Below, one piece after another: positions 1-64,000 of a DNA stretch of 64,000 nucleotides. The notes beneath the pieces were generated by a model, which had not been told where the DNA came from, did no database searches, and worked only from the letters and a program-made list of their open reading frames with translations. Within the stretch, counting starts at the first letter, position 1. Each line of letters starts with the position of its first letter. Origin of the DNA: an uncultured Gammaproteobacteria bacterium (GTDB lineage: Bacteria > Pseudomonadota > Gammaproteobacteria > HyVt-429); contig CAMYOD010000009.1 of NCBI GenBank assembly GCA_947259975.1, positions 1-64,000 on the forward strand, given 5' to 3'. The position numbers and the translations under genes were made by a program.

Positions 1-162
1 TTGAAGCCGATCTGCCAGGCCTACCGCAAGGTGGTGGACCGGGACATCGAGATCAACGTGGGCGGGATCTTTGCCAACTGGAATCCGGCCGCGCATACCC
101 GGTACTGGACGGATCGGGATTTTGTGAAGCCGGTGGGGCGGTTTGTTAATACCCTGCTCTAG
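1..162 (+). CDS. C-terminal end of an unidentified protein, possibly an alpha/beta hydrolase (partial)
   Basis: Frame 1 is open from the first base and ends with TAG at 160-162, giving 53 residues that end in RFVNTLL. The start lies outside the window. The segment NPAAHTRYW followed by a short helix looks like the region around the catalytic histidine near the C-terminus of alpha/beta-fold lipases. This is only a resemblance and no other catalytic residue is visible. The last ~49 bases (114-162) recur in decayed form at 3516-3565, just before the second HigBA pair. Confidence 0.5.
   Translation: MKPICQAYRKVVDRDIEINVGGIFANWNPAAHTRYWTDRDFVKPVGRFVNTLL
114..162 (+). repeat. Left-flank repeat, copy A (3' end of the entering gene)
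   Basis: This is the 3' end of the gene at 1-162. A copy with roughly seven differences lies at 3516-3565. Both copies sit just upstream of the promoter of a HigBA-type cassette. Copy B is not attached to any longer gene remnant and carries in-frame changes, so copy A looks ancestral. Confidence 0.75.
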
Positions 163-198
163 TTTCGGGGACAGTACATTGAATTCATAAACCACCCC

Positions 199-225
199 TT
201 CGCGACCAGGCGGCCGCTCCTACAG
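199..225 (-). repeat. REP-like element of the GTAGGAGCGGC...GGTCGCGA type
   Basis: Read on the minus strand, this begins CTGTAGGAGCGGCCGCC and ends GGTCGCGAA. It fits the widespread GTAGGAGC / CGCGA palindromic repeats known from Pseudomonas and relatives. The arms are imperfect. It lies between the left-flank repeat and the first TA promoter. Confidence 0.5.
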
Positions 226-240
226 CTTTTCGTATATAAC

Positions 241-268
241 TTGACACACGTACCATTATTGGTACACT
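241..268 (+). promoter_or_regulatory. Promoter and operator of the first HigBA pair
   Basis: TTGACA (241-246) and TACACT (263-268) are separated by 16 bp. Between and over them lies the inverted repeat GTACCA-TTAT-TGGTAC (250-265), a plausible antitoxin operator. The expected transcription start falls within a few bases of the toxin ATG at 276. No Shine-Dalgarno sequence precedes that ATG, so the mRNA may be leaderless. Confidence 0.55.
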
Positions 269-275
269 CTTTACC

Positions 276-626
276 ATGCAACGGAATGCAGAGTTGGCGG
301 TGGTCTTCTATCGCACGAGCACTGGACAGGAGCCGGTGCGCGCCTGGCTGAAGACGCTGTCGCGACAAGACAAGAGGACCATTGGCGCGGACATCAAGAC
401 CGTACAGCTGGGCTGGCCCTTGGGCATGCCGGTAGTACGCAAACTCGACACGGGTCTTTGGGAGATCCGCTCGCGCCTGGACCAACGCATCGCGCGGGTG
501 ATCTTTACCGTGACCGACTCGACAATGGTTCTGCTGCACGGCTTTATCAAGAAATCGGCCAAGACGCCGCGAGACGATCTGCAACTGGCCAAGCGCCGCA
601 GAGCGCTGTTGACGGAAATCCAATGA
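276..626 (+). CDS. higB: HigB-type toxin, Gp49-like (RelE/ParE superfamily)
   Basis: The 116-residue protein has the hallmarks of phage-derived Gp49-like HigB toxins: VVFYRTSTGQEPVRAWL at the N-terminus, a central GLWEIRS strand, and a C-terminal LLHGFIKKSAKTP block that carries the basic residues of the fold. Members of this family are ribosome-dependent mRNA interferases. The stop overlaps the start of the antitoxin gene by 4 bp (ATGA at 623-626), the toxin-first order usual for hig systems. There is no ribosome-binding site, and the predicted transcript begins about at the ATG. The family assignment is firm; activity is inferred. Confidence 0.88.
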   Translation: MQRNAELAVVFYRTSTGQEPVRAWLKTLSRQDKRTIGADIKTVQLGWPLGMPVVRKLDTGLWEIRSRLDQRIARVIFTVTDSTMVLLHGFIKKSAKTPRDDLQLAKRRRALLTEIQ

Positions 627-904
627 GCAAGCATCTTGGAAGTAAGTTCGATGAGTTTCTCGACGAGGAAGGCCTGCTCGCCGAATCCCAGGCGATCGCG
701 GTCAAGCGGGTCATCGCCTATCGCCTGCAGGAACTTATGGACCGGCAGGAAATCACCAAGGCCGAACTGGCGCGGCGCATGGGCACAAGCCGCTCGTCGC
801 TGGAACGGCTGCTCGACCCGGACAATACCTCGGTGACATTGCTCACCTTGGAGCGGGCCGCCAGGGCGCTCGGGCAGAAGATCAAGATCGAGTTGGCGGC
901 CTAG
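623..904 (+). CDS. higA: XRE-family HigA-like antitoxin
   Basis: This 93-residue protein partners the toxin directly upstream. A helix-turn-helix of the Cro/C1 type spans about residues 35-60 (ITKAELARRMGTSRSSLERLL), followed by the typical TLLTLERAARALGQKIKIEL tail. It should neutralise the toxin and repress the promoter at 241-268. The ATG lies inside the toxin stop (ATGA), which fixes the start by translational coupling. Its last two codons and stop belong to a 26-bp sequence repeated exactly at the end of the unrelated antitoxin gene at 3902-4207. Confidence 0.88.
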   Translation: MSKHLGSKFDEFLDEEGLLAESQAIAVKRVIAYRLQELMDRQEITKAELARRMGTSRSSLERLLDPDNTSVTLLTLERAARALGQKIKIELAA

Positions 905-919
905 GCCAATCGCCCTTCT
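894..919 (+). repeat. Right-flank repeat, copy A (26 bp, exact)
   Basis: These 26 bases are identical to 4197-4222. Both copies span the last codons (GCG GCC TAG) of an antitoxin gene and run ~15 bases past the stop. The contained GGCCTAGGCC is itself a palindrome. The two host genes are otherwise unrelated. Confidence 0.85.
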
Positions 920-937
920 CCTTCGCGGCCAGAAATA

Positions 938-979
938 GGGGTCGGAGTGACTAAAATTAAATCACTCCGACCCCTTTTT
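938..979. repeat. REP-like palindrome (GGGGTCGGAGTGA type), terminator-like
   Basis: Arms GGGGTCGGAGTGA (938-950) and TCACTCCGACCCC (962-974) are perfect inverted copies around an 11-bp AT-rich loop, followed by TTTTT (975-979). It belongs to the dispersed family described in the findings and could end transcription of the first TA pair. Confidence 0.8.
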
Positions 980-1016
980 AGGTTCGGAACCCCTCTTCTA
1001 TAAAGCTTTGCGGGCG

Positions 1017-1046
1017 TATTGACAATGTCAATACATGGAGGATAAT
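1017..1046 (+). promoter_or_regulatory. Promoter and operator of the BrnT-like pair
   Basis: TATTGACA-A-TGTCAATA (1017-1033) is a perfect 17-bp inverted repeat whose left half contains a consensus -35 (TTGACA, 1019-1024). GATAAT (1041-1046) follows after 16 bp and can be the -10. The predicted start point is near 1053, at the second in-frame ATG of the toxin gene (1054). Confidence 0.55.
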
Positions 1047-1053
1047 GCGGTTC

Positions 1054-1347
1054 ATGGATGAGCAGTTTGAGTTGAATGGAATCACGTTTGTCTGGAATCA
1101 GGCGAAGGCTCAACAGAATCTGCGCAAGCACGGGGTTGCGTTTGCGCAGGCGGCGGAGGCCTTTTTCGATCCCTTTGTGCGTGTGGTCGATGCCGGCCGA
1201 AATGTGGAGGCACGCGACGCGATCCTCGGCATGGACACGCACTGGCAGCTCTTGTTCGTCGTGCACATCGCCTTCGAGGATGACGCGATCCGTTTGATAT
1301 CGGCGCGCACGGCGACGCGCCGCGAGAGACAACTGTATGAAGATTGA
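1054..1347 (+). CDS. brnT: BrnT-family toxin (DUF497)
   Basis: The protein has the BrnT signature: FVWNQAKAQQNLRKHGVAF, then DPFVRVVDAG, a GMDTHWQLLFVVHIAFED strand pair, and IRLISARTATRRERQLYE. BrnT is a RelE-fold ribonuclease toxin. An upstream in-frame ATG at 1045 exists, with GGAGG only 3 bp before it, which is too close. The -10 box (1041-1046) overlaps that ATG, so 1054 is the more consistent start and would give a leaderless transcript. The end overlaps the antitoxin start by 11 bp. Confidence 0.88.
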   Translation: MDEQFELNGITFVWNQAKAQQNLRKHGVAFAQAAEAFFDPFVRVVDAGRNVEARDAILGMDTHWQLLFVVHIAFEDDAIRLISARTATRRERQLYED

Positions 1348-1627
1348 AAAGCTCAAGAGTCGTCTGCAGCGGGATCGACCGATGGTGTCGGTGACGCTGC
1401 GCATGCCGGAAGATGTGGTGGCGGATCTGAAGCGCATCGCCCCCCTCCTAGGCTTTTCCGGTTATCAGCCCCTGTTGCGTGCCTACGTCGGCCAGGGCCT
1501 GCGCCGCGACCTCGAACGGCTGGACAGCGACGTCGTTGCCGGCCTGGTCGCCGGGCTCAAGAAACGCGGCGTGAATGCCAAGTTGATCGAAGAGACACTG
1601 GCGGAGATGGCGCAGGACGGCGATTAG
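1337..1627 (+). CDS. BrnA/CopG-like antitoxin
   Basis: A 96-residue partner of the BrnT toxin. The segment MVSVTLRMPEDVVADLKRIAPLLGFSGYQPLLRAYV has the strand-helix-helix layout of ribbon-helix-helix DNA-binding antitoxins and matches BrnA-like proteins (DUF4415 and relatives) in position and length. The start overlaps the toxin end by 11 bp, indicating coupled translation. It is expected to bind the palindrome at 1017-1033. Exact family membership is less certain than the role. Confidence 0.78.
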   Translation: MKIEKLKSRLQRDRPMVSVTLRMPEDVVADLKRIAPLLGFSGYQPLLRAYVGQGLRRDLERLDSDVVAGLVAGLKKRGVNAKLIEETLAEMAQDGD

Positions 1628-1638
1628 AAGGCATAAAA

Positions 1639-1661
1639 GGGACGGAATTGAATTCCGTCCC
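1639..1661. repeat. REP-like palindrome (GGGACGGAATT type)
   Basis: A perfect 23-bp inverted repeat with a single central G: GGGACGGAATT and AATTCCGTCCC. It lies 11 bp after the brnA-like stop. It is the same subfamily as 8304-8328 and 16277-16295. Confidence 0.75.
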
Positions 1662-1700
1662 CTGCTTCGTTTCCAAGGCGACAATCTATGTGAGTTGTCC

Positions 1701-1724
1701 AACTGTAGCCTATAGGCTACAGTT
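1701..1724. promoter_or_regulatory. Perfect 24-bp palindrome, probable operator
   Basis: AACTGTAGCCTA and its exact complement abut with no spacer. It lies upstream of the truncated toxin and intact antitoxin at 1726-2117 and is the likely site for the orphan antitoxin. Confidence 0.55.
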
Positions 1725-1725
1725 A

Positions 1726-1824
1726 AGCGGTGACGCGTATAAGGAAATACCGCCGATCGGATGGCGTGGTGCCGCTCGATATATCAAGCTTGCCAAGACC
1801 TATTGGCGGGATCACCAAGTTTAA
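1726..1824 (+). pseudogene. C-terminal remnant of a RelE/ParE-type killer toxin
   Basis: An open frame runs SGDAYKEIPP... to RYIKLAKTYWRDHQV and stops with TAA at 1822-1824. That TAA shares its final A with the antitoxin ATG at 1824, the tight junction expected of a TA pair. The spacing of a glycine-aspartate motif followed by a terminal amphipathic helix resembles the last third of the toxins that partner this antitoxin family. The first two thirds are absent: the probable operator (1701-1724) runs straight into the remnant. Similarity is weak, so this is inference from position and partial pattern. Confidence 0.45.
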
Positions 1825-2117
1825 TGATGACAGCTCCAGCTTATAATGCCGCGGACTATCTCAAAACGGATAGAGATGTGGTGAATTATCTCAATGCCGC
1901 CCTGGAAGACGGCGATCCGGCGACCTTATTGGAGGCGCTGCGTAACGTGGCCCAGGCCCGGGGCGGCATGAGCGCCCTGGCGGAGGCGGCCGGGGTGAGT
2001 CGTGAGAGCCTTTATCGCTCATTATCCCGCCGCGGCAATCCCAAAATCGAAACGGTGATGGAACTGTTACGCGCGCTGGGTCTCAAGATAAAGATTCAGC
2101 GGAATAACGCCGCCTGA
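1824..2117 (+). CDS. HigA-like addiction-module antidote, orphaned
   Basis: A 97-residue protein with the layout of the antidote family that pairs with small RelE/ParE toxins. It has an N-terminal AADYLKTDRDVVNYLNAALEDGDPA segment, then an XRE helix-turn-helix (MSALAEAAGVSRESLYRSLS, about residues 53-72), then NPKIETVMELLRALGLKIKI. The start at 1824 is supported by overlap with the upstream TAA. An alternative ATG follows at 1827. Its toxin appears deleted down to a remnant, so it may now act only as a repressor or anti-addiction factor. Confidence 0.85.
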   Translation: MMTAPAYNAADYLKTDRDVVNYLNAALEDGDPATLLEALRNVAQARGGMSALAEAAGVSRESLYRSLSRRGNPKIETVMELLRALGLKIKIQRNNAA

Positions 2118-2146
2118 GCGGAAGGCTCTTCAATCGATTGCCCTGG

Positions 2147-2178
2147 ATTCCGGACAAGCGCGGCGCGCTTTCCGGAAT
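2147..2178. repeat. ATTCCGGA inverted repeat
   Basis: ATTCCGGA (2147-2154) and TCCGGAAT (2171-2178) flank a GC-rich loop. The surrounding CCTGGATTCCGG...CCGGAATGACAG matches a common intergenic repeat of many proteobacteria. It is distinct from the GGGGTC family. Confidence 0.55.
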
Positions 2179-2204
2179 GACAGTAATGGACCGGGATAGC
2201 CCAT

Positions 2205-2245
2205 GCCGGAGACCACTTGTTTCCAATATTGGCGTTGTCTCCGGC
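2205..2245. other. Hairpin upstream of the CNNM gene
   Basis: GCCGGAGAC (2205-2213) and GTCTCCGGC (2237-2245) form a perfect 9-bp stem. The 23-base loop contains CCAATATTGG, itself a palindrome. It lies ~100 bp before the start at 2347. No known riboswitch class was recognised. Confidence 0.4.
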
Positions 2246-2346
2246 CCGGATTTCCGCGACGAGTGCCGCAATATCAATCGCTTATGGCCTTTGCGGGCCG
2301 GGCATGCTAGCGTTTGCACATCCTTGACTGCTCCATGGTTTAGTTC

Positions 2347-3396
2347 GTGACACTTCTGTTTGTTTATCTGTTCATCGCCATCGGCGTGTCCTTTCTGTGC
2401 TCTATCCTCGAGGCCGTTCTACTCTCCATCACCCCGAGCTATCTGCAAACGCTGACCACTGAGCGGCCACGCGCGAGCAAGGTGGTCGTCCGGGTCAAGG
2501 ACCGGCTGGATGAGTCGCTCTCCAGCATCCTCATCCTCAACACCTTCGCCCACACCATGGGTGCGGCGGGGGTCGGTTCGCAGGCGCTGCAGATCTTCGG
2601 TGCCAAGTGGGAGACCCTCATCGCCGTGCTGCTCACGCTGGCGATCCTGTATTTCTCCGAGATCATTCCCAAGACGCTGGGCGCCACCTTCTGGCGCGCC
2701 CTGACCGTGCCGGCGTCCTTCGTCATCGCCTGGTTGGTGAAGCTGGTCTATCCGTTGGTGTGGCTCGCGACGCGCTTGACCCGGCTGTTCAGTCGCGGTC
2801 AGAGCAGCGAGATCACCCGCGAAGAAATCATCGCCCTGGCAACGCTCGGCACGCGCGATGGCACCCTGTTCTCCCAGGAGAACGAGTACCTGGCGAATGT
2901 GCTGAGCCTGCACGAGATCCGCACCGAGCAGATCCTCACGCCGCGCAGCGTGGTGCACATGCTGGACGAGAACCTGACGGTGAGCGAGGCGCTGGATCAT
3001 CCGCAGACCCGCCAGTTCACCCGCATCCCCATCTACGGGCAGGGGCGGGACGACATCACCGGCAAGGTCATCCGCGTCGACCTGTTCGAGGCCGAGCGCG
3101 ACGGCCATGGTAACGCGCCCATCAAAACCTTTGCCAAGGACATCACCCGGGTATCGGAAAAGTTGCCGGTTGAGAAACTGCTGGACTTGCTCATCAAACA
3201 ACGTCTGCACCTGGTCGTGGTGGAGGACGAGTTCGGCCAGCTGGCGGGCGTCGCCACCCTCGAGGACGCCATCGAGACTTTGCTGGGGCGCGAGATTCTC
3301 GATGAAAGTGACACCGTGGCCGACATGCAGGCACTGGCGCGCGGCAAATACCGCGCGCGCCTGCGTGACGAGAAAAGCGACGCGGCCAAGTCCTGA
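2347..3396 (+). CDS. CNNM/CBS-domain membrane protein (HlyC/CorC-like family)
   Basis: A 349-residue protein with an N-terminal CNNM (DUF21) membrane domain of about 150 residues: several hydrophobic helices and the conserved ILILNTFAHTMGAAG and YFSEIIPKTLGA segments. A CBS-pair region follows (about 195-315; ILTPRSVVHMLDE, FTRIPIYGQGRDDITGKV, LHLVVVEDEFGQLAGVATLEDAIETLLG). The C-terminal CorC_HlyC domain of longer relatives is absent. Family members are implicated in Mg2+ or Co2+ efflux and homeostasis. Translation starts at GTG 2347. Confidence 0.88.
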   Translation: MTLLFVYLFIAIGVSFLCSILEAVLLSITPSYLQTLTTERPRASKVVVRVKDRLDESLSSILILNTFAHTMGAAGVGSQALQIFGAKWETLIAVLLTLAILYFSEIIPKTLGATFWRALTVPASFVIAWLVKLVYPLVWLATRLTRLFSRGQSSEITREEIIALATLGTRDGTLFSQENEYLANVLSLHEIRTEQILTPRSVVHMLDENLTVSEALDHPQTRQFTRIPIYGQGRDDITGKVIRVDLFEAERDGHGNAPIKTFAKDITRVSEKLPVEKLLDLLIKQRLHLVVVEDEFGQLAGVATLEDAIETLLGREILDESDTVADMQALARGKYRARLRDEKSDAAKS

Positions 3397-3409
3397 ATTG
3401 CAGAGGATC

Positions 3410-3516
3410 AATGGGGTCAGACTCGATTGATTGTCTGGGGCTCAATCAATGGTGATCAATCGAGTCTGACCCCATTGATTATTAATGGTGATCAATCGAG
3501 TCTGACCCCATTGATT
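3410..3516. repeat. REP-like palindrome with a tandemly duplicated right arm
   Basis: The left arm (AATGGGGTCAGACTCGATT, from 3410) pairs with a right arm at 3455-3476 (AATCGAGTCTGACCCCATT). A 33-bp segment containing the right arm is then repeated almost at once (3448-3480 and 3484-3516, period 36 bp), giving one left arm and two right arms. The 4229-4281 element is the simple form. No spacer variety, so not a CRISPR. Confidence 0.8.
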
Positions 3517-3565
3517 CGGGATTTTGTTAAGCCGGGTGGGGCAGTTTATTAGCACCCTGCTGTAG
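3516..3565 (+). repeat. Left-flank repeat, copy B (gene-end remnant)
   Basis: A copy of 114-162 with one inserted base and about six substitutions. It starts directly at the end of the REP-like cluster and stops just before the promoter of the second HigBA pair, mirroring copy A. Confidence 0.75.
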
Positions 3566-3578
3566 CAAGCTATTATGC

Positions 3579-3603
3579 TTGACATATTACGTATCCCGTA
3601 ATA
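3579..3603 (+). promoter_or_regulatory. Promoter -35 and operator of the second HigBA pair
   Basis: TTGACA (3579-3584) is followed at once by the inverted repeat TATTACG-TATCC-CGTAATA (3585-3603). No good -10 box is obvious. The toxin ATG is at 3614. Confidence 0.45.
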
Positions 3604-3613
3604 GCCTTCAGAA

Positions 3614-3892
3614 ATGATAAGGACGTTTCGCTGCCGGGACACGGAGTCCCTGTTCATGGACGAGCCCGTGGCGCGTTTTTGCGCTATCGAGCGCGTCGCC
3701 CGGCGCAAACTGATGTACCTGCATGCCGCGCGGCGACTGACCGACCTGCGCTCCCCGCCCGGTAACCGCCTCGAGACGCTCAAGGGCGATCGCCAGGGGC
3801 AATACAGTATCCGTATAAATAGCCAATGGCGGATCTGTTTTCGTTGGCAGGACGGGCATGCGTTTGACGTCGAGATTGTCGATTACCACTGA
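3614..3892 (+). CDS. higB: HigB toxin (plasmid-maintenance killer family)
   Basis: The 92-residue sequence fits the HigB/killer family of RelE-like toxins: MIRTFRCRDTESLF, ERVARRKLMYLHAARRLTDLRSPPGNRLE, then YSIRINSQWRICFRW and a C-terminal VEIVDYH. The final histidine and the preceding basic residues are the conserved active-site region of this RNase fold. The antitoxin gene follows after 9 bp. It belongs to a different HigB subfamily from the Gp49-like toxin at 276-626 although the flanks are shared. Confidence 0.92.
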   Translation: MIRTFRCRDTESLFMDEPVARFCAIERVARRKLMYLHAARRLTDLRSPPGNRLETLKGDRQGQYSIRINSQWRICFRWQDGHAFDVEIVDYH

Positions 3893-3901
3893 GATGTAGC
3901 G

Positions 3902-4207
3902 ATGCCGAGAAAGACCAAAAAGCTAACCCCGATCCATCCGGGCGAGATCCTGCGTGAGGAGTTCATGCGCCCATTGGAGATCAGCATCAATCGCCTGGCG
4001 CGAGACATCGCGGTGCCGCCCAATCGCATCAGCGAGATCGTCAATGGCAAGCGCGGCATCACCGCCGACACCGCCCTGCGCCTGGCGCGTTACTTCAAGA
4101 CGACACCGGAGACCTGGATGGCGCTGCAGACGGAATACGACCTGCGAGTTGCCGAGCGCACCGTCGGCGCCGAGGTTAAGAAGCGGGTGCACCCGGTGGC
4201 GGCCTAG
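3902..4207 (+). CDS. higA: HigA antitoxin
   Basis: A 101-residue protein with the diagnostic HigA opening IHPGEILREEFMRPLEIS, an XRE helix-turn-helix (about residues 28-55, NRLARDIAVPPNRISEIVNGKRGI), and the TADTALRLARYFKTTPETWMALQ block shared by all HigA proteins. It should bind the palindrome at 3585-3603. The last two codons and stop lie in the 26-bp right-flank repeat, so its extreme C-terminus (VAA) may be dictated by the repeat. Confidence 0.93.
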   Translation: MPRKTKKLTPIHPGEILREEFMRPLEISINRLARDIAVPPNRISEIVNGKRGITADTALRLARYFKTTPETWMALQTEYDLRVAERTVGAEVKKRVHPVAA

Positions 4208-4222
4208 GCCAATCGCCCTTCT
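4197..4222 (+). repeat. Right-flank repeat, copy B (26 bp, exact)
   Basis: Identical to 894-919 over 26 bases. Here it is followed directly by a REP-like palindrome, whereas copy A is followed by one 18 bases later. Confidence 0.85.
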
Positions 4223-4228
4223 AGGATC

Positions 4229-4281
4229 AATGGGGTCAGACTCGATTGATCACCAGACAATCAATCGAGTCTGACCCCATT
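4229..4281. repeat. REP-like palindrome (GGGGTCAGACTCGATT type)
   Basis: Perfect 22-bp arms, starting AATGGGGTCAGACTCG (4229-4250) and ending CGAGTCTGACCCCATT (4260-4281), around a 9-base loop. This is the most complete member of its subfamily here. Confidence 0.85.
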
Positions 4282-4338
4282 GATTGCTATTCCAGTCGTT
4301 CAGGTTCAATCAACGAACGACTGGTTGATACTTTCAGT

Positions 4339-5361
4339 TCAATATCCGGCGCACCCCGGTAACCAGGATGCGGCTGGACGAACTTCTCCCACGGCAATGC
4401 CACTTGAGTTTACAATCGTTGGAGAGATATGAGCCTGAAGTTTATGTTTCTCTTCATCAGATAGAGCGCCCAGATGATCAAGGATCGCCAATAACGCGAC
4501 TGAACGTGCGCGGGCACTGCCATCCGCTATTTTCAATGCAATCCCCAGGCCTCGGTTAGGTAAGGCCGCAGTGACAACACCCTCGGCACCGGTTTTGGCT
4601 AGCACCCCACCTTTGGTGACTTCGTTCAACTCACTGACCACGCTCCCGTGGCCGGCAATATATAAAGGCTCATTGGTAATGGCCTCGTGAAGACGGTAGA
4701 TTGCCTGCGCCCGATAATCTGACATATCTACAGGCTCGGCGAAGCGGGCCGTGGCATGCCCGAGCTTGAGTAACGGCATCGTGGGTGCAGGTAGCCCACA
4801 TCCATCGATCCCCATGGGATACTGCTTAAGATCAATATCAGCCAGATCGGAGAGTATATCCAGTGATAATTGCTGTAAGGGATGTTCGATCTGGTGGTAA
4901 TTATCCAGCGGTAAATCCAGATACAGTGCCGTGGTTAAAAATCCGGTGTGCTTACCTGAGCAATTGTGGTGAATTCGACAGCCACGCTGTCCGGAAGCCA
5001 GTAACTGGTGAGCGCGCTCTGTATCTTCAGGTAGCACAGCGCCACAGGCTAAATGATCCTCCGTTAACCCCAGACGGGTTAGCCAGGATTCCACCAGATT
5101 TTGGTGCATTTGCTCACCCTGATGAGACGAACAGGCCAACGATAATTCTGCATCGCTTAGGGCATATTTGTTGCTGGCGCCACTCTCAACCAGATGAATT
5201 GCCAGCATCGGCTTTAGAGCAGAGCGCGGAAATACCAGGCTTTCGATGTCTCCCCAGCTTTCCACCACGCTGCCCTTAATATCGCACACGACGGCAGAAC
5301 CAAAATGCCGACTTTCCACAGTGCCATTACGTGTAACTTCGACTAAAAGTACATAGGACAT
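4339..5361 (-). CDS. L-asparaginase II, rhizobial type (PF06089)
   Basis: A 340-residue member of the Rhizobium etli-type asparaginases, which hydrolyse asparagine to aspartate and ammonia. The family's RSALKPM motif with the paired Ser-Lys appears near residue 47. The zinc-site motifs HHNCSGKHTGF and GIDGCGLPAP carry the Cys, Lys and Cys ligands known from the R. etli enzyme. A TTG 18 bp upstream is possible, but ATG at 5361 gives the canonical MSYVLLVEV start. It lies 27 bp downstream of an ATP-grasp gene and probably forms an operon with it. Base composition is clearly more AT-rich than the flanks. Confidence 0.88.
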   Translation of the reverse strand: MSYVLLVEVTRNGTVESRHFGSAVVCDIKGSVVESWGDIESLVFPRSALKPMLAIHLVESGASNKYALSDAELSLACSSHQGEQMHQNLVESWLTRLGLTEDHLACGAVLPEDTERAHQLLASGQRGCRIHHNCSGKHTGFLTTALYLDLPLDNYHQIEHPLQQLSLDILSDLADIDLKQYPMGIDGCGLPAPTMPLLKLGHATARFAEPVDMSDYRAQAIYRLHEAITNEPLYIAGHGSVVSELNEVTKGGVLAKTGAEGVVTAALPNRGLGIALKIADGSARARSVALLAILDHLGALSDEEKHKLQAHISPTIVNSSGIAVGEVRPAASWLPGCAGY

Positions 5362-5388
5362 GCAGCTGGAACTCCGCAATATACCTTC

Positions 5389-6408
5389 TTATACAGCAGC
5401 TACGAACTTGTTGTCTGAGTCAGGGAACATATTTGGGGGAAGGGTTGAGGTAGCTCTGCCAAGACCCCCGGCTAATAGTAGCTCGATCACTTTATCGTAT
5501 GAAAATTCATGCGCTAACTCACAGGCTTTAGGAAAATAGCTGGAACCATAGGTCATACCCGGCACCAGGTTCGCTTCCATGAAATAACATCCCCCATGAT
5601 TATCGGTTTTAATGTCGATGCGCCCAAAGTCCCTTGTGCCCAGGGCATTAAAAGCATCAATAGCCAGAGCTGTTATTCTGTTTTTTACTTCATCATCGAC
5701 AATTTCTATAAGTTTTTCTGAATCATCTTTTTTAGCCTGTGCCCCTAAAATCCTGAGCCCATGAGATGATGTCGGCGGTATAACTTCAACCGCAGATACT
5801 ATTAGCTTTTCATTGTGTGTTTTGATGACGGCAACGGTAAACTCACGACCATCCAGGTATTTTTCTACCAGAATTGGCTGATTGAATGAGTCGTATAACG
5901 ACATAACTTTATTTTCATAGTCTGAAAAACTGGTGACAAATGATAGATCGTCAATGCCGTTTCCATTTGCCGCATCCAATGGCTTTAAAAACAACGGGAA
6001 CGCGACGGGTAAGACACTTTCGGATGTATACTGCCCAGGGATCGCGATGAAGTATTCGGCCGTTTTGATACCTTTGTTTGTTAGATGTGTTTTAGCGAGC
6101 ACTTTGTTGGAATCAAATTTCAGCACTTCTCTTGATGAGCCGGTGTAGTTAATTCCATGTTCGGAAAAGTAATCAGACAGCCATATCTCAGTTCCATTTG
6201 TAGTAGGAATATACTTTACCGCCAAGATAACTAATTCAGGTTTTGTTTTGACAACCGCGTCCAGATGGTCTTTCGTTTCGCACACATTCAACTTGGCACT
6301 GTGCCCCATCCGCTGAATTGCGCCCAATACACTGTTACAAGCATTTAGCGCTCCAAAGCCACTTTCTTTTAATGCGTCATTGGGTGTAGTTATGATATCT
6401 ATATGCAT
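5389..6408 (-). CDS. D-alanine--D-alanine ligase-like ATP-grasp enzyme
   Basis: A 339-residue ATP-grasp protein. It has an N-terminal preATP-grasp domain, then LKPLDAANGNGI (nucleotide-binding loop), ILVEKYLDGREFTVAVI, and a C-terminal RDFGRIDIKTD...CYFMEANLVPGMT block with the metal- and ATP-binding residues of the Ddl family. It probably makes an amide or peptide bond between carboxylate and amine substrates. The substrate is unknown, and it is unlikely to be the cell-wall Ddl given its divergence and context. The asparaginase gene follows at 27 bp, suggesting an amide- or aspartate-linked product. The gene is AT-rich and may be acquired. Confidence 0.8.
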   Translation of the reverse strand: MHIDIITTPNDALKESGFGALNACNSVLGAIQRMGHSAKLNVCETKDHLDAVVKTKPELVILAVKYIPTTNGTEIWLSDYFSEHGINYTGSSREVLKFDSNKVLAKTHLTNKGIKTAEYFIAIPGQYTSESVLPVAFPLFLKPLDAANGNGIDDLSFVTSFSDYENKVMSLYDSFNQPILVEKYLDGREFTVAVIKTHNEKLIVSAVEVIPPTSSHGLRILGAQAKKDDSEKLIEIVDDEVKNRITALAIDAFNALGTRDFGRIDIKTDNHGGCYFMEANLVPGMTYGSSYFPKACELAHEFSYDKVIELLLAGGLGRATSTLPPNMFPDSDNKFVAAV

Positions 6409-6816
6409 TAGGGTCTTCCGAACTCAAAATTTCGTTTAGTTTTATGTAGAACAAAACGCCTGACGTCCAAAATTAGGACGCACTACACACAACCAGATGC
6501 GAAGAGAACAGCCAGATCGTTGGCTGCTCTATGATGAGGAACTGTGGATATTCTTTAATTGGATCAGCTAACAGACAATGCTGGGGCTAAAAAGAAGCCA
6601 CGGGAACATTATACAAGCCGCTAAATTCTACCATAAATCGGAAAGAGATTATTTCCTTATAATCGACACACCTCATATCTACAAATGGTGAAGGCACATA
6701 TAGAACTAGATAGGGTTCATGCTCCAAATTCACGATCGAAATTTATCAAAAGATGAAGAAACTGGGGTCTGACCCCGATTTCTCTCCGCGATTTCTCTCC
6801 GATTTCTTGGGCTGAT
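6409..6816. other. Intergenic region with a short ORF and a REP-like core
   Basis: This 408-bp AT-rich stretch holds the probable promoter of the ATP-grasp gene. It also has a 24-codon frame (6497-6571, MRREQPDRWLLYDEELW...) that may be a gene scrap, and a short GGGGTC-T-GACCCC palindrome (6764-6776) followed by the direct repeat GATTTCTCTCC (6777-6803). I see no convincing gene. Confidence 0.5.
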
Positions 6817-8226
6817 CTACATCGCACCACGACCGAAGATGACGGCGGGAATGGTCCTGAGCAGGATGCTGAAGTCCAGCCCCAAAGACCAGTTCTGGAT
6901 ATACTCTTCGTCCAACGCCAGCATCTGCGCAAAGTCCTTCAACTCGCAGCGGCCATGGGTTTGCCAAAGCCCGGTCAAGCCCGGCTTCATGCCCAGACGG
7001 CGGTATTGCCGCCCGCGGTAGGCCTCGACCTCTTCACTGGGGAACGGCCGCGGGCCGACCAGGGACATGTCGCCCTTCAGCACACTCAAGAACTGCGGTA
7101 GCTCATCGATGCTGAGGCGCCTGAGAACACGGCCCACGGGGGTGATGCGTGGATCGTTTTCGATCTTGAAGCGCGGGCCTTGCATTATATTCTTGTCAGC
7201 GAGCTCAGCGCGCATTTCATGGGCGCCTTCGATCATGGTGCGAAACTTGTAGATCGTAAACCTCCGACCGTTGAGCCCCACCCGTTGCTGACGATAGAAC
7301 ACCGGCCCTTTCGAATCGACTTTAATCGCCAGCGCCACGAACGGCACGAGCACTGCGGTCAAAGCGAGACCGATCACAGCGCCGGCGATATCGATGATTC
7401 TCTTTACCAGCAGCGCCATCTCGTCGGCGGCGGAGGCGTTCAGGGTGAGCATGTTTAGCCCGTCGACTTGCTCGAAATAGACTCGCTGCAGGCCGCTGGC
7501 GACGGGTCGCAGCAACTGGCGCACGGTGATCCCGTGATCCTCGGCGGCCGCCACCGCCGGCGCCACCGTAGCGGGATCATGGACCGCGAGCGCGATTTCA
7601 TCGATGGGCGTATGCCGGCGCAAGATGTCCGCGGTGTTCTCGACGTTGCCGAGGACGCGTCTTTCCTCGACCATGGACGCGCCCCCGGTATCGAGATGAC
7701 CCACGATGTCTTGCTCTTCGGCGCGCGCCAGCACCTCGGCGAGACGCAGCGCCGTGGTATCGGTGCCTACCACAATGGTTCTGCGCCGGGGATGGTGTTG
7801 GGTGGCGCGATCGATGAACCAGCGCACGGTCGTGAGGCCGGCGAAATTCGTCACCAGGAAGATCATCAACACCCCGCGGCTCAGGAAGTCCTCTTTGGCA
7901 TAGAAGCCGGCCAGGACCAGCAGCAGCTGCGCCAGTATCAGTGCACCGAGCAGCCGCGGCGCCGCCGCGCGCAGCGTGCGTCGCCGCCTGCGCCCATAGC
8001 AACCGAGCAGCCACAGGGAGATGACCACGCACACCACGGCCACGGGCAGAAACAGGTAGTAGACGCGCGGGTCGAAGGTCCATGTCCCGGCGAAATTGCG
8101 TACCCAGGGATCCAACCATTCGCGCAGCAAAGGCGCCAGGCTGTAGCAAAACCCGGTCACCAGCCCGTCCAGCAGGACGGCGGCCGTGTTCCGCACCCGG
8201 TCTCGCGGCGTTCCTTTCATGTGCAC
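6817..8226 (-). CDS. Exopolysaccharide polyprenyl glycosylphosphotransferase (WcaJ/WbaP-like)
   Basis: A 469-residue inner-membrane enzyme that starts exopolysaccharide synthesis by moving a sugar-phosphate onto undecaprenyl phosphate. About five N-terminal helices surround a Rossmann-like middle segment (TIVVGTDTTALRLAEVL). The C-terminal bacterial sugar transferase domain has all landmarks: a last hydrophobic helix, DSKGPVFYRQQRVG, FTIYKFRTM, LRRLSIDELPQ, GDMSLVGPRP and KPGLTGLWQTHGR. An ATG two codons downstream (8220) is an alternative start. No other polysaccharide genes are adjacent, so it is isolated here. Confidence 0.92.
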   Translation of the reverse strand: MHMKGTPRDRVRNTAAVLLDGLVTGFCYSLAPLLREWLDPWVRNFAGTWTFDPRVYYLFLPVAVVCVVISLWLLGCYGRRRRRTLRAAAPRLLGALILAQLLLVLAGFYAKEDFLSRGVLMIFLVTNFAGLTTVRWFIDRATQHHPRRRTIVVGTDTTALRLAEVLARAEEQDIVGHLDTGGASMVEERRVLGNVENTADILRRHTPIDEIALAVHDPATVAPAVAAAEDHGITVRQLLRPVASGLQRVYFEQVDGLNMLTLNASAADEMALLVKRIIDIAGAVIGLALTAVLVPFVALAIKVDSKGPVFYRQQRVGLNGRRFTIYKFRTMIEGAHEMRAELADKNIMQGPRFKIENDPRITPVGRVLRRLSIDELPQFLSVLKGDMSLVGPRPFPSEEVEAYRGRQYRRLGMKPGLTGLWQTHGRCELKDFAQMLALDEEYIQNWSLGLDFSILLRTIPAVIFGRGAM

Positions 8227-8303
8227 GGCTCGCGGTTGGTTGGGGTCGATACTACAAATACTCTACCACAGGCGCGGAATTTGCCTTCGAGACGAGGTTT
8301 AAT

Positions 8304-8328
8304 GAGGACAGAATTGAATTCTGTCCTC
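8304..8328. repeat. REP-like palindrome (GAGGACAGAATT type)
   Basis: A perfect 25-bp inverted repeat with central G: GAGGACAGAATT and AATTCTGTCCTC. It lies between the glycosyltransferase and the molybdenum-hydroxylase operon. Confidence 0.75.
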
Positions 8329-8387
8329 GTAAGGGCGATGATTTCTCAACGCGTTCCGGCACCGGCGTTCACCATGGAGGTCCACAC

Positions 8388-8867
8388 ATGGCAAAGCTGC
8401 AAATCAACGGCAAACTCGTCGACATCAATGTCGCGGGTTCCACTCCCCTGCTCTGGGTCCTGCGCGAGCAACTGGGGCTCACCGGCACCAAGTACAGCTG
8501 CGGCATCGGTCTGTGCGGGTCGTGCACGGTGCATATCGATGGCCAGGCGGTGCGCGCGTGTATCGTGCCGGTGTCCTCGCTCAAGGCCACCCAGGCGATC
8601 GTCACCATCGAGGGCTTGTCTGCCGATAACAGTCACCCGGTACAGCAGGCGTGGAAAGAACTCGACGTGCCGCAGTGCGGTTACTGCCAGCCGGGCATGA
8701 TCATGACGGCAGCGGCGCTGCTCAAAGACAACCCCAACCCCAGTGACGCCGATATCGATGCCACGGTGACCAACATCTGCCGCTGCGGCACCTTCAATCG
8801 GGTGCGGCGCGGCATTCATCTGGCAGCCAAAATGAACAAAGGCGCCGACGAGCAGGGAGGTGCATGA
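8388..8867 (+). CDS. iorA: Molybdenum hydroxylase small subunit, [2Fe-2S] (IorA-like)
   Basis: A 159-residue iron-sulfur subunit of the xanthine oxidase family, closest in layout to isoquinoline 1-oxidoreductase alpha. The plant-ferredoxin-type cluster motif is CGIGLCGSCTVHIDG (about residues 39-53). The second, helical-domain cluster is supplied by CGYCQPGMI and CRCGTFNRVRRGI. It passes electrons from the molybdenum site of the large subunit to an acceptor. GGAGGT lies 7 bp before the ATG at 8388. The stop overlaps the next gene by 4 bp (ATGA). Confidence 0.92.
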   Translation: MAKLQINGKLVDINVAGSTPLLWVLREQLGLTGTKYSCGIGLCGSCTVHIDGQAVRACIVPVSSLKATQAIVTIEGLSADNSHPVQQAWKELDVPQCGYCQPGMIMTAAALLKDNPNPSDADIDATVTNICRCGTFNRVRRGIHLAAKMNKGADEQGGA

Positions 8868-11004
8868 TGACCACCGAACGCATCGATGTCTCGCGCCGTG
8901 AATTTCTCGTCCGCAGCTCCGCGCTCGGCGCCGGTTTTGCGCTGGGACTGTATCTGCCTTTGGCCAGCCGCTCGGCCCTGGCCGACGCCGCCACTGCGGA
9001 AGCCGCAGCCGCCGCAACCCCGGAGGTCACCGCCTGGGTGGTGATCGAACCCGACGACACCGTCATCATTCGTATCGCCCGTTCGGAAATGGGCCAGGGC
9101 ACCCTCACGGGTCTGGCGCAACTGGTGGCGGAGGAACTCGAGTGCGACTGGTCAAAGGTTACGACCGAGTATCCCACGCCCGGGGACAATCTCGCCCGCG
9201 ACCGGATCTGGCGCAGTTTCTCCACCGGCGGCAGCCAGGGCATTCGCGGCAGCCATCAGTATGTTCGCAAGGGCGGTGCGGTGGCCCGGGAGATGTTGAT
9301 CGAGGCCGCGGCCTTGGTCTGGAAGGTGCCGATGGAAGAATGTCGCGCCGCCAACAGCGTGATCACCCACGTACCGACAGGCCGGACCACCACCTACGGC
9401 AAGGTCGCCGCGGCCGCGGCCGACTTGATCCCCCCGGATGAGGTCGAACTCAAGGACCCGAAGGACTGGAAACTCATCGGCCAGCCGGTCAAACGCCTGG
9501 ATACCGACGACAAGCTCAACGGCACGCAGGTGTTCGGCGCGGATCTCACGTTGCCCGGCATGCTCAATGCCGCCATTCGCGCCTGCCCGGTGTTCGGCGG
9601 CACGGTTAAATCCTTCGACACCGCCAAGGTCCGCAAGATGCGACGGCCCTGGATGCCCTGCCGATCACCTGGGACGAGGGCCCGAACGCCAAGCTCAGCA
9701 GTGCCGCGATCGACAAGATGCTCGACGAAGGCTTGACGTCGAATGACAAGGTCTTTGTCGGCAACCAGAACGGCGATGTTCAACAGGCATTAAAGGGCGC
9801 CGCGAAGACGGTGGAGGCGACCTACCGGTTTCCCTACCAGAACCATGCCACCATGGAACCGATGAATGCCACCGCGCGTTGGACCAAGGATCGCTGCGAG
9901 GTCTGGTGCCCGACCCAAAACGGCGAGGCCGCACTCGAGGCCACGGCGGAGGCGGCCGGCCTGCCCATCACCCAATGCGACGTCTACAAGATTCACCTTG
10001 GCGGCGGTTTCGGCCGGCGCGGCGCGTTCCACGATTTCGTCAAGCAGGCCGTGGCCATCGCCAAACAGCTGCCAGGCACGCCGGTGAAACTGCTCTGGAC
10101 TCGGGAAGAGGACATGACCCACGGGCATTATCACCCGATCACCAAGTGCAAGCTGGTCGGCGGCTTCGACGCCAAGGGCAAGCTGACGGGATTGCATGTG
10201 CGCATCTCGGGGCAATCCATCCTCGCCTCGGTGCGGCCCAACTGGCTCAAGGACGGCGCCGACCCTTTCACCTTCCAGGGCATGCTGCCAGACGGGGATC
10301 ACGCCATCAGTTACACGGTACCGAATCTGCTCATCGATCATGCAATGCGCAACCCGCCGGTGCCGCCGGGCTTCTGGCGCGGGGTGAACATCAACCAGAA
10401 TGCGGTGTATATGGAATGCTTCGTGGAGGAACTGGCGCATGCCGCCGGCGAGGATCCGTTGGCTTTCCGGCGCAAGTTGATGGCCGACCATCCCAAGAGC
10501 CTGGCGGTGCTCGATGCGGTGGCGGAAAAAGCCGGTTGGGGCACGCCCGCGGCCAAGGGTGTGCATCGCGGCCTGGCGGTGATCAACACCTTTGCCAGTT
10601 ACGTGGCGGCGTGCGCGGAAGTCTCGGTGGATGATAAAGGTCGGCTCAAGATCCATCGTATCGTGGCGGCGACGGACCCCGGCTATGCCGTGAACCCGCA
10701 ACAGATCGAGGCCCAGGTGGAAGGTTCCTTTGTCTTCGGGCTGTCGGCATTACTCTATGGGGAATGCACCGTCAAAGATGGCGCGGTCGAGCAAACGAAT
10801 TTTCATGACTATCCGTCGATGCTGATCAAGGAGATGCCCAAGGTCGAGGTGATCGTCATGCCGTCGGGGGGATTCTGGGGCGGCATTGGCGAGCCGACCA
10901 TCGCCGTGGCCGCACCGGCGGTGCTGAATGCGATCTTCGCCGCCACCGGCAAGCGCATTCGCGACTTACCATTAAAGAATACCGACCTGCGTTCCGTTTC
11001 CTAA
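8864..11004 (+). pseudogene. iorB: Molybdenum hydroxylase large subunit (IorB-like), broken by a frameshifting deletion
   Basis: The first part starts with a twin-arginine signal (SRREFLVRSSALGAGFALG) and reads as the N-terminal third of isoquinoline 1-oxidoreductase beta up to AKVRKM at 9640. There the frame is lost. The family sequence resumes at once in another frame as ATALDALPITWDEGP and continues to 11004 (GGGFGRRG, FWRGVN, GGIGEPTIAVAAPA). Family members normally have a stretch of roughly 25 residues (PGV...VADTWW) at this point, so ~80 bp seem deleted. Either a real loss of function or an assembly error. Downstream accessory genes are intact. Confidence 0.85.
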
Positions 11005-11017
11005 GGAGGCGTTACGA

Positions 11018-12007
11018 TTGGCGACCATGTCGCACTACGGCACCGATCGGGACGTCCTGCGCACCGCACTGGACTGGCGGCAACAGGGTCACGCGGTCGC
11101 GCTGGTCACCGTATTGAAGACCTGGGGTTCGTCGCCGCGCCCGCCCGGCTCGCTCATGCTCATGCGCCGTGACGGCGCCCATGCCGGCTCGGTCTCCGGC
11201 GGCTGCGTCGAGGAGGACCTGTTGCAGCGCTATCGCGACGGCGAGTTGAGCGAACACTGCCCCACCTGTGTCGATTACGGTGTGAATCGTATGGAGGCGA
11301 CCCGTTTCGGCCTGCCCTGCGGCGGTCGCCTGGAACTGCTGATCGAGCAACTGGATGCGAGCGAACCGTTGCAACAACTGCTCGCGGCTATCGACGCACA
11401 CCACCTGCTCGCGCGCACGGTGGATCGACACACCGGTGCGGTGACGCTGCAGGCGGCGAGCGCCGAGCAGGACTTTTCGTGCACCGAGACGACGGTACGC
11501 CGGGTGTTCGGCCCGCGTTGGCGCCTGTTGCTGATCGGCGCCGGTCATCTGTCCCAATATGTCTCGCAGCTGGCGCTGATGCTGGATTATCACGTCGTCG
11601 TGTGCGATCCCCGGGAAGACTATGCGCGGGGCTGGCAGGTGGAGGGCACCGAATTGACCGAGCTGATGCCCGATGATGCGGTCAAACGCTACGCGGACCA
11701 TGGCCGTACTGTGGTGGTGGCGCTGACCCACGACCCCAAACTGGATGACCTGGCCCTGCTCGACGCGCTGGCCTCAACCGCGTTCTATGTCGGTGCCATC
11801 GGCTCGCAACGCAACTGCGAATTGCGGCGCAAGCGCCTGCAAGAACTCGGCGTCACGGCCGCGCAGCTGCAACGTCTGCACGCCCCCATCGGCTTGCCCA
11901 TCGGCAGCCATACGCCGCCGGAGATCGCCGTGTCCATCCTCGCCGAGATCACTGCATTACGGAACCAAAGCGGCGCGCAACTGAACCGCGCTGCCGGCGT
12001 GGCATGA
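11018..12007 (+). CDS. xdhC: XdhC/CoxI-family molybdenum hydroxylase maturation protein
   Basis: A 329-residue accessory protein that binds and sulfurates the molybdenum cofactor before insertion into xanthine dehydrogenase-type enzymes. The N-terminal XdhC/CoxI domain has VTVLKTWGSSPRPPGSLML and GSVSGGCVEEDLL (about residues 27-67). The C-terminal Rossmann domain begins LLIGAGHLSQYV, with IGSQRN near its end. AAGGAGG at 11003-11009 is 8 bp from TTG 11018 but 17 bp from the ATG at 11027, so TTG is the better start. It lies 13 bp downstream of the large-subunit pseudogene and overlaps the next gene by 4 bp. Confidence 0.92.
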   Translation: MATMSHYGTDRDVLRTALDWRQQGHAVALVTVLKTWGSSPRPPGSLMLMRRDGAHAGSVSGGCVEEDLLQRYRDGELSEHCPTCVDYGVNRMEATRFGLPCGGRLELLIEQLDASEPLQQLLAAIDAHHLLARTVDRHTGAVTLQAASAEQDFSCTETTVRRVFGPRWRLLLIGAGHLSQYVSQLALMLDYHVVVCDPREDYARGWQVEGTELTELMPDDAVKRYADHGRTVVVALTHDPKLDDLALLDALASTAFYVGAIGSQRNCELRRKRLQELGVTAAQLQRLHAPIGLPIGSHTPPEIAVSILAEITALRNQSGAQLNRAAGVA

Positions 12008-12594
12008 GCGAACCCATCGTTGGCATCTTGTTAGCCGCCGGCCAGGGCCGGCGCTTCGGCACGAACAAACTTCTGCATCCGCTGCCCGAGGGTGATCCCA
12101 TCGGCGTGTGTGCGGCCCAAAACCTGAGCACCGCCCTGCCGCAATGTATTGCCGTGATCGATGGCAAGAGCGATGAATTTGCAGCCCGGCTGGAGGCGTT
12201 GGGCATGCACGTGGTGATCAACGAAAACGCCGCCGCCGGCATGGGCAGCAGCATCGCCTGCGGGATACGCGCCAGTTCGTCGGCGGCCGGTTGGGTGCTG
12301 GCGCTCGGCGACATGCCCTACATCCAGCCCGCCACCATCGCGCGGGTGGCCGAGGGATTGCGCGCCGGCGGGCAGATCATCGCACCAGTGTATCGACAGC
12401 AGCGCGGCCATCCCGTGGGCTTCGCCCGGCGCTACCGGGAGGAACTGCTCGCGCTGCACGGGGACCACGGCGCGCGCGGGATCATCGAGACCCACCGCGC
12501 GCGACTCGCGTCGCTCGCCACCGACGACGCGGGCGTGGTTCGCGATATCGATCGCCGGGCCGACATCGCAGCCGCGGCGGATTACGCGAGTTAA
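12004..12594 (+). CDS. mocA: MobA-like NTP transferase, probable molybdenum cofactor cytidylyltransferase (MocA)
   Basis: A 196-residue nucleotidyltransferase. GILLAAGQGRRFGTNKLLHPL is the signature loop of this family, ALGDMPYI holds the metal-binding aspartate, and the QRGHPVGF motif is typical of MocA. MocA converts molybdopterin to the cytosine dinucleotide form used by IorAB-type hydroxylases, which fits the operon. The ATG overlaps the xdhC stop by 4 bp. Confidence 0.88.
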   Translation: MSEPIVGILLAAGQGRRFGTNKLLHPLPEGDPIGVCAAQNLSTALPQCIAVIDGKSDEFAARLEALGMHVVINENAAAGMGSSIACGIRASSSAAGWVLALGDMPYIQPATIARVAEGLRAGGQIIAPVYRQQRGHPVGFARRYREELLALHGDHGARGIIETHRARLASLATDDAGVVRDIDRRADIAAAADYAS

Positions 12595-12630
12595 GTGTAC
12601 TGTCCCCGGAACTTCGTATAAGAGAGGTGC

Positions 12631-13062
12631 ATGAGAATGCGAGTCATTGTCGGAATATTGTGTCTGTTCGCGTGGCTTCTCTATCTCGGGCAGCTCATCT
12701 CGGTCGCGAATTTCGGTCTGGCGCAACGCCTTGGGCTGCAGGAGTCATCTGCGCACGCAGACGCACTCTCGAGCCACCTCGAGCTGTGGGCGGCGCGATG
12801 GGACCTTGTGTGGCTGTGGACACTGCCGGCGGCCGGCATCTTGATGCTGATCGACCACGGGTGGTGGCCCTACGCGGCGATGATCGGCGGCGGCGCATTC
12901 GTGGATGCCGGCGGGCGTGAGGCGGCAAAAGTGCTTGGCTTGCGGGGGCAAGGCGTGCGCGTCGGGTCGCAGCGAGAGCAACGTTTGATCTTCGGGGCGT
13001 TCCTTTGCCTGATAGTCATCGGCGGCCTGGCAATCGGGACCGGATTGTTCGCGGTCACCTGA
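12631..13062 (+). CDS. Unknown inner-membrane protein
   Basis: A 143-residue protein with hydrophobic segments at about 5-25, 58-75, 80-95 and 117-140. The loop between the third and last carries REAAKVLGLRGQGVRVGSQREQR. I do not recognise the family. AGAGAGG precedes the ATG. It lies 36 bp after mocA, past a one-armed REP-like fragment (TGTACTGTCCCC), so co-transcription with the Mo operon is uncertain. Confidence 0.65.
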   Translation: MRMRVIVGILCLFAWLLYLGQLISVANFGLAQRLGLQESSAHADALSSHLELWAARWDLVWLWTLPAAGILMLIDHGWWPYAAMIGGGAFVDAGGREAAKVLGLRGQGVRVGSQREQRLIFGAFLCLIVIGGLAIGTGLFAVT

Positions 13063-13115
13063 CGGTGGCCGTCGCTATTTGGACGTGGCCTGTTTAGATT
13101 ATTTGGACGATCCCT

Positions 13116-13565
13116 ATGCAACCCACACTGGTCACCTGGGCGCTTGTCGCATTCGGTTTGATCACTAACCTCACACTCGTCACTATATATCTGGTCTTCT
13201 TGCGGAGCCCGCATAGTCAGAGGTCGAAAGACTTGATGATCGGCCCGGGTAAAGACTGGCGGGACAAAACGCATTTCCGTCTCAATCTGGGTTTTGCCTG
13301 GTCCGACTTCCTGTTTTTCGTCCCCCTGTTTGTGTCCGGAAGTATCGGTGTACTGCTAGGTTACACCTGGGGATACGTGCTCTTCGGCGCGGCCGGGGCG
13401 TGCAGCCTGTACATCAATATCATCCTCTGGTTCACGGAGAAGAAATATGTCTATCCCACGCTCGGCGCGCTCAAGTACTTCACTTACTACTGGGGATTCT
13501 TCGTGTATTGGGGGATGCTCGCTCTGGCTTATTCCGTTGTGCGTATTTCCGGGATCGAGTTCTGA
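13116..13565 (+). CDS. Unknown inner-membrane protein
   Basis: A 149-residue protein with about four predicted membrane helices (roughly 5-27, 62-80, 82-105 and 122-142) and a short basic loop after the first. Residues 67-100 are dominated by aromatic and glycine-rich hydrophobic sequence. Family not recognised. It follows another small membrane protein by 53 bp on the same strand and may form a pair with it. The end lies 33 bp from the convergent PPK2 gene. Confidence 0.65.
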   Translation: MQPTLVTWALVAFGLITNLTLVTIYLVFLRSPHSQRSKDLMIGPGKDWRDKTHFRLNLGFAWSDFLFFVPLFVSGSIGVLLGYTWGYVLFGAAGACSLYINIILWFTEKKYVYPTLGALKYFTYYWGFFVYWGMLALAYSVVRISGIEF

Positions 13566-13598
13566 AGTCCCGGGAGGAAGATTCAGCCGACACGGGTT

Positions 13599-15116
13599 CT
13601 AAGGCTTACTCTCTGCGCCTTCCTGATCGGATGCGAGCCGGGCCTCCAGTTGCTCACAAACGGTGCGCAAGACACAAATGCGCGCATAGAACTTGTCATT
13701 GGCGGGTACCAGGGTCCATTCACAATTCTCCGTGCTGGTGCGGATGACCATTTCGTTCACCGCGGCCTTGTAGGCATCCCATTTCTCCCGGTTGCGCCAG
13801 TCGTCGTCGGTGATTTTGTGCTGCTTGTAGGAAATGTTGCCGCGCGCTTCGAAACGTTGGAGTTGCTCCTCGGGGCTGATGTGCAACCAGAATTTGCACA
13901 GCACCGTGCCGTGCCGCACCAGCTGCTCTTCGAATTCGTTGATTTCGAGATAGGCCCGCTGCCATTCGCTTTCACTCGCCAATTGTTCGATCCGTTCCAC
14001 CAGCACACGCCCGTACCAGGAGCGATCGAACACCGTGACCCGGCCGTCGCGCGGCAGATGGCGCCAGAAGCGCCACAGGTAATGGTGCGCCCGCTCCTCG
14101 TCAGTCGGCGCCGCGGTTGGAATAACTCGATACAGACGCGCATCCATGCCCTGCATCAGGCGCCGGATCGTGCCGCCCTTGCCGGAGGCGTCCCAGCCCT
14201 CGAACACCAGGACCATGGAGCGCTTTTGTGCGTAAGCACGCCAGGTGAGTTCATTCAGCCGCGCCTGATAGTCCGCCAGTTGGTTGCTATAGTCCGCCTT
14301 GTCCAGACGGGCCGCCAGGTTCACCTTGTCCAGCACGGTAATGTGCGCGCTCTCTACATCGGGCAGACTGGGGGCATGGGTATGTGCCGGTACGCGGGTA
14401 TGTCGGCCGTCGGCAATGCGTGCTTCCATCGCGTCGACAATGGTCTGCGCCACCGTCAGATCCCGATAACGGCGATCGGTGGCCTCGATCAGGTACCACT
14501 GCGCGAAGCCGGTATCCGTTTCGCGGATGGTGCGTTCGGCGACCCGCAGGAAGCTGTCGTAGTTGCGGCTGAATTCTTCGCGGCTGTGGCTGCTGCTCCA
14601 GCGGCTGCGCGGGTCTTTGGCCAAGGCCTTGAGGCGCTTTTTTTGTTCCTTGCGCGGCAGGTGAAACCAGAATTTGAGTATTAAGGCATTGTCCTGATGC
14701 AGCATGCGCTCGAAATCGATGATGCGTTTCAATTCCGCATCCAGGTCACTGAGCGAAACCTGTTCGTACACGGTGCGGCGAATGGGTTGCCGGTACCAGG
14801 CATTGAACAGGATGCCGATCTGGCCCCGCGCTGGCAGGGTGCGCCAGAAGCGCCACCAACGGGGACGCTGATGCTCCTCCTCGGTTTCATCCCAGTAGGC
14901 CTGGACCTGTACCCCGCGGGTATCGAGCCAGGCGTTGAGACGATTGACCACCTCACCCTTGCCGGCCCCTTCCACGCCGGCAATGAGGATAATGAGCGGG
15001 ATATTCAGCTGGCGCAATTCACGCTGGTTGGCCAATAAACGGGTGCGCAGGTCGGGCAATTGCGCCTGGTAATCGGCCTTGCCGATACTGCGGCCGAGTT
15101 CTACACCTTCAAACAT
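13599..15116 (-). CDS. pap: Polyphosphate:AMP phosphotransferase (tandem PPK2 domains)
   Basis: A 505-residue protein with two PPK2 domains, the size and layout of class II polyphosphate kinase 2 (Pap), which makes ADP from AMP and polyphosphate. The N-terminal domain has Walker A GVEGAGKGEVVNRL (about 47-60). The C-terminal domain has GWDASGKGGTIRRL and the lid/Walker B FDRSWYGRVLVERIE. The matching N-terminal segment is degenerate (FNAWYRQPIRR), as in known Pap enzymes where the C-terminal half is catalytic. A cytosolic role in energy salvage is inferred. Confidence 0.93.
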   Translation of the reverse strand: MFEGVELGRSIGKADYQAQLPDLRTRLLANQRELRQLNIPLIILIAGVEGAGKGEVVNRLNAWLDTRGVQVQAYWDETEEEHQRPRWWRFWRTLPARGQIGILFNAWYRQPIRRTVYEQVSLSDLDAELKRIIDFERMLHQDNALILKFWFHLPRKEQKKRLKALAKDPRSRWSSSHSREEFSRNYDSFLRVAERTIRETDTGFAQWYLIEATDRRYRDLTVAQTIVDAMEARIADGRHTRVPAHTHAPSLPDVESAHITVLDKVNLAARLDKADYSNQLADYQARLNELTWRAYAQKRSMVLVFEGWDASGKGGTIRRLMQGMDARLYRVIPTAAPTDEERAHHYLWRFWRHLPRDGRVTVFDRSWYGRVLVERIEQLASESEWQRAYLEINEFEEQLVRHGTVLCKFWLHISPEEQLQRFEARGNISYKQHKITDDDWRNREKWDAYKAAVNEMVIRTSTENCEWTLVPANDKFYARICVLRTVCEQLEARLASDQEGAESKP

Positions 15117-15224
15117 TTCGCCGTTCTCGTAATTGAGCTCCTACCATATCGGAAAAAGCGACAAAAAAGAATAAATACGATACAAAGACCAGGAATGCCT
15201 AAAGGACTCGAAGCGATTTAATCT

Positions 15225-15245
15225 TAATCACTCCGACCCTTTTTC
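15225..15245. repeat. Single-arm REP-like fragment
   Basis: TTAATCACTCCGACCCTTTTT matches the right arm and T-run of 938-979, but the left arm is missing. A decayed member of the family, near the end of the PDC-sensor gene. Confidence 0.5.
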
Positions 15246-15246
15246 G

Positions 15247-16224
15247 TTAACCCGCGTTTTCGTTTTCCAGTTCCGGGTCACTGGTCCCGATCCAGAATCC
15301 GATACTCTTGTTCAGGAACTCCGACCAGTGCATGTAATGCGAGCCGTCGCAGGAGAAGTTCAGGCCGACCATGCCGTTGAAGATGTTCAATGAGCCGGCG
15401 CGCAGGTAGATGGTTTCGTCCATGAAACGCAGGTCGCGCAGCATACGGAAGACGTCCTTGATGCGCGCCAGCGGGATCTCCGCCTCCGCCGGATACTCGT
15501 GCTGTTTCCAGGCCAGGCAGATGCCGGGGTCGGTGAGATCTTCGATATCGAGGATACGATAACGGAACGGATCGTCCAGCAACCAGAGCGTGGCGCGCGA
15601 GCTGGAGAAGTGCAGTTTGGCGTGAAAGACGCCGTGCACCTCGACCAGTTCCACCACCAGGTCCAGCACCTCGTCGATGCGCGAATCCATCGCGCTGTCG
15701 ACGCGCTCCTGCATGAACAGGCCGCCGCGGATGGCCGGGTCGCCCTTGATCTGCATCCATTCTTCCGGCTGGCGATACACTTCGCGGGTCAGCGGCAGTT
15801 CGCGCAGGTCGAAATCGACCCCGAGATAGCCGAGCAGCCGGTCGTTGTCATCGACGACGTGCTGGGCGGCGGTCAGCGACGGGCGTCGCGCGTTGCGGCT
15901 GATATAGGCATTGGACAACGAGAACGTCTCCCCGGCGATAACCTCGGCCAGGTACGGCCGCGCGCTGCGGTCGCGGCCGAAGCTCTCCGGCAGCAGGCCC
16001 TGATGCGAGAGGTTGGCCGTGATCTGGTGGGCCTGGTCATCGAGGACGTAGAGGTACTTGCAGTACGGCAACAACTCGAGCCCCTGCGCGAGGACCTTTT
16101 CCAGTGCGTCGCGATCGGGCCACACGGCCGCGCAGTCGTTGGCCAGACGCCGCATCGGCCCATTAAGGCGGCTGCTTAGCAGCATGCGCTGGCGGGTGAC
16201 GGCGGTTTGTAAGGGTTTGCCCAT
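15247..16224 (-). CDS. Soluble PDC/Cache-sensor-domain protein
   Basis: A 325-residue cytosolic protein. Residues about 30-140 look like a PDC (Cache) ligand-sensing domain: KYLYVLDDQAHQIT, then FGRDRSARPYLAEV, FSLSNAYISRNARRPSLTAAQ and LLGYLGVDFDLREL, the pattern normally seen in periplasmic domains of chemoreceptors and cyclases. There is no signal peptide or membrane segment, and no output domain is recognised in the C-terminal half, which is rich in acidic and aromatic residues. The gene starts a three-gene stretch of unknowns (15247-17090) on the minus strand, but its own neighbour is 115 bp away across a REP-like element. Confidence 0.75.
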   Translation of the reverse strand: MGKPLQTAVTRQRMLLSSRLNGPMRRLANDCAAVWPDRDALEKVLAQGLELLPYCKYLYVLDDQAHQITANLSHQGLLPESFGRDRSARPYLAEVIAGETFSLSNAYISRNARRPSLTAAQHVVDDNDRLLGYLGVDFDLRELPLTREVYRQPEEWMQIKGDPAIRGGLFMQERVDSAMDSRIDEVLDLVVELVEVHGVFHAKLHFSSSRATLWLLDDPFRYRILDIEDLTDPGICLAWKQHEYPAEAEIPLARIKDVFRMLRDLRFMDETIYLRAGSLNIFNGMVGLNFSCDGSHYMHWSEFLNKSIGFWIGTSDPELENENAG

Positions 16225-16276
16225 GGTGTGTTGATTCCTGGTATCGATCTGTCAGGTAATACTACTCGTTACTGGA

Positions 16277-16297
16277 GACAGAATTGAATTCTGTCCC
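16277..16297. repeat. REP-like palindrome (GACAGAATT type)
   Basis: GACAGAATT and AATTCTGTC around a central G (16277-16295), flanked by GGA and CCCC, so the outer stem is imperfect. Same subfamily as 8304-8328. A CTGACCCC arm of the second subfamily follows directly (16298-16305). Confidence 0.65.
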
Positions 16298-16339
16298 CTG
16301 ACCCCTTGGGCGCGTTTTTCTGTTGGCCGGGCGCGGCGC

Positions 16340-16750
16340 TTAGGCGTCTTCCTTAATCGGCAACACGGTGGCGCCGTCTTCTTGATAACGCTCCACCAGG
16401 GATTGCCGCAGAATGTCCTCCATCGCCTCCAGGGTTCTTTCTATGATCGCGCGGGCGGCGAAATGATAGATGCGCACCTCGCAGGCAATCGGCGCATGCA
16501 GGTTATCGCGCCCTTCGGTCTGGAAGTCGGTCCAGGCCGCGACCGGCATGTCATTCAACACGCGGTCGACGACGACCCAGGCATCGTCTTGCAGGATCAG
16601 ATCGAGGTGGTTCAGGTTGGGTATCTTGAAGCGGATCTGTTTCTCGAGCCGCTTGAGCGCGGTTTGCGCCTGATTAAAGTAATTGGCATCAATATTCCCG
16701 GGCCAGCTCCCCAGGATCGTAATTTCATTGTGTCGCGTATAGGGCGGCAT
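16340..16750 (-). CDS. Unknown protein
   Basis: A 136-residue cytosolic protein without recognised motifs. It has an ITILGSWPGNIDANYF opening, a basic ALKRLEKQIRFKI helix, and a C-terminal AARAIIERTLEAMEDILRQSLVERY helix. It lies 19 bp downstream of another unknown gene on the same strand, which suggests a two-gene operon. Codon use matches neighbouring real genes. Confidence 0.65.
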   Translation of the reverse strand: MPPYTRHNEITILGSWPGNIDANYFNQAQTALKRLEKQIRFKIPNLNHLDLILQDDAWVVVDRVLNDMPVAAWTDFQTEGRDNLHAPIACEVRIYHFAARAIIERTLEAMEDILRQSLVERYQEDGATVLPIKEDA

Positions 16751-16769
16751 GGTGGCGGGGTCTTTTCAG

Positions 16770-17090
16770 TCAGTCGACCTCGTCGACAATCTCGTCCGGA
16801 TTCCAGCCCCGGGTTCGGGCGCGCGCCATGGCCTCATCATAGATCTGTTTGTGGCGCGCGCGCAGGTCGTCGGGTAGGCGACTGACCATACAGCCGTACT
16901 TGTCCCATTCCGCATTGATCTGCTGGTGGATGGCATCGATGCGCGACATCGCCCACCCTTCGCAGGTTTCAGTTTCCGGCAGGATGCCGAAGACCCAGGC
17001 ATCGCGTATGACGTTCCCAATCATCGTCATACCGCCATTAAGGTCATTTTCCAAGCCAACGTAGATTTTGGGTGAACTCGGGCGTTTCAT
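16770..17090 (-). CDS. Unknown protein
   Basis: A 106-residue protein with PKIYVGLENDLNGGMTMIGNVIRDAWVFGILPE at the N-terminus and a helical, charged C-terminal half. Family not recognised. It is the first gene of a probable operon with 16340-16750. A one-armed GGGGTCGGAGT fragment lies just upstream (17097-17107). Confidence 0.62.
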   Translation of the reverse strand: MKRPSSPKIYVGLENDLNGGMTMIGNVIRDAWVFGILPETETCEGWAMSRIDAIHQQINAEWDKYGCMVSRLPDDLRARHKQIYDEAMARARTRGWNPDEIVDEVD

Positions 17091-17242
17091 AATAAAGGGG
17101 TCGGAGTAAATTGACTTTAGGTAATTCTAGCGCGCCAGGTGAGTTCAGGAACAGTAGTTTCAATTCCCGACCAGGGGGCCGCCTAGGTACTCGCTGGTAT
17201 TGGCCGCAACCGGGAATCGACCGGGGTATTGGTGTGGTCTTA

Positions 17243-19063
17243 TCAAGCAAATGACGCAATAGCGCCCAGAAATTCCCCACCGTATTTCGCAAGCTTGGCC
17301 TGTCCGACACCGCTGATTTGTAGCAGTTGCTCTTCGTCCATTGGCTTTTCCCGGGCCATCTGTATAAGCGTATTGTCGCCAAAGACAATGTACGGAGGTA
17401 CCCCTTGTTGGCTTGCCAGACGTTTGCGTAGTTCGCGCAGATGCTCAAACAGCCCTTCATCATAGGGCTGCTGCTCCGTGCTTGCCTTGCCGGCTTTTTT
17501 CCCGGTCTGAGTCTTGATCCGCGGCCTGGCCAGTTCCAGGTGAACTTCGCCCCGCAGTAGCGGACGTGCCTCGGGGGTGAGTTTCAGCACAGAATAGTTG
17601 GCAATATCCTGCATTAAATATCCGTGGTGAATGAGCTGGCGCAGAATCGACGACCATTCCTGTTCTGTCTTGTCCGCACCGATCCCGTAGGTGGAGAGCT
17701 GTTGGTGTCGAAGTTTGCGTATGCGCTCGTTATCGACCCCGCGCAGCACGTCAACCACATACTTGATGCCGAATCGCTGATTGAGTCGGTATACGCAGGA
17801 CAGTGCCTTTCGTGCATCCTCGGTGGCGTCGGTCCGTTCGGGTGGGTTGAGACAGACGTCGCAGTTTCCGCACTCTCTTTCGAACCGCTCCCCGAGATAA
17901 CCCAGCAATACCCGGCGCCGACAGGTCAGGCTCTCGGCCAGGCCGATCATGCTGTTGAGTTTGTGTACCTCGATGCGCTGTTGTTCCGGGTTGTCGTTGT
18001 TCTCCACCAGGCGCCGGGCGGTGACCACATCCTGCAGGCCGTACAACAGCAGGGCCTCGGACGGTAGACCGTCACGGCCGGCGCGTCCGGTTTCCTGGTA
18101 ATAACCTTCGATGTGTTTGGGCAAATCGTAATGAACCACAAAACGTACGTTGGGTTTGTCGATGCCCATGCCGAAGGCCACCGTGGCTACGACGACCTGC
18201 AGTTCATCCCGCAAGAAGCGTTCCTGCACCCTGGCACGGTGATCGGATCCCAGGCCGGCATGGTAAGCCGCCGCGTCAATGTCCCGGTCTTGCAGTTTAG
18301 TTGCGATCTCTTCCGCCCGTTTGCGGGATAGGACATAAATGATCCCGGATTCGTTGGCATGCCCGCCTAGAAAACGCAGTAGCTGGTCAAACGGTTTGTG
18401 CTTTTCCAGCACGGTATAGCGGATATTCGGCCGGTCAAAACCGGTGATGTAACGTTGGGCCTGTTCGAGCCCCAATAATCTGACGATGTCTTCCCGAGTC
18501 TGCGGATCGGCGGTGGCCGTGAGTGCCACCAACGGTATGCTGGGCAGGTGTTGCCGTAACTCGCTCAGGCGCACATATTCAGGACGAAAGTCATGTCCCC
18601 ACTGGGATACACAGTGTGCCTCATCGATGGCAATCAAGGCGATGTCGACGTCTGCCAGCCTTTCCAGAAAGGCCTGGGCCATTAATCGTTCCGGGGCGAT
18701 ATACAGTAAATCCAGCTCGTGGGCATGCAGCCGGGCCAATACCTGGCGTGCTTCCTCGGAGCCCAGTGATGAGTTATAAAAGGCGGCGGCCACTCCGACA
18801 TCACGTAATGCATCCACCTGATCCTTCATCAGGGATATGAGCGGCGAGACGACGATGGCCACGCCAGAGCGGTGCAAGGCCGGCATTTGGTAACATAAGG
18901 ATTTTCCGCCACCGGTGGGCATCAGCACAAAGGCATCGTGGCCGGCGATTACGTCTTCGATGATGTCCTGTTGATGCGGTCGGAAACTGCTAAATCCATA
19001 GACCTGTTGCAGGGTGCCGTGGATATCGTCCTTGCTGATTTGCGGGGCATTCATGAGTTGCAT
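17243..19063 (-). CDS. recQ: ATP-dependent DNA helicase RecQ
   Basis: A full-length RecQ of about 606 residues, a 3'-5' helicase in recombination and repair. Landmarks in order: GFSSFRPHQQDIIEDV (motif 0), MPTGGGKSLCYQ (Walker A), IDEAHCVSQWGHDFRPEY (DEAH and aromatic loop), LTATADPQTREDI, GIIYVLSRKRAEEIA, YHAGL, VATVAFGMGIDKPNVRFV, and QETGRAGRDG (motif VI). The zinc-binding cysteines (CRRR...CGNCDVC) and a C-terminal HRDC domain (EHLRELRKRLASQQGVPPYIVFGDNTL) follow. Three closely spaced starts exist (19105, 19063 and 19054). 19063 gives the usual short N-terminus. Confidence 0.95.
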   Translation of the reverse strand: MQLMNAPQISKDDIHGTLQQVYGFSSFRPHQQDIIEDVIAGHDAFVLMPTGGGKSLCYQMPALHRSGVAIVVSPLISLMKDQVDALRDVGVAAAFYNSSLGSEEARQVLARLHAHELDLLYIAPERLMAQAFLERLADVDIALIAIDEAHCVSQWGHDFRPEYVRLSELRQHLPSIPLVALTATADPQTREDIVRLLGLEQAQRYITGFDRPNIRYTVLEKHKPFDQLLRFLGGHANESGIIYVLSRKRAEEIATKLQDRDIDAAAYHAGLGSDHRARVQERFLRDELQVVVATVAFGMGIDKPNVRFVVHYDLPKHIEGYYQETGRAGRDGLPSEALLLYGLQDVVTARRLVENNDNPEQQRIEVHKLNSMIGLAESLTCRRRVLLGYLGERFERECGNCDVCLNPPERTDATEDARKALSCVYRLNQRFGIKYVVDVLRGVDNERIRKLRHQQLSTYGIGADKTEQEWSSILRQLIHHGYLMQDIANYSVLKLTPEARPLLRGEVHLELARPRIKTQTGKKAGKASTEQQPYDEGLFEHLRELRKRLASQQGVPPYIVFGDNTLIQMAREKPMDEEQLLQISGVGQAKLAKYGGEFLGAIASFA

Positions 19064-19296
19064 TGTACGTAATTTATTAACGCAATGGGGCATGTTGTTC
19101 GGCACGCGGCTCAGTTCTCGCTACCGTTGGGGTATAGTCGCTTGAGGAAAGCGACAGAGCGCGTAGTGGCAGTGACCGTGGCGCCGGCCAATCGCGGCAG
19201 GCCTGGCATGAATGAAAAGGCGGCGGTTGAAATCTGATGATAACGAGACGCGTTTGTCACCGACCCGTTTAATCTTTGATCGACGAGGGCAATATC

Positions 19297-19713
19297 TTGG
19301 CATCTAATACAGGACGGGCTTACTTCCAACTTGTTGGTTATCATTTCAACCCCGATGACATCACTCGCCTGCTCGGCATCGAGCCCACCGCGGTTGACGC
19401 GGCCGGCGCAAAGAGTGGCCTCGACAAACCAGTAATCAGTTCCTGGGAGTTATCGACGGATACTGTTACCGATGATGTGGATGTCTATAAGTTGACGGAA
19501 ATGATCATCAAGCAATTGGAACCGGTCAAGGAAAAGATTCTGCAGGTGGCGAAAAGCCACAATTTATCGCCCAGGATTGGGGTGGTTGTGGTTTTATCTG
19601 TCGATAAAGATGAATCCGTACCGGATGTTGGCTTCGGCGCCCGAACGATTCGTTTTCTGGCCGATATTGGCGCTTTTATTAACGTGGACTATCAGCTTTC
19701 TGAGCGTATTTAA
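19297..19713 (+). CDS. DUF4279-like protein
   Basis: A 138-residue protein resembling DUF4279: AYFQLVGYHFNPDDITRLLGIEPTAV, then SSWELST, a long helix LTEMIIKQLEPVKEKILQV, and VVVVLSVDKDESVPDVGF...RFLADIGAFINVDYQL. Function of the family is unknown. TTG at 19297 has GAGGG 7 bp upstream, better than the earlier TTG at 19276. It is divergent from recQ. Confidence 0.75.
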   Translation: MASNTGRAYFQLVGYHFNPDDITRLLGIEPTAVDAAGAKSGLDKPVISSWELSTDTVTDDVDVYKLTEMIIKQLEPVKEKILQVAKSHNLSPRIGVVVVLSVDKDESVPDVGFGARTIRFLADIGAFINVDYQLSERI

Positions 19714-19779
19714 GCTTTAAATTCAATAGCGTGTTCTTGAATTTGCCGAAATATAATCTCTGCGAGAGTTTCGGATTTC

Positions 19780-19807
19780 AAAAAAAAGCACGCTATAAAA
19801 AGCGTGC
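19780..19807 (-). terminator. Intrinsic terminator, minus strand
   Basis: GCACGCT-ATAAAA-AGCGTGC (19788-19807) with an eight-base A tract on its left (19780-19787), which is a T tract on the minus strand. It serves the small gene at 19872-20033. Confidence 0.7.
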
Positions 19808-19834
19808 CTATCACAAACTAAATCTGAATTTATT

Positions 19835-19864
19835 GGCCGCGCGACCTGCCAGGTGCGCGCGGCC
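19835..19864. other. GC-rich hairpin after the small minus-strand gene
   Basis: GGCCGCGC...GCGCGCGGCC with an inner ACCT/AGGT stem forms a long hairpin 7 bases past the stop of 19872-20033. It has no T-run, so it may stabilise the 3' end ahead of the terminator at 19780-19807. Confidence 0.5.
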
Positions 19865-19871
19865 GATTACC

Positions 19872-20033
19872 TCAAGGTTTCTTGGGGGTGCTGTAGGGTA
19901 CTTCTTTCTGGAAAGATTCCCAGGTGGTTTCGTAGCCGACGTAGCCCTTTTCATTGGCCTCTTTCTGGCGGGTTGTCAGATAGCGCGACTTGCCCTCGGG
20001 AACCTTGGGCCTGGTTTTCGGTGCATCACTCAT
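19872..20033 (-). CDS. Small unknown protein (53 aa)
   Basis: ATG at 20033 opens a 53-residue frame: MSDAPKTRPKVPEGKSRYL, then TTRQKEANEKGYVGYETTW and a proline-rich end (VPYSTPKKP). It is hydrophilic, basic at the start and without membrane segments. Support comes from sensible composition, a conventional stop followed by a hairpin and an intrinsic terminator, and the lack of any competing gene in the interval. It lies ~85 bp downstream of the HIT gene on the same strand. Family not recognised. Confidence 0.6.
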   Translation of the reverse strand: MSDAPKTRPKVPEGKSRYLTTRQKEANEKGYVGYETTWESFQKEVPYSTPKKP

Positions 20034-20117
20034 AATCAAAACTCCGTATTGGTTGAAACGGGAGGAATAAAAACAGGTGTGTCAGCCCCCCCACTTAACT
20101 GACGTGAATTATACTAT

Positions 20118-20531
20118 CTAGCGCGTGTAATGTCCCTTCTTGGGAATCACATGCCGCACGCCCCCCTGAGGATTCTCGACATCACCCGTGTAACGGGGAA
20201 TGATGTGAATATGGACGTGGAAGACACTCTGCCCGGCCGCCGGCCCTATGTTAACGCCGATGTTGTAGCCGTCGGGATTGAATTTCTCGTCCAGCAACTT
20301 GCGCTGCTCGGTTATCAGCTTCATGCAGGCATTGATCTCTTCGGGCGTCAGGTCGAAAAAACTGGCGACATGGCGTTTCGGGATGACCAAGGTATGGCCC
20401 GGGCTCACCGCGTAGGTGTCACGAGCACTGTACGCAAGTTCGTTACCCAGGGACACCCCTTTTGGGTCTGTGCAAAACAGACATGGGTTATTGGGGTCTC
20501 GCTTCTTTTTCTGTGTATCTTCAGATGACAA
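20118..20531 (-). CDS. HIT-family nucleotide hydrolase/transferase
   Basis: A 137-residue histidine-triad protein. CLFC near the N-terminus is the zinc-type cysteine pair of HinT relatives. HTLVIPKRHVASFFDLTPEEI is the conserved middle, and the active-site triad is SVFHVHIHIIPRY. HIT proteins cleave adenylated or phosphoramidate nucleotides. The ATG lies three bases after the stop of the TPR gene, placing it last in a four-gene operon starting at 22459. Confidence 0.9.
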   Translation of the reverse strand: MSSEDTQKKKRDPNNPCLFCTDPKGVSLGNELAYSARDTYAVSPGHTLVIPKRHVASFFDLTPEEINACMKLITEQRKLLDEKFNPDGYNIGVNIGPAAGQSVFHVHIHIIPRYTGDVENPQGGVRHVIPKKGHYTR

Positions 20532-20534
20532 ACT

Positions 20535-21569
20535 TCAACACCCTTCGTCTAACTCACTTTCAAGCGACTTTGCCTTGTTCATTTGCTCCTCGCAATGCTT
20601 TAAACAGAGTGGCTGAAGTGCATGCGGGAAACATTCGATAATCAATTCGAACTCATCGGCGACATCGTCGGCAAGTGCAGCATCTTTTGTTAACTCAGCC
20701 AGCACACTTCGTGCAGTAGACTTATTCACCCTGCATAGCACTGCCAGATGAATGGGGAGCTGCTGCTCCATGCATACTGTCAATGCCGTCTCATATGATC
20801 TTATGGCCTCTTCCAGGCGCTCTGGGTTTTCTTCTGATTCACCCAAATTATGCAGTACTGCCCCACAATTATTGTGTGTCGCGGCTAACTCGAACGCGTA
20901 ATTATCAGCATCGAGTCCTGCAAGTGCATTCTTGTAGGCGACAACGGACTTTTCAAACGTACGGCTGCCTTTAAGCAGTTTCCCATGCGCATGAAAAGTG
21001 GCGCCAAGCTGATGCATGGTTAATGCCCATTCCAGCGGCGTCGTATCTTTGGTCCATACCAGTAGCGCATTAGTGTAGGCATCTGTGGATTGTTTCAATA
21101 ATTTCGCGTCACTCAGCTGCCGGCCCAAAGCCTGCTTTGCAGTTCCCAGGTTATATTGTGTTGCTGCCCAGTCGAGCGGAGATGCTTCCTGGTTAAACTC
21201 CTCCAGCGCATTGTTAAAACACTGAATGGCCTTTTCAAACAATTCAACATCGCTCTGCTGCTGTCCCAGTGCCGCAAGAATATTTCCAAGACTATTCTGA
21301 GTCTCAGCCCAGGCTAATGGCTCCTGACCGCGATATTCATCTGTCAGCGATACCTCGAGTGCCTCACGCGCACTCTCAAGAATATTGGAACTGAAACGGT
21401 GCTGTTCGTAGTTCCCCCTCGTATAGAGGAAATTATCAGCTACGGTTACCTTGCTATCCGGGGTAGCCGCTTCGGCCAACTCTTCACCAAGCATGCCTGT
21501 AGAATTCGCTATTGCACGTTCTAAGGCCCTGTTGTCCGGGTAAAATATGTAAGTTTTTGAGTAGTTCAT
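20535..21569 (-). CDS. Tetratricopeptide-repeat protein
   Basis: A 344-residue protein with at least five TPR-like repeats between about residues 70 and 300. They show the W/L-A-x-x-x-N-G pattern: PLAWAETQNSLGNILAALGQQ, LDWAATQYNLGTAKQALGRQ, LEWALTMHQLGATFHAHGK, FELAATHNNCGAVLHNLGE. Such repeats bind protein partners. No enzymatic domain is seen. The start codon abuts the stop of the SlyD-like gene (no gap), and the HIT gene follows after 3 bp. The region is more AT-rich than average. Confidence 0.82.
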   Translation of the reverse strand: MNYSKTYIFYPDNRALERAIANSTGMLGEELAEAATPDSKVTVADNFLYTRGNYEQHRFSSNILESAREALEVSLTDEYRGQEPLAWAETQNSLGNILAALGQQQSDVELFEKAIQCFNNALEEFNQEASPLDWAATQYNLGTAKQALGRQLSDAKLLKQSTDAYTNALLVWTKDTTPLEWALTMHQLGATFHAHGKLLKGSRTFEKSVVAYKNALAGLDADNYAFELAATHNNCGAVLHNLGESEENPERLEEAIRSYETALTVCMEQQLPIHLAVLCRVNKSTARSVLAELTKDAALADDVADEFELIIECFPHALQPLCLKHCEEQMNKAKSLESELDEGC

Positions 21570-22076
21570 TTATGCCCGGCTGAGTATTTCGTTTATGTCC
21601 GGGTCGGCGCCAACAGCTCCGCCTAGTTCGATTTCTTCATCGGTAGCCTCGCGTACAGTCAAAACTTCCAGCCTGAAAACGACTTCCCTGCCACAAAGTG
21701 GGTTATTGCCGTCGACTGTTAACGTCTCGTCATCGAATCGGGTAACGATAAAATCTCTGGAATCACCTTTTTCATTTTTCATGGTGATGGTCATACCAAT
21801 CTCTCGATACTCTTCAGGAACATTCTCGATGCGATCGGTAAACACAAGTGATTCGTCTCTCTCGCCATATAACAGTTTTGTATCAATCGGTACGTCGATG
21901 ACATCACCCGCTTTTTTGCCATCCAGTTCTTTCGTCACCTCTTCAGACATAACATCATTCACACCGTGAACATATCCCAGAGGATAATCAACCGTGACAA
22001 GTACATCACCGGTTTTTTTGTCGATGACCTTATAATTTAATTCAACGAATTTTTCGTTTTGTATCGTATCTGACAT
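21570..22076 (-). CDS. FKBP-type peptidyl-prolyl isomerase, SlyD-like
   Basis: A 168-residue protein with an FKBP-SlyD layout. The split FKBP core (VELNYKVIDKKTGDVLVTVDYPLGYVHGVNDVMSEEVTKELDGKKAGDVIDVPI) is interrupted by an insert-in-flap domain at about 75-120 and closes with NPLCGREVVFRLEVLTVREA. The histidine-rich metal-binding tail of Escherichia coli SlyD is missing. A proline isomerase and chaperone role in the cytosol is expected. It is the second gene of the four-gene operon. Confidence 0.85.
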   Translation of the reverse strand: MSDTIQNEKFVELNYKVIDKKTGDVLVTVDYPLGYVHGVNDVMSEEVTKELDGKKAGDVIDVPIDTKLLYGERDESLVFTDRIENVPEEYREIGMTITMKNEKGDSRDFIVTRFDDETLTVDGNNPLCGREVVFRLEVLTVREATDEEIELGGAVGADPDINEILSRA

Positions 22077-22108
22077 AACTGGAAATGCCTGTTATGGACG
22101 AACCGGCC

Positions 22109-22459
22109 TCAAAAAAGCGTAGCACCGAAGATTTTGACTTTATCATCTTCGTAACCCAGCACCAGTCTGCCTAACCACTCACCCGGTTTTTTTGTATTGG
22201 TTTGTTTATAGAGCACGGTTACATGTTCACCACGCCGGATCATGCCAAGATATTCATACTCTGTTGACAGGTTTTTCGTCAGCTCGCTTCTGGCAAACTG
22301 CTTGCCAATTTCGACCTCATTCGCACCCTTAATCAAAGAACTCGAAAAGTGTCGAGTGAAAGCACCGTAGTTTTGTTCATTCGAGTATTTGACAAGATCC
22401 GCCCACATCGGGTTTGCAAGCTCTAATATCTCTTCATCTGATTTTTCAATAATATTCAT
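22109..22459 (-). CDS. Unknown protein, possibly NTF2-like
   Basis: A 116-residue protein starting with a helix (DEEILELANPMWADLVKYSNEQNYGAFTRHFS), then an alternating strand pattern ending in GRLVLGYEDDKVKIFGATLF. This helix-then-curved-sheet order recalls NTF2/SnoaL-like folds, but I cannot assign a family. It is the first gene of an operon with SlyD-like, TPR and HIT genes. Confidence 0.62.
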   Translation of the reverse strand: MNIIEKSDEEILELANPMWADLVKYSNEQNYGAFTRHFSSSLIKGANEVEIGKQFARSELTKNLSTEYEYLGMIRRGEHVTVLYKQTNTKKPGEWLGRLVLGYEDDKVKIFGATLF

Positions 22460-22540
22460 CTACATATATCTCGATTAAAAAACGATATCTTGTTTTTTAA
22501 TATCATCTATCGCGCAGTCAAATCACTCGCTAACTAGATA

Positions 22541-22579
22541 AAAAAAAGGACCAACACTAGACATGCCGGTCCCTTTTTT
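22541..22579 (-). terminator. Bidirectional terminator after aprA
   Basis: An A tract (22540-22547), GGACC (22548-22552), a 15-base loop, GGTCC (22568-22572) and a T tract. It closes the aprMBA operon on the minus strand 46 bp after the aprA stop. Confidence 0.65.
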
Positions 22580-22624
22580 AACGCAAATATTTTACCTGGC
22601 TTGTGTAATCAAGCCTTTATTTGC

Positions 22625-24496
22625 TTAGCCCTCCTCATCACCTACCAGGTGGTAAAGAGGCGCTTTCTCCATTGTGTACTCACCCGTGTCGGGATCGCGA
22701 CGAGAAACGGTCAACACGTGCCAGTTCTCATCATCCACTTTCATCGCATCACCACGGTAGTAGTAACCAGGCCAACGTGTCTCCTTACGGAACAACGTAT
22801 GCTGGAACACACTCTCAGAAGTAAGGAAACGATGCTTCAGTTCCCATGCACGTAGTAGCTCGTGTATGTCTTCTGCAGCGACTTTTTCCAGATCTTCTCC
22901 CAGAGTCGCCATCTTCTTAAGGCCGATTTGGAGAAGCTTTTCGTTGGTCATGTAGTTAACACCAAAACCACCGCAGTACTCATCCATCAGCTTCTGCAAA
23001 CGATCAAGACCCTGACGTGGGTTGATGAAGTTGGGGTTAACACTGCCGGCAACCACCTCGTTGCTGTAGACCTTGTAGGTCTCCATCGGCTTGTAGATCT
23101 CTTCCTTGCGACGCTGGATCTGATCGTCGGAAACCCTGATGCCCTCGCCCTTACCGTCATCGATGTACTGACAGGCCGCTTTGGCCGCCAGACGACCCTC
23201 GGTAAAAGAGCCGGACGAGAAGGCGTGGGGGGTGCCGCCGACGGCGTCACCGGCACCGAACAGACCTTCGACTGTGGTCATACGATTGTAGCCCCAGAAG
23301 TATTCATCTGGTGATACATCCTCAGGGCCTGAACACCAGGCACCACAACCCGTTGCGTGTGAACCCATTACGTAGGGCTCGGAAGTCGTCAGTTCCGGGT
23401 TTTCGTATTTCGGATCTACATCGGTAGCCGCCCAAAGCACCGCCTGACCAACCGTCATACCAAGGAAGTTGTGCCAACCGATCTCTTCAAGATGAGGATC
23501 CTGGAAGGCTTCCATGGTGACCATGTGGATAGGACCACGACCGGCATTGACCTCGGAGATCAATGCGTGGTTACGCAGACAGGTCGGAATGGGTCGATGC
23601 GTTAAGTGCGAAGCTTCCGGGTCCAGATATTCCTTACCTACCATTTCCTGTAGTTCCGGGAACCAATTGGACTCATACTCTTCGCCGAGACAGTTTTGAG
23701 TATACGTCTTCAGGTGCAGGAAGTAGGCGCCGACCGGGCCGTAACCATCCTTGAATCGAGCCAGGACGATACGGTTTTCCATTTGCGTCATCTTCGCGCC
23801 TGCTTCGATCATAAGACCATAGGCAGAACCCGATGACCATGGTGCGTACCAGACACGACCCGCACCTTCACCGACTGAACGCGGCTTGAAGATGTTGGAT
23901 GCGCCACCGGCACCGCAGATAACGGTCTTGGACTTAAATACGTGGTAGTTACCCGTACGTACATTGAAACCAACGGCACCGGCGACGCGGTTTTCCTTGG
24001 CCTCATCCATCAGCAGATGGGTTACGCAGATACGATTGAACACCTTGTCGGCCGATTTTTTCGCCGCCTCGGCAACGATAGGCTTATAAGATTCACCGTG
24101 AATCATGATCTGCCAACGACCTTCGCGCAGATAGGCCCCCGTCTTGGTGTTGCGCATGATCGGCAACCCCCAGTCTTCGAACTGGTGTACAGCGGAGTCG
24201 ACGTGGCGCGCCATATCGAAAGCCAGATCCTCACGCACCATACCCATCAGATCGATACGTGCATAACGTACGTGATCTTCCGGGTTGTTCTCGCCGAAAC
24301 GGGTACCCATATAACAGTTGATCGCATACAAGCCCTGAGCTACCGCGCCAGAACGATCGATGTTGGCTTTTTCTGCAATGACAATTTTCTTGTCCTTGCC
24401 CCAATACCGTGCTTCAAACGCAGCACCGGTACCGCCAAGGCCAGCACCCGCTACCAGAATATCGATATCGTCTTCAATAATTGTCTTGTAGCCCAT
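22625..24496 (-). CDS. aprA: Adenylylsulfate reductase alpha subunit
   Basis: A 623-residue flavoprotein subunit of dissimilatory APS reductase, which in sulfur oxidizers runs in reverse to turn sulfite and AMP into adenosine 5'-phosphosulfate. The FAD-binding N-terminus is ILVAGAGLGGTGAAFEARYWG. Further family segments include AVAQGLYAINCYMGTR, CGAGGASNIFKPRS, HATGCGAWCSGP and GLFGAGDAVGGTPHAFSSGSF. The length is normal for AprA. The start overlaps the aprB stop by one base (24496). Confidence 0.97.
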   Translation of the reverse strand: MGYKTIIEDDIDILVAGAGLGGTGAAFEARYWGKDKKIVIAEKANIDRSGAVAQGLYAINCYMGTRFGENNPEDHVRYARIDLMGMVREDLAFDMARHVDSAVHQFEDWGLPIMRNTKTGAYLREGRWQIMIHGESYKPIVAEAAKKSADKVFNRICVTHLLMDEAKENRVAGAVGFNVRTGNYHVFKSKTVICGAGGASNIFKPRSVGEGAGRVWYAPWSSGSAYGLMIEAGAKMTQMENRIVLARFKDGYGPVGAYFLHLKTYTQNCLGEEYESNWFPELQEMVGKEYLDPEASHLTHRPIPTCLRNHALISEVNAGRGPIHMVTMEAFQDPHLEEIGWHNFLGMTVGQAVLWAATDVDPKYENPELTTSEPYVMGSHATGCGAWCSGPEDVSPDEYFWGYNRMTTVEGLFGAGDAVGGTPHAFSSGSFTEGRLAAKAACQYIDDGKGEGIRVSDDQIQRRKEEIYKPMETYKVYSNEVVAGSVNPNFINPRQGLDRLQKLMDEYCGGFGVNYMTNEKLLQIGLKKMATLGEDLEKVAAEDIHELLRAWELKHRFLTSESVFQHTLFRKETRWPGYYYRGDAMKVDDENWHVLTVSRRDPDTGEYTMEKAPLYHLVGDEEG

Positions 24497-24978
24497 TAGT
24501 AGTACACCCCTTCTTTAAGTTTCAAGCCATTTGATTCCAGGGTATGTAAATCGCCTTCATCCATGCGGACATACTTAGGCTCGTTGAACAATAGCTGACC
24601 GCCACGCATTTCATTACTTGGCGCCGGCTCTTCAGACAGCTCAGGAAATCCTGTGCCCCAGGGCTTCGTGGTGATAGGCGCCAGAAGGTCCATGTCTTTT
24701 TTGCCGTTGCGGAACTTGATGCGCCAGGCAATCGTGCCTTTTTCCTCATCACGGTGCACTCGTACCGAGTGACCCAGTGGAGCGAAATCTGCATAGCCAC
24801 GTACATCAATCGCGTGATGCGGGCAGGCTTTTACGCAGGAATAACATTCCCAGCACATATTAGGCTCAATGTTGTAAGCACGGCGAAGCGTTTTATCGAT
24901 GTGCATGATGTCAGATGGGCAGATATCAACGCACTGACCACAACCATCACAACGAGTCATATATACAAAAGTAGGCAT
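24496..24978 (-). CDS. aprB: Adenylylsulfate reductase beta subunit, 2x[4Fe-4S]
   Basis: A 160-residue ferredoxin-like subunit carrying two cubane clusters: CDGCGQCVDICPSDIMHID and CWECYSCVKACPHHAIDV. It moves electrons between the FAD of AprA and the membrane side. The C-terminal extension (from about residue 100) wraps around AprA in known structures. It sits between aprM (43 bp upstream) and aprA. Confidence 0.97.
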   Translation of the reverse strand: MPTFVYMTRCDGCGQCVDICPSDIMHIDKTLRRAYNIEPNMCWECYSCVKACPHHAIDVRGYADFAPLGHSVRVHRDEEKGTIAWRIKFRNGKKDMDLLAPITTKPWGTGFPELSEEPAPSNEMRGGQLLFNEPKYVRMDEGDLHTLESNGLKLKEGVYY

Positions 24979-25021
24979 GTGTTCTTCCTCTATCTTAGGG
25001 CCAAATTAGTTAAGCAAGTGT

Positions 25022-25867
25022 TTAGTAGTGTTTTGCCGATTCACGCCTAATACCTTGCCCCATATAAGCTGGGTTCGTGCCCATATATTCCGGGATATCC
25101 GGAAACTTTCTCTGTACTTCAGGATCCGTCAGATCGTAATCGGCAGGCAGATTCTCTCTTGAACCATCCGCTACAGTAACTTTCTTCTGGTATGCCGCGG
25201 CGGGCTTGAAGAACATGTGCGCAAACTTGGACCACAGAACGGTACCAAATAGCGTCGTGCTGGAAATGATGAACAGCACGAAGAACAGGGTGGTCCAGCC
25301 ACCCATGCCGCTCGACTGGGCATAGGACCAGATCAGGCCGAAGGTCGCAGTGGACAGCAGCCCGAGGATGAACAGGTCGGCACGCACCAGGCGATACCAT
25401 TTTGCCCCTTCCGCGGCCACGTCGACGCGGACGAAAAACCAGAACCAGTAGCCGCCGATGCAGAGCATCAGTGCGCCAATGTGCCAGAGCATCGGCCACA
25501 GCCCGGCCGCAGCCTCGCCCGGGTAGTTAAAGATCATGACGGCGGTCGCCACCACGAAAAGGATGAAACCGTACATGGTGAGCAGATGAGAGAGACGGCG
25601 CTTTACATTCTTGAATTCACCGGAGGTCAGCACTTCGTTGGCCAGCGTTGAAACCGCGAGTCCGGCTTTTTCACCGGCACTAACCTCACGTTTGGCGCTC
25701 TTCTTGGCTTTTTCCGCATTTTCGAAAAAGTACTGCGCGCTTTTCTTGTGAATCATGTCAAGTATCGTACCGCCGACGACCAGAAGGGCCATAAGGATCA
25801 CATAGGCCTGCATGATCGCGGGTGATATGGACGCCGAAAGCTCGGCGAAGGGATTGCTCATGAACAT
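25022..25867 (-). CDS. aprM: APS reductase membrane subunit AprM
   Basis: A 281-residue protein with five to six predicted helices, first at about 17-37 and then clustered between 92 and 225. It matches AprM, the proposed membrane electron acceptor or anchor for AprBA in Chromatiaceae and Thiobacillus-like sulfur oxidizers. These lineages lack the QmoABC module expected in sulfate reducers. GAGGA lies 7 bp before the first ATG (25867), favouring MFMSNP over the second ATG two codons on. It is the first gene of the aprMBA operon. Confidence 0.9.
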   Translation of the reverse strand: MFMSNPFAELSASISPAIMQAYVILMALLVVGGTILDMIHKKSAQYFFENAEKAKKSAKREVSAGEKAGLAVSTLANEVLTSGEFKNVKRRLSHLLTMYGFILFVVATAVMIFNYPGEAAAGLWPMLWHIGALMLCIGGYWFWFFVRVDVAAEGAKWYRLVRADLFILGLLSTATFGLIWSYAQSSGMGGWTTLFFVLFIISSTTLFGTVLWSKFAHMFFKPAAAYQKKVTVADGSRENLPADYDLTDPEVQRKFPDIPEYMGTNPAYMGQGIRRESAKHY

Positions 25868-26535
25868 TAAATTATCCTCAAAACTGTTAGCTGTGAGATT
25901 TTCTAAATACTGTTAGCGCTTTTCAAACCACGTTAAGGCTTTATGTCCGTCTCAACTGTCAGCCGTTCACTCGCAGGCTGGTGATGGACAGATGCGCATG
26001 CATCAAGCGGATATGTGAATGCCCCTTTTGGCGACGTCAACCCGGGTATTGTTGACTGGTTGTATACGCACAAAGCTAGCAATGGTACGGACACCCAAAC
26101 CGCAGGCGACTTATGCGGATGTCGAGTGAGTCTAAAATCTGGAGCGAGATACTAGCAAAAACCGCCGCCAATCAAAATGATATCGCCACGACAAACCCAT
26201 AAATACCGGCAAAATCATCATCAGATTACTTTATCCCGAGATTAGGTTTTGCTATCAAGAAACGGAAGGGTCGCGGAATAAAGGGGTTGGCGGCAAACCA
26301 CAATCAACGGGACCGAAACTGCAGCCTGGGGCCGGGCCTCCCCCGCGGCCAAAACTAAGGGGGTCAAAGCCCTTTAACTGCCCTACCCAGGCGTTAAGAT
26401 CTCAAAGATTGACCCTATGGCCCCCGTGCAAAAGACCCGGTAGAACGCCCCATTGCTGCCGGTGTCGATATAATAATGTTGCCCAATTTCGAGCGTGTAG
26501 AGATCGCGAAAATACACATTTCGTAAGTAATTATA
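25868..26535. other. Divergent intergenic region between aprM and selO
   Basis: 668 bp without a convincing gene. It holds the aprM promoter and presumably that of selO (TATAAT-like sequence just before 26536). It also has a decayed GGGGTC-type repeat (GGGGGTCAAAG...TTGACCCT, about 26358-26416). Two short frames near 26015-26160 were considered and not accepted. Confidence 0.5.
25898..25926 (-). promoter_or_regulatory. Candidate promoter of aprMBA
   Basis: On the minus strand TTGAAA (25921-25926) and GAAAAT (25898-25903) are spaced by 17 bp, putting transcription start ~25 bp before the aprM ATG. The boxes match the sigma-70 consensus at five and four of six positions. Confidence 0.4.
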
Positions 26536-28029
26536 ATGATACAAATTCCCTTCAAGAATCGATATGCAACCTTGGGCGAAGGGTTTTACGTAACCACCCG
26601 CCCATCACCTGTCGCCAGCCCGGCGTTGGTTAAATTTAATGACGATCTTGCCAACACGCTGGGATTGTCCGTTACGGATCTCGACTCATACGATGTTGCT
26701 GCAATCCTGTCGGGTAATGTAGTACCCGATGGCGCAGAGCCTTTGGCGATGGCCTATGCGGGCCATCAGTTTGGCCACTTCAGTCCGCAGTTGGGTGACG
26801 GGCGTGCAATTTTGTTGGGTGAGATCAGCAGCCCTGATGGTAGTAGCTTTGATATCCATCTAAAAGGCTCCGGGCGCACGTTCTATTCGCGCAATGGCGA
26901 TGGCCGTGCGGCATTGGGTCCGGTGCTGCGTGAGTATCTAGTCAGCGAGGCGATGTTCAAACTGGGGGTGCCGACTACCCGGGCATTGGCTGTGGTTACG
27001 ACGGGCGAGGAAGTGGCGAGAGAGCGCTTACTTCCGGGCGGCATTATTACTCGCATCGCAACGAGTTTTGTTCGCGTCGGTACATTTCAGTATTTCGCTT
27101 CGCGAGGCGATGTAGAAGCGATACAGAAACTCGCCGATTATGTTATCGAGCGCAATTATCCGCTGACACGTGAAGCAGACAATCCTTATGCGGCGTTCTT
27201 AAAAATTGTGGTGGACCGTCAGGCTGCATTAATTGCACAGTGGATGCAGTTGGGCTTTATTCATGGCGTGATGAATACCGATAATATGTCCATAGCCGGG
27301 GAGACGATTGATTATGGTCCCTGTGCATTTATGGACGCCTATGATCATAACAAGGTGCTTAGCTCCATCGATCGTGATGGGCGTTATGCCTATAGCAATC
27401 AGCCGGCCATCGGGTTATGGAATCTGACTCGACTCGCGGAGTCGTTAGTGCCGTTACTGGCCGCGGACACTGAAACAGCGGTTGAACTCGCGCAGGATGT
27501 TTTAAAAACTTATTTTGGGACTTATCAGAACGCCTGGCTGACCGGCATGCGATCCAAGTGTGGTTTGACGGCGGGTGCCGAGCAGGCAGCTGGGGAGGAA
27601 GATAAATCACTCATTGAAGAACTATTGAATACCATGGCAGAGAACAATGCCGATTTTACGCAGACGTTCTTTTACTTATCGCAGCTGGCGGCGCAACCAT
27701 TAGAACAAGACAGTGCAGTGCGAAACTTGTTTGATAACCCGGCACGATTTGATGATTGGGCGCTCAAGTGGCGCAAGCGTTTAGGTTATGAGACACAGAA
27801 CGATGCAGAACGACAGAAACAGATGAAAGCGGTAAACCCCGTCTATATTCCCCGCAATCATCAAATCGAAGCGGCGATTAGAGCCGCGGAAGATCATGGC
27901 GATTTTTCCGTGTTTCATGATTTGCATGAGGTGTTGCAGAATCCGTACATACGGCAGGAAGGCAAAGATAATTACATGCTGCCCCCGGAACCCGATGAAG
28001 TGGTCAAAGAAACATTTTGCGGGACGTGA
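26536..28029 (+). CDS. selO: Protein adenylyltransferase SelO (YdiU)
   Basis: A 497-residue pseudokinase of the SelO family, which transfers AMP from ATP to protein Ser, Thr or Tyr residues and is linked to redox stress. Family blocks are intact: MAYAGHQFGHFSPQLGDGRAILLGE, DIHLKGSGRTFYSRNGDGRAALG, SEAMFKLGVPTTRAL, GFIHGVMNTDNMSIAGETIDYGPCAFMD and IPRNHQIEAAI. The C-terminus is regular (NPYIRQEGKDNYMLPP). Single gene, divergent from aprMBA. Confidence 0.95.
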   Translation: MIQIPFKNRYATLGEGFYVTTRPSPVASPALVKFNDDLANTLGLSVTDLDSYDVAAILSGNVVPDGAEPLAMAYAGHQFGHFSPQLGDGRAILLGEISSPDGSSFDIHLKGSGRTFYSRNGDGRAALGPVLREYLVSEAMFKLGVPTTRALAVVTTGEEVARERLLPGGIITRIATSFVRVGTFQYFASRGDVEAIQKLADYVIERNYPLTREADNPYAAFLKIVVDRQAALIAQWMQLGFIHGVMNTDNMSIAGETIDYGPCAFMDAYDHNKVLSSIDRDGRYAYSNQPAIGLWNLTRLAESLVPLLAADTETAVELAQDVLKTYFGTYQNAWLTGMRSKCGLTAGAEQAAGEEDKSLIEELLNTMAENNADFTQTFFYLSQLAAQPLEQDSAVRNLFDNPARFDDWALKWRKRLGYETQNDAERQKQMKAVNPVYIPRNHQIEAAIRAAEDHGDFSVFHDLHEVLQNPYIRQEGKDNYMLPPEPDEVVKETFCGT

Positions 28030-28103
28030 GTCGGAAACAGCGGGCAGGCTCCGGTGACGCATGAACGCACATGGCAGTTGATCGCGCCAGTTACGGTTGA
28101 TTT

Positions 28104-28613
28104 CTAATTCATTATCGCCAGCGTATCGCCAACCGTAATCGTCCCGCTGGCTATTACCCGTATACACACACCACTGCTTTTCCCCAGAGCCCGGCACAGG
28201 CCCTTACCTTCCACCTTTTCCAGGTAACCGCAGGGCGGGCGGGGCTTGAGGTAGCTGAACACGGCGCTGCCGATGCGAAAGGTTTTGCCTTCCAGTTGTT
28301 TTGTCCTGATGCCACCGAGGACCAGGTTACGGCGATGGCTGCCGCGGTCGAGCCGGTCTTTCAGATCTTCCTTTTGCGCGCGCTTGGCCTTGCGTATGTC
28401 GTCTTCCGTGATCAAGGTGACCTGGCAGGCCTCGATGGACTGCCAAAAACCCTTCGCGGCGGCGTAGCGATCGCCCTGCAGGCCGCTATCATGTATCGCT
28501 CGTATGGTATGCACCGATTGCATAGGTTCGCCGGCGGCGTCGGCGATGAAGATCGCTGTGAGGACGGGGGTTTCGCGGTTACGCCGCGAGCAGAAGGGCC
28601 ACTTAAAGATCAT
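28104..28613 (-). CDS. MOSC-domain protein
   Basis: A 169-residue MOSC protein. MOSC domains bind molybdenum cofactor or deliver sulfur from a conserved cysteine. Here the domain spans most of the protein: GLQGDRYAA, VTLITEDDIRKA, GSHRRNLVLGGI, and the cysteine in PRPPCGYLEKVEGKGLCRALGKSSGVCIRV. The other molybdenum genes are ~15 kb away, so a direct link is not shown. The last residues approach the convergent selO gene (74 bp apart). Confidence 0.88.
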   Translation of the reverse strand: MIFKWPFCSRRNRETPVLTAIFIADAAGEPMQSVHTIRAIHDSGLQGDRYAAAKGFWQSIEACQVTLITEDDIRKAKRAQKEDLKDRLDRGSHRRNLVLGGIRTKQLEGKTFRIGSAVFSYLKPRPPCGYLEKVEGKGLCRALGKSSGVCIRVIASGTITVGDTLAIMN

Positions 28614-28955
28614 CGGATTGGGTCAGTACAGCTGGATTCGCACAATGTGCTTGATTGTATAACCGAATGGACCGAGGGGTCAGGGTCGTTAAGAACTTTC
28701 AAGGACTCTGACCCCTTGAACCCAGGCAATTCCACGTGTCGCCCCAGGGATGCTTGCGCTCGGCGCTCGCCGGGTTGCCCTTGGAGGCGGCATTGGTCAC
28801 TTCGTGTTCTGCAACCAGAATTGCTGCGTGTCATAAACCGATAGCTCAATGCGTCGATACAAGAATTGACCCCTTGGTTGGATATACAATTTCGGCGAGT
28901 ATTAGCGAATATTTTTCTCTGACCCGATTTTCACTTTGAATCCGGTTTTCACGCC
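28614..28955. other. Intergenic region with REP-like arms and possible gene scrap
   Basis: It contains the 28675-28716 repeat and a further CTCTGACCCG arm (28919-28928). Between them, the minus strand from about 28830 to 28735 reads as GC3-rich, gene-like sequence (AEHEVTNAASKGNPASAERK...) with no start, which may be the end of a lost gene. Not recognised. Confidence 0.4.
28675..28716. repeat. REP-like repeat, imperfect (AGGGGTCAG...CTGACCCCT)
   Basis: AGGGGTCAG (28675-28683) and CTGACCCCT (28708-28716) are inverted, with imperfect inner arms. Same family as 4229-4281. Confidence 0.65.
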
Positions 28956-29867
28956 ATGATCCAAGTCCTGTTGCAGATGGCCGCCATCATCGCCTGCGGC
29001 GTGGCGTGGCGCTGGTTGGCCCCGGGCGGGCAAAGTGCAGACGTGACGCGCACGGCGCTCACCGGCTTGGTGTTTTACCTGCTGTTGCCCGCGCTGGTGC
29101 TGCTTGTGCTATGGCAGGCGCCGATCGGCAGCGACGCCCTGCTGATCGCGCTTGCCGCGGCCATCGGTGTGTTGGTTTCGTTGATCGTCATGCGCGGCTT
29201 GTGCAATGTGTGTCGGCTCGATGCCGGCACCCGCGGCGCGGTGATGTTGGCGGCGGCTTTTCCCAACGCCACTTACCTGGGCCTGCCGGTGCTGGAGGCG
29301 ACCTTCGGCGCGCCCGGGCGCAGCGTCGCGATTCAATACGACCTGTTCGCCTGTACTCCCCTGCTGTTGACCCTGGGTGTATGGCTGGCCGCCCGCTACG
29401 GTGATCGCCCGGAAATGAAAATGACCTGGAGCGGCCTGTTGAAGGTGCCGGCCCTGTGGGCCGCGGCGTTGGCCCTGGCGTTGAACCTGGCCCGCGTCCC
29501 CTTGCCCACCGGCCTCGGCGACTGGTTGCAATCGCTCGCCAACGGAGTGGTGCCGTTGATGTTGATCTCGTTGGGCTTGAGTCTGCATATCCGTCGCGAC
29601 CACCTCCACGAACTGCGGGCCATCGTCCCGGTGCTGGGGGTGAAGCTGGTGTTGATGCCGTTGGTGGTCTGGAGTGTGACGATCATGCTGGGCATGCAGG
29701 GCATGGTGCAGCAGGCGGTGGTGTTGGAGGCGGCCATGCCGAGCATGGTGCTGGGCGTAGTGCTGTGCGACCGCTATGGCCTGAACAGTACCGTCTATGC
29801 GGCCACGGTGACCGCCACCACCGCCTTGAGTTTCCTAACATTGGGGCTGTGGTACGGGCTGGTGTAA
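28956..29867 (+). CDS. AEC-family transporter (auxin efflux carrier type)
   Basis: A 303-residue membrane protein with about ten hydrophobic segments in two inverted halves of five, the architecture of AEC permeases. Typical features are the ATYLGLPVLEATFG segment in the first half and the closing VLEAAMPSMVLGVVLCDRYGLNSTVYAATVTATTALS of the second. Substrates of bacterial members include dicarboxylates and other organic anions. The actual substrate is not evident from context. Confidence 0.9.
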   Translation: MIQVLLQMAAIIACGVAWRWLAPGGQSADVTRTALTGLVFYLLLPALVLLVLWQAPIGSDALLIALAAAIGVLVSLIVMRGLCNVCRLDAGTRGAVMLAAAFPNATYLGLPVLEATFGAPGRSVAIQYDLFACTPLLLTLGVWLAARYGDRPEMKMTWSGLLKVPALWAAALALALNLARVPLPTGLGDWLQSLANGVVPLMLISLGLSLHIRRDHLHELRAIVPVLGVKLVLMPLVVWSVTIMLGMQGMVQQAVVLEAAMPSMVLGVVLCDRYGLNSTVYAATVTATTALSFLTLGLWYGLV

Positions 29868-29993
29868 TACAACCCCCCCGTTCTGTCCATGACCCGGCTT
29901 TTGTTTAGCTTTTGCTTATATTGGCTGAAACCAGGATCTGTCGCGGATTCTCGCGCGGCGTCTTGTCCCCGTTTGGACCCGTTTTAACCCTTT

Positions 29994-30153
29994 TTGACTT
30001 CTCGTAATACGTGTATAGTGTGCAGCATTGCAGCACATCCTCGTAGTCAGCTCGGAAGTCCCCTCCTGTTGTATTGGAAGCCACTACCGTCATCTCGCTT
30101 TCAGGAATAGTCTGCAATTCATCGCAACTTAATAGATACAGAGGTAAATTTTC
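29994..30153 (+). promoter_or_regulatory. Candidate promoter and long leader of the cold-shock gene
   Basis: TTGACT (29994-29999) and TATAGT (30014-30019) are visible, although the 14-bp spacing is short. A start near 30026 would give a leader of ~128 nt before the ATG at 30154, similar to the structured cold-sensing leaders of cspA-type mRNAs. No other gene is seen from 29868 to 30153. Confidence 0.4.
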
Positions 30154-30357
30154 ATGGCTACAGGTACAGTGAAGTGGTTTAACGATTCGAAGGGCTTCGG
30201 CTTTATTTCCCCCGAAGACGGCAGCAAGGATGTGTTTGTGCATCACAGCGCCATTCAGGGCGACGGCTACAAGTCACTGGCCGAAGGCCAGCGGGTGACG
30301 TACGACACCGAGGATGGCCCCAAGGGCCCGTCGGCGACGAATGTCCAGCCGGCCTAA
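30154..30357 (+). CDS. Cold-shock domain protein (CspA family)
   Basis: A 67-residue single cold-shock domain that binds single-stranded RNA and DNA. RNP-1 is KGFGFIS (residues 14-20) and RNP-2 is VFVHHSAI (26-33). The opening [18 protein letters not shown] is canonical. A long leader and a strong terminator show it is transcribed alone. Confidence 0.96.
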
Positions 30358-30387
30358 GCAGCTTTCATAACACAAGCTGTTTTGAGT

Positions 30388-30415
30388 AAAAGGCCCCGCC
30401 GGTGCGGGGCCTTTT
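30388..30415 (+). terminator. Intrinsic terminator of the csp gene
   Basis: GGCCCCGC-CGGT-GCGGGGCC (30392-30411) flanked by an A run and followed by TTTTC. It lies 30 bp after the stop. Confidence 0.85.
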
Positions 30416-30511
30416 CTTTACTGCCTGGCAGCGCCCGTGGCCCCTGGACCGCAACCCCAGGGCGGCACGTCCGGCGTGTTATCATGCTCTCCAGACTCAT
30501 GCGAGGTACCG

Positions 30512-30676
30512 ATGGCCAAACCAAATTATTCATTTGAAAAACGTCAGCGCGAGATCGCGAAAAAGAAGAAAAAGGAAGAAAAGCGTCAGCGCAAACTCAG
30601 GGATGCGGCCGCAGCGGCGGACGAAACCGTAACCGATGACCAGGACCCGCCTGAAGGCGCGCAGGCGCCGGAATAA
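30512..30676 (+). CDS. Small charged protein (54 aa)
   Basis: ATG 30512, with GAGGT 4 bp upstream, opens 54 residues: MAKPNYSFEKRQREIAKKKK, a run of Lys, Arg and Glu, then an acidic and proline-rich tail ending EGAQAPE. Very similar lysine-rich small proteins are common in gammaproteobacteria. Their function is not established, although nucleic-acid or ribosome association is plausible from charge. A REP-type terminator follows 15 bp after the stop. Confidence 0.75.
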   Translation: MAKPNYSFEKRQREIAKKKKKEEKRQRKLRDAAAAADETVTDDQDPPEGAQAPE

Positions 30677-30690
30677 GAGCCTTCTTTAAA

Positions 30691-30732
30691 GGGGCCGGAG
30701 TGATTTATTGTTAATCACTCCGGCCCTTTTTT
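30691..30732 (+). terminator. REP-like palindrome acting as a terminator
   Basis: GGGCCGGAGTGATT (30692-30705) and AATCACTCCGGCCC (30713-30726) are perfect arms around 7 bases, then TTTTTT. This is a GGGGTCGGAGTGATT-family element with a compensatory T-to-C/A-to-G change in both arms, which suggests selection to keep the stem. Confidence 0.8.
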
Positions 30733-30781
30733 GCTTTAGGCCATTAGCCTCCGCGGCCGGGGTCCGTTCCTGCAACAGAAC

Positions 30782-31540
30782 ATGGAATTTCCCTACATCG
30801 GCATCGACGGCTGCAAGGCGGGCTGGTTTTGCGTGCTGCTCGCCGACGACGGGCGCTGGCGTACGGCGCTGGCACCGGATGCCGAGGCGCTACGCGAGGT
30901 AACCTATTCGGCGGCAAGCGCGTTGATCGATATTCCCATCGGCTTTGTCGACGCCGGCGCGAGCGGGCGCGACTGCGATACGGAAGCCCGCCGGTGCCTC
31001 GGCCGGCCACGGGCGTCGAGCGTGTTCGCGCCGCCGGCACGCCCTACCCTGGCTGCGCGGGACTATCGCGCGGCGTTGGCCATCAACCGCCGGCACACCG
31101 GCCGCGGCATCAGCCAACAGGCCTGGTGGATCGTGCCGAAGATGCAGGCCATCGACGCGTTGCTAGCCAGCAATCCTGCGCTGCATGGGATCTTGCGGGA
31201 GTGTCATCCGGAGGTGTGCTTCTGGGCGCTGAATGGGCGTAGCGCAATGGCCCACAACAAGAAAAAGGTCCCCGGTCGGGAAGAGCGGCGCGCGGTGTTG
31301 CGGCGCTACCTTGCTAAGGCCGATGGCCTTTTCGAACACGCAACCGCGGAATATCCGCGCCGCGAGGTGGCGCTGGACGACATCATCGATGCCCTGGTTG
31401 CCGCGGTGACGGCGAAACTGGGTGCGGGGCGCTATCGTAGCCTGCCCGCGGACCCGCCACACGATTCCCGGGGCCGGCCTATGGAGATGGTGTATTGGGT
31501 GCCGACTGCGGGAGAATGGGGCCGTGCAACCAATCCATGA
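30782..31540 (+). CDS. DUF429-domain protein
   Basis: A 252-residue protein with the DUF429 signature. The opening IGIDGCKAGWFCVLL carries the glycine-rich, acid-containing RNase H-like start. ALIDIPIGF, RCLGRPRASSVFAPPARP, GISQQAWWIVPKMQAID, HPEVCFWALNG and DDIIDALVAAVTAK follow in order. The family is predicted to be a nuclease, without demonstrated activity known to me. The end overlaps the DUF504 gene by 17 bp, so the two are translationally linked. Confidence 0.85.
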   Translation: MEFPYIGIDGCKAGWFCVLLADDGRWRTALAPDAEALREVTYSAASALIDIPIGFVDAGASGRDCDTEARRCLGRPRASSVFAPPARPTLAARDYRAALAINRRHTGRGISQQAWWIVPKMQAIDALLASNPALHGILRECHPEVCFWALNGRSAMAHNKKKVPGREERRAVLRRYLAKADGLFEHATAEYPRREVALDDIIDALVAAVTAKLGAGRYRSLPADPPHDSRGRPMEMVYWVPTAGEWGRATNP

Positions 31541-31775
31541 ATTACTCGCCCGCATCCGCTGGGACCCGGACTTCGGACGCGGCGAGTTTGAGTTAGAGTT
31601 TTTCGATCGCCTGGAGGTGTCGTTGATTCGCCTGTCCCTGCGCGACATCGTGTTCACGCCGGAGGATCATTTCTTTTTCCACTACCTGGATGAAGACGAG
31701 TACGAGCACAGCGTGCCCTTTCATCGCGTCAAGGCGGTGTATCGCAACGGGGAGCGGATTTGGCAACGGAAATGA
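31524..31775 (+). CDS. DUF504 (UPF0248, MJ1316-type) protein
   Basis: An 83-residue protein starting at GTG 31524 inside the end of the DUF429 gene. ELLARIRWDPDFGRGEFELEFFDR, IRLSLRDIVF and VPFHRVKAVYRNGERIWQR are the conserved blocks of DUF504, a domain proposed to recognise RNA ends. Length and start agree with homologues that begin I-H-E-L-L. Coupling with a predicted nuclease gene suggests a joint RNA-related role (inference). Confidence 0.82.
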   Translation: MQPIHELLARIRWDPDFGRGEFELEFFDRLEVSLIRLSLRDIVFTPEDHFFFHYLDEDEYEHSVPFHRVKAVYRNGERIWQRK

Positions 31776-31872
31776 GCAAGGACCGGCCAGACCCCGGGCT
31801 TCCGGGTTCGCGTGGTCTGCCGCGTCCGCTTCTGTTATCGTTTTGCGACCCACCTGAGACGAGGATCGCCCA

Positions 31873-32217
31873 ATGAACACGACACAAGAAGTCTGGGATC
31901 ATCACGTGGAGGGGTTCGTGGCACGGGATGTGCCGAAAGTGCTGCAAGACTACACCGACGGGTCGACGTTGATTGCCAATGGCGAGAGCTATGCGGGCCG
32001 CGATCGCATCGCCCAGTTCTTCAATGACCTGTTTGGCGAACTACCGAAGGATTGTGCGTTTGATCTGACCAACTGCATCGTCATGGACAAGAACGTCTAC
32101 ATCACATGGAATGCGGAAAGCGCTTCAACCGCCTACGATTTCGCCACCGACACGTTCACCATCGAGGACGGCAAGATCTCCCTGCAGACGATCGGCTACG
32201 TGAAACGCGCCAAGTAG
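31873..32217 (+). CDS. SnoaL/NTF2-like protein
   Basis: A 114-residue protein with the NTF2 fold pattern: EVWDHHVEGFVARDVPKVLQDYTDGSTLIANGESYAGRDRIAQFFNDLF, then a strand-rich half (VYITWNAESASTAYDFATDTFTIEDGKI). It belongs to the SnoaL/ketosteroid isomerase-like group. Members include enzymes and binding proteins, and no specific substrate can be inferred. GACGAGGAT precedes the ATG. Confidence 0.8.
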   Translation: MNTTQEVWDHHVEGFVARDVPKVLQDYTDGSTLIANGESYAGRDRIAQFFNDLFGELPKDCAFDLTNCIVMDKNVYITWNAESASTAYDFATDTFTIEDGKISLQTIGYVKRAK

Positions 32218-32284
32218 CATACAAAACCCCGGGCAGCTTCCGGTTCCGGCGAATATTCGCAAGAACCGGGATCTGACCCTGATT

Positions 32285-34765
32285 TCAACTCGCCGCGCGC
32301 GCCAGCTCCACCATCGGCTCCGGCCGGGCGATGCCATAGCCCTGGGCGTAATCGATGCCGATCTCCCGCAAACGCTCCCGGGTCGCGTCGTCCTCGACAA
32401 ACTCGGCGATCGTCTGGATGCCGACGGTCTGGCCAATCTGGTGAATGGTCTCCACGATCGCGCTATCCATGGGGTCATTGAGCATGTTGCGGACGAAGCC
32501 ACCGTCGATCTTGATAAAATCGACCGGCAGGGTCTTGAGATAGGAAAACGAACTCAGGCCGCTGCCGAAATCGTCGAGCGCAAAACGACACCCCAGGACC
32601 TTGATCTGCTCGATAAACTTGAGCGCTTGCGCCAGATTCGCCATCGCCGCGGTCTCAGTCACCTCGAAACACAGGCGTCGCGGGTCCACCGTGTGTTGTG
32701 ACAATTTTTCCCGTACATACGCGGGCAGCGTTGCGTCATTGAGCGTGGTGCCGGACAGGTTGATAAACAGGTCCGGCATCGACAGGTCCTTGGGCTGCGC
32801 ACCGGTCGCGGCATGGGCCAGGACCTCGCCGATCACCCAACGGTCCACCGCGGGCATCAGGTTATAGCGTTCGGCGGCGGGGATGAAGGAGCCCGGCAGG
32901 ATAGATTCCCCGTCCTGACCAAACATACGCACCAGGTGCTCGTTGACATCTTGCGGTGCGCCGGTTTCATTGAGCGACACGATGGGCTGGCGAAACATGA
33001 CGAAGCGGTCCTTATCCAATGCGTCATGAATATCGGACACCCAACGCATCTCACCTTCGCGCCTGGCCAGGTCCGCGTCTTCCGCGTGGTACACGTGGTA
33101 ACGGTTGCGCCCCAGGTCCTTGGCCGCATAGCAGGCCATATCCGCGGCGCGCAATAATTCATTTGCATCGACACTGTCATTGTCTATGGAAACAATACCG
33201 ACACTCGCGCCTACCGCAAACAGCTTGTCTTCCCATACAAATCGAAAATCGCCGATTGCATTAATCAGCCGCTGGGCGATCGCCTGGCCGCGCTCCGACG
33301 GGCAATTCTCGAGCAGCAGGCCGAATTCGTCGCCGCCGAGACGCGCTACCGTGTCGCGTTCACGCACCGGTCCGTGCAACAGTTTTGCCACCTGCCGCAA
33401 CATTTCGTCGCCGGCGGCGTGACCGCAAGTGTCATTGATGATCTTGAACTGATCCAGATCCAGGTAGAGCACGCAATGTTCAAGATTTCGCGTGCGTGCA
33501 CTGTCGATCGCGCGGGTAAGACGAGTATCGAACTCGTGACGGTTGGCCAGATCGGTGAGCGCATCCTGGTATGCCATACGCTGCATAGCCGCATCCGCCT
33601 TGCTGCGCTCGATCTCGAGCTCGATACGTGCCGTAAATACCTCGAGCAGGGCTTCCATCCAGGGCTCGGCCTCGAGCGGCTCGGTATGCGCCACCACCAC
33701 CAGGCCGATCTTCTCGTCGTTTGAGTTTTTCAGCGCGACACCGAAATAGGATTCCAGCTCCATATCCTGCAGGAGCCGGTCGTCCGGATAGAGCTTGTCG
33801 GCGTCCCGAGTCACCGTCGTCTTGTGACGCGCCAGGCAATCGCTGCAGGGTGTGTCTTTGAGGTCGTACTCGAAATTGGCAACCTGGTGGCCGTTGTCGA
33901 CGGCGACGATGGTGCGCACTTTGTGATTGATCGGCTCATCGGTCAGGCCGATGAAGGCATAGCGCGCGCCGAAGGCCTGGCTGAGTGTCTTGACGGCTTC
34001 ATAGAAAAATTGTTCATGACTGCCATCCATCCCGCCGCGGGCCAATGACTTGAGCGCGGTCTCCACTCGTGCGCGCGTACTTGCCATGTCGTTGAATGTG
34101 TGCGCCAACAGCGCTACTTCGTCCTGGCCACGTTCATCCACCCGCGCGGAAAAATCGCCCCGCGCCAGTTTGCGGGACGCCTGGGTCAAAGCCGTCAACT
34201 GCCGGGTCAAACCGGCCGCGATCAGGGTGAGCAGGAAGATGCTCAACAGGACTTCCAGGGCGGCAATCAAGAAACCCTGGCCGCGCAAGGAATGCACTGC
34301 CTGCACGAAAAACGAGGTGTTCAGCTGTATGCGCATCCTGCCCACCTGGCGGGTTGCCACGGTCACCGGGCTGTCGATCTGGATGGTCGACCCCAGCTCG
34401 ATATTGCTGAGGTCGACTTTGTGATCCGGCTCCGTCAACTGGACTGTCGCGGCCACCGCACGACCGTAGCGGGTGATTATGCGCCCATCGTTACCGTACA
34501 CCTCGATGTAGCGAACCGCCGGTTCCCAGACGATCTGCGCCAACAACTCCTGCAGGCTGGCCAGGTCGTAGTCCAGCACCGGCCCGCTCATGCTGCCATT
34601 CAGCAGGGGCAGCAGTTCATTGATGCGGTTCTCGGTTTCCGCAACCAGGTGTCGCTCGGCGATGCGCACGCTGTTCCATACCAGGATGCTGAGCAAGGCG
34701 ACTTCCACCAGCACCGCCGCCAGGACCAGCTTGCGGCGCAGGGATTTGTTGATGAATCCGAACAT
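32285..34765 (-). CDS. HAMP-GAF-GGDEF-EAL c-di-GMP signalling protein
   Basis: An 826-residue membrane sensor. TM1 at about 11-32, a periplasmic domain to ~160, TM2 at about 165-188, HAMP to ~240 and a GAF-like domain to ~400 are followed by GGDEF and EAL domains. The cyclase has an intact GGDEF in RLGGDEFGLLL and an I-site RxxD (RERD) five residues before it. The phosphodiesterase has EVTETAA, LDDFGSG, FIKIDG and AEFVED, but its first motif is EHL instead of EAL. The start is 2 bp after the stop of a PhnD-like periplasmic protein gene, which probably provides the ligand input. Confidence 0.92.
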   Translation of the reverse strand: MFGFINKSLRRKLVLAAVLVEVALLSILVWNSVRIAERHLVAETENRINELLPLLNGSMSGPVLDYDLASLQELLAQIVWEPAVRYIEVYGNDGRIITRYGRAVAATVQLTEPDHKVDLSNIELGSTIQIDSPVTVATRQVGRMRIQLNTSFFVQAVHSLRGQGFLIAALEVLLSIFLLTLIAAGLTRQLTALTQASRKLARGDFSARVDERGQDEVALLAHTFNDMASTRARVETALKSLARGGMDGSHEQFFYEAVKTLSQAFGARYAFIGLTDEPINHKVRTIVAVDNGHQVANFEYDLKDTPCSDCLARHKTTVTRDADKLYPDDRLLQDMELESYFGVALKNSNDEKIGLVVVAHTEPLEAEPWMEALLEVFTARIELEIERSKADAAMQRMAYQDALTDLANRHEFDTRLTRAIDSARTRNLEHCVLYLDLDQFKIINDTCGHAAGDEMLRQVAKLLHGPVRERDTVARLGGDEFGLLLENCPSERGQAIAQRLINAIGDFRFVWEDKLFAVGASVGIVSIDNDSVDANELLRAADMACYAAKDLGRNRYHVYHAEDADLARREGEMRWVSDIHDALDKDRFVMFRQPIVSLNETGAPQDVNEHLVRMFGQDGESILPGSFIPAAERYNLMPAVDRWVIGEVLAHAATGAQPKDLSMPDLFINLSGTTLNDATLPAYVREKLSQHTVDPRRLCFEVTETAAMANLAQALKFIEQIKVLGCRFALDDFGSGLSSFSYLKTLPVDFIKIDGGFVRNMLNDPMDSAIVETIHQIGQTVGIQTIAEFVEDDATRERLREIGIDYAQGYGIARPEPMVELARAAS

Positions 34766-34767
34766 GT

Positions 34768-35625
34768 TCAGGGCCGCATCTTGTCGTCGACCAGTTCCAC
34801 CAGGTTATGCACCTGTGCAATCTCCGCGTCGGTGATCGGTGCCATGTCACCGAAGGCGGCCTGCTTGAAAAAGGCCTCACCGGCGCCGTCGGCGGTGAAC
34901 TTGAGCATCGCGGACTTGACCGCCTGGTAATCCGCCTCCGGCAGGTCCTTGCGGGCATGGAACATCATGTGCGGAATCACCGCGGTCTGGTCGAGCACGC
35001 GCAACTGCTGTTTGATCGGCTCCGGGATGTTGTCATAGCTGGAAACACCCACCACCGCGCAGTCCTGTTCGCCGGAGGCAACCAGGCGCAGGGCATTGTT
35101 GTGGGTGGTGTAGTGGCGCACGAAGTCCGCCTCGTGATCGAGCCCCGCATCGACCAACGCCCGCTCACCGATCAGGGTAATCACCGCCAGCGGATCCGGC
35201 GACGCTAGTTTCTGGCCACGCAGCTCGGTGAGGGAATCATAGCGGGCATTGATCCGTACCACGAAGTAACCCTTGAGGTTGCGCGCAAACCGGGACACCC
35301 GCCGCGCCTGGGCGGTCTCTTCCAGGTAGGCCGAAATATGCGGGGCCGCGAGGTAGACGTCGTAGTGCCCGTCCCGGGCGCGCTCGATATAGGTCTTGAA
35401 ATCCGGCGCCGCGGCGATATGCACCGGTCGGTCCAGTTCCTGCTCCAGGTACTTGATAAGGGGATCGAATTTCTTGACCAGGGTACCGGCGCTGAGGAAC
35501 GGTAACAGTCCGAACTTGATCGGCGCCCCATCCTCCGCGGCCGCGGCCGGCGGCAGGCATGCCAATAGAATGACGCCCGTCAGAATACCGACGTAATAGC
35601 GGCTGGCAAAGGATCGTGTCTCCAT
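34768..35625 (-). CDS. PhnD-like periplasmic binding protein
   Basis: A 285-residue secreted protein with signal peptide (to about AAAAED, residue 32). It has the fold of phosphate/phosphonate ABC transporter binding proteins: IKFGLLPFLSAGTLVKKFDPLIKYLEQEL, DVYLAAPHISAYLEE, GQKLASPDPLAVITL and AVVGVSSYDNI. No ABC permease or ATPase genes are nearby. Instead, a c-di-GMP enzyme follows after 2 bp, so it likely serves as a sensor subunit. Confidence 0.88.
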   Translation of the reverse strand: METRSFASRYYVGILTGVILLACLPPAAAAEDGAPIKFGLLPFLSAGTLVKKFDPLIKYLEQELDRPVHIAAAPDFKTYIERARDGHYDVYLAAPHISAYLEETAQARRVSRFARNLKGYFVVRINARYDSLTELRGQKLASPDPLAVITLIGERALVDAGLDHEADFVRHYTTHNNALRLVASGEQDCAVVGVSSYDNIPEPIKQQLRVLDQTAVIPHMMFHARKDLPEADYQAVKSAMLKFTADGAGEAFFKQAAFGDMAPITDAEIAQVHNLVELVDDKMRP

Positions 35626-35821
35626 GAGCGGCGCTCCTGTCTGGGTCTTTTAAGCGGTACGGGGGTTGATTCTCCGGCAGACCATCAAGGCCCACGGGGT
35701 ACCACGTATCCGGTCCATACGGGATGTGTTGCAAATAGCGCGCCAGGTGGGCGATATTATTTATGCTCAAAAAAAGGGGTATCGGGGCCGGAGAACTAAT
35801 AGCGCTAACGGCAAAATAAAA

Positions 35822-35857
35822 GGGGTCGGAGGGATTATGATTTAATCCCTCCGACGC
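35822..35857. repeat. REP-like palindrome overlapping a gene end
   Basis: GGGGTCGGAGGGATT (35822-35836) and AATCCCTCCGACGCC (35844-35857 and flank) pair with one mismatch. The right arm and loop are translated on the minus strand as the last residues (GVGGIKS) and stop codon of the phosphoesterase gene. Confidence 0.75.
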
Positions 35858-36845
35858 CTTTTTTCTTTTGCGTCTTTTTGGCGCTGTCTATTTGGTGATC
35901 ATAAATAATCCCGGCGTCCCATTTTTCGGCTTTGCCCTCTTTTTGTTCTGAAAACCGATAGTCGCGCAGATCTATGGGTCCGACGATTACCTCTTTGTTG
36001 ATGAACAAAGTGCCGGAATCGTCACGGGCGACATCGGTAAACCACTTTACCAACGATATTTCACCGTTTTCGATTTCAATGCCGGTGATGCATCGGGGAT
36101 GTACGCAGCTGCCCGTATTGAAGTAGGGCGCCTGCCCTACCCTGGGCAGCGCCGGCCGGTGGGTATGGCCTATGACGATGGGCTGTTTGTTCGCGGTCGC
36201 CCAATCGACGATTTTCCGTTCTCGCTTCTGCCGCCGCGCAAAGTTTTTCGCGGGTCGGGTGGGGTCCTTAACGCCGAAACGTTGCATGACCTTCCAGAAG
36301 TTTCGCACCACAAACCTTCCCAACCACCACAACTGATCGTTCAGCAGTTCGCCCTGGTGGCCATGCACAAGCAATAACGTCAGGCCGCTCTCCTGATGTA
36401 TCAATTTAAGGCCCTCGTGAACGACGATGCCGTCCAGTAGTGGCAGTTCCTTCTGTTCCCGCTCGTCGAAATATTTGTGCAGGTATTTCTCTACATTGCT
36501 ATGTCGTTTCCATTTGCGATCATGGTTACCCCACAGCATGTAGAGCCGTTTGTCTTTGTGGAACTCCCGCATGATCCAGAAGATGTGACTGTGGGCTTCG
36601 CGGATAGTGGAAAAAGACGCGTTCTCCCAGAACTCGTCGCCGTCGCCGAGTTCGAAATAGGTAAAGCCGTGTTTCCGATAGTGGCTCAGGGCATGAAACA
36701 GCAGATTCTGGTTGGGCGCAAAGTCGTCGGACCAGCTGTTGTCGCCCCGATGCACATCGCTGAAGAGGATAAATTTGGATGATTTGTCAATCGGGACCTC
36801 CTGCGCTTTTTCGAGGACCTCGGACAAGCGGCTTGCGGTGTTCAT
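35835..36845 (-). CDS. Calcineurin-like metallophosphoesterase
   Basis: A 336-residue phosphoesterase with all metal-site motifs in order: DVHRGD (about 30), GDGDEFWE (about 67), GNHDRKW (about 105), HGHQGE (about 162) and GHTHRP (about 226). It resembles LpxH-type and related bacterial phosphoesterases but is longer. The substrate is unknown. AGGAGGAGACAAA gives a strong ribosome-binding site before ATG 36845. The natural end seems to have been replaced by a REP-like element: the codons after KTQKKK come from the palindrome. Confidence 0.88.
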   Translation of the reverse strand: MNTASRLSEVLEKAQEVPIDKSSKFILFSDVHRGDNSWSDDFAPNQNLLFHALSHYRKHGFTYFELGDGDEFWENASFSTIREAHSHIFWIMREFHKDKRLYMLWGNHDRKWKRHSNVEKYLHKYFDEREQKELPLLDGIVVHEGLKLIHQESGLTLLLVHGHQGELLNDQLWWLGRFVVRNFWKVMQRFGVKDPTRPAKNFARRQKRERKIVDWATANKQPIVIGHTHRPALPRVGQAPYFNTGSCVHPRCITGIEIENGEISLVKWFTDVARDDSGTLFINKEVIVGPIDLRDYRFSEQKEGKAEKWDAGIIYDHQIDSAKKTQKKKGVGGIKS

Positions 36846-36876
36846 TTTGTCTCCTCCTGAAACTTCTTATTGTAAG

Positions 36877-36915
36877 AACCGGGTCAGATCCCGGTTTACC
36901 GGCTTTGCCGGTTTT
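36877..36915. other. Two adjoining small hairpins
   Basis: AACCGGG-TCAGAT-CCCGGTT (36877-36896) is a GGGTCAG-containing arm of the repeat family. ACCGGC-TTT-GCCGGT followed by TTTTG (about 36898-36915) is terminator-like on the plus strand. They separate the phosphoesterase from the GGDEF gene. Confidence 0.5.
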
Positions 36916-36917
36916 TG

Positions 36918-37868
36918 TTATTCCGTCACGCAGTTGCGCCCTGCCAGCTTGGCGCGGTACAGGGCCGCGTCGGCCGTGGCCAGCAGCGCATCGCCATCCT
37001 GGGGCGCCTCCAGATGGGCGAGCCCGAACGAGGCGGTCACGCCGGGCAGCGGCTGACCCTCCTGACGGATCGCGGTCGCGGCCACCGCTTCGCGCAGGCG
37101 TTCGGCGGTCTTGCGCGCCGCCGCAACCGTGGTGTCCGGCAATAGCACGACGAATTCCTCGCCACCGTAACGCGCCGCGATGTCGTGCCCACGCAAGTGG
37201 CTGTTCAGCGTGACCGCCACCGCCTGCAGGGCGGCGTCGCCCGCCGGGTGGCCGTGGGTGTCGTTGTACTTCTTGAAATGATCCACGTCGATCATGACGA
37301 GCGACAGCAGTCCACCGCCTTGCCGGGCTCGCTCCACCATGCCGGCAAGGTTAGCCATGAGGCTGCGCCGGTTCTGCAGCCCGGTGAGAGGATCCTGGTT
37401 GGCATGCGCCGAGAGAATCTTTTCCCGTTCCATGCCGCGCACGATCAATTCGTTACCCTGGCGTACGCGCCCGGTGAGGATCGCCAGCAGGTTACGCGCG
37501 AGTGTATGCGAGCGTTCGATGAGCAGCCACAGGGTATCGCGGCTTATCGTGAGCAGGCGGCTGGGCTCGGCCGCCACCACATAGGCCGAGGTGTCCTGCT
37601 CATCGATCAGTGACATCTCGCCGACGCACTGACCGGGCAGCAGGTGTGTCACCGCCGGGTTGTCCACATCATCCAGGTGCACCCCGAGTTTGCCCGCCAA
37701 CACCAGGTAAAGATTATGATTGCGGGTGCCGGGCGCCAACAGGACATCGCCACCCTCCAGCGCGGTGTGTTCACACTGGTCGAGCAGGTCGGAAAGGCTG
37801 TCTCGGTGCACGTCCTGAAACAGGAACATGTTTGCTAAATCCGGCAGCGGGTTGGGCGGGCAATCCAT
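36918..37868 (-). CDS. Cyclic-nucleotide-binding-domain diguanylate cyclase
   Basis: A 316-residue cytosolic protein. Residues about 15-130 form a CRP-like cNMP-binding domain (ALEGGDVLLAPGTRNHNLYLVLAGKLGV, LLPGQCVGEMSLIDEQDTSAYV). Residues about 150-315 form a GGDEF domain with DPLTGLQNRRSL, VMIDVDHFKKYNDTHGHPAGD, the active site RYGGEEFVVLLPD and an I-site RGHD five residues before it. It links an intracellular effector, perhaps cAMP, to c-di-GMP synthesis. The phosphate-cassette arginine of true CRP is not evident, so the ligand is uncertain. Confidence 0.9.
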   Translation of the reverse strand: MDCPPNPLPDLANMFLFQDVHRDSLSDLLDQCEHTALEGGDVLLAPGTRNHNLYLVLAGKLGVHLDDVDNPAVTHLLPGQCVGEMSLIDEQDTSAYVVAAEPSRLLTISRDTLWLLIERSHTLARNLLAILTGRVRQGNELIVRGMEREKILSAHANQDPLTGLQNRRSLMANLAGMVERARQGGGLLSLVMIDVDHFKKYNDTHGHPAGDAALQAVAVTLNSHLRGHDIAARYGGEEFVVLLPDTTVAAARKTAERLREAVAATAIRQEGQPLPGVTASFGLAHLEAPQDGDALLATADAALYRAKLAGRNCVTE

Positions 37869-38040
37869 GGGGCGCGCAGATCCTGTAACGGTTTGTGTGC
37901 GAGGACTAAATCTATCGCAGGCGGGCGCAGGCCGCCAGTGGTGATTGTCCGGTGAACGGGGCAGTGGGATTAAAATGTATCCCGCCGTCCTGTTTTGCCA
38001 GCCGCCAGAGTCTTTCAGTAGAGATGGGATTCAGCCAATC

Positions 38041-38835
38041 TTATAGCTTCGTCGATTCGCCTTGATGCAAAATCGTGCATTGCGCGCCGGTTCTTTCCAC
38101 TTCACGCTTAAACATCGCATCGTCGGCGGGGTTGTATTTTCTCGTAAAGAAGGCAGGACAATTGTAGTGGCAGGGAATCACCCGTTTCGGGCGCATCATG
38201 CGCACCGCTTGCAGGGCCTCCTCCACATCCATGGTGTTATGAATCGCCTGGCCACCGATGGGGATCATCAGCACATCCGGACTATCGATCGATTTCCATT
38301 CCTCCGTATGCAGGAGCGTGTCGCCGAGATTCACGAGGGTCTTGCCATCCAGTTGGATCTTGAAGCCGATCGCGCCCCAGCCCACGCGCTCGCCCGGTCC
38401 CGGTCTGACCGTTTTGGCAAACGGGCCCAGCTTGAGTACGAGTTCGCCGTGGGTCGTTTTGATGCCGGTAATCGACATGCCGTCGAGCTGAATGGTTTCA
38501 CCCACCGACAGGGTACGCAGATTGTCAAACGGCGTGGTGAATCTCAGGCCCTTAGCGCGCGGCCCCAGCATCAGCATCTGCCCATCGATTTCTCGCACCA
38601 TGGTTTTATTGCAGACCACCGGTGCATTCGAAACCGCGGCCACCCGGTCGGCATGCCAGTAATGATCCGGGTCGCCGTGGGTCACGAAGATGTGCGTGAG
38701 CCCCTGCCATTCCGATTTGGGAATCAGCGTGGTGAGCCGGAAGTAGTACAGGAACAGCGCGCCCGGATCGATGGCAATCTTCTTATCGCCGGATTCGATC
38801 ACAAAGGCGTTATAGAGGTAGTGGGTGATTCTCAT
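38041..38835 (-). CDS. Metallo-beta-lactamase-fold metal-dependent hydrolase (UlaG/UPF0173-like)
   Basis: A 264-residue hydrolase. Zinc-site elements include VIESGDKKIAIDPG, THGDPDHYWH, KTTHGELVL, NLGDTLLHTEEW and CHYNCP. AAGGAG lies 8 bp before ATG 38835. A longer frame from 38889 lacks such a site. The cysteine-proximal CHYN sequence replaces the usual final histidine block. Substrate unknown; single gene. Confidence 0.85.
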   Translation of the reverse strand: MRITHYLYNAFVIESGDKKIAIDPGALFLYYFRLTTLIPKSEWQGLTHIFVTHGDPDHYWHADRVAAVSNAPVVCNKTMVREIDGQMLMLGPRAKGLRFTTPFDNLRTLSVGETIQLDGMSITGIKTTHGELVLKLGPFAKTVRPGPGERVGWGAIGFKIQLDGKTLVNLGDTLLHTEEWKSIDSPDVLMIPIGGQAIHNTMDVEEALQAVRMMRPKRVIPCHYNCPAFFTRKYNPADDAMFKREVERTGAQCTILHQGESTKL

Positions 38836-39049
38836 GCCGCGCACTCCTTCCTGGTTCGCAACAAGCCCAAAACAGCGTCTAACAAGCATGAATATTCCTG
38901 CCGTTACTATGTAACCAACAGACGCGGCTTGCTTTGACCTGAATCAAAGCTCATCCAGACAATAATACGGGCGAGAGAAAAGCGCCGGACGAAAGGATTG
39001 AACTTGTGGGGAAAGGGGCCAAATCGAACTCTGCCCTTCTCATTCGGGG

Positions 39050-39475
39050 CTAAGTGTAGGTCGCGGCAAGCGCGCAGAGCAGGAGTTCGGTTCGCGACAG
39101 CATCCAGCCTCGTAATGTCACCACATCCTCATTGACGAAATCCCGCCGTACCTGTTCCCGCAAGCGTGCATCCAATGCATCCAGGGATTCGTCCGCCATC
39201 GCGCGCGGGTCGAGCTTAAGGATTTCCAGCACTTGCGCGGTTAACGCTTCGACAGACAACTTCTCCATGCCGGGTGTCTCGGCGAGATAGAGTGATCCGA
39301 GTTCCCGCGCCTTGTCGGGATGATTCAGGGTTGCGATCATGCGTTGCGCAATGCGCTTCAGGTCGACTTTTCGGCCGCAGCCGATCGAAAGCGCCGACAT
39401 CGTAGTCACGAGCGCAGAAGACGCGGCCAGCTTCAGGACGGTGCGTCGCGAACAGGTGGCGATTCGATGCTTCAT
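39050..39475 (-). CDS. Tat-exported small protein, partner of the GMC oxidoreductase
   Basis: A 141-residue protein with a twin-arginine-like signal (CSRRTVLKLAASSALVTTM) that ends at a possible lipobox (LSIGC, about residues 29-33). The mature part is helical and charged. Small Tat-targeted subunits encoded next to GMC dehydrogenases (gluconate 2-dehydrogenase subunit 3 type) have the same size and position, so it may help export or bind the large subunit. Its start overlaps the GMC gene stop by 4 bp. Confidence 0.72.
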   Translation of the reverse strand: MKHRIATCSRRTVLKLAASSALVTTMSALSIGCGRKVDLKRIAQRMIATLNHPDKARELGSLYLAETPGMEKLSVEALTAQVLEILKLDPRAMADESLDALDARLREQVRRDFVNEDVVTLRGWMLSRTELLLCALAATYT

Positions 39476-40968
39476 GCCATCTTCTCCTTCAGGTGATCCG
39501 CCAGGCGCAGAGACAAGGCCACCAGATTCATTGTCGGATTCGTGTGCCCGATGGTAGGAAACACCGAGCTGCCACCGATGTACAGGTTATCCACGTCGAA
39601 CACCTTGCAATTGCGATCGACCACGCCGGTTTGCGGGCTGTCGGACATGCGCGTAGTACCGCAGTGGTGCTTGCCGGATGTGAACGCCGCGGGCCATTCA
39701 TCGGGCTTGTGTAGCATGGGTGCGAAGGCGCGCCCAAAGCCCATGTGCCCGAACTCCAACGCGCAGATCTCGATGGCCCGGTGCGCGTTGGCACGCTCGC
39801 GGTCCGTGACCTGCCAGCTGACTTCCAGCTTGCGTTGCCCGAACAGGTCACGTTTATCGGATAGGCGCACAAACGTGTCCGGATTCGGCATGGGTTCCAT
39901 GGCCATGTGTACTTGAATGTAGGTCCCAGGTTCCTTGCCAAGGGGAGCAACTTCCGGCGCACCGTCCAGATCGGAAAACACTCCGCCGATTGCGGCGCCA
40001 AACTGCGGCCTGACATTGTATAAATGAAATCGAAAACGGGTCAGTTTTTCTTTCCGCGTCAGCTCTTCGGCGGCGGTCATGATGGCGAAGACCTGGCCGC
40101 CGTTGATTTTATGAGGGTTGGTATAGAAACGAAAATTGAAGCCGGTGCGCGATAGAGAAACATCCAGGGCCGGGCGAATCAGAATATGGTCGGTGTAGAA
40201 GCGGCCGACCAGACCGTGACTATTGCCAATTCCCGCCGGGGCAGACTTGTTGGACAGCAACATGAGGCGCGGGTTTTCCAGGCCGCCGGTGGCGAGCACA
40301 AACTCCTTCGCCTTGACCTGGTACTTCGGGCCGTCGATGCAGGCCACTTCGGCGCCGGTGATATGGGAGGCGGACTCGTTGGTAGTCAGCTCCAGCACGT
40401 TAGAGTACAGGTAGACGGAAACATTCTTCGAGTCCTGCAACTGCTGCCGATAGGCGGTGCCAAAACGCGTCGGCGGGCTCTGGTGCTTCATGACCGAAAT
40501 CAATCGACCGCTGTCCAGCGGCAGAGTCTTGAAACCCAGCTGTGCCGCGTACTGATCCAGCGAATCGTAGTCGTATTTGCCTAACCCGAGGAGCGGCTGG
40601 GTGCGCTCGAGATAGGGCTCGAGCTCCTCGATCTTGATGGGCCAGCCACTGTGCGGTATCCAGTCCCGCACCGAGAAATCGAACGCATCGAAGGGCCGGC
40701 AGTGCCCGGCCCAGTGGCCGGTGGTGCCGCCGAAATAACGTAAGCGGTTGTGCTCCAGTGGATAGGTCGGGCGACCCACATTGTCACCCTGATACAGGGA
40801 TTGGGTACGGTCGTCGAACTCAAAACCGCCGCTCTCCAGGACGACGACGTTCTTATTGGAACCGTCAAATTCCAGCGCCATGGCGATGCCCACCGCGCCG
40901 GCACCCACAATGCACAGATCGGCCTCTACCGTGTGGCCGTTTTCCAGATTTCTTGCATCAATGAACAT
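39472..40968 (-). CDS. GMC-family oxidoreductase
   Basis: A 498-residue FAD-dependent alcohol or sugar dehydrogenase. The Rossmann motif is LCIVGAGAVGIAMALEF (about 18-34). FGGTTGHWAGHCRPFD follows, and the C-terminal active-site region is KHHCGTTRMSDSPQTGVVD...LYIGGSSVFPTIGHTNPTMNLVALSLRLADHL. It has no signal of its own. The next gene (4-bp overlap) encodes a Tat-type small protein, suggesting hitch-hiker export. Natural substrate unknown. Confidence 0.9.
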   Translation of the reverse strand: MFIDARNLENGHTVEADLCIVGAGAVGIAMALEFDGSNKNVVVLESGGFEFDDRTQSLYQGDNVGRPTYPLEHNRLRYFGGTTGHWAGHCRPFDAFDFSVRDWIPHSGWPIKIEELEPYLERTQPLLGLGKYDYDSLDQYAAQLGFKTLPLDSGRLISVMKHQSPPTRFGTAYRQQLQDSKNVSVYLYSNVLELTTNESASHITGAEVACIDGPKYQVKAKEFVLATGGLENPRLMLLSNKSAPAGIGNSHGLVGRFYTDHILIRPALDVSLSRTGFNFRFYTNPHKINGGQVFAIMTAAEELTRKEKLTRFRFHLYNVRPQFGAAIGGVFSDLDGAPEVAPLGKEPGTYIQVHMAMEPMPNPDTFVRLSDKRDLFGQRKLEVSWQVTDRERANAHRAIEICALEFGHMGFGRAFAPMLHKPDEWPAAFTSGKHHCGTTRMSDSPQTGVVDRNCKVFDVDNLYIGGSSVFPTIGHTNPTMNLVALSLRLADHLKEKMA

Positions 40969-41335
40969 TCAATAATCCTGAACTGCTATCGGAATAGGAG
41001 ACGACGGGAGCCAGTGGTGTGCGACCGGATTAATGGGCGACGCATTCGTGCTGCCTGATTGCGCATTCTACTGGAAGTTTTGATAATTCCATACGCACAG
41101 AGTTTCTATGACTGTGATGCGTGCCGGCGCGGCTTCGACCAAATACAGGTTTGAGTTTCGAGGTACGAGGCACGAGGAGCGAGGTGTGCAGGAGCACCGC
41201 CTCGGCGCAGGGGGGGCATGGCGCCGCCGTCCAGGTTAAGGGTTACTCCTGCAGCGCACTTCCGCAATTAGTGTTCCCGCAAGAAGCAATCCCTTATAGT
41301 GCTTTGATCCGCAGTGTCATATGGAGGCGCGTGTC
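40969..41335. other. Intergenic region with a short tandem repeat
   Basis: 367 bp with no gene seen. It contains four 7-bp units starting CGAGG (CGAGGTA, CGAGGCA, CGAGGAG, CGAGGTG; 41159-41186). The ribosome-binding site of the next gene lies at its right end. Confidence 0.55.
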
Positions 41336-42469
41336 ATGGCAATTCACCGTAGATATCTGCTGTTGGCCGGCCTGTTGGCGGCGGTATTCGCCACCGCCGT
41401 GCTCGGTGCACAGGAGGTCGGCGAGGTTATTCTCAAGCGCGGGGTCGTCGCCGAGGACCTGTACCTGGCCGGACGCACCGTCGATGTGCAAGCGCAGCTA
41501 CAGGGCGACCTGGTGGCCGCCGGCCAACGGATCACCGTGGGCGATACCGTGACCGGCGATGTGATCGCCGCCGGGGAGACGGTGACGCTCCGGGGCGATG
41601 TCGAGGACGATGCGCGCCTCGCCGGACGCGCGGTGACCGTCGCCGGGACCATCGGCGATCACGTGGTGGCCGCCGGCGAAACCGTGATCGTCGAGGCCGG
41701 TGCCACGATCGGCGGCTGGGCATGGCTCGCGGGCCGGGAAATCGACGTCGCCGGTCAGGTCGGCAAGGAATTGAGGGCGGCCGGCCAGATCGTCATTATC
41801 TCCGGTGTCGTGGCAGGCGATGTGGACATCCTGGCGGAGGATATTCGCATCCTGGAAACCGCCGAGATCAAAGGTAATCTAATCTACCGGAGCGAGAACG
41901 CGCCGGAGATCGCCGCGGGCGCGACGATCGGCGGCGATGTCATTGAAAAACCCCTACCATATGCGGAGTGGGAGCGGGACGAGGCGCCGGTCGGCGGCGG
42001 AATTCTGTTTCTGTTGATGCTGGCGGTGGCGGCAATGGTGTATTTTCTGGTGTTTCCCCGCTTCAGCCCCGCCGCCGCACAGACTGTCGGACGCTCGCCG
42101 TTGCTGTCCCTGGCGCTGGGGGTGGCGGTGTTGTTTGCCACGCCCTTCGTGGTCCTGCTGCTGTTGGTGACCGTGCTCGGTGTCCTCATCGCCCTGCCGT
42201 TGCTCGCCTGGTACCTGCTCACGCTGCTGGGCGGTTTCCTCACCGGCGTGCTCTATGTGGGCGACGTCGGTCTGCGGCTGCTGGGCAAGGCTGAATCGGG
42301 CGGCAAAGGATGGCGGGTGCTGTCGATCCTGCTCGCGTTGATTGTCATCGTGTTGGTGCAGATCATTCCGGTGCTGGGCGGCCTGGCGGTGTTCGTCCTG
42401 TTCGTGTTGGGGCTGGGCGCACTGCATTTGCAGGTCTGGCGTCGATACTCAGAAACGGGGTCGCAGTGA
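41336..42469 (+). CDS. Bactofilin-like beta-helix protein with C-terminal membrane helices
   Basis: A 377-residue protein. A signal peptide (about 1-25, LLLAGLLAAVFATAVLGA) is followed by about nine short repeats with a hydrophobic-G-D/T-V pattern (GDLVAAGQRITVGDTVTGDVIAAGETVTL...), typical of polymer-forming bactofilin-like beta-helices. At least four membrane segments occupy about 220-375. The topology suggests an extracytoplasmic beta-helix anchored to the inner membrane. GGAGG 8 bp before ATG 41336 decides the start. It overlaps the next gene by 4 bp. Confidence 0.82.
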   Translation: MAIHRRYLLLAGLLAAVFATAVLGAQEVGEVILKRGVVAEDLYLAGRTVDVQAQLQGDLVAAGQRITVGDTVTGDVIAAGETVTLRGDVEDDARLAGRAVTVAGTIGDHVVAAGETVIVEAGATIGGWAWLAGREIDVAGQVGKELRAAGQIVIISGVVAGDVDILAEDIRILETAEIKGNLIYRSENAPEIAAGATIGGDVIEKPLPYAEWERDEAPVGGGILFLLMLAVAAMVYFLVFPRFSPAAAQTVGRSPLLSLALGVAVLFATPFVVLLLLVTVLGVLIALPLLAWYLLTLLGGFLTGVLYVGDVGLRLLGKAESGGKGWRVLSILLALIVIVLVQIIPVLGGLAVFVLFVLGLGALHLQVWRRYSETGSQ

Positions 42470-43317
42470 TCAACATCAAAGCACTGCGAATCATATTCAT
42501 GCTGCTGGTCGTCGCCGCGCCTCAGCTTGCCGGCGCCCAGACTCTCGAAATCTCCGTACCCGGCTACGCCGCCGAGGTCGGCATTCACGCGGCCGCGGGT
42601 AGCGCGACAGATATTGCCGTCATCGCCCTGCACGGCAAGCGCGGGGGACGTAAAAACAAACACAACCTGGCGTTCGCCAAGAAACTCAGCCAGGCCGGCT
42701 ATACCGTCTACACCCCGCAGATGCCCTGGGATGGCTACACCGCCACCCTGGAAACCGCATACGAATTTCTCGATGGCCTGATCGAACATATCGCAGCGGA
42801 CAACAAGCGCGTGATCATCGCCGGTCATAGTCAGGGCGCGACCCTGGGTAATCTGTATACCACATCGCGCACGCCCCACGCGGCAGTGGTTGGCAACATT
42901 ATCCTTGCGCCGGGGCACATCCTGCATCGTTCCTTCAAGATTCAGGAAGCCACGGCCCGCAGTGTCATGAAGGCGAAAAAACTGATCAAAGAAGGCAAAG
43001 GTGCGGAACGCACCCGCTTGCGGGATCTAAACCAGGGCCAGGACTTTGGTATCAAGGCGGTGCCGGAGTTCTATATCACCTATTTCGATCTGGGCATCCA
43101 TCCCAATTTTGTCAGCCTGCTCAGCAAGATCACCTTGCCGACCTTATGGGTGGACGGCGAGGACGACGACCTTTCCCATCGTATGGGCTATGCGACCATG
43201 TTTCGCTCGTTCGTGCCCAAAACCGAAACGAACCGCTACGTCGTCGTTCCCGGTGATCACGTCGGCATGTGGGAAAACGCCCATGCGCCGGTTCTGGAAT
43301 GGCTACCGCTGTTGTAA
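42466..43317 (+). CDS. Secreted alpha/beta hydrolase
   Basis: A 283-residue protein starting at GTG 42466 inside the previous stop (GTGA). A signal peptide ends near LAGAQ (about residue 25). The hydrolase fold is shown by IAVIALHGKRGG, the nucleophile elbow IIAGHSQGATLG (Ser in GHSQG), WVDGEDDDLS (acid) and VVVPGDHVGMWE (catalytic His). Translational coupling to the bactofilin-like gene suggests a joint envelope role. Substrate unknown. Confidence 0.82.
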   Translation: MINIKALRIIFMLLVVAAPQLAGAQTLEISVPGYAAEVGIHAAAGSATDIAVIALHGKRGGRKNKHNLAFAKKLSQAGYTVYTPQMPWDGYTATLETAYEFLDGLIEHIAADNKRVIIAGHSQGATLGNLYTTSRTPHAAVVGNIILAPGHILHRSFKIQEATARSVMKAKKLIKEGKGAERTRLRDLNQGQDFGIKAVPEFYITYFDLGIHPNFVSLLSKITLPTLWVDGEDDDLSHRMGYATMFRSFVPKTETNRYVVVPGDHVGMWENAHAPVLEWLPLL

Positions 43318-43334
43318 GGATAGATAAAGGAATG

Positions 43335-43359
43335 GACGTGATTACTCTTCAATCACGTC
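43335..43359. repeat. Hairpin between convergent gene ends
   Basis: GACGTGATT (43335-43343) and AATCACGTC (43351-43359) are perfect arms around seven bases. The stop codon of the minus-strand gene (43353-43355) lies inside the right arm. The GTGATT/AATCAC core recalls the REP-like family. Confidence 0.6.
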
Positions 43360-44135
43360 GACTCCTGTTGTGATGCGACTGCCGCCAGCCGGCGGCGCAG
43401 CTCGGATCGCAAGCGATACCGCCCCTTGAGAGAGGTTTCGTATTCGATCGGGCGCGGGGCGTGCTCGGGTGCCGCGGTGCCCTGCCGGCAAAGCGTCAAA
43501 ACACGATTGCCCGGCAGTATTTCCAAAGCCCGGGTCAGTTCCCAGATCAAATTGTCACTGGCCTCGGTGAGATCGATGACCGCAAGATCTGATGTACGCA
43601 GAATCTCAAGGACGTCTTCTTGCCAGCGGGCATCTTCCAGTTTTACCGCCGCCAATCCATCACCGAGGATCTCTCCCAGTTCCAGCCACGCAAACCAGGC
43701 GTCCTCCTGCTGGCTATGGCCATCGACGTCGGTGAGCCCCTGGATGTAATCGGGGTTGTGCACGGTAGTCAGTCGGCCGATGCAACCGAGGATGGGGCCC
43801 AGTTGGTCGCGGGCGGCATAGGAATCGTCTTCCCGAAAAGAACGGAGATAAGCGACTCGGACTTTACTTGCAAACAAACGTTTAAACAGGCGCGTAAGAG
43901 GTGCCGCCACATAGTGGCGTGCGGACCCGGAAATTAAAACCACAGTGCCGATAACCAACGCGAGTTGTGCCCACTCCGGAAGGTTGTCTGCCCCAACCCC
44001 GATCAGGACGCCGATGGGCGCCAGGGCGATGAGCATGACGAGGACGATCGCGTGCTCGTGATAGAACCCGAGTAATACTACGGTCCAGGGGCTCGGTACT
44101 CTAAGCACGCGTGAGGCGGAGCTTTGCTGTTCCAT
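43353..44135 (-). CDS. Two-TM protein with a TIR-like cytosolic domain
   Basis: A 260-residue protein. Two membrane helices lie at about 30-50 and 58-76. The cytosolic part starts VRVAYLRSFREDDSYAARDQLGPIL and later has DARWQEDVLEILRTSDLAVIDLTEASDNLIWELTRAL. The LRSFxxDD start and the W-x(n)-V-DLTE-S-NLIWEL block are shared by a wide family of membrane-anchored proteins whose fold resembles TIR/SLOG nucleotide-binding domains. Function is not established. A role in signalling or defence is only suggested by the fold. Confidence 0.7.
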   Translation of the reverse strand: MEQQSSASRVLRVPSPWTVVLLGFYHEHAIVLVMLIALAPIGVLIGVGADNLPEWAQLALVIGTVVLISGSARHYVAAPLTRLFKRLFASKVRVAYLRSFREDDSYAARDQLGPILGCIGRLTTVHNPDYIQGLTDVDGHSQQEDAWFAWLELGEILGDGLAAVKLEDARWQEDVLEILRTSDLAVIDLTEASDNLIWELTRALEILPGNRVLTLCRQGTAAPEHAPRPIEYETSLKGRYRLRSELRRRLAAVASQQEST

Positions 44136-44186
44136 GGTTGGGCTAAAGGTGAGTTTGAAGAGGGGCGGCGTGGATAATACTTAACC

Positions 44187-44582
44187 TCACCATCCCCTCT
44201 TCTTCAGATTATTTCCCGCCGTGAAAACCTTGTACGTTGCCGTATGTCGATTACCGCTCTTATCGGACTGCTTGACGGTATCGCCGTCTTTCTCGATGCG
44301 TCTGCATTTGAAGCGATCGAATTCCCACTTGATACAGATCGCATTGGTTTCCGCCTTCCAGTCGCCGGTGCGTTTGCCCCTCCTCTCGCTCACGCCGGTC
44401 AGTTTCCCATCCGGCGAATAAGAACGTTTGAAGGCGAAATCCTTTTTGTGGTGGTAACCCGCCACGGTATTGCCGGCGAATATCCCAGTGATTGCCTCTG
44501 CGGTCAGGGTCTCGGAATATACCGGTGCCGTCACCGACAGGAAAATCGCGACAACGCCGGACAACGCAAGCTTTTTATGCAT
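44187..44582 (-). CDS. Unknown secreted protein
   Basis: A 131-residue protein with a clear signal peptide (MHKKLALSGVVAIFLSVTAPVYSE). The mature part has AGYHHKKDFAFKRSYSPDGKLTGVSERRGKRTGDWKAETNAICIKWEFDRFKCRRI, a small beta-rich domain with two cysteines. It resembles short periplasmic domains of unknown function found in several proteobacteria. Isolated between other genes, so context gives no role. Confidence 0.7.
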   Translation of the reverse strand: MHKKLALSGVVAIFLSVTAPVYSETLTAEAITGIFAGNTVAGYHHKKDFAFKRSYSPDGKLTGVSERRGKRTGDWKAETNAICIKWEFDRFKCRRIEKDGDTVKQSDKSGNRHTATYKVFTAGNNLKKRGW

Positions 44583-44677
44583 TGTCAGTCTCCTTGTTTC
44601 GCCGCCAGGCTGACAATCCTATCAGTAAGGAACGAAGATCAACGAGGAAAAACGACCTCGCGATCACGATAGGTACA

Positions 44678-47161
44678 TTAGAGTTCCCGGAGAATTCCCG
44701 ACGGGCTGCGCTGCAGCACGGAACGGGTGCCGATGACACCTGCCAGGCCGATGAGAAGGGCGCCAAGTAGGGGCGCGGCCAGCCAAACCTGCCACTTGAA
44801 ACGGTACTCCAGCTCGAAGGCCTGAGTGTAGAGCAAATACGCGATGATCTCGGTGCCAATGGCGGCGAGCAGGCCGGCGAGTAGGCCCAGAAGCAGGAAC
44901 TCGGCGAGTTGCGCACTGCGCAGTTGCCGGCGACTCGCGCCGAGGCTACGCAGCAGCGCGCCTTCGTAGATCCGCTGATCGAGGCTGCTGGCGAGCGCGG
45001 CGAACAACACCACGAAGCCCGCCGCCAGCACGAACAGCAACACCAGCTCCACCGCCGCGCCCACCTGTTGCAGGATTGCGCGCAACTGGCCCAGCACCTG
45101 ATCGACTTCCAGCACGGTGACCGCGGGGAAGTTACGAACGATGTCGTTGAGCAAGGGCTTTTGCTGCGGCGCGAGAAAGAAGCTGGTCAGCCAGGTGGCC
45201 GGATAGTCATCCAGGGCTCCGGGCGGAAAGATCATGTAAAAGTTGGGATGAAAAGAATCCCATTGCACCTCGCGCAGGCTCGCGACGGTGGCGGTGAGTG
45301 GCTGGCCGCCGATGGAAAACGTCAGGCGATCGGCGAGATTGATACCGAGGCGTTCGGCCAATTGGGTTTCCACCGACACACCGCCGCCGCTGGCAGCGTC
45401 CCACCACGGTCCCGCCGTGAGGCGGTTGTCCGGCGGCAGGGTCGCGCTCCAGCTGAGATTCAGTTCGCGGCGCAGGGATTCATCGGCATCGTCGTCCTTG
45501 GTCACCGGCCTTGTCACCGGTTTGTCGTTGATGTGGGTCAGGCGGCCGCGCACCATGGGATACAGGCCGCTGCTCGGAATAGCGCGCGCGGCAAAATAAT
45601 CTTTCAACGGCCCGACGTCCGCCGGCAGAATATTGAACGCGAAATGATTCGGCGTGTCCGGCGGCAGTTCCGTCTGCCAGGAAGCCAGCAGGTCGGAGCG
45701 CAACAGCGCGATGACGGCCATGGCCATCAATGCCAGGCCGAAGGCCAGGAGTTGCGTCAGGCTGCCGCGGCCACGGCGCCACAGATTGTTAAAGCCGTAA
45801 CGCCACGCCACCCCGACGCCGGAACGCAGACGTCGAACCACGTTGAGCAAGGCCAGCGCGAGCAGGCCCAAGGCAAGCGCGGCGACGCCGGCGCCGGCCA
45901 GTACGCTGACCGTGATGAGCCAGTCGCCGGTAAAGCGCAGGGTCAGGACGGTGATCGCAAGCAGGCCGGCACCGTAGACCATTAATACAGGTGGCGACAG
46001 GGGCACCATATCTCGGCGCAATACGCGCAGCGGTGCGATCGACTTCAGGCGCAGCAACGGCGGTAAGGCAAAGCCCGCGAGCAGTAGCAGGCCGGCAGCG
46101 AACGCGAACAGGATGGGCATGGGCCCCGGTGATGGCAAGGTCGCGGGCAACAGACCCGTTAACAGCTGCGCGATGCCGGCCTGGGTCAGCCAGCCCAGCA
46201 GGCAACCGATGGCGCCGGCGATCAGGCCGAGCAGCAGGAACTGGGGCACCAGCAGGCCCAGCACCCCGCCCTGGCTGACGCCGAAGCAACGCAGCAACGC
46301 GGCAGTATCGTAGTGACGTTCGCCGTAGCGGCGCGTGGCCATGGCCACTGCCACGCCGGCGAGAATGACCGCCAGCAAGCTGGTAAGACCGAGATAACGG
46401 TTCGCCCGTTTGAGCGCGCGGCCGGCCCCGCTGTCACCGTCACCGATGCCTTGCAAGCGATGATTGGGCGCCAGTTGTGGGGTGAGCCATTGCCGGTAGG
46501 CAGCGAGTGCATTCGCGTTGCCGGCAAACTGGTACTCGTAGACCACGCGGCTGCCAGGTTGGATGACTTCGGTACGCGGCACATCACCGAGCGCAATCAA
46601 CACCCGTGGCGCAAGAGTAAAGAAACTGCCGCCACGCCCGGGCTGGTAGGTCAACAGCCGTTCGACTCGAAATGACGCGACCCCGATCTCGATCACCGCA
46701 CCCGGTACGATGGAAAGCGCCTGCATGATCCGCGGTTCGACCCAGGCGATGCCGACCGCGGGCGGGCCCGGCGCGACAGTTTCAGGACCGTATAAAACTT
46801 TCGCCGTGCGTAACTCGCCGCGCAGCGGATACCCCGCCCCAACCGCTTCGACACTCGCGAGTTGCAGTCCCTCGCCGTGCACCACCACGCTGGGGAAGCG
46901 CAAGGTCTCCGCCACACGCAGATTGCGATCACGGGCCGCCACCAGCCACTCGGCTGCGACCGGTTGCGGGCTGGCAAGCCGCAGATCGGCGCCCACCAGT
47001 TCTGCGGTTTGCCCGGACAGGGCGCGCTCCATGCGGTCGCTGAACAGGCCGATGGCGCTGACCGCGGCTACCGCAATGACCAGTGCCGCAGTCAGGACAT
47101 TGAGTTCGCCGGCGCGCCAGTCCCGCCGCAACAGGCGCAAGGCCAACTTGAGGCGCGTCAT
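44678..47161 (-). CDS. ybbP: FtsX-like ABC transporter permease (YbbP)
   Basis: An 827-residue permease starting MTRLKLALRLLRRDWRAGEL. It has an N-terminal helix, a MacB-like periplasmic domain, the first FtsX core near residues 255-430, additional helices, a second periplasmic domain and a last FtsX core (about 700-827). It is predicted to form an extruder complex with YbbA, associated in Escherichia coli with esterase TesA. The start overlaps the ybbA stop by 4 bp. A longer frame from 47221 would overlap ybbA by 64 bp and is unlikely. Confidence 0.9.
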   Translation of the reverse strand: MTRLKLALRLLRRDWRAGELNVLTAALVIAVAAVSAIGLFSDRMERALSGQTAELVGADLRLASPQPVAAEWLVAARDRNLRVAETLRFPSVVVHGEGLQLASVEAVGAGYPLRGELRTAKVLYGPETVAPGPPAVGIAWVEPRIMQALSIVPGAVIEIGVASFRVERLLTYQPGRGGSFFTLAPRVLIALGDVPRTEVIQPGSRVVYEYQFAGNANALAAYRQWLTPQLAPNHRLQGIGDGDSGAGRALKRANRYLGLTSLLAVILAGVAVAMATRRYGERHYDTAALLRCFGVSQGGVLGLLVPQFLLLGLIAGAIGCLLGWLTQAGIAQLLTGLLPATLPSPGPMPILFAFAAGLLLLAGFALPPLLRLKSIAPLRVLRRDMVPLSPPVLMVYGAGLLAITVLTLRFTGDWLITVSVLAGAGVAALALGLLALALLNVVRRLRSGVGVAWRYGFNNLWRRGRGSLTQLLAFGLALMAMAVIALLRSDLLASWQTELPPDTPNHFAFNILPADVGPLKDYFAARAIPSSGLYPMVRGRLTHINDKPVTRPVTKDDDADESLRRELNLSWSATLPPDNRLTAGPWWDAASGGGVSVETQLAERLGINLADRLTFSIGGQPLTATVASLREVQWDSFHPNFYMIFPPGALDDYPATWLTSFFLAPQQKPLLNDIVRNFPAVTVLEVDQVLGQLRAILQQVGAAVELVLLFVLAAGFVVLFAALASSLDQRIYEGALLRSLGASRRQLRSAQLAEFLLLGLLAGLLAAIGTEIIAYLLYTQAFELEYRFKWQVWLAAPLLGALLIGLAGVIGTRSVLQRSPSGILREL

Positions 47162-47835
47162 GATGACACCCGGGCAACATTGACGATACGACCACCGTCG
47201 AGCTGAATGCGTCGATCGCAACGGGGCGCAAGTGCCTCGTCGTGGGTCACCAGGATCAGGGTAGTTCGGCGCTCACGGTTGAGTTCGAACAAAATCTCAA
47301 TAATGCGCGCCCCGGTCGCGCTGTCGAGATTGCCGGTGGGTTCGTCGGCGAACAGGATCTCGGGCCCGCCCGCGAAGGCCCGCGCGATGGCCACCCGTTG
47401 TTGTTCGCCGCCGGAGAGTTGCCGCGGGTAATGACCGACCCGATCGCCCAAACCGACGCGGTCGAGCAGTTCCCGGGCGCGGGCACCGGCATCCGTGACG
47501 CCGGCCAGCTCCAGGGGCAGCATGACGTTTTCCTGCGCGGTCATGCCGGCGAGCAACTGAAATGCCTGGAACACAAAACCGACGCGCCCCGCCCGCACCG
47601 CGGCGCGCCCGTCTTCATCGAGCAGCTCGAGGCGTTGGCCGGCGAGAGTGACGCTGCCGCGGCTCGGCGTGTCGAGCCCGGCGAGCAGACCGAGCAGCGT
47701 CGACTTGCCCGAACCGGACACGCCGACGATGGCAACGCTCTCCCCTGCCTTGATCTCAAGGGTCACGTCCGACAAGATGTCGAGCATCCCCTCGCTGGTG
47801 ACCACTTGTTTGCAAAGCCCTGCGGCCGAGACCAT
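47158..47835 (-). CDS. ybbA: ABC transporter ATP-binding protein (YbbA)
   Basis: A 225-residue ATPase of the LolD/MacB type. Walker A is GVSGSGKST, the signature LSGGEQQRVAIARA, Walker B ILFADEPTGNLD, and the switch histidine lies in VTHDE. AAGGA is 7 bp before ATG 47835, and the conserved first strand (AAGLCKQVV) rules out later starts. The ATG shares the bases CATG (47833-47836) with the divergent tesA ATG, so each start region lies inside the other gene. Confidence 0.93.
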   Translation of the reverse strand: MVSAAGLCKQVVTSEGMLDILSDVTLEIKAGESVAIVGVSGSGKSTLLGLLAGLDTPSRGSVTLAGQRLELLDEDGRAAVRAGRVGFVFQAFQLLAGMTAQENVMLPLELAGVTDAGARARELLDRVGLGDRVGHYPRQLSGGEQQRVAIARAFAGGPEILFADEPTGNLDSATGARIIEILFELNRERRTTLILVTHDEALAPRCDRRIQLDGGRIVNVARVSS

Positions 47836-48454
47836 GTTACGTTCCTTACGTTCGATCTTATTATTCACTGGACTATCGCTGTGGTGGTTGGTTCCGGCGC
47901 AGGCTGCGCCGGCCACGCTGGTGCTGCTGGGTGATAGCCTGAGCGCGGCCTACGGTATCGACCCAGCCCGGGGCTGGGCGGCACTGCTGCAGGGCCGTCT
48001 CGCGCAAAACGGCCTTAACTATAACGTAGTGAATGCCAGTATCAGTGGCGACACTACTGCCGGCGGCCTGTCACGGCTGCCAGCCTTACTCGAGACTCAC
48101 AAACCAAAAGTAGTCATCATCGCCCTGGGCGCCAACGATGGGTTGCGCGGACTGCCGCTCGCAGCCATGCGGAAGAATATAACTGACATGGTGGGCGAGG
48201 CGAAGGCGGCGGGCGCCAAGGTGCTCTTGGTCGGCATGCGGCTGCCACCGAATTACGGGCCGCGCTACACCGCGGGCTTCACCGGCGTGTACAGCGACGT
48301 GGCGCAAACCGAAGGGATCGCGCTGGTGCCGTTTCTGCTCGAAGGTCTCGCCACCGACCTCAACATGTCCCAGCGTGACACCCTGCATCCCACTGCCGCG
48401 GCGCAGCCGCGCATGCTGGAGAACGTTTGGCCGGCTTTGTTGCCGTTGCTATAG
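47834..48454 (+). CDS. tesA: Arylesterase/lysophospholipase TesA
   Basis: A 206-residue periplasmic SGNH hydrolase. The signal peptide is MLRSLRSILLFTGLSLWWLV...AQA. Block I is LLGDSLSAAYG, block III GANDGLRG and block V DTLHPTA, so Ser, Asn and the Asp-His pair are present. The ATG at 47834 is the only start before the signal peptide and overlaps the ybbA start. No ribosome-binding site is evident, so translation may be leaderless. A methyltransferase-like gene follows after 11 bp. Confidence 0.93.
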   Translation: MLRSLRSILLFTGLSLWWLVPAQAAPATLVLLGDSLSAAYGIDPARGWAALLQGRLAQNGLNYNVVNASISGDTTAGGLSRLPALLETHKPKVVIIALGANDGLRGLPLAAMRKNITDMVGEAKAAGAKVLLVGMRLPPNYGPRYTAGFTGVYSDVAQTEGIALVPFLLEGLATDLNMSQRDTLHPTAAAQPRMLENVWPALLPLL

Positions 48455-48465
48455 AGCGGAAATCC

Positions 48466-49140
48466 ATGATTCCCTGGATCTTGCTCGATAGCGCACCAGT
48501 GCCCGGTAACGGCGGGGAGCTGCGCCTGTACCGGCGCGGCGATGAATTCTCGATCCGAATCGCGGGCCATGGCGAACTCATGAACAGCCGCATCCATGGC
48601 TCCGAGGATGCGCTGGCGGAACAAACCTGTGCCAGGCTGGTGGATCGCTCGGAGCCACGCCTGCTCATCGGTGGCTTGGGTATGGGATTTACCCTCGCGG
48701 CGGCGCTGCAACGGATCGGTGACCCGGCGCGGGTGGTGGTGGCTGAATTGGTACCGGCCGTGGTGGCCTGGAACAGAGGGCCGCTTGGCGAACACGCCGG
48801 TCATCCGCTGCAAGATCCGCGAGTGGCCGTGCGCGAGGGGGATGTTGCCCGAATACTGAATACTCAGCAGAGTGCTTACGATGCAATTTTGCTGGATGTG
48901 GATAACGGCCCTGAGGGACTCACGCGCAAGGAGAACGATTGGCTCTATAGCATGGACGGGCTGAGCGCGGCCTACGCGGCGCTGCGCCCTCGCGGTGTAT
49001 TGGCAGTATGGTCGGCCGGTCCGGCACCGGATTTCTTGCAACGGTTACGCAAACTGGGATTCGAGGTGGAGGAGCTGCGCGTGCGGGCGCGTGGATCGAA
49101 AGGGTCGCGGCACGTCATTTGGTTCGCCCGGCGTGACTGA
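48466..49140 (+). CDS. Spermidine synthase-like methyltransferase-fold protein
   Basis: A 224-residue protein with the Rossmann core of the spermidine synthase/SpeE group: RLLIGGLGMGFTLAAALQ (SAM or nucleotide loop), VVVAELVPAVVAWNRG, VREGDVARIL, YDAILLDVDNGPEGL and a final GVLAVWSAGPAPDF. The N-terminal domain is reduced (LRLYRRGDEFSIRIAG). Catalysis of aminopropyl transfer is not assured, since many such homologues have other roles. It lies 11 bp after tesA in the same direction. Confidence 0.82.
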   Translation: MIPWILLDSAPVPGNGGELRLYRRGDEFSIRIAGHGELMNSRIHGSEDALAEQTCARLVDRSEPRLLIGGLGMGFTLAAALQRIGDPARVVVAELVPAVVAWNRGPLGEHAGHPLQDPRVAVREGDVARILNTQQSAYDAILLDVDNGPEGLTRKENDWLYSMDGLSAAYAALRPRGVLAVWSAGPAPDFLQRLRKLGFEVEELRVRARGSKGSRHVIWFARRD

Positions 49141-49361
49141 ATAAATGCAGATCAAAGAACAATAAACGCAAGTAGTAATATCAGGAAATACTGTTCCCTG
49201 ATCCCATTTTGTGCGGTTCTGTGAACTCGGTCACACTATTACCCTTCACGTTTGCGTTTTTTACAAGATCGTAACGATTCCCCCTTTAATTTCGTCACTA
49301 AAAACTTTTACAGTAGGCGCGGTTTTTAAGAATACATCACCTCAAAGGGGGGAAAGAGAGT

Positions 49362-50537
49362 ATGGATAACGTGATTAGCAAGCTCACCGATATATTGGGG
49401 CCCGCGGGTTCCAGCGCGCTCGGCAAGGCATTGATTGGCCTGGCGATCCTCGTCATTGGTCTATTTGTCGTCAAACTCTTCGTCGGCATCTTCAAGCGCA
49501 TGCTGTCCAAGGTAGCCGTGCTGCGACGCGAAAATCCCGACGGCAGCGTCACCGACCTGGTATCACCCATCGCATCCTTGGTAAAGGCGGTGCTGACAAT
49601 TTTCGTGCTCATGGCCGTGCTACAGCATTTCGGGTTGACCGACGTCCTGGCGCCGCTCAAGGAGATGGTGAATAAGTTCATGACCGCCATCCCCAATGTT
49701 ATTGGCGCGGGCGTGATCGGCTATGCCGGCTGGGTCATCGCCAAGATTGTCTCGCAGCTCGTGGGCGCGGGCCTGGGCAAGGTCGATGCACAGTTGGCGG
49801 AAAAGACCGGCAACAAGGACATCAAGATATCCAAGTTCGGCAGCGCGCTGATCTTCGCCGTCATCCTGCTGCCCATCGCGGTCTCGGCGCTGGGCGTGCT
49901 GAATATCCCGGCGATTTCGGATCCCGCCTCGGCCATGATTCAGAAGTTGATGGCCGCCGTGCCGAATATCATCGGCGCCGCCATCATCCTGCTGGTCGTG
50001 TACTTCGCCGCCAGGTTCGTGATCTTTATCCTCGGTGGCTTGCTGGAAGGCATGAACATCAACGCGCTGCCTGAGAAGCTCGGCATCCAGGGCCTGTTTA
50101 CCGAGAATTTCACTCCCGTGAAACTGGTCGGCTTCGGCATCATGTTCTTCTCGATGGTGGCCGCCGCAACCGCCGCGGTAAACATTCTGCAGATCGACGT
50201 GATTTCGCAAATCTTCTCCAAGGTGCTGGAGTTCGGTGGCGGCCTGCTGATCGGCGGTGTCATTCTGATCATCGGCAACTTCCTCGGCGCGCTGGCCTAC
50301 AACAAGCTGTCAGCCCACGGCAACGCCGGCCTGGCCAACATCGCCCGCATCGCCATTCTCGGTCTGGTGCTGGCCATGGGTCTCAAGGCCATGGGCCTGG
50401 CCGACAACATCGTCACTATGGCCTTCGGCTTCACGTTGGGCAGTGCCGCGGTCGCTGCGGCGCTCGCCTTCGGCCTGGGCGGCCGGGATGCGGCCAAGGC
50501 AGTCGCCGACGACTGGGCACAGAAGATCAAAGCCTAG
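49362..50537 (+). CDS. TM-helix-repeat protein, mechanosensitive channel-related
   Basis: A 391-residue membrane protein with about ten hydrophobic segments. It has repeated copies of the conserved TM helix seen in MscS-related proteins (PF05552): VIGAGVIGYAGWVIAKIV near 125, IIGAAIILLVVYFAARFV near 210, LIGGVILIIGNFLGALAY near 305. The final segment VAAALAFGLGGRDAAKAVADDW resembles the MscS pore-lining helix. The beta and C-terminal domains of MscS are missing. AAGGGGGGAAAGA precedes ATG 49362. A terminator follows at 50565-50590. Confidence 0.87.
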   Translation: MDNVISKLTDILGPAGSSALGKALIGLAILVIGLFVVKLFVGIFKRMLSKVAVLRRENPDGSVTDLVSPIASLVKAVLTIFVLMAVLQHFGLTDVLAPLKEMVNKFMTAIPNVIGAGVIGYAGWVIAKIVSQLVGAGLGKVDAQLAEKTGNKDIKISKFGSALIFAVILLPIAVSALGVLNIPAISDPASAMIQKLMAAVPNIIGAAIILLVVYFAARFVIFILGGLLEGMNINALPEKLGIQGLFTENFTPVKLVGFGIMFFSMVAAATAAVNILQIDVISQIFSKVLEFGGGLLIGGVILIIGNFLGALAYNKLSAHGNAGLANIARIAILGLVLAMGLKAMGLADNIVTMAFGFTLGSAAVAAALAFGLGGRDAAKAVADDWAQKIKA

Positions 50538-50564
50538 ATCGGTCTTCTCACTTAGCAACATACA

Positions 50565-50590
50565 GGGCCGGCTTTGCCGGCCCTTTTTTT
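50565..50590 (+). terminator. Intrinsic terminator
   Basis: GGGCCGGC-TTT-GCCGGCCC followed by seven T, 27 bp after the channel gene stop. Confidence 0.9.
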
Positions 50591-50658
50591 GTCCGCCATG
50601 GAGTCGCTACGCTATATTAGAGCAACATGTTCTTTGACCCGGGTTTCCACGGCTTTCC

Positions 50659-51774
50659 ATGCAGACCTTTCAGTGTACCTGCGGCAACACCCTGCACTTC
50701 GAAAACACGAAGTGCCTGGCCTGCGGTAAGCCGCTCGGCTTTCTGCCCGATTACCGCACCCTCAGCCCGCTGGCACAACTGGACGACGGCCGCTGGCGCG
50801 CCCTGCATGAACTTGCAGGCGGCGGCACCTATCGAATGTGCGGCAATTACGCCAAGGAGCATGTCTGCAACTGGATGGTGCCGAACGACGATTCCCACGA
50901 GCGCTGTACATCCTGCCGCCTCAATCACATCATCCCGGATCTGGCCGATCCAAAGAATCACCGGCTGTGGGCCCGCATCGAACGCGCCAAGCGCCGCCTG
51001 GTCTATACGCTGCTTGAATTAGGTTTGCCTGTGATCGGCAAGGAAGATGATCCGGCCCAGGGTCTGGCATTTCGGTTTCTGGCCGATCCGGACACCACGA
51101 CCGAGTTCGCCGACCCGGTCAATCAACACGCGCGCGTCCTCACCGGCCATGACGCCGGCACCATCACCATCAACCTGTCGGAAGCGGTACCGAGTGCGCG
51201 TGAAGAGATGCGCGAATTGCTGAACGAACAGTACCGCACCCTGCTCGGCCACTTTCGTCACGAAATCGGCCACTACTATTGGAGCCGCACGGTCGAACCG
51301 ACCGCCTGGCTGGATACCATGCGCAACGCCTTCGGCGACGAGCGCGCCGATTACGCCCAGGCGCTCGAGCGTTATTACGCCGAGGGGCCACCGCCGGATT
51401 GGTCACAGCATTACATCAGCGCCTATGCGTCGGCGCATCCGTGGGAGGATTGGGCTGAAACCTGGGCTCACTACCTGCACATGATCGACACCCTGGAAAC
51501 GGCACACGCTTTCGGCTTCTCCCTCGCCGGCCGGCGGGTCGGCGCACCCAAGGCGGCGATCGTAGGCCGCGCCCAGTACACCCAGGGGCCGTTCGCGCGC
51601 AACGTGACCTTCGATGCACTGTTGGAAGACTGGGTCAATCTGACCGTGGCGATGAACGCCCTCAACCGCAGCATGGGGCTGCGTGACGCCTACCCGTTCG
51701 CGCTTTCGACCGCCGCCAGCGAAAAGCTGCGGCTGGTCCATGAACTTATTCGCCAGACCGTGACACCGGCCTGA
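50659..51774 (+). CDS. Zinc-binding metallopeptidase (Peptidase_Mx/PF15887-like)
   Basis: A 371-residue protein with an N-terminal zinc ribbon (CTCG...CLACGK, then CGNYAKEHVCNW and CTSCR) and the metallopeptidase motif HFRHEIGHYYW at about residues 203-213. ADYAQALERYYAEGPP and HPWEDWAETWAHYLHMID supply the family's downstream acidic ligand. It is cytosolic. Its end overlaps the convergent Anbu gene by 29 bp, which places it in the Anbu island. Co-occurrence of these peptidases with such islands is a plausible functional link (inference). Confidence 0.88.
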   Translation: MQTFQCTCGNTLHFENTKCLACGKPLGFLPDYRTLSPLAQLDDGRWRALHELAGGGTYRMCGNYAKEHVCNWMVPNDDSHERCTSCRLNHIIPDLADPKNHRLWARIERAKRRLVYTLLELGLPVIGKEDDPAQGLAFRFLADPDTTTEFADPVNQHARVLTGHDAGTITINLSEAVPSAREEMRELLNEQYRTLLGHFRHEIGHYYWSRTVEPTAWLDTMRNAFGDERADYAQALERYYAEGPPPDWSQHYISAYASAHPWEDWAETWAHYLHMIDTLETAHAFGFSLAGRRVGAPKAAIVGRAQYTQGPFARNVTFDALLEDWVNLTVAMNALNRSMGLRDAYPFALSTAASEKLRLVHELIRQTVTPA

Positions 51775-52510
51775 GCGCACTTTCCCAGTCGAACCGCGGC
51801 AAGTCGTCGAACACCCGATTCAGGCCCTCGTTCCAGCTGCGCTGCACGGCCTGGTAGAACGGCGAATCGGTGTCGAAGGTCAACGGCGTATCGAGCGCCA
51901 GGCTGTTGTTGCGATAGATCGCGATCTCGACCGGTGGCCCCACGCTCAGGTTGCTGCGCATGGTGGAGTCGAGAGACACCAGCGCGCAGCGAGCCGCGTC
52001 CTCGAGGCTGGTCTCGCCGGCGATGATGCGGTCGAGGATGGGCTTGCCGTATTTGGTCTCGCCGATCTGCAAATAGGGCTTGGTCGGTGACGCCGCGATG
52101 TAATTACCCTCCGGGTAAACCAGATAGATTTCCGGGGCACTGTCGCCGATCTGGCCGCCGAGAATGAAACTGGCATCGAATTTGATGCCCTCCTCCTTGG
52201 CCGGCTCGCAATGGGCCGCCTGGACACCGCAACTCAATTTTCCGATGTAATGGGCGGCGTCGAACATGTAATCCACGGTCTTGAGGCTGCGTTCCGGGTC
52301 CGCCGCCGCCAGATCCCGTTCGACCAGGTTGACAACCGCCTGCGTCGTTGCCAGATTGCCGGCGCTCAACATGACGAACGATCGCTCACCGGGGATGCCG
52401 AAGGCATACATCTTGCTGTAGGTACTAACCTGGTCGACGCCTGCATTGGTGCGGGTGTCAGAGGCGAACACGATACCGTCATTTACTTTGATGGCAAGGC
52501 AGTAAGTCAT
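51746..52510 (-). CDS. Anbu: ancestral beta-subunit proteasome-like peptidase
   Basis: A 254-residue proteasome-type Ntn hydrolase. Removal of Met exposes Thr2 as nucleophile in MTYCLAIKVNDGIVFASDTRTNAG. DQVSTYSKMYAF, FVMLSAGNLATTQAV, FILGGQIGD and LVSLDSTMRSNLSVGPPVEIAIY match Anbu. Anbu forms ring or helical assemblies. It is divergent from the ATP-grasp/alpha-E pair, with which Anbu genes usually form an operon. Confidence 0.92.
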   Translation of the reverse strand: MTYCLAIKVNDGIVFASDTRTNAGVDQVSTYSKMYAFGIPGERSFVMLSAGNLATTQAVVNLVERDLAAADPERSLKTVDYMFDAAHYIGKLSCGVQAAHCEPAKEEGIKFDASFILGGQIGDSAPEIYLVYPEGNYIAASPTKPYLQIGETKYGKPILDRIIAGETSLEDAARCALVSLDSTMRSNLSVGPPVEIAIYRNNSLALDTPLTFDTDSPFYQAVQRSWNEGLNRVFDDLPRFDWESALRPVSRSGE

Positions 52511-52701
52511 AAGGGATTTTTCACTATTACCATATAGTTATGGAATATTTGCCGGCATTACACCGCGGCGGCGGCGCCTCATCAGGGGGCAAACTATGCC
52601 CCATCACGGTGCAGGGCGGTGCGCGCCAGAACACAATTTTTTGCACGTGTGCGGCTGAATTGCAAGCCGTTTTGCAACTGTAGCTGAATACCACCGAAAC
52701 C
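52511..52701. promoter_or_regulatory. Divergent control region of the Anbu island
   Basis: 191 bp between the starts of the Anbu and ATP-grasp genes, so promoters of both must lie here. I see no strong -35/-10 pair and no operator-like palindrome. The GGCGGCGGCGC stretch is simple sequence. Confidence 0.35.
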
Positions 52702-54159
52702 ATGGCAATTCGCTGGAAAGATTATCGCATCAAGGGCTTCTACGATGAGCTGTTGCAGGCCACCGGACGTTCACGGGCCTGGGCGCGGCCGCTGTGCAAG
52801 TTCTTTCGCTCGATCAGCGACGCCGAGCTCGCCGATCGGCGGGCGGCGTCGGATCTGGCGATTCGCGCCATGGGCATCACCTTTACCGTGTACTCGGAAG
52901 AAGAAGGCGGTTCCATCGATCGGGCGTGGCCCTTCGACATCATTCCGCGGGTCATCCGCAAGGACGAATGGGACGGTATTGAGGCGGGGCTGAAACAACG
53001 GGTGCAGGCGCTGAATCTGTTTATCGACGACATCTACCACGACCAACGCATCGTCAAGGATGGGGTGTTTCCGGCGGAAATACTGGCAGACTCGAAAAAC
53101 TTTCGTCCGCAATGTGTCGGCGTGACGCCACAAAACGGCGTGTGGGCCCATATCTGCGGTTCCGACCTGGTGCGTGACAAGGACGGCACCATGTACGTGC
53201 TGGAAGACAACCTGCGCGTGCCGTCGGGGGTGTCCTACATGCTCGAAAACCGGGCCGTGATGAAGCGCACCTTTCCGGAGTTGTTCGAGCACTACAACAT
53301 TCAGCCGGTGGACGAATACCCGTCGCAGCTCTACGAGTGCCTGGCGTCGATCGCGCCGCGGGAGGCCGAGTTTCCCGAGATCGTGGTATTGACCCCGGGT
53401 ATCTACAACTCGGCCTATTTTGAACATTCCTACCTGGCCCAGCAGATGGGTGCCGAACTGGTCGAAGGCCGGGACCTTCTGGTCGGTGACGATGACTGTG
53501 TCTACATGCGCACGGTGGCGGGGCTCTCGCGGGTCGATGTGATCTATCGGCGCATCGACGACCTTTTTCTCGATCCCGAGGCCTTCAATCCGGACTCCGC
53601 GCTCGGGGTGCCCGGGCTGATGCGCGCCTGGAAGAAAGGTAACGTGGCGTTGGCGAACGCGCCTGGCGCCGGTGTCGCCGACGACAAAGTGGTCTACGCC
53701 TTTGTCCCCAAGATGATCAAGTACTACCTCGAGCAGGAACCGCTCATTCCCAATGTGCCGACCTATTTGTGCATCGATAAAAAAGAGCGTGACTACGTCC
53801 TCGCCAATCTCGACAAACTGGTCGTCAAGCCGGCCAACGAATCGGGCGGCTACGGCATGCTGATCGGCCCGCAGGCGAGCCCGAAGGAGCGCGCCAAGTT
53901 CGCACGCTTGATCCGCCGCGATCCGCGCAACTACATCGCGCAGCCGTTGCTGACCCTGTCGACCACGCCGACCCTGGTGGACACCCATGCCGAACCGCGG
54001 CATCTCGACCTGCGGCCGTTCATCCTTTCGGGCACGCGCACCTACGTCACCACCGGCGGCCTCACGCGGGTCGCCTTGAAGCGGGGCTCGACCGTGGTCA
54101 ACTCCTCTCAGGGCGGCGGCAGCAAAGACACCTGGATCATCGATACCGACGGAATGTAG
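52702..54159 (+). CDS. Circularly permuted ATP-grasp protein (DUF404/407 type)
   Basis: A 485-residue protein of the circularly permuted ATP-grasp family. Landmarks are RKDEWDGIEAGLKQRVQALNLFIDDIYHD, YVLEDNLRVPSGVSYMLENR, YDECLAS-like RQLYECLASIAPR, VYMRTVAGLSRVDVIYRRIDDLFLDP, LVVKPANESGGYGMLIGP and AQPLLTLSTTPTLV...HLDLRPFI. Such enzymes may form peptide-like bonds. They occur with alpha-E proteins and Anbu, suggesting a tagging and degradation or peptide-making system. The alpha-E gene follows after 2 bp. Confidence 0.93.
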   Translation: MAIRWKDYRIKGFYDELLQATGRSRAWARPLCKFFRSISDAELADRRAASDLAIRAMGITFTVYSEEEGGSIDRAWPFDIIPRVIRKDEWDGIEAGLKQRVQALNLFIDDIYHDQRIVKDGVFPAEILADSKNFRPQCVGVTPQNGVWAHICGSDLVRDKDGTMYVLEDNLRVPSGVSYMLENRAVMKRTFPELFEHYNIQPVDEYPSQLYECLASIAPREAEFPEIVVLTPGIYNSAYFEHSYLAQQMGAELVEGRDLLVGDDDCVYMRTVAGLSRVDVIYRRIDDLFLDPEAFNPDSALGVPGLMRAWKKGNVALANAPGAGVADDKVVYAFVPKMIKYYLEQEPLIPNVPTYLCIDKKERDYVLANLDKLVVKPANESGGYGMLIGPQASPKERAKFARLIRRDPRNYIAQPLLTLSTTPTLVDTHAEPRHLDLRPFILSGTRTYVTTGGLTRVALKRGSTVVNSSQGGGSKDTWIIDTDGM

Positions 54160-54161
54160 CC

Positions 54162-55115
54162 ATGCTGTCTCGTGTCGCCGATAGTATTTACTGGATCGCC
54201 CGCTACCTGGAACGGGCCGAGAACGTGGCGCGTCTGGTAAACGTCAACGCGCATCTGCTGCTGGACATGCCGCGCAAGGCGACGCTCGGCTGGCAGCCGC
54301 TCATCGATATCACCGGCGACGCGACACTTTTCGACTCCTTGTACAACGAGGCCAGCGAGCGCAATGTGGTGCGATTCCTGATCGCCGACGGGCGCAACCC
54401 GGGCTCGATCCTGAATACGGTTAAGTCGGCGCGGGAAAACGCGCGCACGATTCGCGACATCATTCCGCGTGAAGCATGGGAAGGCATTAACGCGCTGTTC
54501 CTCGAGGTCAAAGCCAACCTGCCCGCCGGCCTGGCGCATCGCCGCCGGTTCGACTTTCTGCGCTCGATCATCGATACCAACCAGGGTATCACCGGGCTGC
54601 TGGCGGGCACCATGTTACATGACTACGGCTACGATGTTCTGCGCATGGGGCGTAATCTCGAGCGCGCGGACATGACCACCCGCATCGTGGATGTGCGCTC
54701 CACCACCCTGCTGCCGCACGAATCCGAGGAACTCACGCCGTTCGAGAACATTCAATGGATGAGCGTGCTGCATTCCTTGTCCGCACTGCAAAGTTACACG
54801 CAAAAGGTACAAGGTCCGGTGCGCCGCGCCGCGGTAATCCGCTTCCTGTTGCAGGAACGGGAATTTCCACGTGCGTTTCTGCACTGTGTCGGCGAGGTGC
54901 GTACCTGCCTGCAGGCCCTGCCGCATAACGACGACCCCATGCGTTATGCCAACCGCATCCTACGCAATCTACGTAGTGCCAAACCGGACCAGATGCCGGC
55001 GAAAAAACTGCAAAAGTTCCTCGACCGCTCGCAGCTCAGTCTGGCCCGGCTGGACGCTGTCATTCGCAGCACCTATTTCGCGCTCGACCGCAAGGCACCG
55101 ATCGTCGAGAATTAG
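54162..55115 (+). CDS. Alpha-E domain protein (DUF403)
   Basis: A 317-residue, almost all-helical protein. MLSRVADSIYWIARYLERAENVARLVNVN is the diagnostic start, and FDFLRSIIDTNQGITGLLAGTMLHDYGYDVLRMGRNLERADMTTRIVDV the central block. Alpha-E proteins occur next to circularly permuted ATP-grasp genes, as here (2-bp gap). Their biochemical role is not established. The transglutaminase-like gene usually present after or before it is not seen. Confidence 0.93.
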   Translation: MLSRVADSIYWIARYLERAENVARLVNVNAHLLLDMPRKATLGWQPLIDITGDATLFDSLYNEASERNVVRFLIADGRNPGSILNTVKSARENARTIRDIIPREAWEGINALFLEVKANLPAGLAHRRRFDFLRSIIDTNQGITGLLAGTMLHDYGYDVLRMGRNLERADMTTRIVDVRSTTLLPHESEELTPFENIQWMSVLHSLSALQSYTQKVQGPVRRAAVIRFLLQEREFPRAFLHCVGEVRTCLQALPHNDDPMRYANRILRNLRSAKPDQMPAKKLQKFLDRSQLSLARLDAVIRSTYFALDRKAPIVEN

Positions 55116-55198
55116 CCCGTTCGCTCCACGCGGGGAGCGCTTCCACCGCCCAATACCGCTGCCTTAACCACGCGGGCTGAGGAGTTTGATCTTCGTCA

Positions 55199-55429
55199 AT
55201 GCAACCACGGCGCCTTCGGCACGATAATACGGTGCGCACCAGCCAACAGGTGGTCACCGCGGCCCGCCAGCAGGGCGTGGGCATCGACCAGATCGTGACC
55301 GCCATGAGCGATATCCAGCAGGTGACCGACCATTTCGTCGTTTCCACCAACCAGACCAAGGTCGCCAACGAGTCGCTGACGGAGACGGCGCAAGCCCTGC
55401 GCGCGAGTGTGGCCGTATACCGATTATAG
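55199..55429 (+). pseudogene. C-terminal remnant of a methyl-accepting chemotaxis protein
   Basis: The frame from about 55235 reads ARQQGVGIDQIVTAMSDIQQVTDHFVVSTNQTKVANESLTETAQALRASVAVYRL, the C-terminal helix of the MCP signalling bundle (xxxQxxGIxQIxxAM...QTxxAAxxLxxxAxxL). The ~450 preceding residues of a receptor are absent, and the first ~13 codons do not match. It is a 3' gene fragment right behind the alpha-E gene. Confidence 0.75.
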
Positions 55430-55493
55430 ATTGTTCTCTGACCCGGTTTCGGGCGATCATCGTCGGCACACGAAACTCACGTTTTTGACGCCC

Positions 55494-55937
55494 ATGAAAC
55501 TAATACGTGTATTACTTTGCAGTTTAGCCACCGCCGCCGGCTTGAGCGGACTTACCGCCTTTGCAGCGACCGAGGCCACGGTCTACAAAAGTCCGACGTG
55601 CGGCTGCTGTAAGAAATGGATGAGTCATCTCGCGGACCACGGCTTTGCGGTCACCGGCAAAGATGTCCCCGACGTGATCCCGTACAAGATCGACGCCAAG
55701 GTCGGTCCCAAGCTGGCGTCCTGCCACACCGCCTTCATCGACGGTTACGTGATCGAGGGCCATGTGCCGGCGGCGGACATCCAACGCCTGCTCAAGGAGC
55801 GTACCGACGCGCGCGGGTTGGTGGTGCCCGGTATGCCGATCGGGTCGCCGGGCATGGAACAGGGAAACCAAAAGCAGCCGTACGAAGTATTGCTACTGCA
55901 TCATGACGGCAGCACCAGCGTGTTCGCCAGTCACTGA
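55494..55937 (+). CDS. DUF411 metal-binding protein, secreted
   Basis: A 147-residue periplasmic protein with signal peptide (MKLIRVLLCSLATAAGLSG...TAFA). TVYKSPTCGCCKKWMSHL is the DUF411 motif with the CxCC cysteines. Later come SCHTAFIDGYVIEGHVPAADIQRLL and GLVVPGMPIGSPGME, also diagnostic. Family members are associated with copper and other soft-metal handling. It is not next to other metal genes here. Confidence 0.9.
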   Translation: MKLIRVLLCSLATAAGLSGLTAFAATEATVYKSPTCGCCKKWMSHLADHGFAVTGKDVPDVIPYKIDAKVGPKLASCHTAFIDGYVIEGHVPAADIQRLLKERTDARGLVVPGMPIGSPGMEQGNQKQPYEVLLLHHDGSTSVFASH

Positions 55938-55945
55938 TCGTCTTC

Positions 55946-57526
55946 CTAGCGGCGCGTCGCCGCCAGCGCGTCCATCAAGACCTGGATGTCATGGTGGCCT
56001 TCATAGATCGGGGTGACCTCCCGTGCCAGAGCGAGTAGCGTGAACACTGCAGTCTGCGCCGATCGCACCGAGTACTCCACCGTAAAAACACAGTCCTGGG
56101 GCAGTTCCGCGAATTGGCCGATAAAGGCGAAGTTGCGCGCCCCCGCGGGCACGACTTTGGGTCGGTCGCCGGGTTGCCGGGGCATGAACTGACTGTCGAT
56201 GAAGGGCATCATGCAGGGAATACAGTTGGCGTTACTGAAGAATTCATCGTAGCGGTCGGTGATGCGCAGATGGTGACAGACTTCCCGCACTATTTCCGCG
56301 CCGCTGCAATCCGCCATGCGTTTTTTCACATAGTCGCCGACGTTGTCCGGGTAGAGTCCGTAGCCCCAGAAGACGTCCACGTTCTCCGGCTGGCCGATGA
56401 AATGGGGTTGGGCGGCGAGCACCAGGGACATGCGCCAGCTGGAATCGGTGAAGGTCACCAGGCCGCCGGTGCCGGCGACGTTGCCGGTGAACGTTTCCAT
56501 GAAATCAAAGAACGGTGAATCCTCGAGGGTTACGGTAAACGACTCCCACTTGGACCGATCGATGTCGCCGCAGAACACCGCCGGGCGACCGAACGCCGGC
56601 GATTTGGCGGCGAGCTTCTGCCATAACGCCCATGATCCGGTGTCACTCCCGGCCTCCAGTGTCGGCGCCCGGGTCATGGAACCAATGCTGGCGCCGTCCA
56701 CCATGGAACCGTTGGTGATAAATACGTAGTCCGTCGCGGCAAGCTCGATTCGTTTCGGCGCCCCAGCTTGCGACACGTGCAGTGTCGTGGCGGTTTTGGT
56801 CTCGCCCGCAAGATCAAAATCGATGTCGGTCACCACACTGTTGAGCCGAAACTGCACGCCCTGCCCCGTCAGCCATTTTTCGATCGGCCGGATGATGGAG
56901 TCGTACTGGTTGTAGCGGGTACGCAGGATACCCTTGAGCTGATTGAAGCCGGGCAGCAGGTGAATGAAGCGTAGCGCGTAACGGCGCATCTCGGCAGCGC
57001 TGCTCCACTTCTGAAAGGCGAAGGTGGTCTGCCACAGATACCAGTAATTGGTGACAAAAAACGCATCGGAGAAGCAGTCGACTATGCGAGCGTCCGCGAG
57101 GGACTCCTCCGAGCGAAACAGCAACTTGAGCATGTCATAGTTATCCGCATTACTCAGACCGTAGGAGGAGACATCCAGCTTCGCCCCCGCCCGCAACAAC
57201 CGGCAGTGGGATTCAGACTTGAAGGTCTCGTTGAAGGCACGAAATTCCTCTTCCATGGTCTGCGCCGGATCCTCCAGGGACGGGATACCGGCAAAGAGGT
57301 CGAAGGTGCAGCCGAAATGGGCCTCAAACATGCGCCCGCCGCGGATCAGATAGCCCTGTTCCGTGGAACCGGAGCCATCGAGGCAGCCGCCGAGCACCGG
57401 GTCCTGTTCGAAGATATGAATGTCGCCGCCGGCCATATGCCCCTCACGGATGAGGTAGGCGGCGCTCGCCAGCGATGCGATGCCGCCACCGACGATGTAG
57501 GCCTTGGAAGTGCTGTCAGGTGTCAT
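55946..57526 (-). CDS. ohyA: Oleate hydratase (myosin-cross-reactive antigen family)
   Basis: A 526-residue FAD protein that hydrates cis-9 double bonds of unsaturated fatty acids to hydroxy acids. AYIVGGGIASLASAAYLIREG is the FAD loop, LGGCLDGSGSTEQGYLIRGGRMFEAHFGCTFDLF holds the RGGR motif and active-site acid, and YNQYDSIIRPIEKWLTGQGVQF and FAFIGQFAELPQDCVFTVEYSVRSAQ are diagnostic. The length is slightly below that of Gram-positive enzymes (~560-590). An SDR gene lies upstream on the same strand. Confidence 0.92.
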   Translation of the reverse strand: MTPDSTSKAYIVGGGIASLASAAYLIREGHMAGGDIHIFEQDPVLGGCLDGSGSTEQGYLIRGGRMFEAHFGCTFDLFAGIPSLEDPAQTMEEEFRAFNETFKSESHCRLLRAGAKLDVSSYGLSNADNYDMLKLLFRSEESLADARIVDCFSDAFFVTNYWYLWQTTFAFQKWSSAAEMRRYALRFIHLLPGFNQLKGILRTRYNQYDSIIRPIEKWLTGQGVQFRLNSVVTDIDFDLAGETKTATTLHVSQAGAPKRIELAATDYVFITNGSMVDGASIGSMTRAPTLEAGSDTGSWALWQKLAAKSPAFGRPAVFCGDIDRSKWESFTVTLEDSPFFDFMETFTGNVAGTGGLVTFTDSSWRMSLVLAAQPHFIGQPENVDVFWGYGLYPDNVGDYVKKRMADCSGAEIVREVCHHLRITDRYDEFFSNANCIPCMMPFIDSQFMPRQPGDRPKVVPAGARNFAFIGQFAELPQDCVFTVEYSVRSAQTAVFTLLALAREVTPIYEGHHDIQVLMDALAATRR

Positions 57527-57671
57527 GGGTATGTGCTGGGCGCGGTGTTATTTCGGTGAAGTATGCCGCCTACGCACCAAACACGCCTTGACCGGCATCA
57601 AACTGCAGCTCACTAGCTGCGGCAACGAGAATCGCGCCGATACAGGGATGCACTTCTCGGATCGGGTGCTT

Positions 57672-58370
57672 CTACCAAGGCAAAATGCTGCCGTCGTAGC
57701 GATAGAAGCGCCCACTGTCCTTGGGCCGGAATCGCTCCGCCAGCGCGCGCATATGGGTCACGCTTTCCGCTGCTGAGAGGGGTGCTTCGCTGCCACCCAT
57801 GCGGGTTCGCACCCATCCGGGATGTACCAAAAGAACGCCGATGCCGTCATCTGCGAGTTCATGGACCAGGCCCTGAACCGCCGCATTGAGCGCGGCCTTG
57901 CTGGACCGGTACGCATAATCGTTGGCCTGTTTAATGTCCGCGATACTGCCCATATGGCTGGTGATCACCACCACGAGGCGCTTTTCACTTTGCGCCAGGT
58001 TTGCCCGCAAGGCCTCCGTGACCCTTACCGCGCCCAGCGTATTAACATCGAAGGTGGCCTGCCACGCGCCATAATCGATGCCGCCGAGCTTGTCTTTGCC
58101 CCAACGCTCGTAGTACACGCCGGCATTGTTGACGAGGATATCCAACGGCGTAGCTTTGAACTCGCGGATAATCTTTTTGATGTGATCGACACTGGTAACG
58201 TCTAATTGATGCACCGAGACATGATCATGCTGTCGTTGAAGTCCTCTGAGGTCGTCGGCCTCTTCCGGCTGACGGCAGGTTGCATAAACACGCCAACCAC
58301 GCGCCGCATATTGCCGGGCCCACTCCAGACCCATGCCGCGGTTGCTGCCTGTGATGAGAATACTCGACAT
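57672..58370 (-). CDS. Short-chain dehydrogenase/reductase
   Basis: A 232-residue SDR: cofactor loop ITGSNRGMGLEWARQYAARG, ILVNNAGVY, VITSHMGSI with the catalytic Ser and YAYRSSKAALNAAV with Tyr and Lys. GWRVYATCR after strand 2 suggests NADP(H). It lies 145 bp upstream of ohyA on the same strand. Oxidation of hydroxy fatty acids is conceivable but not shown. Confidence 0.92.
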   Translation of the reverse strand: MSSILITGSNRGMGLEWARQYAARGWRVYATCRQPEEADDLRGLQRQHDHVSVHQLDVTSVDHIKKIIREFKATPLDILVNNAGVYYERWGKDKLGGIDYGAWQATFDVNTLGAVRVTEALRANLAQSEKRLVVVITSHMGSIADIKQANDYAYRSSKAALNAAVQGLVHELADDGIGVLLVHPGWVRTRMGGSEAPLSAAESVTHMRALAERFRPKDSGRFYRYDGSILPW

Positions 58371-58442
58371 GTTCCTCCCCTTATCGGCTAATCATATGCC
58401 CACAGCCTCAAAGAGTGGAGTCATTGTGCGGCAGGAAACTAC

Positions 58443-59216
58443 ATGATTGGCGCAATCGCCGGCGACATCATCGGTTCGGTCTATGAGGCCGCGCCGATAA
58501 AGACGACCGACTTCCCGCTATTCGCTCCCGACTGTCGCTTCACCGACGATTCGGTGCTGACGGTCGCCGTGGCGAGCGCAATTCTGGAGGGCGATTCCTA
58601 CGCCGAATCGATCCGGGAATTCGGACGGCACTATCCGGACGCGGGTTACGGCGGCCGCTTTCAGGACTGGCTCTTCAGCACGGCGCCCAAACCGTATAAC
58701 AGCTGGGGCAACGGTTCGGCCATGCGTGTGAGCCCGGTGGGGTTTGCGTACGAGACCGAGGAGGACGTGCTCGCCGAGGCGAAACGCTGTGCCGAATGCA
58801 CACACGATCATGCCGAAGGGATCAAAGGCGCCCAGGCGGTAGCGTTAGCGGTGTTTCTGGCGCGCAAGGGTGCCGGCAAGGAGGCAATTCGTGACACGCT
58901 GACACGGCACTTCGGTTACGATCTTGCGCGCACATTGGATACGATCCGCCCCGGCTATCACTTCGACGTCTCCTGCCAGCGCTCGGTGCCCGAGTCGATT
59001 CTCTGTTTTCTCGAAAGCGCGGACTGGGAAACGGCGGTGCGTAACGCAGTGTCGCTGGGCGGCGACGCGGACACCATGGCCTGCATCGCTGGTGGGATTG
59101 CCGAGGCCTTTTACGGCCCGGTCGACGCGGCGATATATGACCGAGTGCACACTGTCCTCAGCGACGAACTCTGGCAGGCAGCTACGCGCTTCTATCGCCT
59201 GTTTGTGACGACCTAA
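58443..59216 (+). CDS. ADP-ribosylglycohydrolase-family protein
   Basis: A 257-residue DraG/ARH-like hydrolase. It has the two-metal site: GAIAGDIIGSVYE, FTDDSVLTVAVA (TDD), WGNGSAMRVSPVGFAY and SLGGDADTMACIAGGIAEAFYG (GGDxDT). Expected to remove ADP-ribose from proteins or small molecules. No partner ADP-ribosyltransferase is nearby. The start is divergent from the SDR gene with 72 bp between. Confidence 0.92.
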   Translation: MIGAIAGDIIGSVYEAAPIKTTDFPLFAPDCRFTDDSVLTVAVASAILEGDSYAESIREFGRHYPDAGYGGRFQDWLFSTAPKPYNSWGNGSAMRVSPVGFAYETEEDVLAEAKRCAECTHDHAEGIKGAQAVALAVFLARKGAGKEAIRDTLTRHFGYDLARTLDTIRPGYHFDVSCQRSVPESILCFLESADWETAVRNAVSLGGDADTMACIAGGIAEAFYGPVDAAIYDRVHTVLSDELWQAATRFYRLFVTT

Positions 59217-59372
59217 CTCACCAATTCAAACACTTTATTCCTCAGATCCAGGTGCTGATCCCTGGTCCCAAGGACCCTGTCCCGGTTCGGTGGGTTTGTC
59301 CGTGATCAAGGTCCTGCAGCGTGGGCTGTAATAGTATTTGCACCTAGCCCTATCGCAGAAGGAGACTGACCC

Positions 59373-59870
59373 ATGAGCAATTGGACCAAAATCGCAATCA
59401 GCACACTGTTGCTCGCGCTCAGCTTCATGTTTATTACGCCGCTCCTGGCGCAACCTGAAGAAGATCCCCCAGAGGAAGAAGAGCCCATCCAGGCACGTCC
59501 GCGACCCGAGACCCTTGTAATGCCGGGTGCAGTAGGTCAGGGGGTGCGACTCGCAGTACCCCGCCCCTACACCCGACAATTGATGAGCGATGCGGAACTC
59601 AAGCGATACAACGCCAGAATGCGCGGTATTACCGATTTGCGTGAACGGAATGAATTTCGTCTGCGCATCCATAAGGCAATGCAGAATCGCGCAACGGAAA
59701 TGGGCATGACGATCGCATCGAGCCCACCGGATTGGGCCTACTGTGCCGGCAGCGGCTGCCTTGGCCATGGCATGATGCAACGGGAGGGGATCACGGACCA
59801 GACGGGGCGCGCGAAATCAGGAGTGAAACCGCAACCCAAACCGGACGCAATACCGATCAATATCCCGTGA
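59373..59870 (+). CDS. Unknown secreted protein, proline- and glutamate-rich
   Basis: A 165-residue protein with signal peptide (MSNWTKIAISTLLLALSFM...LLAQ), then PEEDPPEEEEPIQARPRP. The mature part is LMSDAELKRYNARMRGITDLRERNEFRLRIHKAMQNRATEMGM and ends with CAGSGC and a proline-rich tail. Not recognised. GAAGGAGA precedes the ATG. Confidence 0.7.
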   Translation: MSNWTKIAISTLLLALSFMFITPLLAQPEEDPPEEEEPIQARPRPETLVMPGAVGQGVRLAVPRPYTRQLMSDAELKRYNARMRGITDLRERNEFRLRIHKAMQNRATEMGMTIASSPPDWAYCAGSGCLGHGMMQREGITDQTGRAKSGVKPQPKPDAIPINIP

Positions 59871-60004
59871 GCCGGTGCGTTTATACGGCGCGGTTTCGTC
59901 GGGCACTGAATAAGGTATTCCATTGTGCGTTGCCGACAGGTGACGCGCGATTGGTCGCGCCTGACCTCGCGTGACTTTCCTGCTAACAGCACGGAGGATT
60001 CACT

Positions 60005-60286
60005 ATGAATACTACGAAATTTGCATATGCCTCTTTCGGGGCGCTCTGCCTGATGGGATCCATGTTGATTGGTCTTTACATCGGCACCCAGACGGCACAG
60101 GCCGAGCCGGGACGACAGATCGCGGCCTACCGCATCGTCAAAGACGGTCCCAATATCATTCACTTCGTAATCTCGCAAAACGGTGACGTTTACTATCGGG
60201 ACGATACGATGTGGCGCCATCCGGACCCGCGTTTCATCGGTAACTTCTGGCGCATGACTCGGGAAATGTTGGCGCCCGAGTTTTGA
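60005..60286 (+). CDS. Unknown small exported or membrane-anchored protein
   Basis: A 93-residue protein with an N-terminal hydrophobic segment (FGALCLMGSMLIGLYIGTQTAQA) and a short mature domain (RIVKDGPNIIHFVISQNGDVYYRDDTMWRHPDPRFIGNFWRMTREML). Not recognised. GGAGG precedes the ATG at 60005. It follows another unknown secreted protein in the same direction. Confidence 0.7.
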   Translation: MNTTKFAYASFGALCLMGSMLIGLYIGTQTAQAEPGRQIAAYRIVKDGPNIIHFVISQNGDVYYRDDTMWRHPDPRFIGNFWRMTREMLAPEF

Positions 60287-60375
60287 GAGACTGAAATCGG
60301 AAATGCGTGTCAGAGTTACGCCTGGTTTGGCAGAGACTGTTCTCTGACCCGTTTTCCCAATACGGAGACAAGATC

Positions 60376-61425
60376 ATGACCGATATCGCGTCCATCCTCG
60401 GTGACGAGACCGAAGATCTGCTCAGTCACGTATGCCAGGGCCTGCCCAAGGGCATGCTCCATATGCCGGGGCCCGACTACGTAGACCGTGTGTTGGCCGA
60501 CAAGGATCGCAAGCCGGGTGTGTTGCGTAACCTGCAGGCCGTCTATGACCGTGGCCGATTGGCCGGTACTGGATATTTGTCCATTCTGCCCGTGGACCAG
60601 GGCGTGGAACATGCGGGCGGCGCCTCCTTCGCCCCCAACCCCATCTACTTCGACCCGGCAAGCATCGTGACGCTGGCCATCGAAGGCGGCTGTAATGCGG
60701 TGGCCTCGACCCTGGGGGTATTGCGGAGCGTGTCTCGCACCTATGCTCACAAGATTCCGTTCATCGTCAAGATTAATCACAACGAACTGCTCACCTATCC
60801 CGCGGTCTACGATCAGACCCTGTTCGCAAGTGTCGAACAGGCCTTCGACATGGGGGCGGCCGCCGTGGGCGCCACGGTCTACTACGGCTCCGCGGAAGCG
60901 CGGCGTCAGATCCAGGAAATCAGCGAGGCGTTCGAGCAGGCCCATGAGTTAGGAATGTTTACGGTGCTGTGGGCCTATCTGCGCAATCCGGCGTTCAAAC
61001 ATGAAGGCACCGACTACCACACCGCCGCGGATCTCACCGGGCAGGCCAACCATCTGGCCGCCACCATCGACGCGGATATCGTCAAGCAGAAACAGGCCGA
61101 CAAGAACGGCGGCTATACCGCCATCAATTTCGGCAAGACGCACCCCAAAGTGTACGAGAAGCTCACCAGCGATCACCCCATCGACCTGGTGCGTTACCAG
61201 GTGGCCAACTGCTACATGGGCCGGGTCGGGATGATCAATTCCGGCGGTGCCTCAGGCAAGGACGACCTGCACCAGGCGGTGCGCACCGCGGTGATCAATA
61301 AACGCGCCGGCGGTATGGGGCTGATCTCGGGACGCAAGGCGTTTCAGAAGCCCATGGATGAGGGCATCGCGTTGCTCAATGCGATTCAGGACGTGTATTT
61401 GTCCGACGTGGTGACGATTGCCTAA
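60376..61425 (+). CDS. fbaB: Class I fructose-bisphosphate aldolase (DhnA/FbaB type)
   Basis: A 349-residue archaeal/bacterial class I aldolase of glycolysis and gluconeogenesis. [52 protein letters not shown] (the Schiff-base lysine region), [37 protein letters not shown] are conserved. An earlier in-frame ATG at 60307 would translate a REP-like arm (GTTCTCTGACCCG), so ATG 60376, with GGAG upstream, is preferred. A hairpin terminator follows (61440-61480). Confidence 0.94.
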
Positions 61426-61439
61426 CAATAAAGCGAATA

Positions 61440-61480
61440 AAGGGGACGAAGGGATTAAAAAATAAACTCTCCGTCCCCTT
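61440..61480 (+). terminator. REP-like hairpin/terminator after fbaB
   Basis: AAGGGGACG (61440-61448) and CGTCCCCTT (61472-61480) form the stem, with partly paired GGGATT/ACTCTC inner arms, then TTATAAT. It belongs to the GGGGAC subfamily. Confidence 0.65.
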
Positions 61481-61493
61481 TATAATCAGGAAT

Positions 61494-62441
61494 ATGGTTC
61501 CGACCGACAGCGAAGAATATGCGACCCTGGAGGCGCGGGTGGGGCGTCATCACCTGCGGCGCCGGCTCGGTATCGAGACCGAGCGCGAGGCCCGCATCTT
61601 CGGTCAAGGCCTGAACTTCTTTCACATCGAAAACTGGTACTCGATACATGGCCTGATGCGCGGTGTCTTGCGGCTCATGGGTCTGTACCGGCGCGGACGG
61701 CGCAATGCTCTGCGCATCGAGCTGCGCGAGCACGATATCGTGCTACCGCATCTACCGGCCGAGTTCGATGGCTTCCGGATTCTGCAGCTCACCGATCTGC
61801 ATCTCGATATGAACCCGGAGATTCCCCATGCAATTATCGAGTGCATTCAGGAGGTCGATTACGACATCGGTGTGCTGACCGGCGACTTCCGCGCGGCTAC
61901 CTTCGGCCCGCACGAGCCCTGTGTCGATGCGATGCGCCTGTTGCGGGTACATCTGCAGTCACCCCTCTATGGCATTCTCGGCAATCATGACACGATCCGC
62001 ATGCTGCCCCTGCTCGAGGCCCTGGACATCCAGATGCTGATCAACAATGCGGTACCGATTGAGCGTGACGGTCAGAGTATCTTCCTGGCCGGAATCGACG
62101 ATCCCCATTACTACCGCGCCGACAATCTGGAAAAGACCTGCGACGACGTGCCTCATGACGCGGTCTCCATCCTGCTGTCACATTCACCGGAGATGTATCG
62201 CCACGCCGCCCACGCCGGCTTTGATGTGATGCTTTCCGGGCATACTCACGGCGGCCAGATCTGTCTGCCGGGCGGGACGCCGGTGATGTGCAACATTCGC
62301 GGGCCGCGCAAGCTGTGCGCGGGTCGCTGGCAACATGGAGAAATGATCGGCTACACCTCACGCGGCACCGGGGTGTCTATCGTCGATGTCCGCCTCAACT
62401 GCCCGCCGGAAATCACCCTGCACCGACTGCGCCGGGCCTGA
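61494..62441 (+). CDS. Metallophosphoesterase (YaeI-like)
   Basis: A 315-residue phosphoesterase: ILQLTDLHLDM (DxH), VLTGDFRAA, GILGNHDTI (GNHD), LLSHSPEMY and MLSGHTHGGQICLPGG (GHTH). The last motif GGQICLP is typical of YaeI-type enzymes acting on lipid-linked or cell-envelope substrates. An unusual N-terminal ~95 residues, rich in arginine (HHLRRRLGIETEREARI, MGLYRRGRRNALRIEL), has no membrane helix. It may bind membranes or nucleic acid. The end lies 12 bp from the convergent CarS gene. Confidence 0.88.
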   Translation: MVPTDSEEYATLEARVGRHHLRRRLGIETEREARIFGQGLNFFHIENWYSIHGLMRGVLRLMGLYRRGRRNALRIELREHDIVLPHLPAEFDGFRILQLTDLHLDMNPEIPHAIIECIQEVDYDIGVLTGDFRAATFGPHEPCVDAMRLLRVHLQSPLYGILGNHDTIRMLPLLEALDIQMLINNAVPIERDGQSIFLAGIDDPHYYRADNLEKTCDDVPHDAVSILLSHSPEMYRHAAHAGFDVMLSGHTHGGQICLPGGTPVMCNIRGPRKLCAGRWQHGEMIGYTSRGTGVSIVDVRLNCPPEITLHRLRRA

Positions 62442-62453
62442 CCCGGATGCGCC

Positions 62454-62936
62454 TCAGTAAGGCCGCTTGCGGATGTGCAGCCGATACAACAATCGCGAGA
62501 GTACAAGCTCGAGTGCAAAAAAGATTACCACCACGAGGATGATATCCATCGCATCGAGACCCAGTTGCTCCCGCACCGCCAGGGCCGGGAACAGGGACTC
62601 CGGTATCTGATCCAGCCCCAGCGCCATGCCGCTGGTCTCAATCCCCAGGCGCCGCTTGCAAAAGCTCGAGAATAGATCACCGAGCATGGCAAATAACCCG
62701 ACCAGAGCACCGGTCAGCAGCGACAGACCGAGCAGCGGGGCTGCCAGCGCCGAGACGATAATTGAGGCGATGATGCCGCGCACCGTCTTCGACGGACCGA
62801 ACAACCGCCGACCATCGCGCAACACCCTCCCTGCATCGACCGGCCGTGTGTCCGGACGATCCCCCAACAGCAGCCGCGTGATGATCGGCGCGCCGTTGGC
62901 GACCAACAGCAGCAACAGCAGTTGCGGGATAGCCAT
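62454..62936 (-). CDS. CDP-archaeol synthase (CarS/DUF46)-like membrane protein
   Basis: A 160-residue membrane protein with four hydrophobic segments. DAGRVLRDGRRLFGPSKTVRGI and GDLFSSFCKRRLGIETSGMALGLDQIPESLFPAL are the conserved motifs of the CarS-like branch of the CDP-alcohol synthases (PF01864). In archaea CarS activates unsaturated archaetidic acid with CTP. Bacterial members are found without archaeal lipids, so the substrate here is unknown. Its ATG immediately follows the stop of a small exported-protein gene. Confidence 0.85.
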   Translation of the reverse strand: MAIPQLLLLLLVANGAPIITRLLLGDRPDTRPVDAGRVLRDGRRLFGPSKTVRGIIASIIVSALAAPLLGLSLLTGALVGLFAMLGDLFSSFCKRRLGIETSGMALGLDQIPESLFPALAVREQLGLDAMDIILVVVIFFALELVLSRLLYRLHIRKRPY

Positions 62937-63116
62937 CTATACAAAGATCCGGGTTAGAGAATGATTGACAGTACTATTTACGTGATCATGTGTGCCGACA
63001 TTGATTACGCTGCGGTTCGTTGTTTGCACCTGTGACGGCGGCGTGCCCACACCTGCCGCTATGGCGACGTTTGCAGTAATCCCAAGAACCAGGCTGACGG
63101 CTAATAAGGTTTTCAT
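62937..63116 (-). CDS. Small exported protein (59 aa)
   Basis: ATG 63116 opens a 59-residue frame with a clear signal peptide (MKTLLAVSLVLGITANVAIA) and a short mature peptide containing NRSVINVGTHDHVNSTV. TAG at 62937-62939 directly abuts the ATG of the CarS-like gene (62936). GAGCAATTGCTCTC precedes the start. The last residues (LTRIFV) overlap a TTAGAGAA/GATCCGGG REP-like arm. Support: signal peptide, gene junction and a TATACT box upstream. Confidence 0.6.
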   Translation of the reverse strand: MKTLLAVSLVLGITANVAIAAGVGTPPSQVQTTNRSVINVGTHDHVNSTVNHSLTRIFV

Positions 63117-63365
63117 GAGAGCAATTGCTCCGCGCCGAGCGAAATTTCGCGAACTACCGAAGAAGTACTAAACAGTATAGGGATTACGGTGCAGAGAACA
63201 AACACTCTGCTCTATGAGAAACGCATTACCCGAACCGGTTTACCCTGGTTGATCTAAATCAAGGTAATAACGCAATGCCGGGGTCAGAGTGCATTCCTCC
63301 AAGTGCCCCGCCCTGGAGATGTAGCCTGCCGGGTGCGGCTGCAAATAAGCTCCCGGGAGGACGGT
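62940..63365. other. Region upstream of the trpB2 remnant
   Basis: Besides the small exported gene and its promoter, this stretch holds a CCGGGGTCAGAGTG one-armed repeat (63279-63292) and the ribosome-binding site (GGGAGGACG) of the truncated gene at 63366. No other gene is seen. Confidence 0.5.
63139..63184 (-). promoter_or_regulatory. Putative promoter and palindrome upstream of the small exported protein
   Basis: On the minus strand a TATACT box (revcomp of AGTATA, 63174-63179) lies ~60 bp before the ATG at 63116. The perfect palindrome GCGAAATTTCGC (63139-63150) sits between them and could be an operator or mRNA hairpin. Confidence 0.4.
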
Positions 63366-63795
63366 ATGTCTCAGGTCAAAATCCTGCTCGACGAAAACGA
63401 GATCCCCGAACAGTGGGACAACGTGGTGGCAGACATGCCCAACCCGCCCGCGCCGCCGCTGGGACCGGACGGCAAGCCCATCGGTCCGGAGGCGTTGGCC
63501 GCCATCTTTCCCATGCCATTGATCGAACAGGAAGTGTCGACGCAACGCTGGATCGACATCCCGGAACCGATACGCGAAATTCACCGCCTTTGGCGACCGA
63601 GCCCCCTGTACCGTGCCCATCGCCTGGAGCAGATGCGGCGTAACCAAAACCCTGTTATTCAATCTCTCCGGTCACGGCCATTTCGACATGGCGGCCTATG
63701 ACCGCTATTTCAGCGGCGAACTGGAAGACTACGAGTACCCGGAAGAAGCCATCAAAGAGTCCATGCAGAACATCCCCAAAGTCGCCAGCGCCTGA
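63366..63795 (+). pseudogene. trpB: trpB2-type tryptophan synthase beta, internal deletion
   Basis: Residues 1-90 (MSQVKILLDENEIPEQW...IFPMPLIEQEVSTQRW...RLWRPSPLYRAHRLEQM) match the N-terminus of TrpB2 (PLP-dependent TrpB-like, ~450 residues). From 63637 another frame gives GVTKTLLFNLSGHGHFDMAAYDRYFSGELEDYEYPEEAI, the TrpB2 C-terminus, ending at 63795. The ~310 residues between, including the PLP lysine, are absent, and the two ends are out of frame. Read directly, the first frame ends at 63701 after 111 residues. The intact C-terminal frame could hint at a recent event or an assembly collapse. Confidence 0.88.
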
Positions 63796-63859
63796 GAAAC
63801 GGTGCTACGATAGAGCCACGGTCTGTGCCGTACATGGATGGCGTGGGAGATCCGTGATC

Positions 63860-64000
63860 ATGAGATGGAATACGCGACGCGTCGCAATTGTAGCCGGCTA
63901 TCTGTGCCTTATCCTCGCGGCAGGTCTGTCCAATCCGTCCTTCGCCGGTAAAGCGGAGGCGGAAGACGCCATGACCATGATCATGTTCGAGACCGAAGAG
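63860..64000 (+). CDS. N-terminus of an exported protein (partial)
   Basis: ATG 63860 (or GTG 63854, in frame, with GGGAG upstream) starts a signal peptide, TRRVAIVAGYLCLILAAGL...SFAGKAEAEDAM, and the frame runs off the window. 47 codons are visible. Two arginines before the hydrophobic core are not followed by a Tat-type FLK. Family cannot be judged. Confidence 0.6.
   Translation, partial: MRWNTRRVAIVAGYLCLILAAGLSNPSFAGKAEAEDAMTMIMFETEE

Follow-up and report, generated by a model that had tools for sequence, protein, structure and literature searches.

Shared flanks around two unrelated HigBA toxin-antitoxin pairs suggest a one-off patchwork in a REP-rich gammaproteobacterial locus

Background

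In the window (the whole 64,000-nucleotide stretch analysed here, from the start of a contig of an uncultured gammaproteobacterium), two HigBA toxin-antitoxin (TA) pairs of different families lie between copies of the same two short flanks. We find that the block holding the second pair (3516-4222) is best explained as a patchwork that arose a single time in this lineage: the neighbourhood of gene X and HigBA1 would have been copied, with HigBA2 as its content. We give this reading a probability of about one half. The original prediction had explained the shared borders by cassette exchange, and a general exchange process, if true, would account for the replacement of one TA pair by another at a fixed site. 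That proposal is largely refuted by the searches presented here, its support being limited to the two copies from which it arose, and no new mechanism is needed to account for the locus.

Results and Discussion

Gene content of the locus

The features to which the argument refers are listed here by position, with the strand in brackets where one applies.

1-162 (+): 3' end of gene X, an open reading frame inside which the contig starts
114-162 (+): left flank copy L1, covering the final 15 codons of X and its stop
167-186 (+): REP-like half palindrome, type D, GGGGACAGTACATTGAATTC, between X and HigBA1
276-626 (+): HigB1 toxin, PF05973 Gp49 family, 2e-21
623-904 (+): HigA1 antitoxin, HTH_26/HTH_37 type, ending IELAA-stop as do its relatives
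894-919 (+): right flank R1, the last codons and stop of HigA1 and 15 nt past the stop, native to the HigA1 locus
933-979: REP palindrome, type B, GGGGTCGGAGTGA..., downstream of HigA1, with a half palindrome at the same offset in the sister genus
1045-1347 (+): BrnT toxin, PF04365, 7.5e-23
1337-1627 (+): partner of BrnT, in the BrnA position, without a Pfam match
1824-2117 (+): HI1420-type antitoxin without an intact toxin
2347-3396 (+): CNNM/CBS membrane protein, whose homologues in family genomes are only ~25% similar
3404-3516: REP cluster (BIME, type A) of three units, abutting L2
3516-3565 (+): left flank copy L2, part of an X-like gene end, with a frameshift
3577-3892 (+): HigBA2 promoter region and HigB2 toxin (ORF 3614-3892, PF05015)
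3902-4207 (+): HigA2 antitoxin, TIGR02607, ending HPVAA-stop as do its relatives
4197-4222 (+): right flank copy R2, with the 15 nt past the HigA2 stop copied from the HigA1 locus
4223-4285: REP cluster (BIME, type A) of two units, abutting R2

Both HigBA pairs are assigned to type II TA systems, with putative toxin and antitoxin activities. A BrnTA-like pair (1045-1627) and a decayed third system, the toxin-less HI1420-type antitoxin, are both present between them as originally described, and the view of the locus as a TA cluster is supported. About 100 bp upstream of the toxin-less antitoxin lies a perfect 24-bp palindrome of operator type, AACTGTAGCCTATAGGCTACAGTT (1701-1724). The CNNM/CBS gene is probably accessory, given its distant homologues in family genomes. 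Searches of the three other family genomes found no close homologue of either the CNNM protein or an asparaginase-like gene (2347-5379), and the accessory region may therefore reach beyond the TA pairs.

Gene X is single copy in the genome and, as far as the contig shows, appears intact on the HigBA1 side. No clear homologue was found in the family genomes searched, and among relatives there is only a weak match, to a 326-aa open frame in genome G049 (29%, E 0.004). X thus weakly resembles the C-terminus of an alpha/beta-hydrolase-like ORF, a label that comes from reading the G049 frame and not from a family match.

Two unrelated pairs share both flanks

Alignment confirms that the two pairs are flanked by ~50-bp left copies (~86% alike) and identical 26-bp right copies. 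L1 and L2 differ by 6 substitutions and one 1-base insertion in L2, their similarity has E = 7e-9 in a search against the whole genome, and their longest exact core is 12 bp. The extra base of L2 breaks the reading frame of the X-like end; aside from it, the codon changes relative to L1 are conservative or silent (V-I, R-Q, N-S). R1 and R2 are identical at 26 of 26 bases and, REP palindromes aside, form the sole exact direct repeat of at least 20 bp in the window. Across 500 Markov resamples the longest word common to the two regions never exceeded 14 bases, against 26 observed. Substitutions affect 12.5% of L and none of R; at the substitution rate of L, 26 identical R bases have a probability of 0.03, or 0.13 when the 15 non-coding bases alone are considered.

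The assignment of the pairs to different subfamilies is borne out on several grounds. HigB1 belongs to PF05973 (Gp49) and HigB2 to PF05015; HigA2 passes the curated cut-off of TIGR02607 (116 bits against 47.7), whereas HigA1, the partner of the PF05973 toxin, fails it at 16.3 bits. No significant similarity was found between the interiors of the two pairs, in protein or DNA, and each pair has its own closer relatives elsewhere, which argues that they did not diverge from one duplicated TA pair. Simple segmental duplication followed by divergence is ruled out by these non-homologous interiors and different toxin families.

The right flank is native to HigA1

The right border had been thought to rewrite the C-terminus of the antitoxin, an idea contradicted by the relatives of both antitoxins, which natively end in Ala-Ala-stop. 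Relatives of HigA1 in Thiodictyon, Lamprocystis, Thiohalocapsa and genome G017 end IELAA-stop, several of them with GGCGGCC before the stop (GGCGGCC-TGA in Thiodictyon and Lamprocystis), and relatives of HigA2 commonly end HPxAA-stop. Ala-Ala-stop is thus native to both families, and each antitoxin reaches the shared end ...TGGCGGCCTAG independently. Eleven of the 26 shared bases are thus native coding sequence on both sides, and the notable part is the 15 bases past the stop.

The source of these 15 bases is indicated by the sister genus, where a HigA1 relative (genome G002) has CCTAGaCCAATC after its stop; in both genomes a half REP of matching type follows at a distance of 32-33 bases. The alignment of this spacer beats all but 0.085% of shuffles (p = 0.0009); no similarity of the post-stop spacer was seen in more distant HigA1 relatives. 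As the spacer that follows HigA1 is recognisable in the sister genus, R is native at HigA1 and derived at HigA2. This sister-genus relative lies near the start of its contig (L041:1-440, contig C96 of G002), and its 130 upstream bases hold nothing recognisable as HigB1.

For HigBA2, similarity to genomes G043 and G083 begins at 3577, in the promoter region, and in G083 it reaches the stop codon, so that the second cassette is a complete native HigBA2 in borrowed flanks. G083 itself has two antitoxins resembling HigA2 (identities of 80% and 78%), ~4.4 kb apart (C1:1515214-1519879). Relatives of the antitoxins in viral contigs were few and not close.

REP palindromes bound the second block

The L2-R2 block is abutted on both sides by REP palindromes, which had been overlooked earlier. 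The three-unit cluster gives way to L2 at 3515/3516, and the last base of R2, 4222, immediately precedes the second cluster. With the REP core defined from other copies in the genome, the palindromes have the marks of REP/BIME elements: dozens of intergenic copies, alternating orientation, and a RAYT-like gene in the same genome (L187:4004-4714), recognised by reading its sequence and not by a family search. Directly upstream of that gene is a solitary HigA-type antitoxin ORF (MPRKPRMYLPGIPAHVVQRGHNRE...; L187:3542-4714, contig C77 of this genome, G000), with type B REPs on both sides. In the 4 kb of the present locus (163-4285), at least four REP types (A-D) lie between successive TA pairs, and three of them (B, C and D) are met again later in the window.

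The REPs are likely to be places of breakage or recombination. REP-bounded TA genes as a general feature were considered and rejected, since type A clusters on contigs C2, C35 and C51 adjoin ordinary genes, and the REPs are therefore not TA-specific. That small TA blocks are mobilised by REP/BIME elements with a RAYT, or by recombination targeted to REPs, and inserted next to gene ends at other TA loci is in our judgement very improbable; if true, REP-bounded TA cassettes would be a route of TA turnover.

The borders are found at two places only

The source genome is a 3.2-Mb draft in 78 contigs with a contamination estimate of 2.85%, and the family comparison comprises four genomes including this one, the other three belonging to other genera. 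Within the draft each flank occurs at these two places only. With up to 2 mismatches allowed, the right flank was missing from all 368 other class genomes searched, and an exact 21-mer of it gave 0 matches in 84,980 GTDB species genomes; two 18-mer matches in viral contigs, without antitoxin context, are as many as chance predicts. No other TA pair or cargo between the same borders was found, nor any empty site; the CNNM and asparaginase-like genes, used as markers of synteny, had no near relatives in the other three genomes of the family.

The search for a recombination system was equally negative. No recombinase gene was found on this contig; none of the four matches to the tyrosine recombinase family PF00589 in the genome (on C37, C60, C39 and C71) is on it (C9). 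Scanning 1-4400 for RYYYAAC ... GTTRRRY revealed no attC-like pair spanning either HigBA cassette: GTTRRRY occurs at 1071, 1722 and 3526 and RYYYAAC at 1108 and 1697, and the only suitably ordered close pair, 1697/1722, is 25 bp apart, off both borders and too short for an attC. The locus does not fit an integron cassette array in these two features, having no border-spanning attC pair and no tyrosine recombinase on the contig.

A site-specific or fixed-border system that swaps TA pairs between L and R is, on this evidence, highly improbable. The same borders do enclose different contents at two places, and that part of the original prediction stands; exchange between fixed borders does not, given borders found only twice with no third copy in the genome, the relatives or GTDB, no other cargo, no empty site and no recombinase or attC-like pair, together with a diverged left border and an antitoxin end that was not rewritten. 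The occurrence of the flanks at two places only is the outcome that was foreseen as refuting exchange, although the simple duplication and divergence foreseen with it fails on the non-homologous interiors.

A proposed one-off patchwork and its rivals

In the patchwork that we favour, the end of X, HigBA1 and the spacer after HigA1 would have been copied, from this genome or from a diverged allele of a related strain, and HigBA2 would have replaced HigBA1 in the copy, over the interval bounded by the X and antitoxin stop codons, by homologous or illegitimate recombination. On the left, X-gene homology would have been usable for the replacement; on the right, microhomology may have been supplied by the antitoxin ends, which are identical by chance in the two families (TGGCGGCCTAG, Ala-Ala-stop), and the outer limits were probably set by REP recombination or REP-associated breakage. 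A single event or a short series would suffice: the duplication would have been local and unique, with replacement of the TA pair, in an islet of TA genes rich in REPs. This reading is favoured by the restriction of the flanks to two places, by the absence of the right flank elsewhere, by the native ends of both antitoxin families, by the origin of R at HigA1, by a HigBA2 that is native without native flanks, by the REP edges of the block and by the codon changes of L2, which resemble those of a diverged allele. No relative shows an intermediate, whether X-HigBA2-R in place at X or a further X-HigBA1-R copy, and this, like the unequal divergence of L and R, speaks against the reading.

That inequality means that the two flanks may differ in age, which leaves room for two separate short templated insertions beside a resident HigBA2 during break repair at the REP clusters. 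A polymerase would have switched template to the X-HigBA1 locus, picking up ~50 bp for the left side and, by way of TGGCGGCCTAG, 15 bp for the right. We consider this unlikely: it suits two short pieces that end at REP edges, differ in divergence (86% and 100%) and have their source 3.3-3.4 kb away, but their sources flank a single TA pair and keep their order and orientation in the copies, a pattern that two independent events would have to mimic. Rather more doubtful is an assembly chimera or a mixture of strains, in which alleles X-HigBA1-R and X'-HigBA2-R' were set in tandem by the assembler. The draft state of the genome (78 contigs), the start of the contig inside X, the repeat-rich region and the allele-like divergence of L2 would all agree with such an artefact; the joins, however, fall at short REPs and not at long repeats, the CNNM gene and further TA genes lie in between, and estimated contamination is just 2.85%. 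A repeated gene 3' end at the far side is the usual trace of island integration, and L1 and L2, a direct repeat of a gene end including its stop 3.4 kb apart, fit that trace, as does the CNNM gene between them with its distant family homologues. Integration of a small island at the 3' end of X, with R1 and R2 as a separate duplication, is nevertheless improbable, for the block has no integrase (all four PF00589 matches being on other contigs), the exact core of L1 and L2 reaches only 12 bp, and R1/R2 is left unexplained. A local rearrangement can thus imitate cassette exchange when two antitoxin families share their final codons, and caution is needed in reading shared borders as recombination sites.

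Comparison with known systems

REP/BIME palindromes and RAYT transposases are described elements (PMC2817692, PMC3116915), and the locus resembles such systems in its alternating-orientation REPs between genes and in the RAYT-like gene of the genome (L187); it differs in that REPs here also stand beside ordinary genes (L197-L199), and there is no evidence of REPs moving TA genes. Integron cassettes, as in the Vibrio superintegron, carry TA pairs as exchangeable units (compare PMC5543033). Unlike these, the present pairs have no cassette-spanning attC pairs and no integrase nearby, and each has its own promoter region. In the chromosomal TA islets of Escherichia coli, such as ccdAB in folA-apaH and parE-3/yiaG-2 in nadR-attA, TA genes are gained and lost at fixed intergenic sites (PMC7232551). 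The locus is like these islets in the turnover of TA genes between unchanged neighbours without a dedicated recombinase, and unlike them in that the end of the neighbouring gene and the spacer past the TA pair are duplicated, with both TA pairs kept in one genome.

Follow-up and report, generated by a model that had tools for sequence, protein, structure and literature searches.

In the 64,000-nucleotide stretch of DNA analysed here (the window), the gene of an ATP-grasp ligase resembling D-Ala-D-Ala ligase (Ddl) stands next to the gene of a putative zinc-type L-asparaginase. What could such a ligase make, and why does it stand beside an asparaginase? An earlier note on this DNA had read the pair as a small pathway that builds and trims an aspartate- or asparagine-linked metabolite, and not as a cell-wall cluster. 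The two open reading frames that it placed at 4339-6408, 27 bp apart, are both real genes, located as described and backed by Pfam. The features of the locus are as follows.

3614-4207: HigBA-type toxin-antitoxin pair, between 23-bp repeats and just beyond the asparaginase gene
4339..5361, minus strand: gene of a predicted class 3 (Rhizobium etli type, zinc) asparaginase, 340 aa (PF06089, 8cly, kept catalytic and zinc residues)
5362..5388: intergenic gap, 27 bp between the stop codon of the ligase gene and the ATG of the asparaginase gene; the spacing differs among relatives
5389..6408, minus strand: gene of a predicted ATP-grasp ligase with the Ddl fold, 339 aa, of a distinct marine family and apparently not the housekeeping Ddl (PF07478, AlphaFold model)
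6409..6690, minus strand: conserved region upstream of the ligase; it holds a leader of ~220 nt and, near 6629-6637, a promoter-like TTTATGGTA

The two genes and their composition

The asparaginase matches PF06089 with an E-value of 1.5e-107 (359.7 bits, gathering score 25), and the ligase matches PF07478 with 4.7e-23 (82.2 bits). The 5' end of the asparaginase gene was set at the ATG at 5361; an extension to a TTG would reach 5379. Purifying selection acts on both genes, with dN/dS of about 0.09-0.16 in seven pairwise comparisons per gene. Since the ratio is low in all 14 comparisons, both look like functional genes. Neither gene matched the defence-gene library, and Rfam, searched near the pair with E up to 1, gave sub-threshold matches only.

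Among solved chains, the nearest to the asparaginase is 8cly (E 4.4e-67), followed by ReAV (7os3). The roles of the zinc ligands, the Ser-Lys pairs and Arg47 in class 3 asparaginases are described in the available parts of two papers (PMC8602277, PMC12292245). The subfamily of the window asparaginase keeps the zinc ligands Cys135, Lys138 and Cys189, and likewise Ser48-Lys51, Ser80-Lys263 and Arg47, in every row covering the position (22 to 25 of 25 rows). His139, Tyr156 and Asp187 are also shared with ReAIV and ReAV of Rhizobium etli. Unlike these enzymes, the subfamily has Val in place of ReAV Cys249 (22 of 22 covering members), and the genomic partner of the window enzyme is an ATP-grasp ligase. 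The same position is Cys in 8, Asp in 6 and Pro in 1 of 15 other homologues. Because seven of the 15 thus also lack the cysteine, we did not take the valine as subfamily-defining. Judged by its residues and nearest matches, the enzyme is a class 3 asparaginase of the Rhizobium etli type, as the earlier note had it.

The pair had also been said to differ in base composition from its surroundings. This is supported by the GC content, which is 0.43 in the ligase, 0.52 in the asparaginase and 0.61 in the neighbouring genes, and by the third-position GC in the window (0.41, 0.50 and 0.74, respectively). Third-position GC is similar in L032, with 0.34 for the ligase and 0.43 for the asparaginase versus 0.71. 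In 71 of 74 scorable loci, the neighbouring genes are richer in GC than the ligase. The AT-richness of the ligase is thus a trait of the family as a whole and more than a mark of recent arrival, and composition on its own would overstate how recent the arrival was.

The 13 upstream regions of the ligase gene that were aligned, all from the window's clade, have in common a promoter-like TNATGGTA, which lies ~220 nt before the ligase start in the spacing of the window. They also share further conserved blocks, with the middle part absent from L027. No consensus fold of the leader RNA was obtained by RNAalifold on 11 upstream sequences (0 pairs); the window leader alone folds at a z of -1.86.

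Linkage and transfer of the pair

A ligase search of 369 genomes of the class at E 1e-25 gave 13 matches, two of them distant (30% identity). At 53% or more identity, the family is present in 11 of the 369 genomes, the window's own included. In three genomes of the same family as the host, neither the ligase nor the asparaginase was found at the thresholds used. A genome_contigs scan with the single ligase sequence gave no relatives; the scan with an alignment of the 11 ligases did find them, and the best 80 of 99 were retained. The records of these best 80 are gammaproteobacterial in 52 cases, alphaproteobacterial in 11, campylobacterotal in 9 and other in 8; several of them are short metagenomic contigs and possibly misbinned. 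Viral contigs contained no ligase relatives, and plasmid and phage records gave distant matches only, all under 60% identity.

A relative of the window asparaginase lies near the ligase in 23 of 81 loci (the window and the best 80 of 99), and with the class genomes L018 and L019 the count becomes 25 of 83. This is a lower bound, since contig ends hide flanks, for example in L094, L044 and L084. The asparaginase gene is downstream of the ligase on the same strand in 22 of the 25 linked loci, at a distance of 9 to 309 bp; it is upstream in L042, convergent in L066 and divergent in L018. With a gap so variable and three other arrangements, a single mRNA is not certain. In L017/L034, one genome that was reached twice, the asparaginase frame is short by ~30 N-terminal residues.

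The linkage was also seen from the side of the asparaginase. The search of the same 369 genomes at E 1e-40 gave 22 matches, of which 7 have 78-100% identity and 15 have 32-45%, with none between 45% and 78%. All seven close asparaginases adjoin the ligase. The remaining 4 of the 11 ligase genomes have no asparaginase match at E 1e-40; one of the four is only 84% complete. Fisher's exact test of 7/11 against 0/358 gives p 1.9e-12, uncorrected for relatedness, but the seven genomes represent seven different families. The ligase and the asparaginase are thus linked well above chance. In the ligase tree, built by a quick method and with many weak forks, the window falls in a clade of 19 rows, 17 of which are linked to the asparaginase; the exceptions are L035 and L094, whose contig stops within the ligase. 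Elsewhere in the tree, linked rows lie within the L043 group and at L042, L018 and L066.

The earlier note had named restriction of the pair to this one genome as what would refute it. No such restriction was seen, with the pair in 7 of the 369 class genomes and in 25 of the 83 loci. Repeated co-occurrence across distant taxa, which the note had named as support, was borne out in part: it holds across families of Gammaproteobacteria, and outside them the only case is a 3.2-kb contig binned as Desulfobacterales. The open-access literature searched gave no description of the ligase-asparaginase pair, and the available part of PMC9500103 makes no mention of ATP-grasp, ligase, operon or genomic context.

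How has the pair reached these genomes? Of 16 genomes tested, 14 gave a match to the host Ddl, with identities of 46-61%. Compared with the window, genome L026 has 61% identity for Ddl, 77% for the ligase and 84% for the asparaginase, and genome L032 has 60%, 74% and 83%. The values for genome L028 are 46%, 79% and 82%, where the Ddl match could be a paralogue. To such distant relatives, both proteins of the pair show a higher identity than the true Ddl does, so the pair moves horizontally. On these identities, its two genes travel together among Gammaproteobacteria that are unrelated to one another, both sulfur-oxidisers and other marine members of the class. In the three genomes of the host's family, the genes flanking the pair have no more than distant matches. 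A 23-bp repeat occurs five times in exact copies, arranged in inverted fashion, at 3407-3515 and 4226-4284 of the window, where none is expected by chance. These repeats look to us like REP-type elements.

Possible roles of the ligase and the asparaginase

Does the asparaginase change what the ligase does? At 16 catalytic and pocket positions, the main residue is the same in 25 linked and 56 unlinked ligases, most without exception (L035 and L094 were left out of this comparison). The position that best discriminates the two groups, 207, shows a conservative Val/Ile change. Since linked and unlinked ligases thus share their catalytic residues, the family probably carries out a single reaction, with the asparaginase as an auxiliary; most likely, the asparaginase does not change the ligase chemistry. 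The ligase does not need the asparaginase, because most ligase loci are without it.

The reading that we tentatively favour is a transferred two-gene cassette, in which the ligase would make a soluble dipeptide-like metabolite and the asparaginase would supply aspartate or ammonia. The ligase would convert the carboxylate of an amino-acid-like substrate into an acyl phosphate and join it to the amine of a second such molecule, giving a product other than D-Ala-D-Ala. In the proposed type of reaction, it is likened to the L-amino-acid ligases of the ATP-grasp superfamily, which include BacD and others. All members of the family would carry out this same reaction. In the gammaproteobacterial branch, the asparaginase would split asparagine into aspartate and ammonia, feeding either the ligase or the surrounding nitrogen economy. 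Against the cassette counts the position of the linked ligases in at least four separate places of the tree, which is a quick one with weak forks.

It is possible, if unlikely, that the ligase product is an aspartate- or asparagine-linked compound from which the asparaginase removes the amide or the residue, along the lines of the earlier note. That a single asparaginase subfamily goes specifically with the ligase fits this idea, and the valine found at the Cys249 position in 22 of 22 members could alter asparaginase specificity. However, 58 of 83 ligase loci show no asparaginase nearby, and the unlinked ligases that were compared have the same catalytic residues. The site for free asparagine (Arg47, Ser48 and the zinc ligands) is intact, and 7 of 15 other homologues are likewise without Cys249. 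In proposing this pathway, the note reached further than the evidence.

We also consider it unlikely that the asparaginase is co-transferred cargo, serving nitrogen or aspartate supply without connection to the ligase product. Cargo would explain the varying spacing and the three rearranged loci, and the window pair has repeats and toxin-antitoxin genes at its side, which is consistent with it. On the other hand, among the 369 genomes this asparaginase subfamily occurs exclusively next to the ligase, and it also accompanies the ligase in separate ligase clades.

The genes around the ligase in other loci were compared as well. Within ~10 kb, the recurrent neighbours are, in raw counts over 81 loci, an AlaDh_PNT dehydrogenase (6), an HflK/HflC-like pair (6), DUF1488 (5), a Cys-rich secreted repeat protein (11) and cold-shock proteins (11). 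Some of them also occur in asparaginase-linked loci. The count of six dehydrogenase loci leaves out L057, whose gene, 9 kb off, is by eye a generic alanine dehydrogenase. In ligase genomes, the dehydrogenase was found at 66% or more identity in 9 of 40, the query's own counted, plus one match at 28%. It was rejected as a general partner of the ligase, being present without the ligase in six class genomes. The recurrent neighbours hint at stress-related islands, and those of the unlinked ligases (dehydrogenase, HflK/HflC-like, Cys-rich secreted and cold-shock proteins) do not name a pathway. Judged by distribution and neighbours, the role may be one of protection under marine, cold or high-pressure conditions.

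Several other observations concern these loci. A second HflK/HflC-like pair lies near the ligase in members of different classes (L028, L066, L071, L077, L090 and L093), and some of these loci also carry a DUF1488 gene and a secreted Cys-rich protein with WECxxGY repeats. Cold-shock domain proteins are encoded a few genes from the ligase in L038, L041, L057, L060, L100, L102, L103 and L104. Seven of 81 loci have DsrC-family genes close to the ligase (L028 5498-5902 and its relatives), which fits sulfur-oxidising hosts. At 22625-25867 of the window, an AT-richer region carries open reading frames that we take, by eye, to encode the alpha subunit of APS reductase and a Qmo-type membrane subunit; they suggest a sulfur-metabolising host.

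The ligase compared with Ddl and with the piezophile enzyme

The AlphaFold model of the ligase (mean pLDDT 90) has DdlB (8evy_A) as its best fold match, with Z 31.3 and an rmsd of 2.5 over 286 residues, and matches Ddl over the whole length. The matches listed in the fold search are Ddl and related ligases, profile searches with the ligase sequence put Ddl-type chains on top, and BacD-type enzymes are absent among the matches listed in both. The ligase nevertheless scores below the curated Ddl cut-offs (85.4 versus 245.65 bits for TIGR01205, 98.2 versus 243 bits for NF002378). The host genome has a separate Ddl on another contig, between genes that, judged by eye, look like murB and ftsQ.

In an alignment with the Ddl of its own genome, the residues for ATP and magnesium are conserved in the ligase, whereas those on the D-Ala side are replaced; the alignment of the omega-loop is uncertain. 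The ATP/magnesium residues R263, D265, E278 and N280, in our assignment Arg255, Asp257, Glu270 and Asn272 of E. coli Ddl, are invariant or nearly so across the family, and the E15 position is likewise common to both enzymes. In the same numbering, we take Ser150, Tyr216 and Leu282 to be the residues of the D-Ala site. The ligase has an Asn in a loop at Ser150 and Tyr291 at Leu282, and its omega-loop segment, within the limits of the alignment there, is without a Tyr at Tyr216. The invariant set of the family itself includes E15, K65, Y66, N148, N150, E208, K226, S290 and Y291. By the model and the alignments, the ligase thus has the predicted fold of Ddl and an intact site for ATP and magnesium, but not the substrate site of Ddl.

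An extra, piezophile-specific D-Ala-D-Ala ligase in Colwellia, Psychromonas hadalis, Shewanella benthica and Moritella yayanosii is described in PMC7542103. The part of that paper available to us gives it a location in a flagellar operon and suggests a peptidoglycan role drawn from annotation; its main text does not mention an asparaginase. Our family has members in Colwellia sp. TT2012 (L061), C. marinimaniae MTCD1 (L062) and P. hadalis (L054), and in S. benthica KT99 (L059, 8636-13384) the ligase lies between the FlhB-family and FHIPEP genes of the flagellar operon. Because the organisms are shared and the flagellar location recurs, the family is probably the extra ligase of that paper; a location in variable regions is common to both as well. 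In contrast to the published account, we find the Ddl substrate residues absent, members in many other lineages, and an asparaginase paired with the ligase in the gammaproteobacterial branch.

That the ligase is a true Ddl with the published peptidoglycan role, and the asparaginase an unrelated passenger, is improbable. The common fold, the PF07478 match and the assignment in PMC7542103, as far as available, favour it. However, the bit scores fall short of the curated cut-offs, the equivalents of Tyr216, Ser150 and Leu282 are replaced, and the family has invariant residues of its own, including Asn148, Asn150, Glu208, Ser290 and Tyr291. The genomes also retain a separate Ddl, and the role proposed in the available part of PMC7542103 was inferred from annotation. 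The published peptidoglycan assignment therefore looks doubtful, and the earlier note was probably right that this is not a cell-wall ligase. Finally, an asparagine-dependent two-part amidotransferase passed among marine bacteria as a cassette, with the asparaginase freeing ammonia and the ligase amidating an activated carboxylate, would suit the specific linkage and would resemble some glutamine amidotransferases, in which a glutaminase-like hydrolase is paired with an ATP-grasp synthetase, but it is very improbable, since most ligases have no partner and the active sites are alike in linked and unlinked members.

The hosts of the ligase also presumably include coastal and shallow ones, for example Sulfurospirillum arcachonense and Marinagarivorans algicola, which argues against strict piezophile specificity. 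A ligase family singled out as a deep-sea adaptation, and so far taken for a cell-wall enzyme, probably has another function, which puts the annotation behind the adaptation arguments in question. One branch of the family is tied to a specific asparaginase subfamily. The substrate of the ligase becomes a concrete biochemical question, for which cultured hosts are available in Colwellia, Psychromonas and Shewanella.
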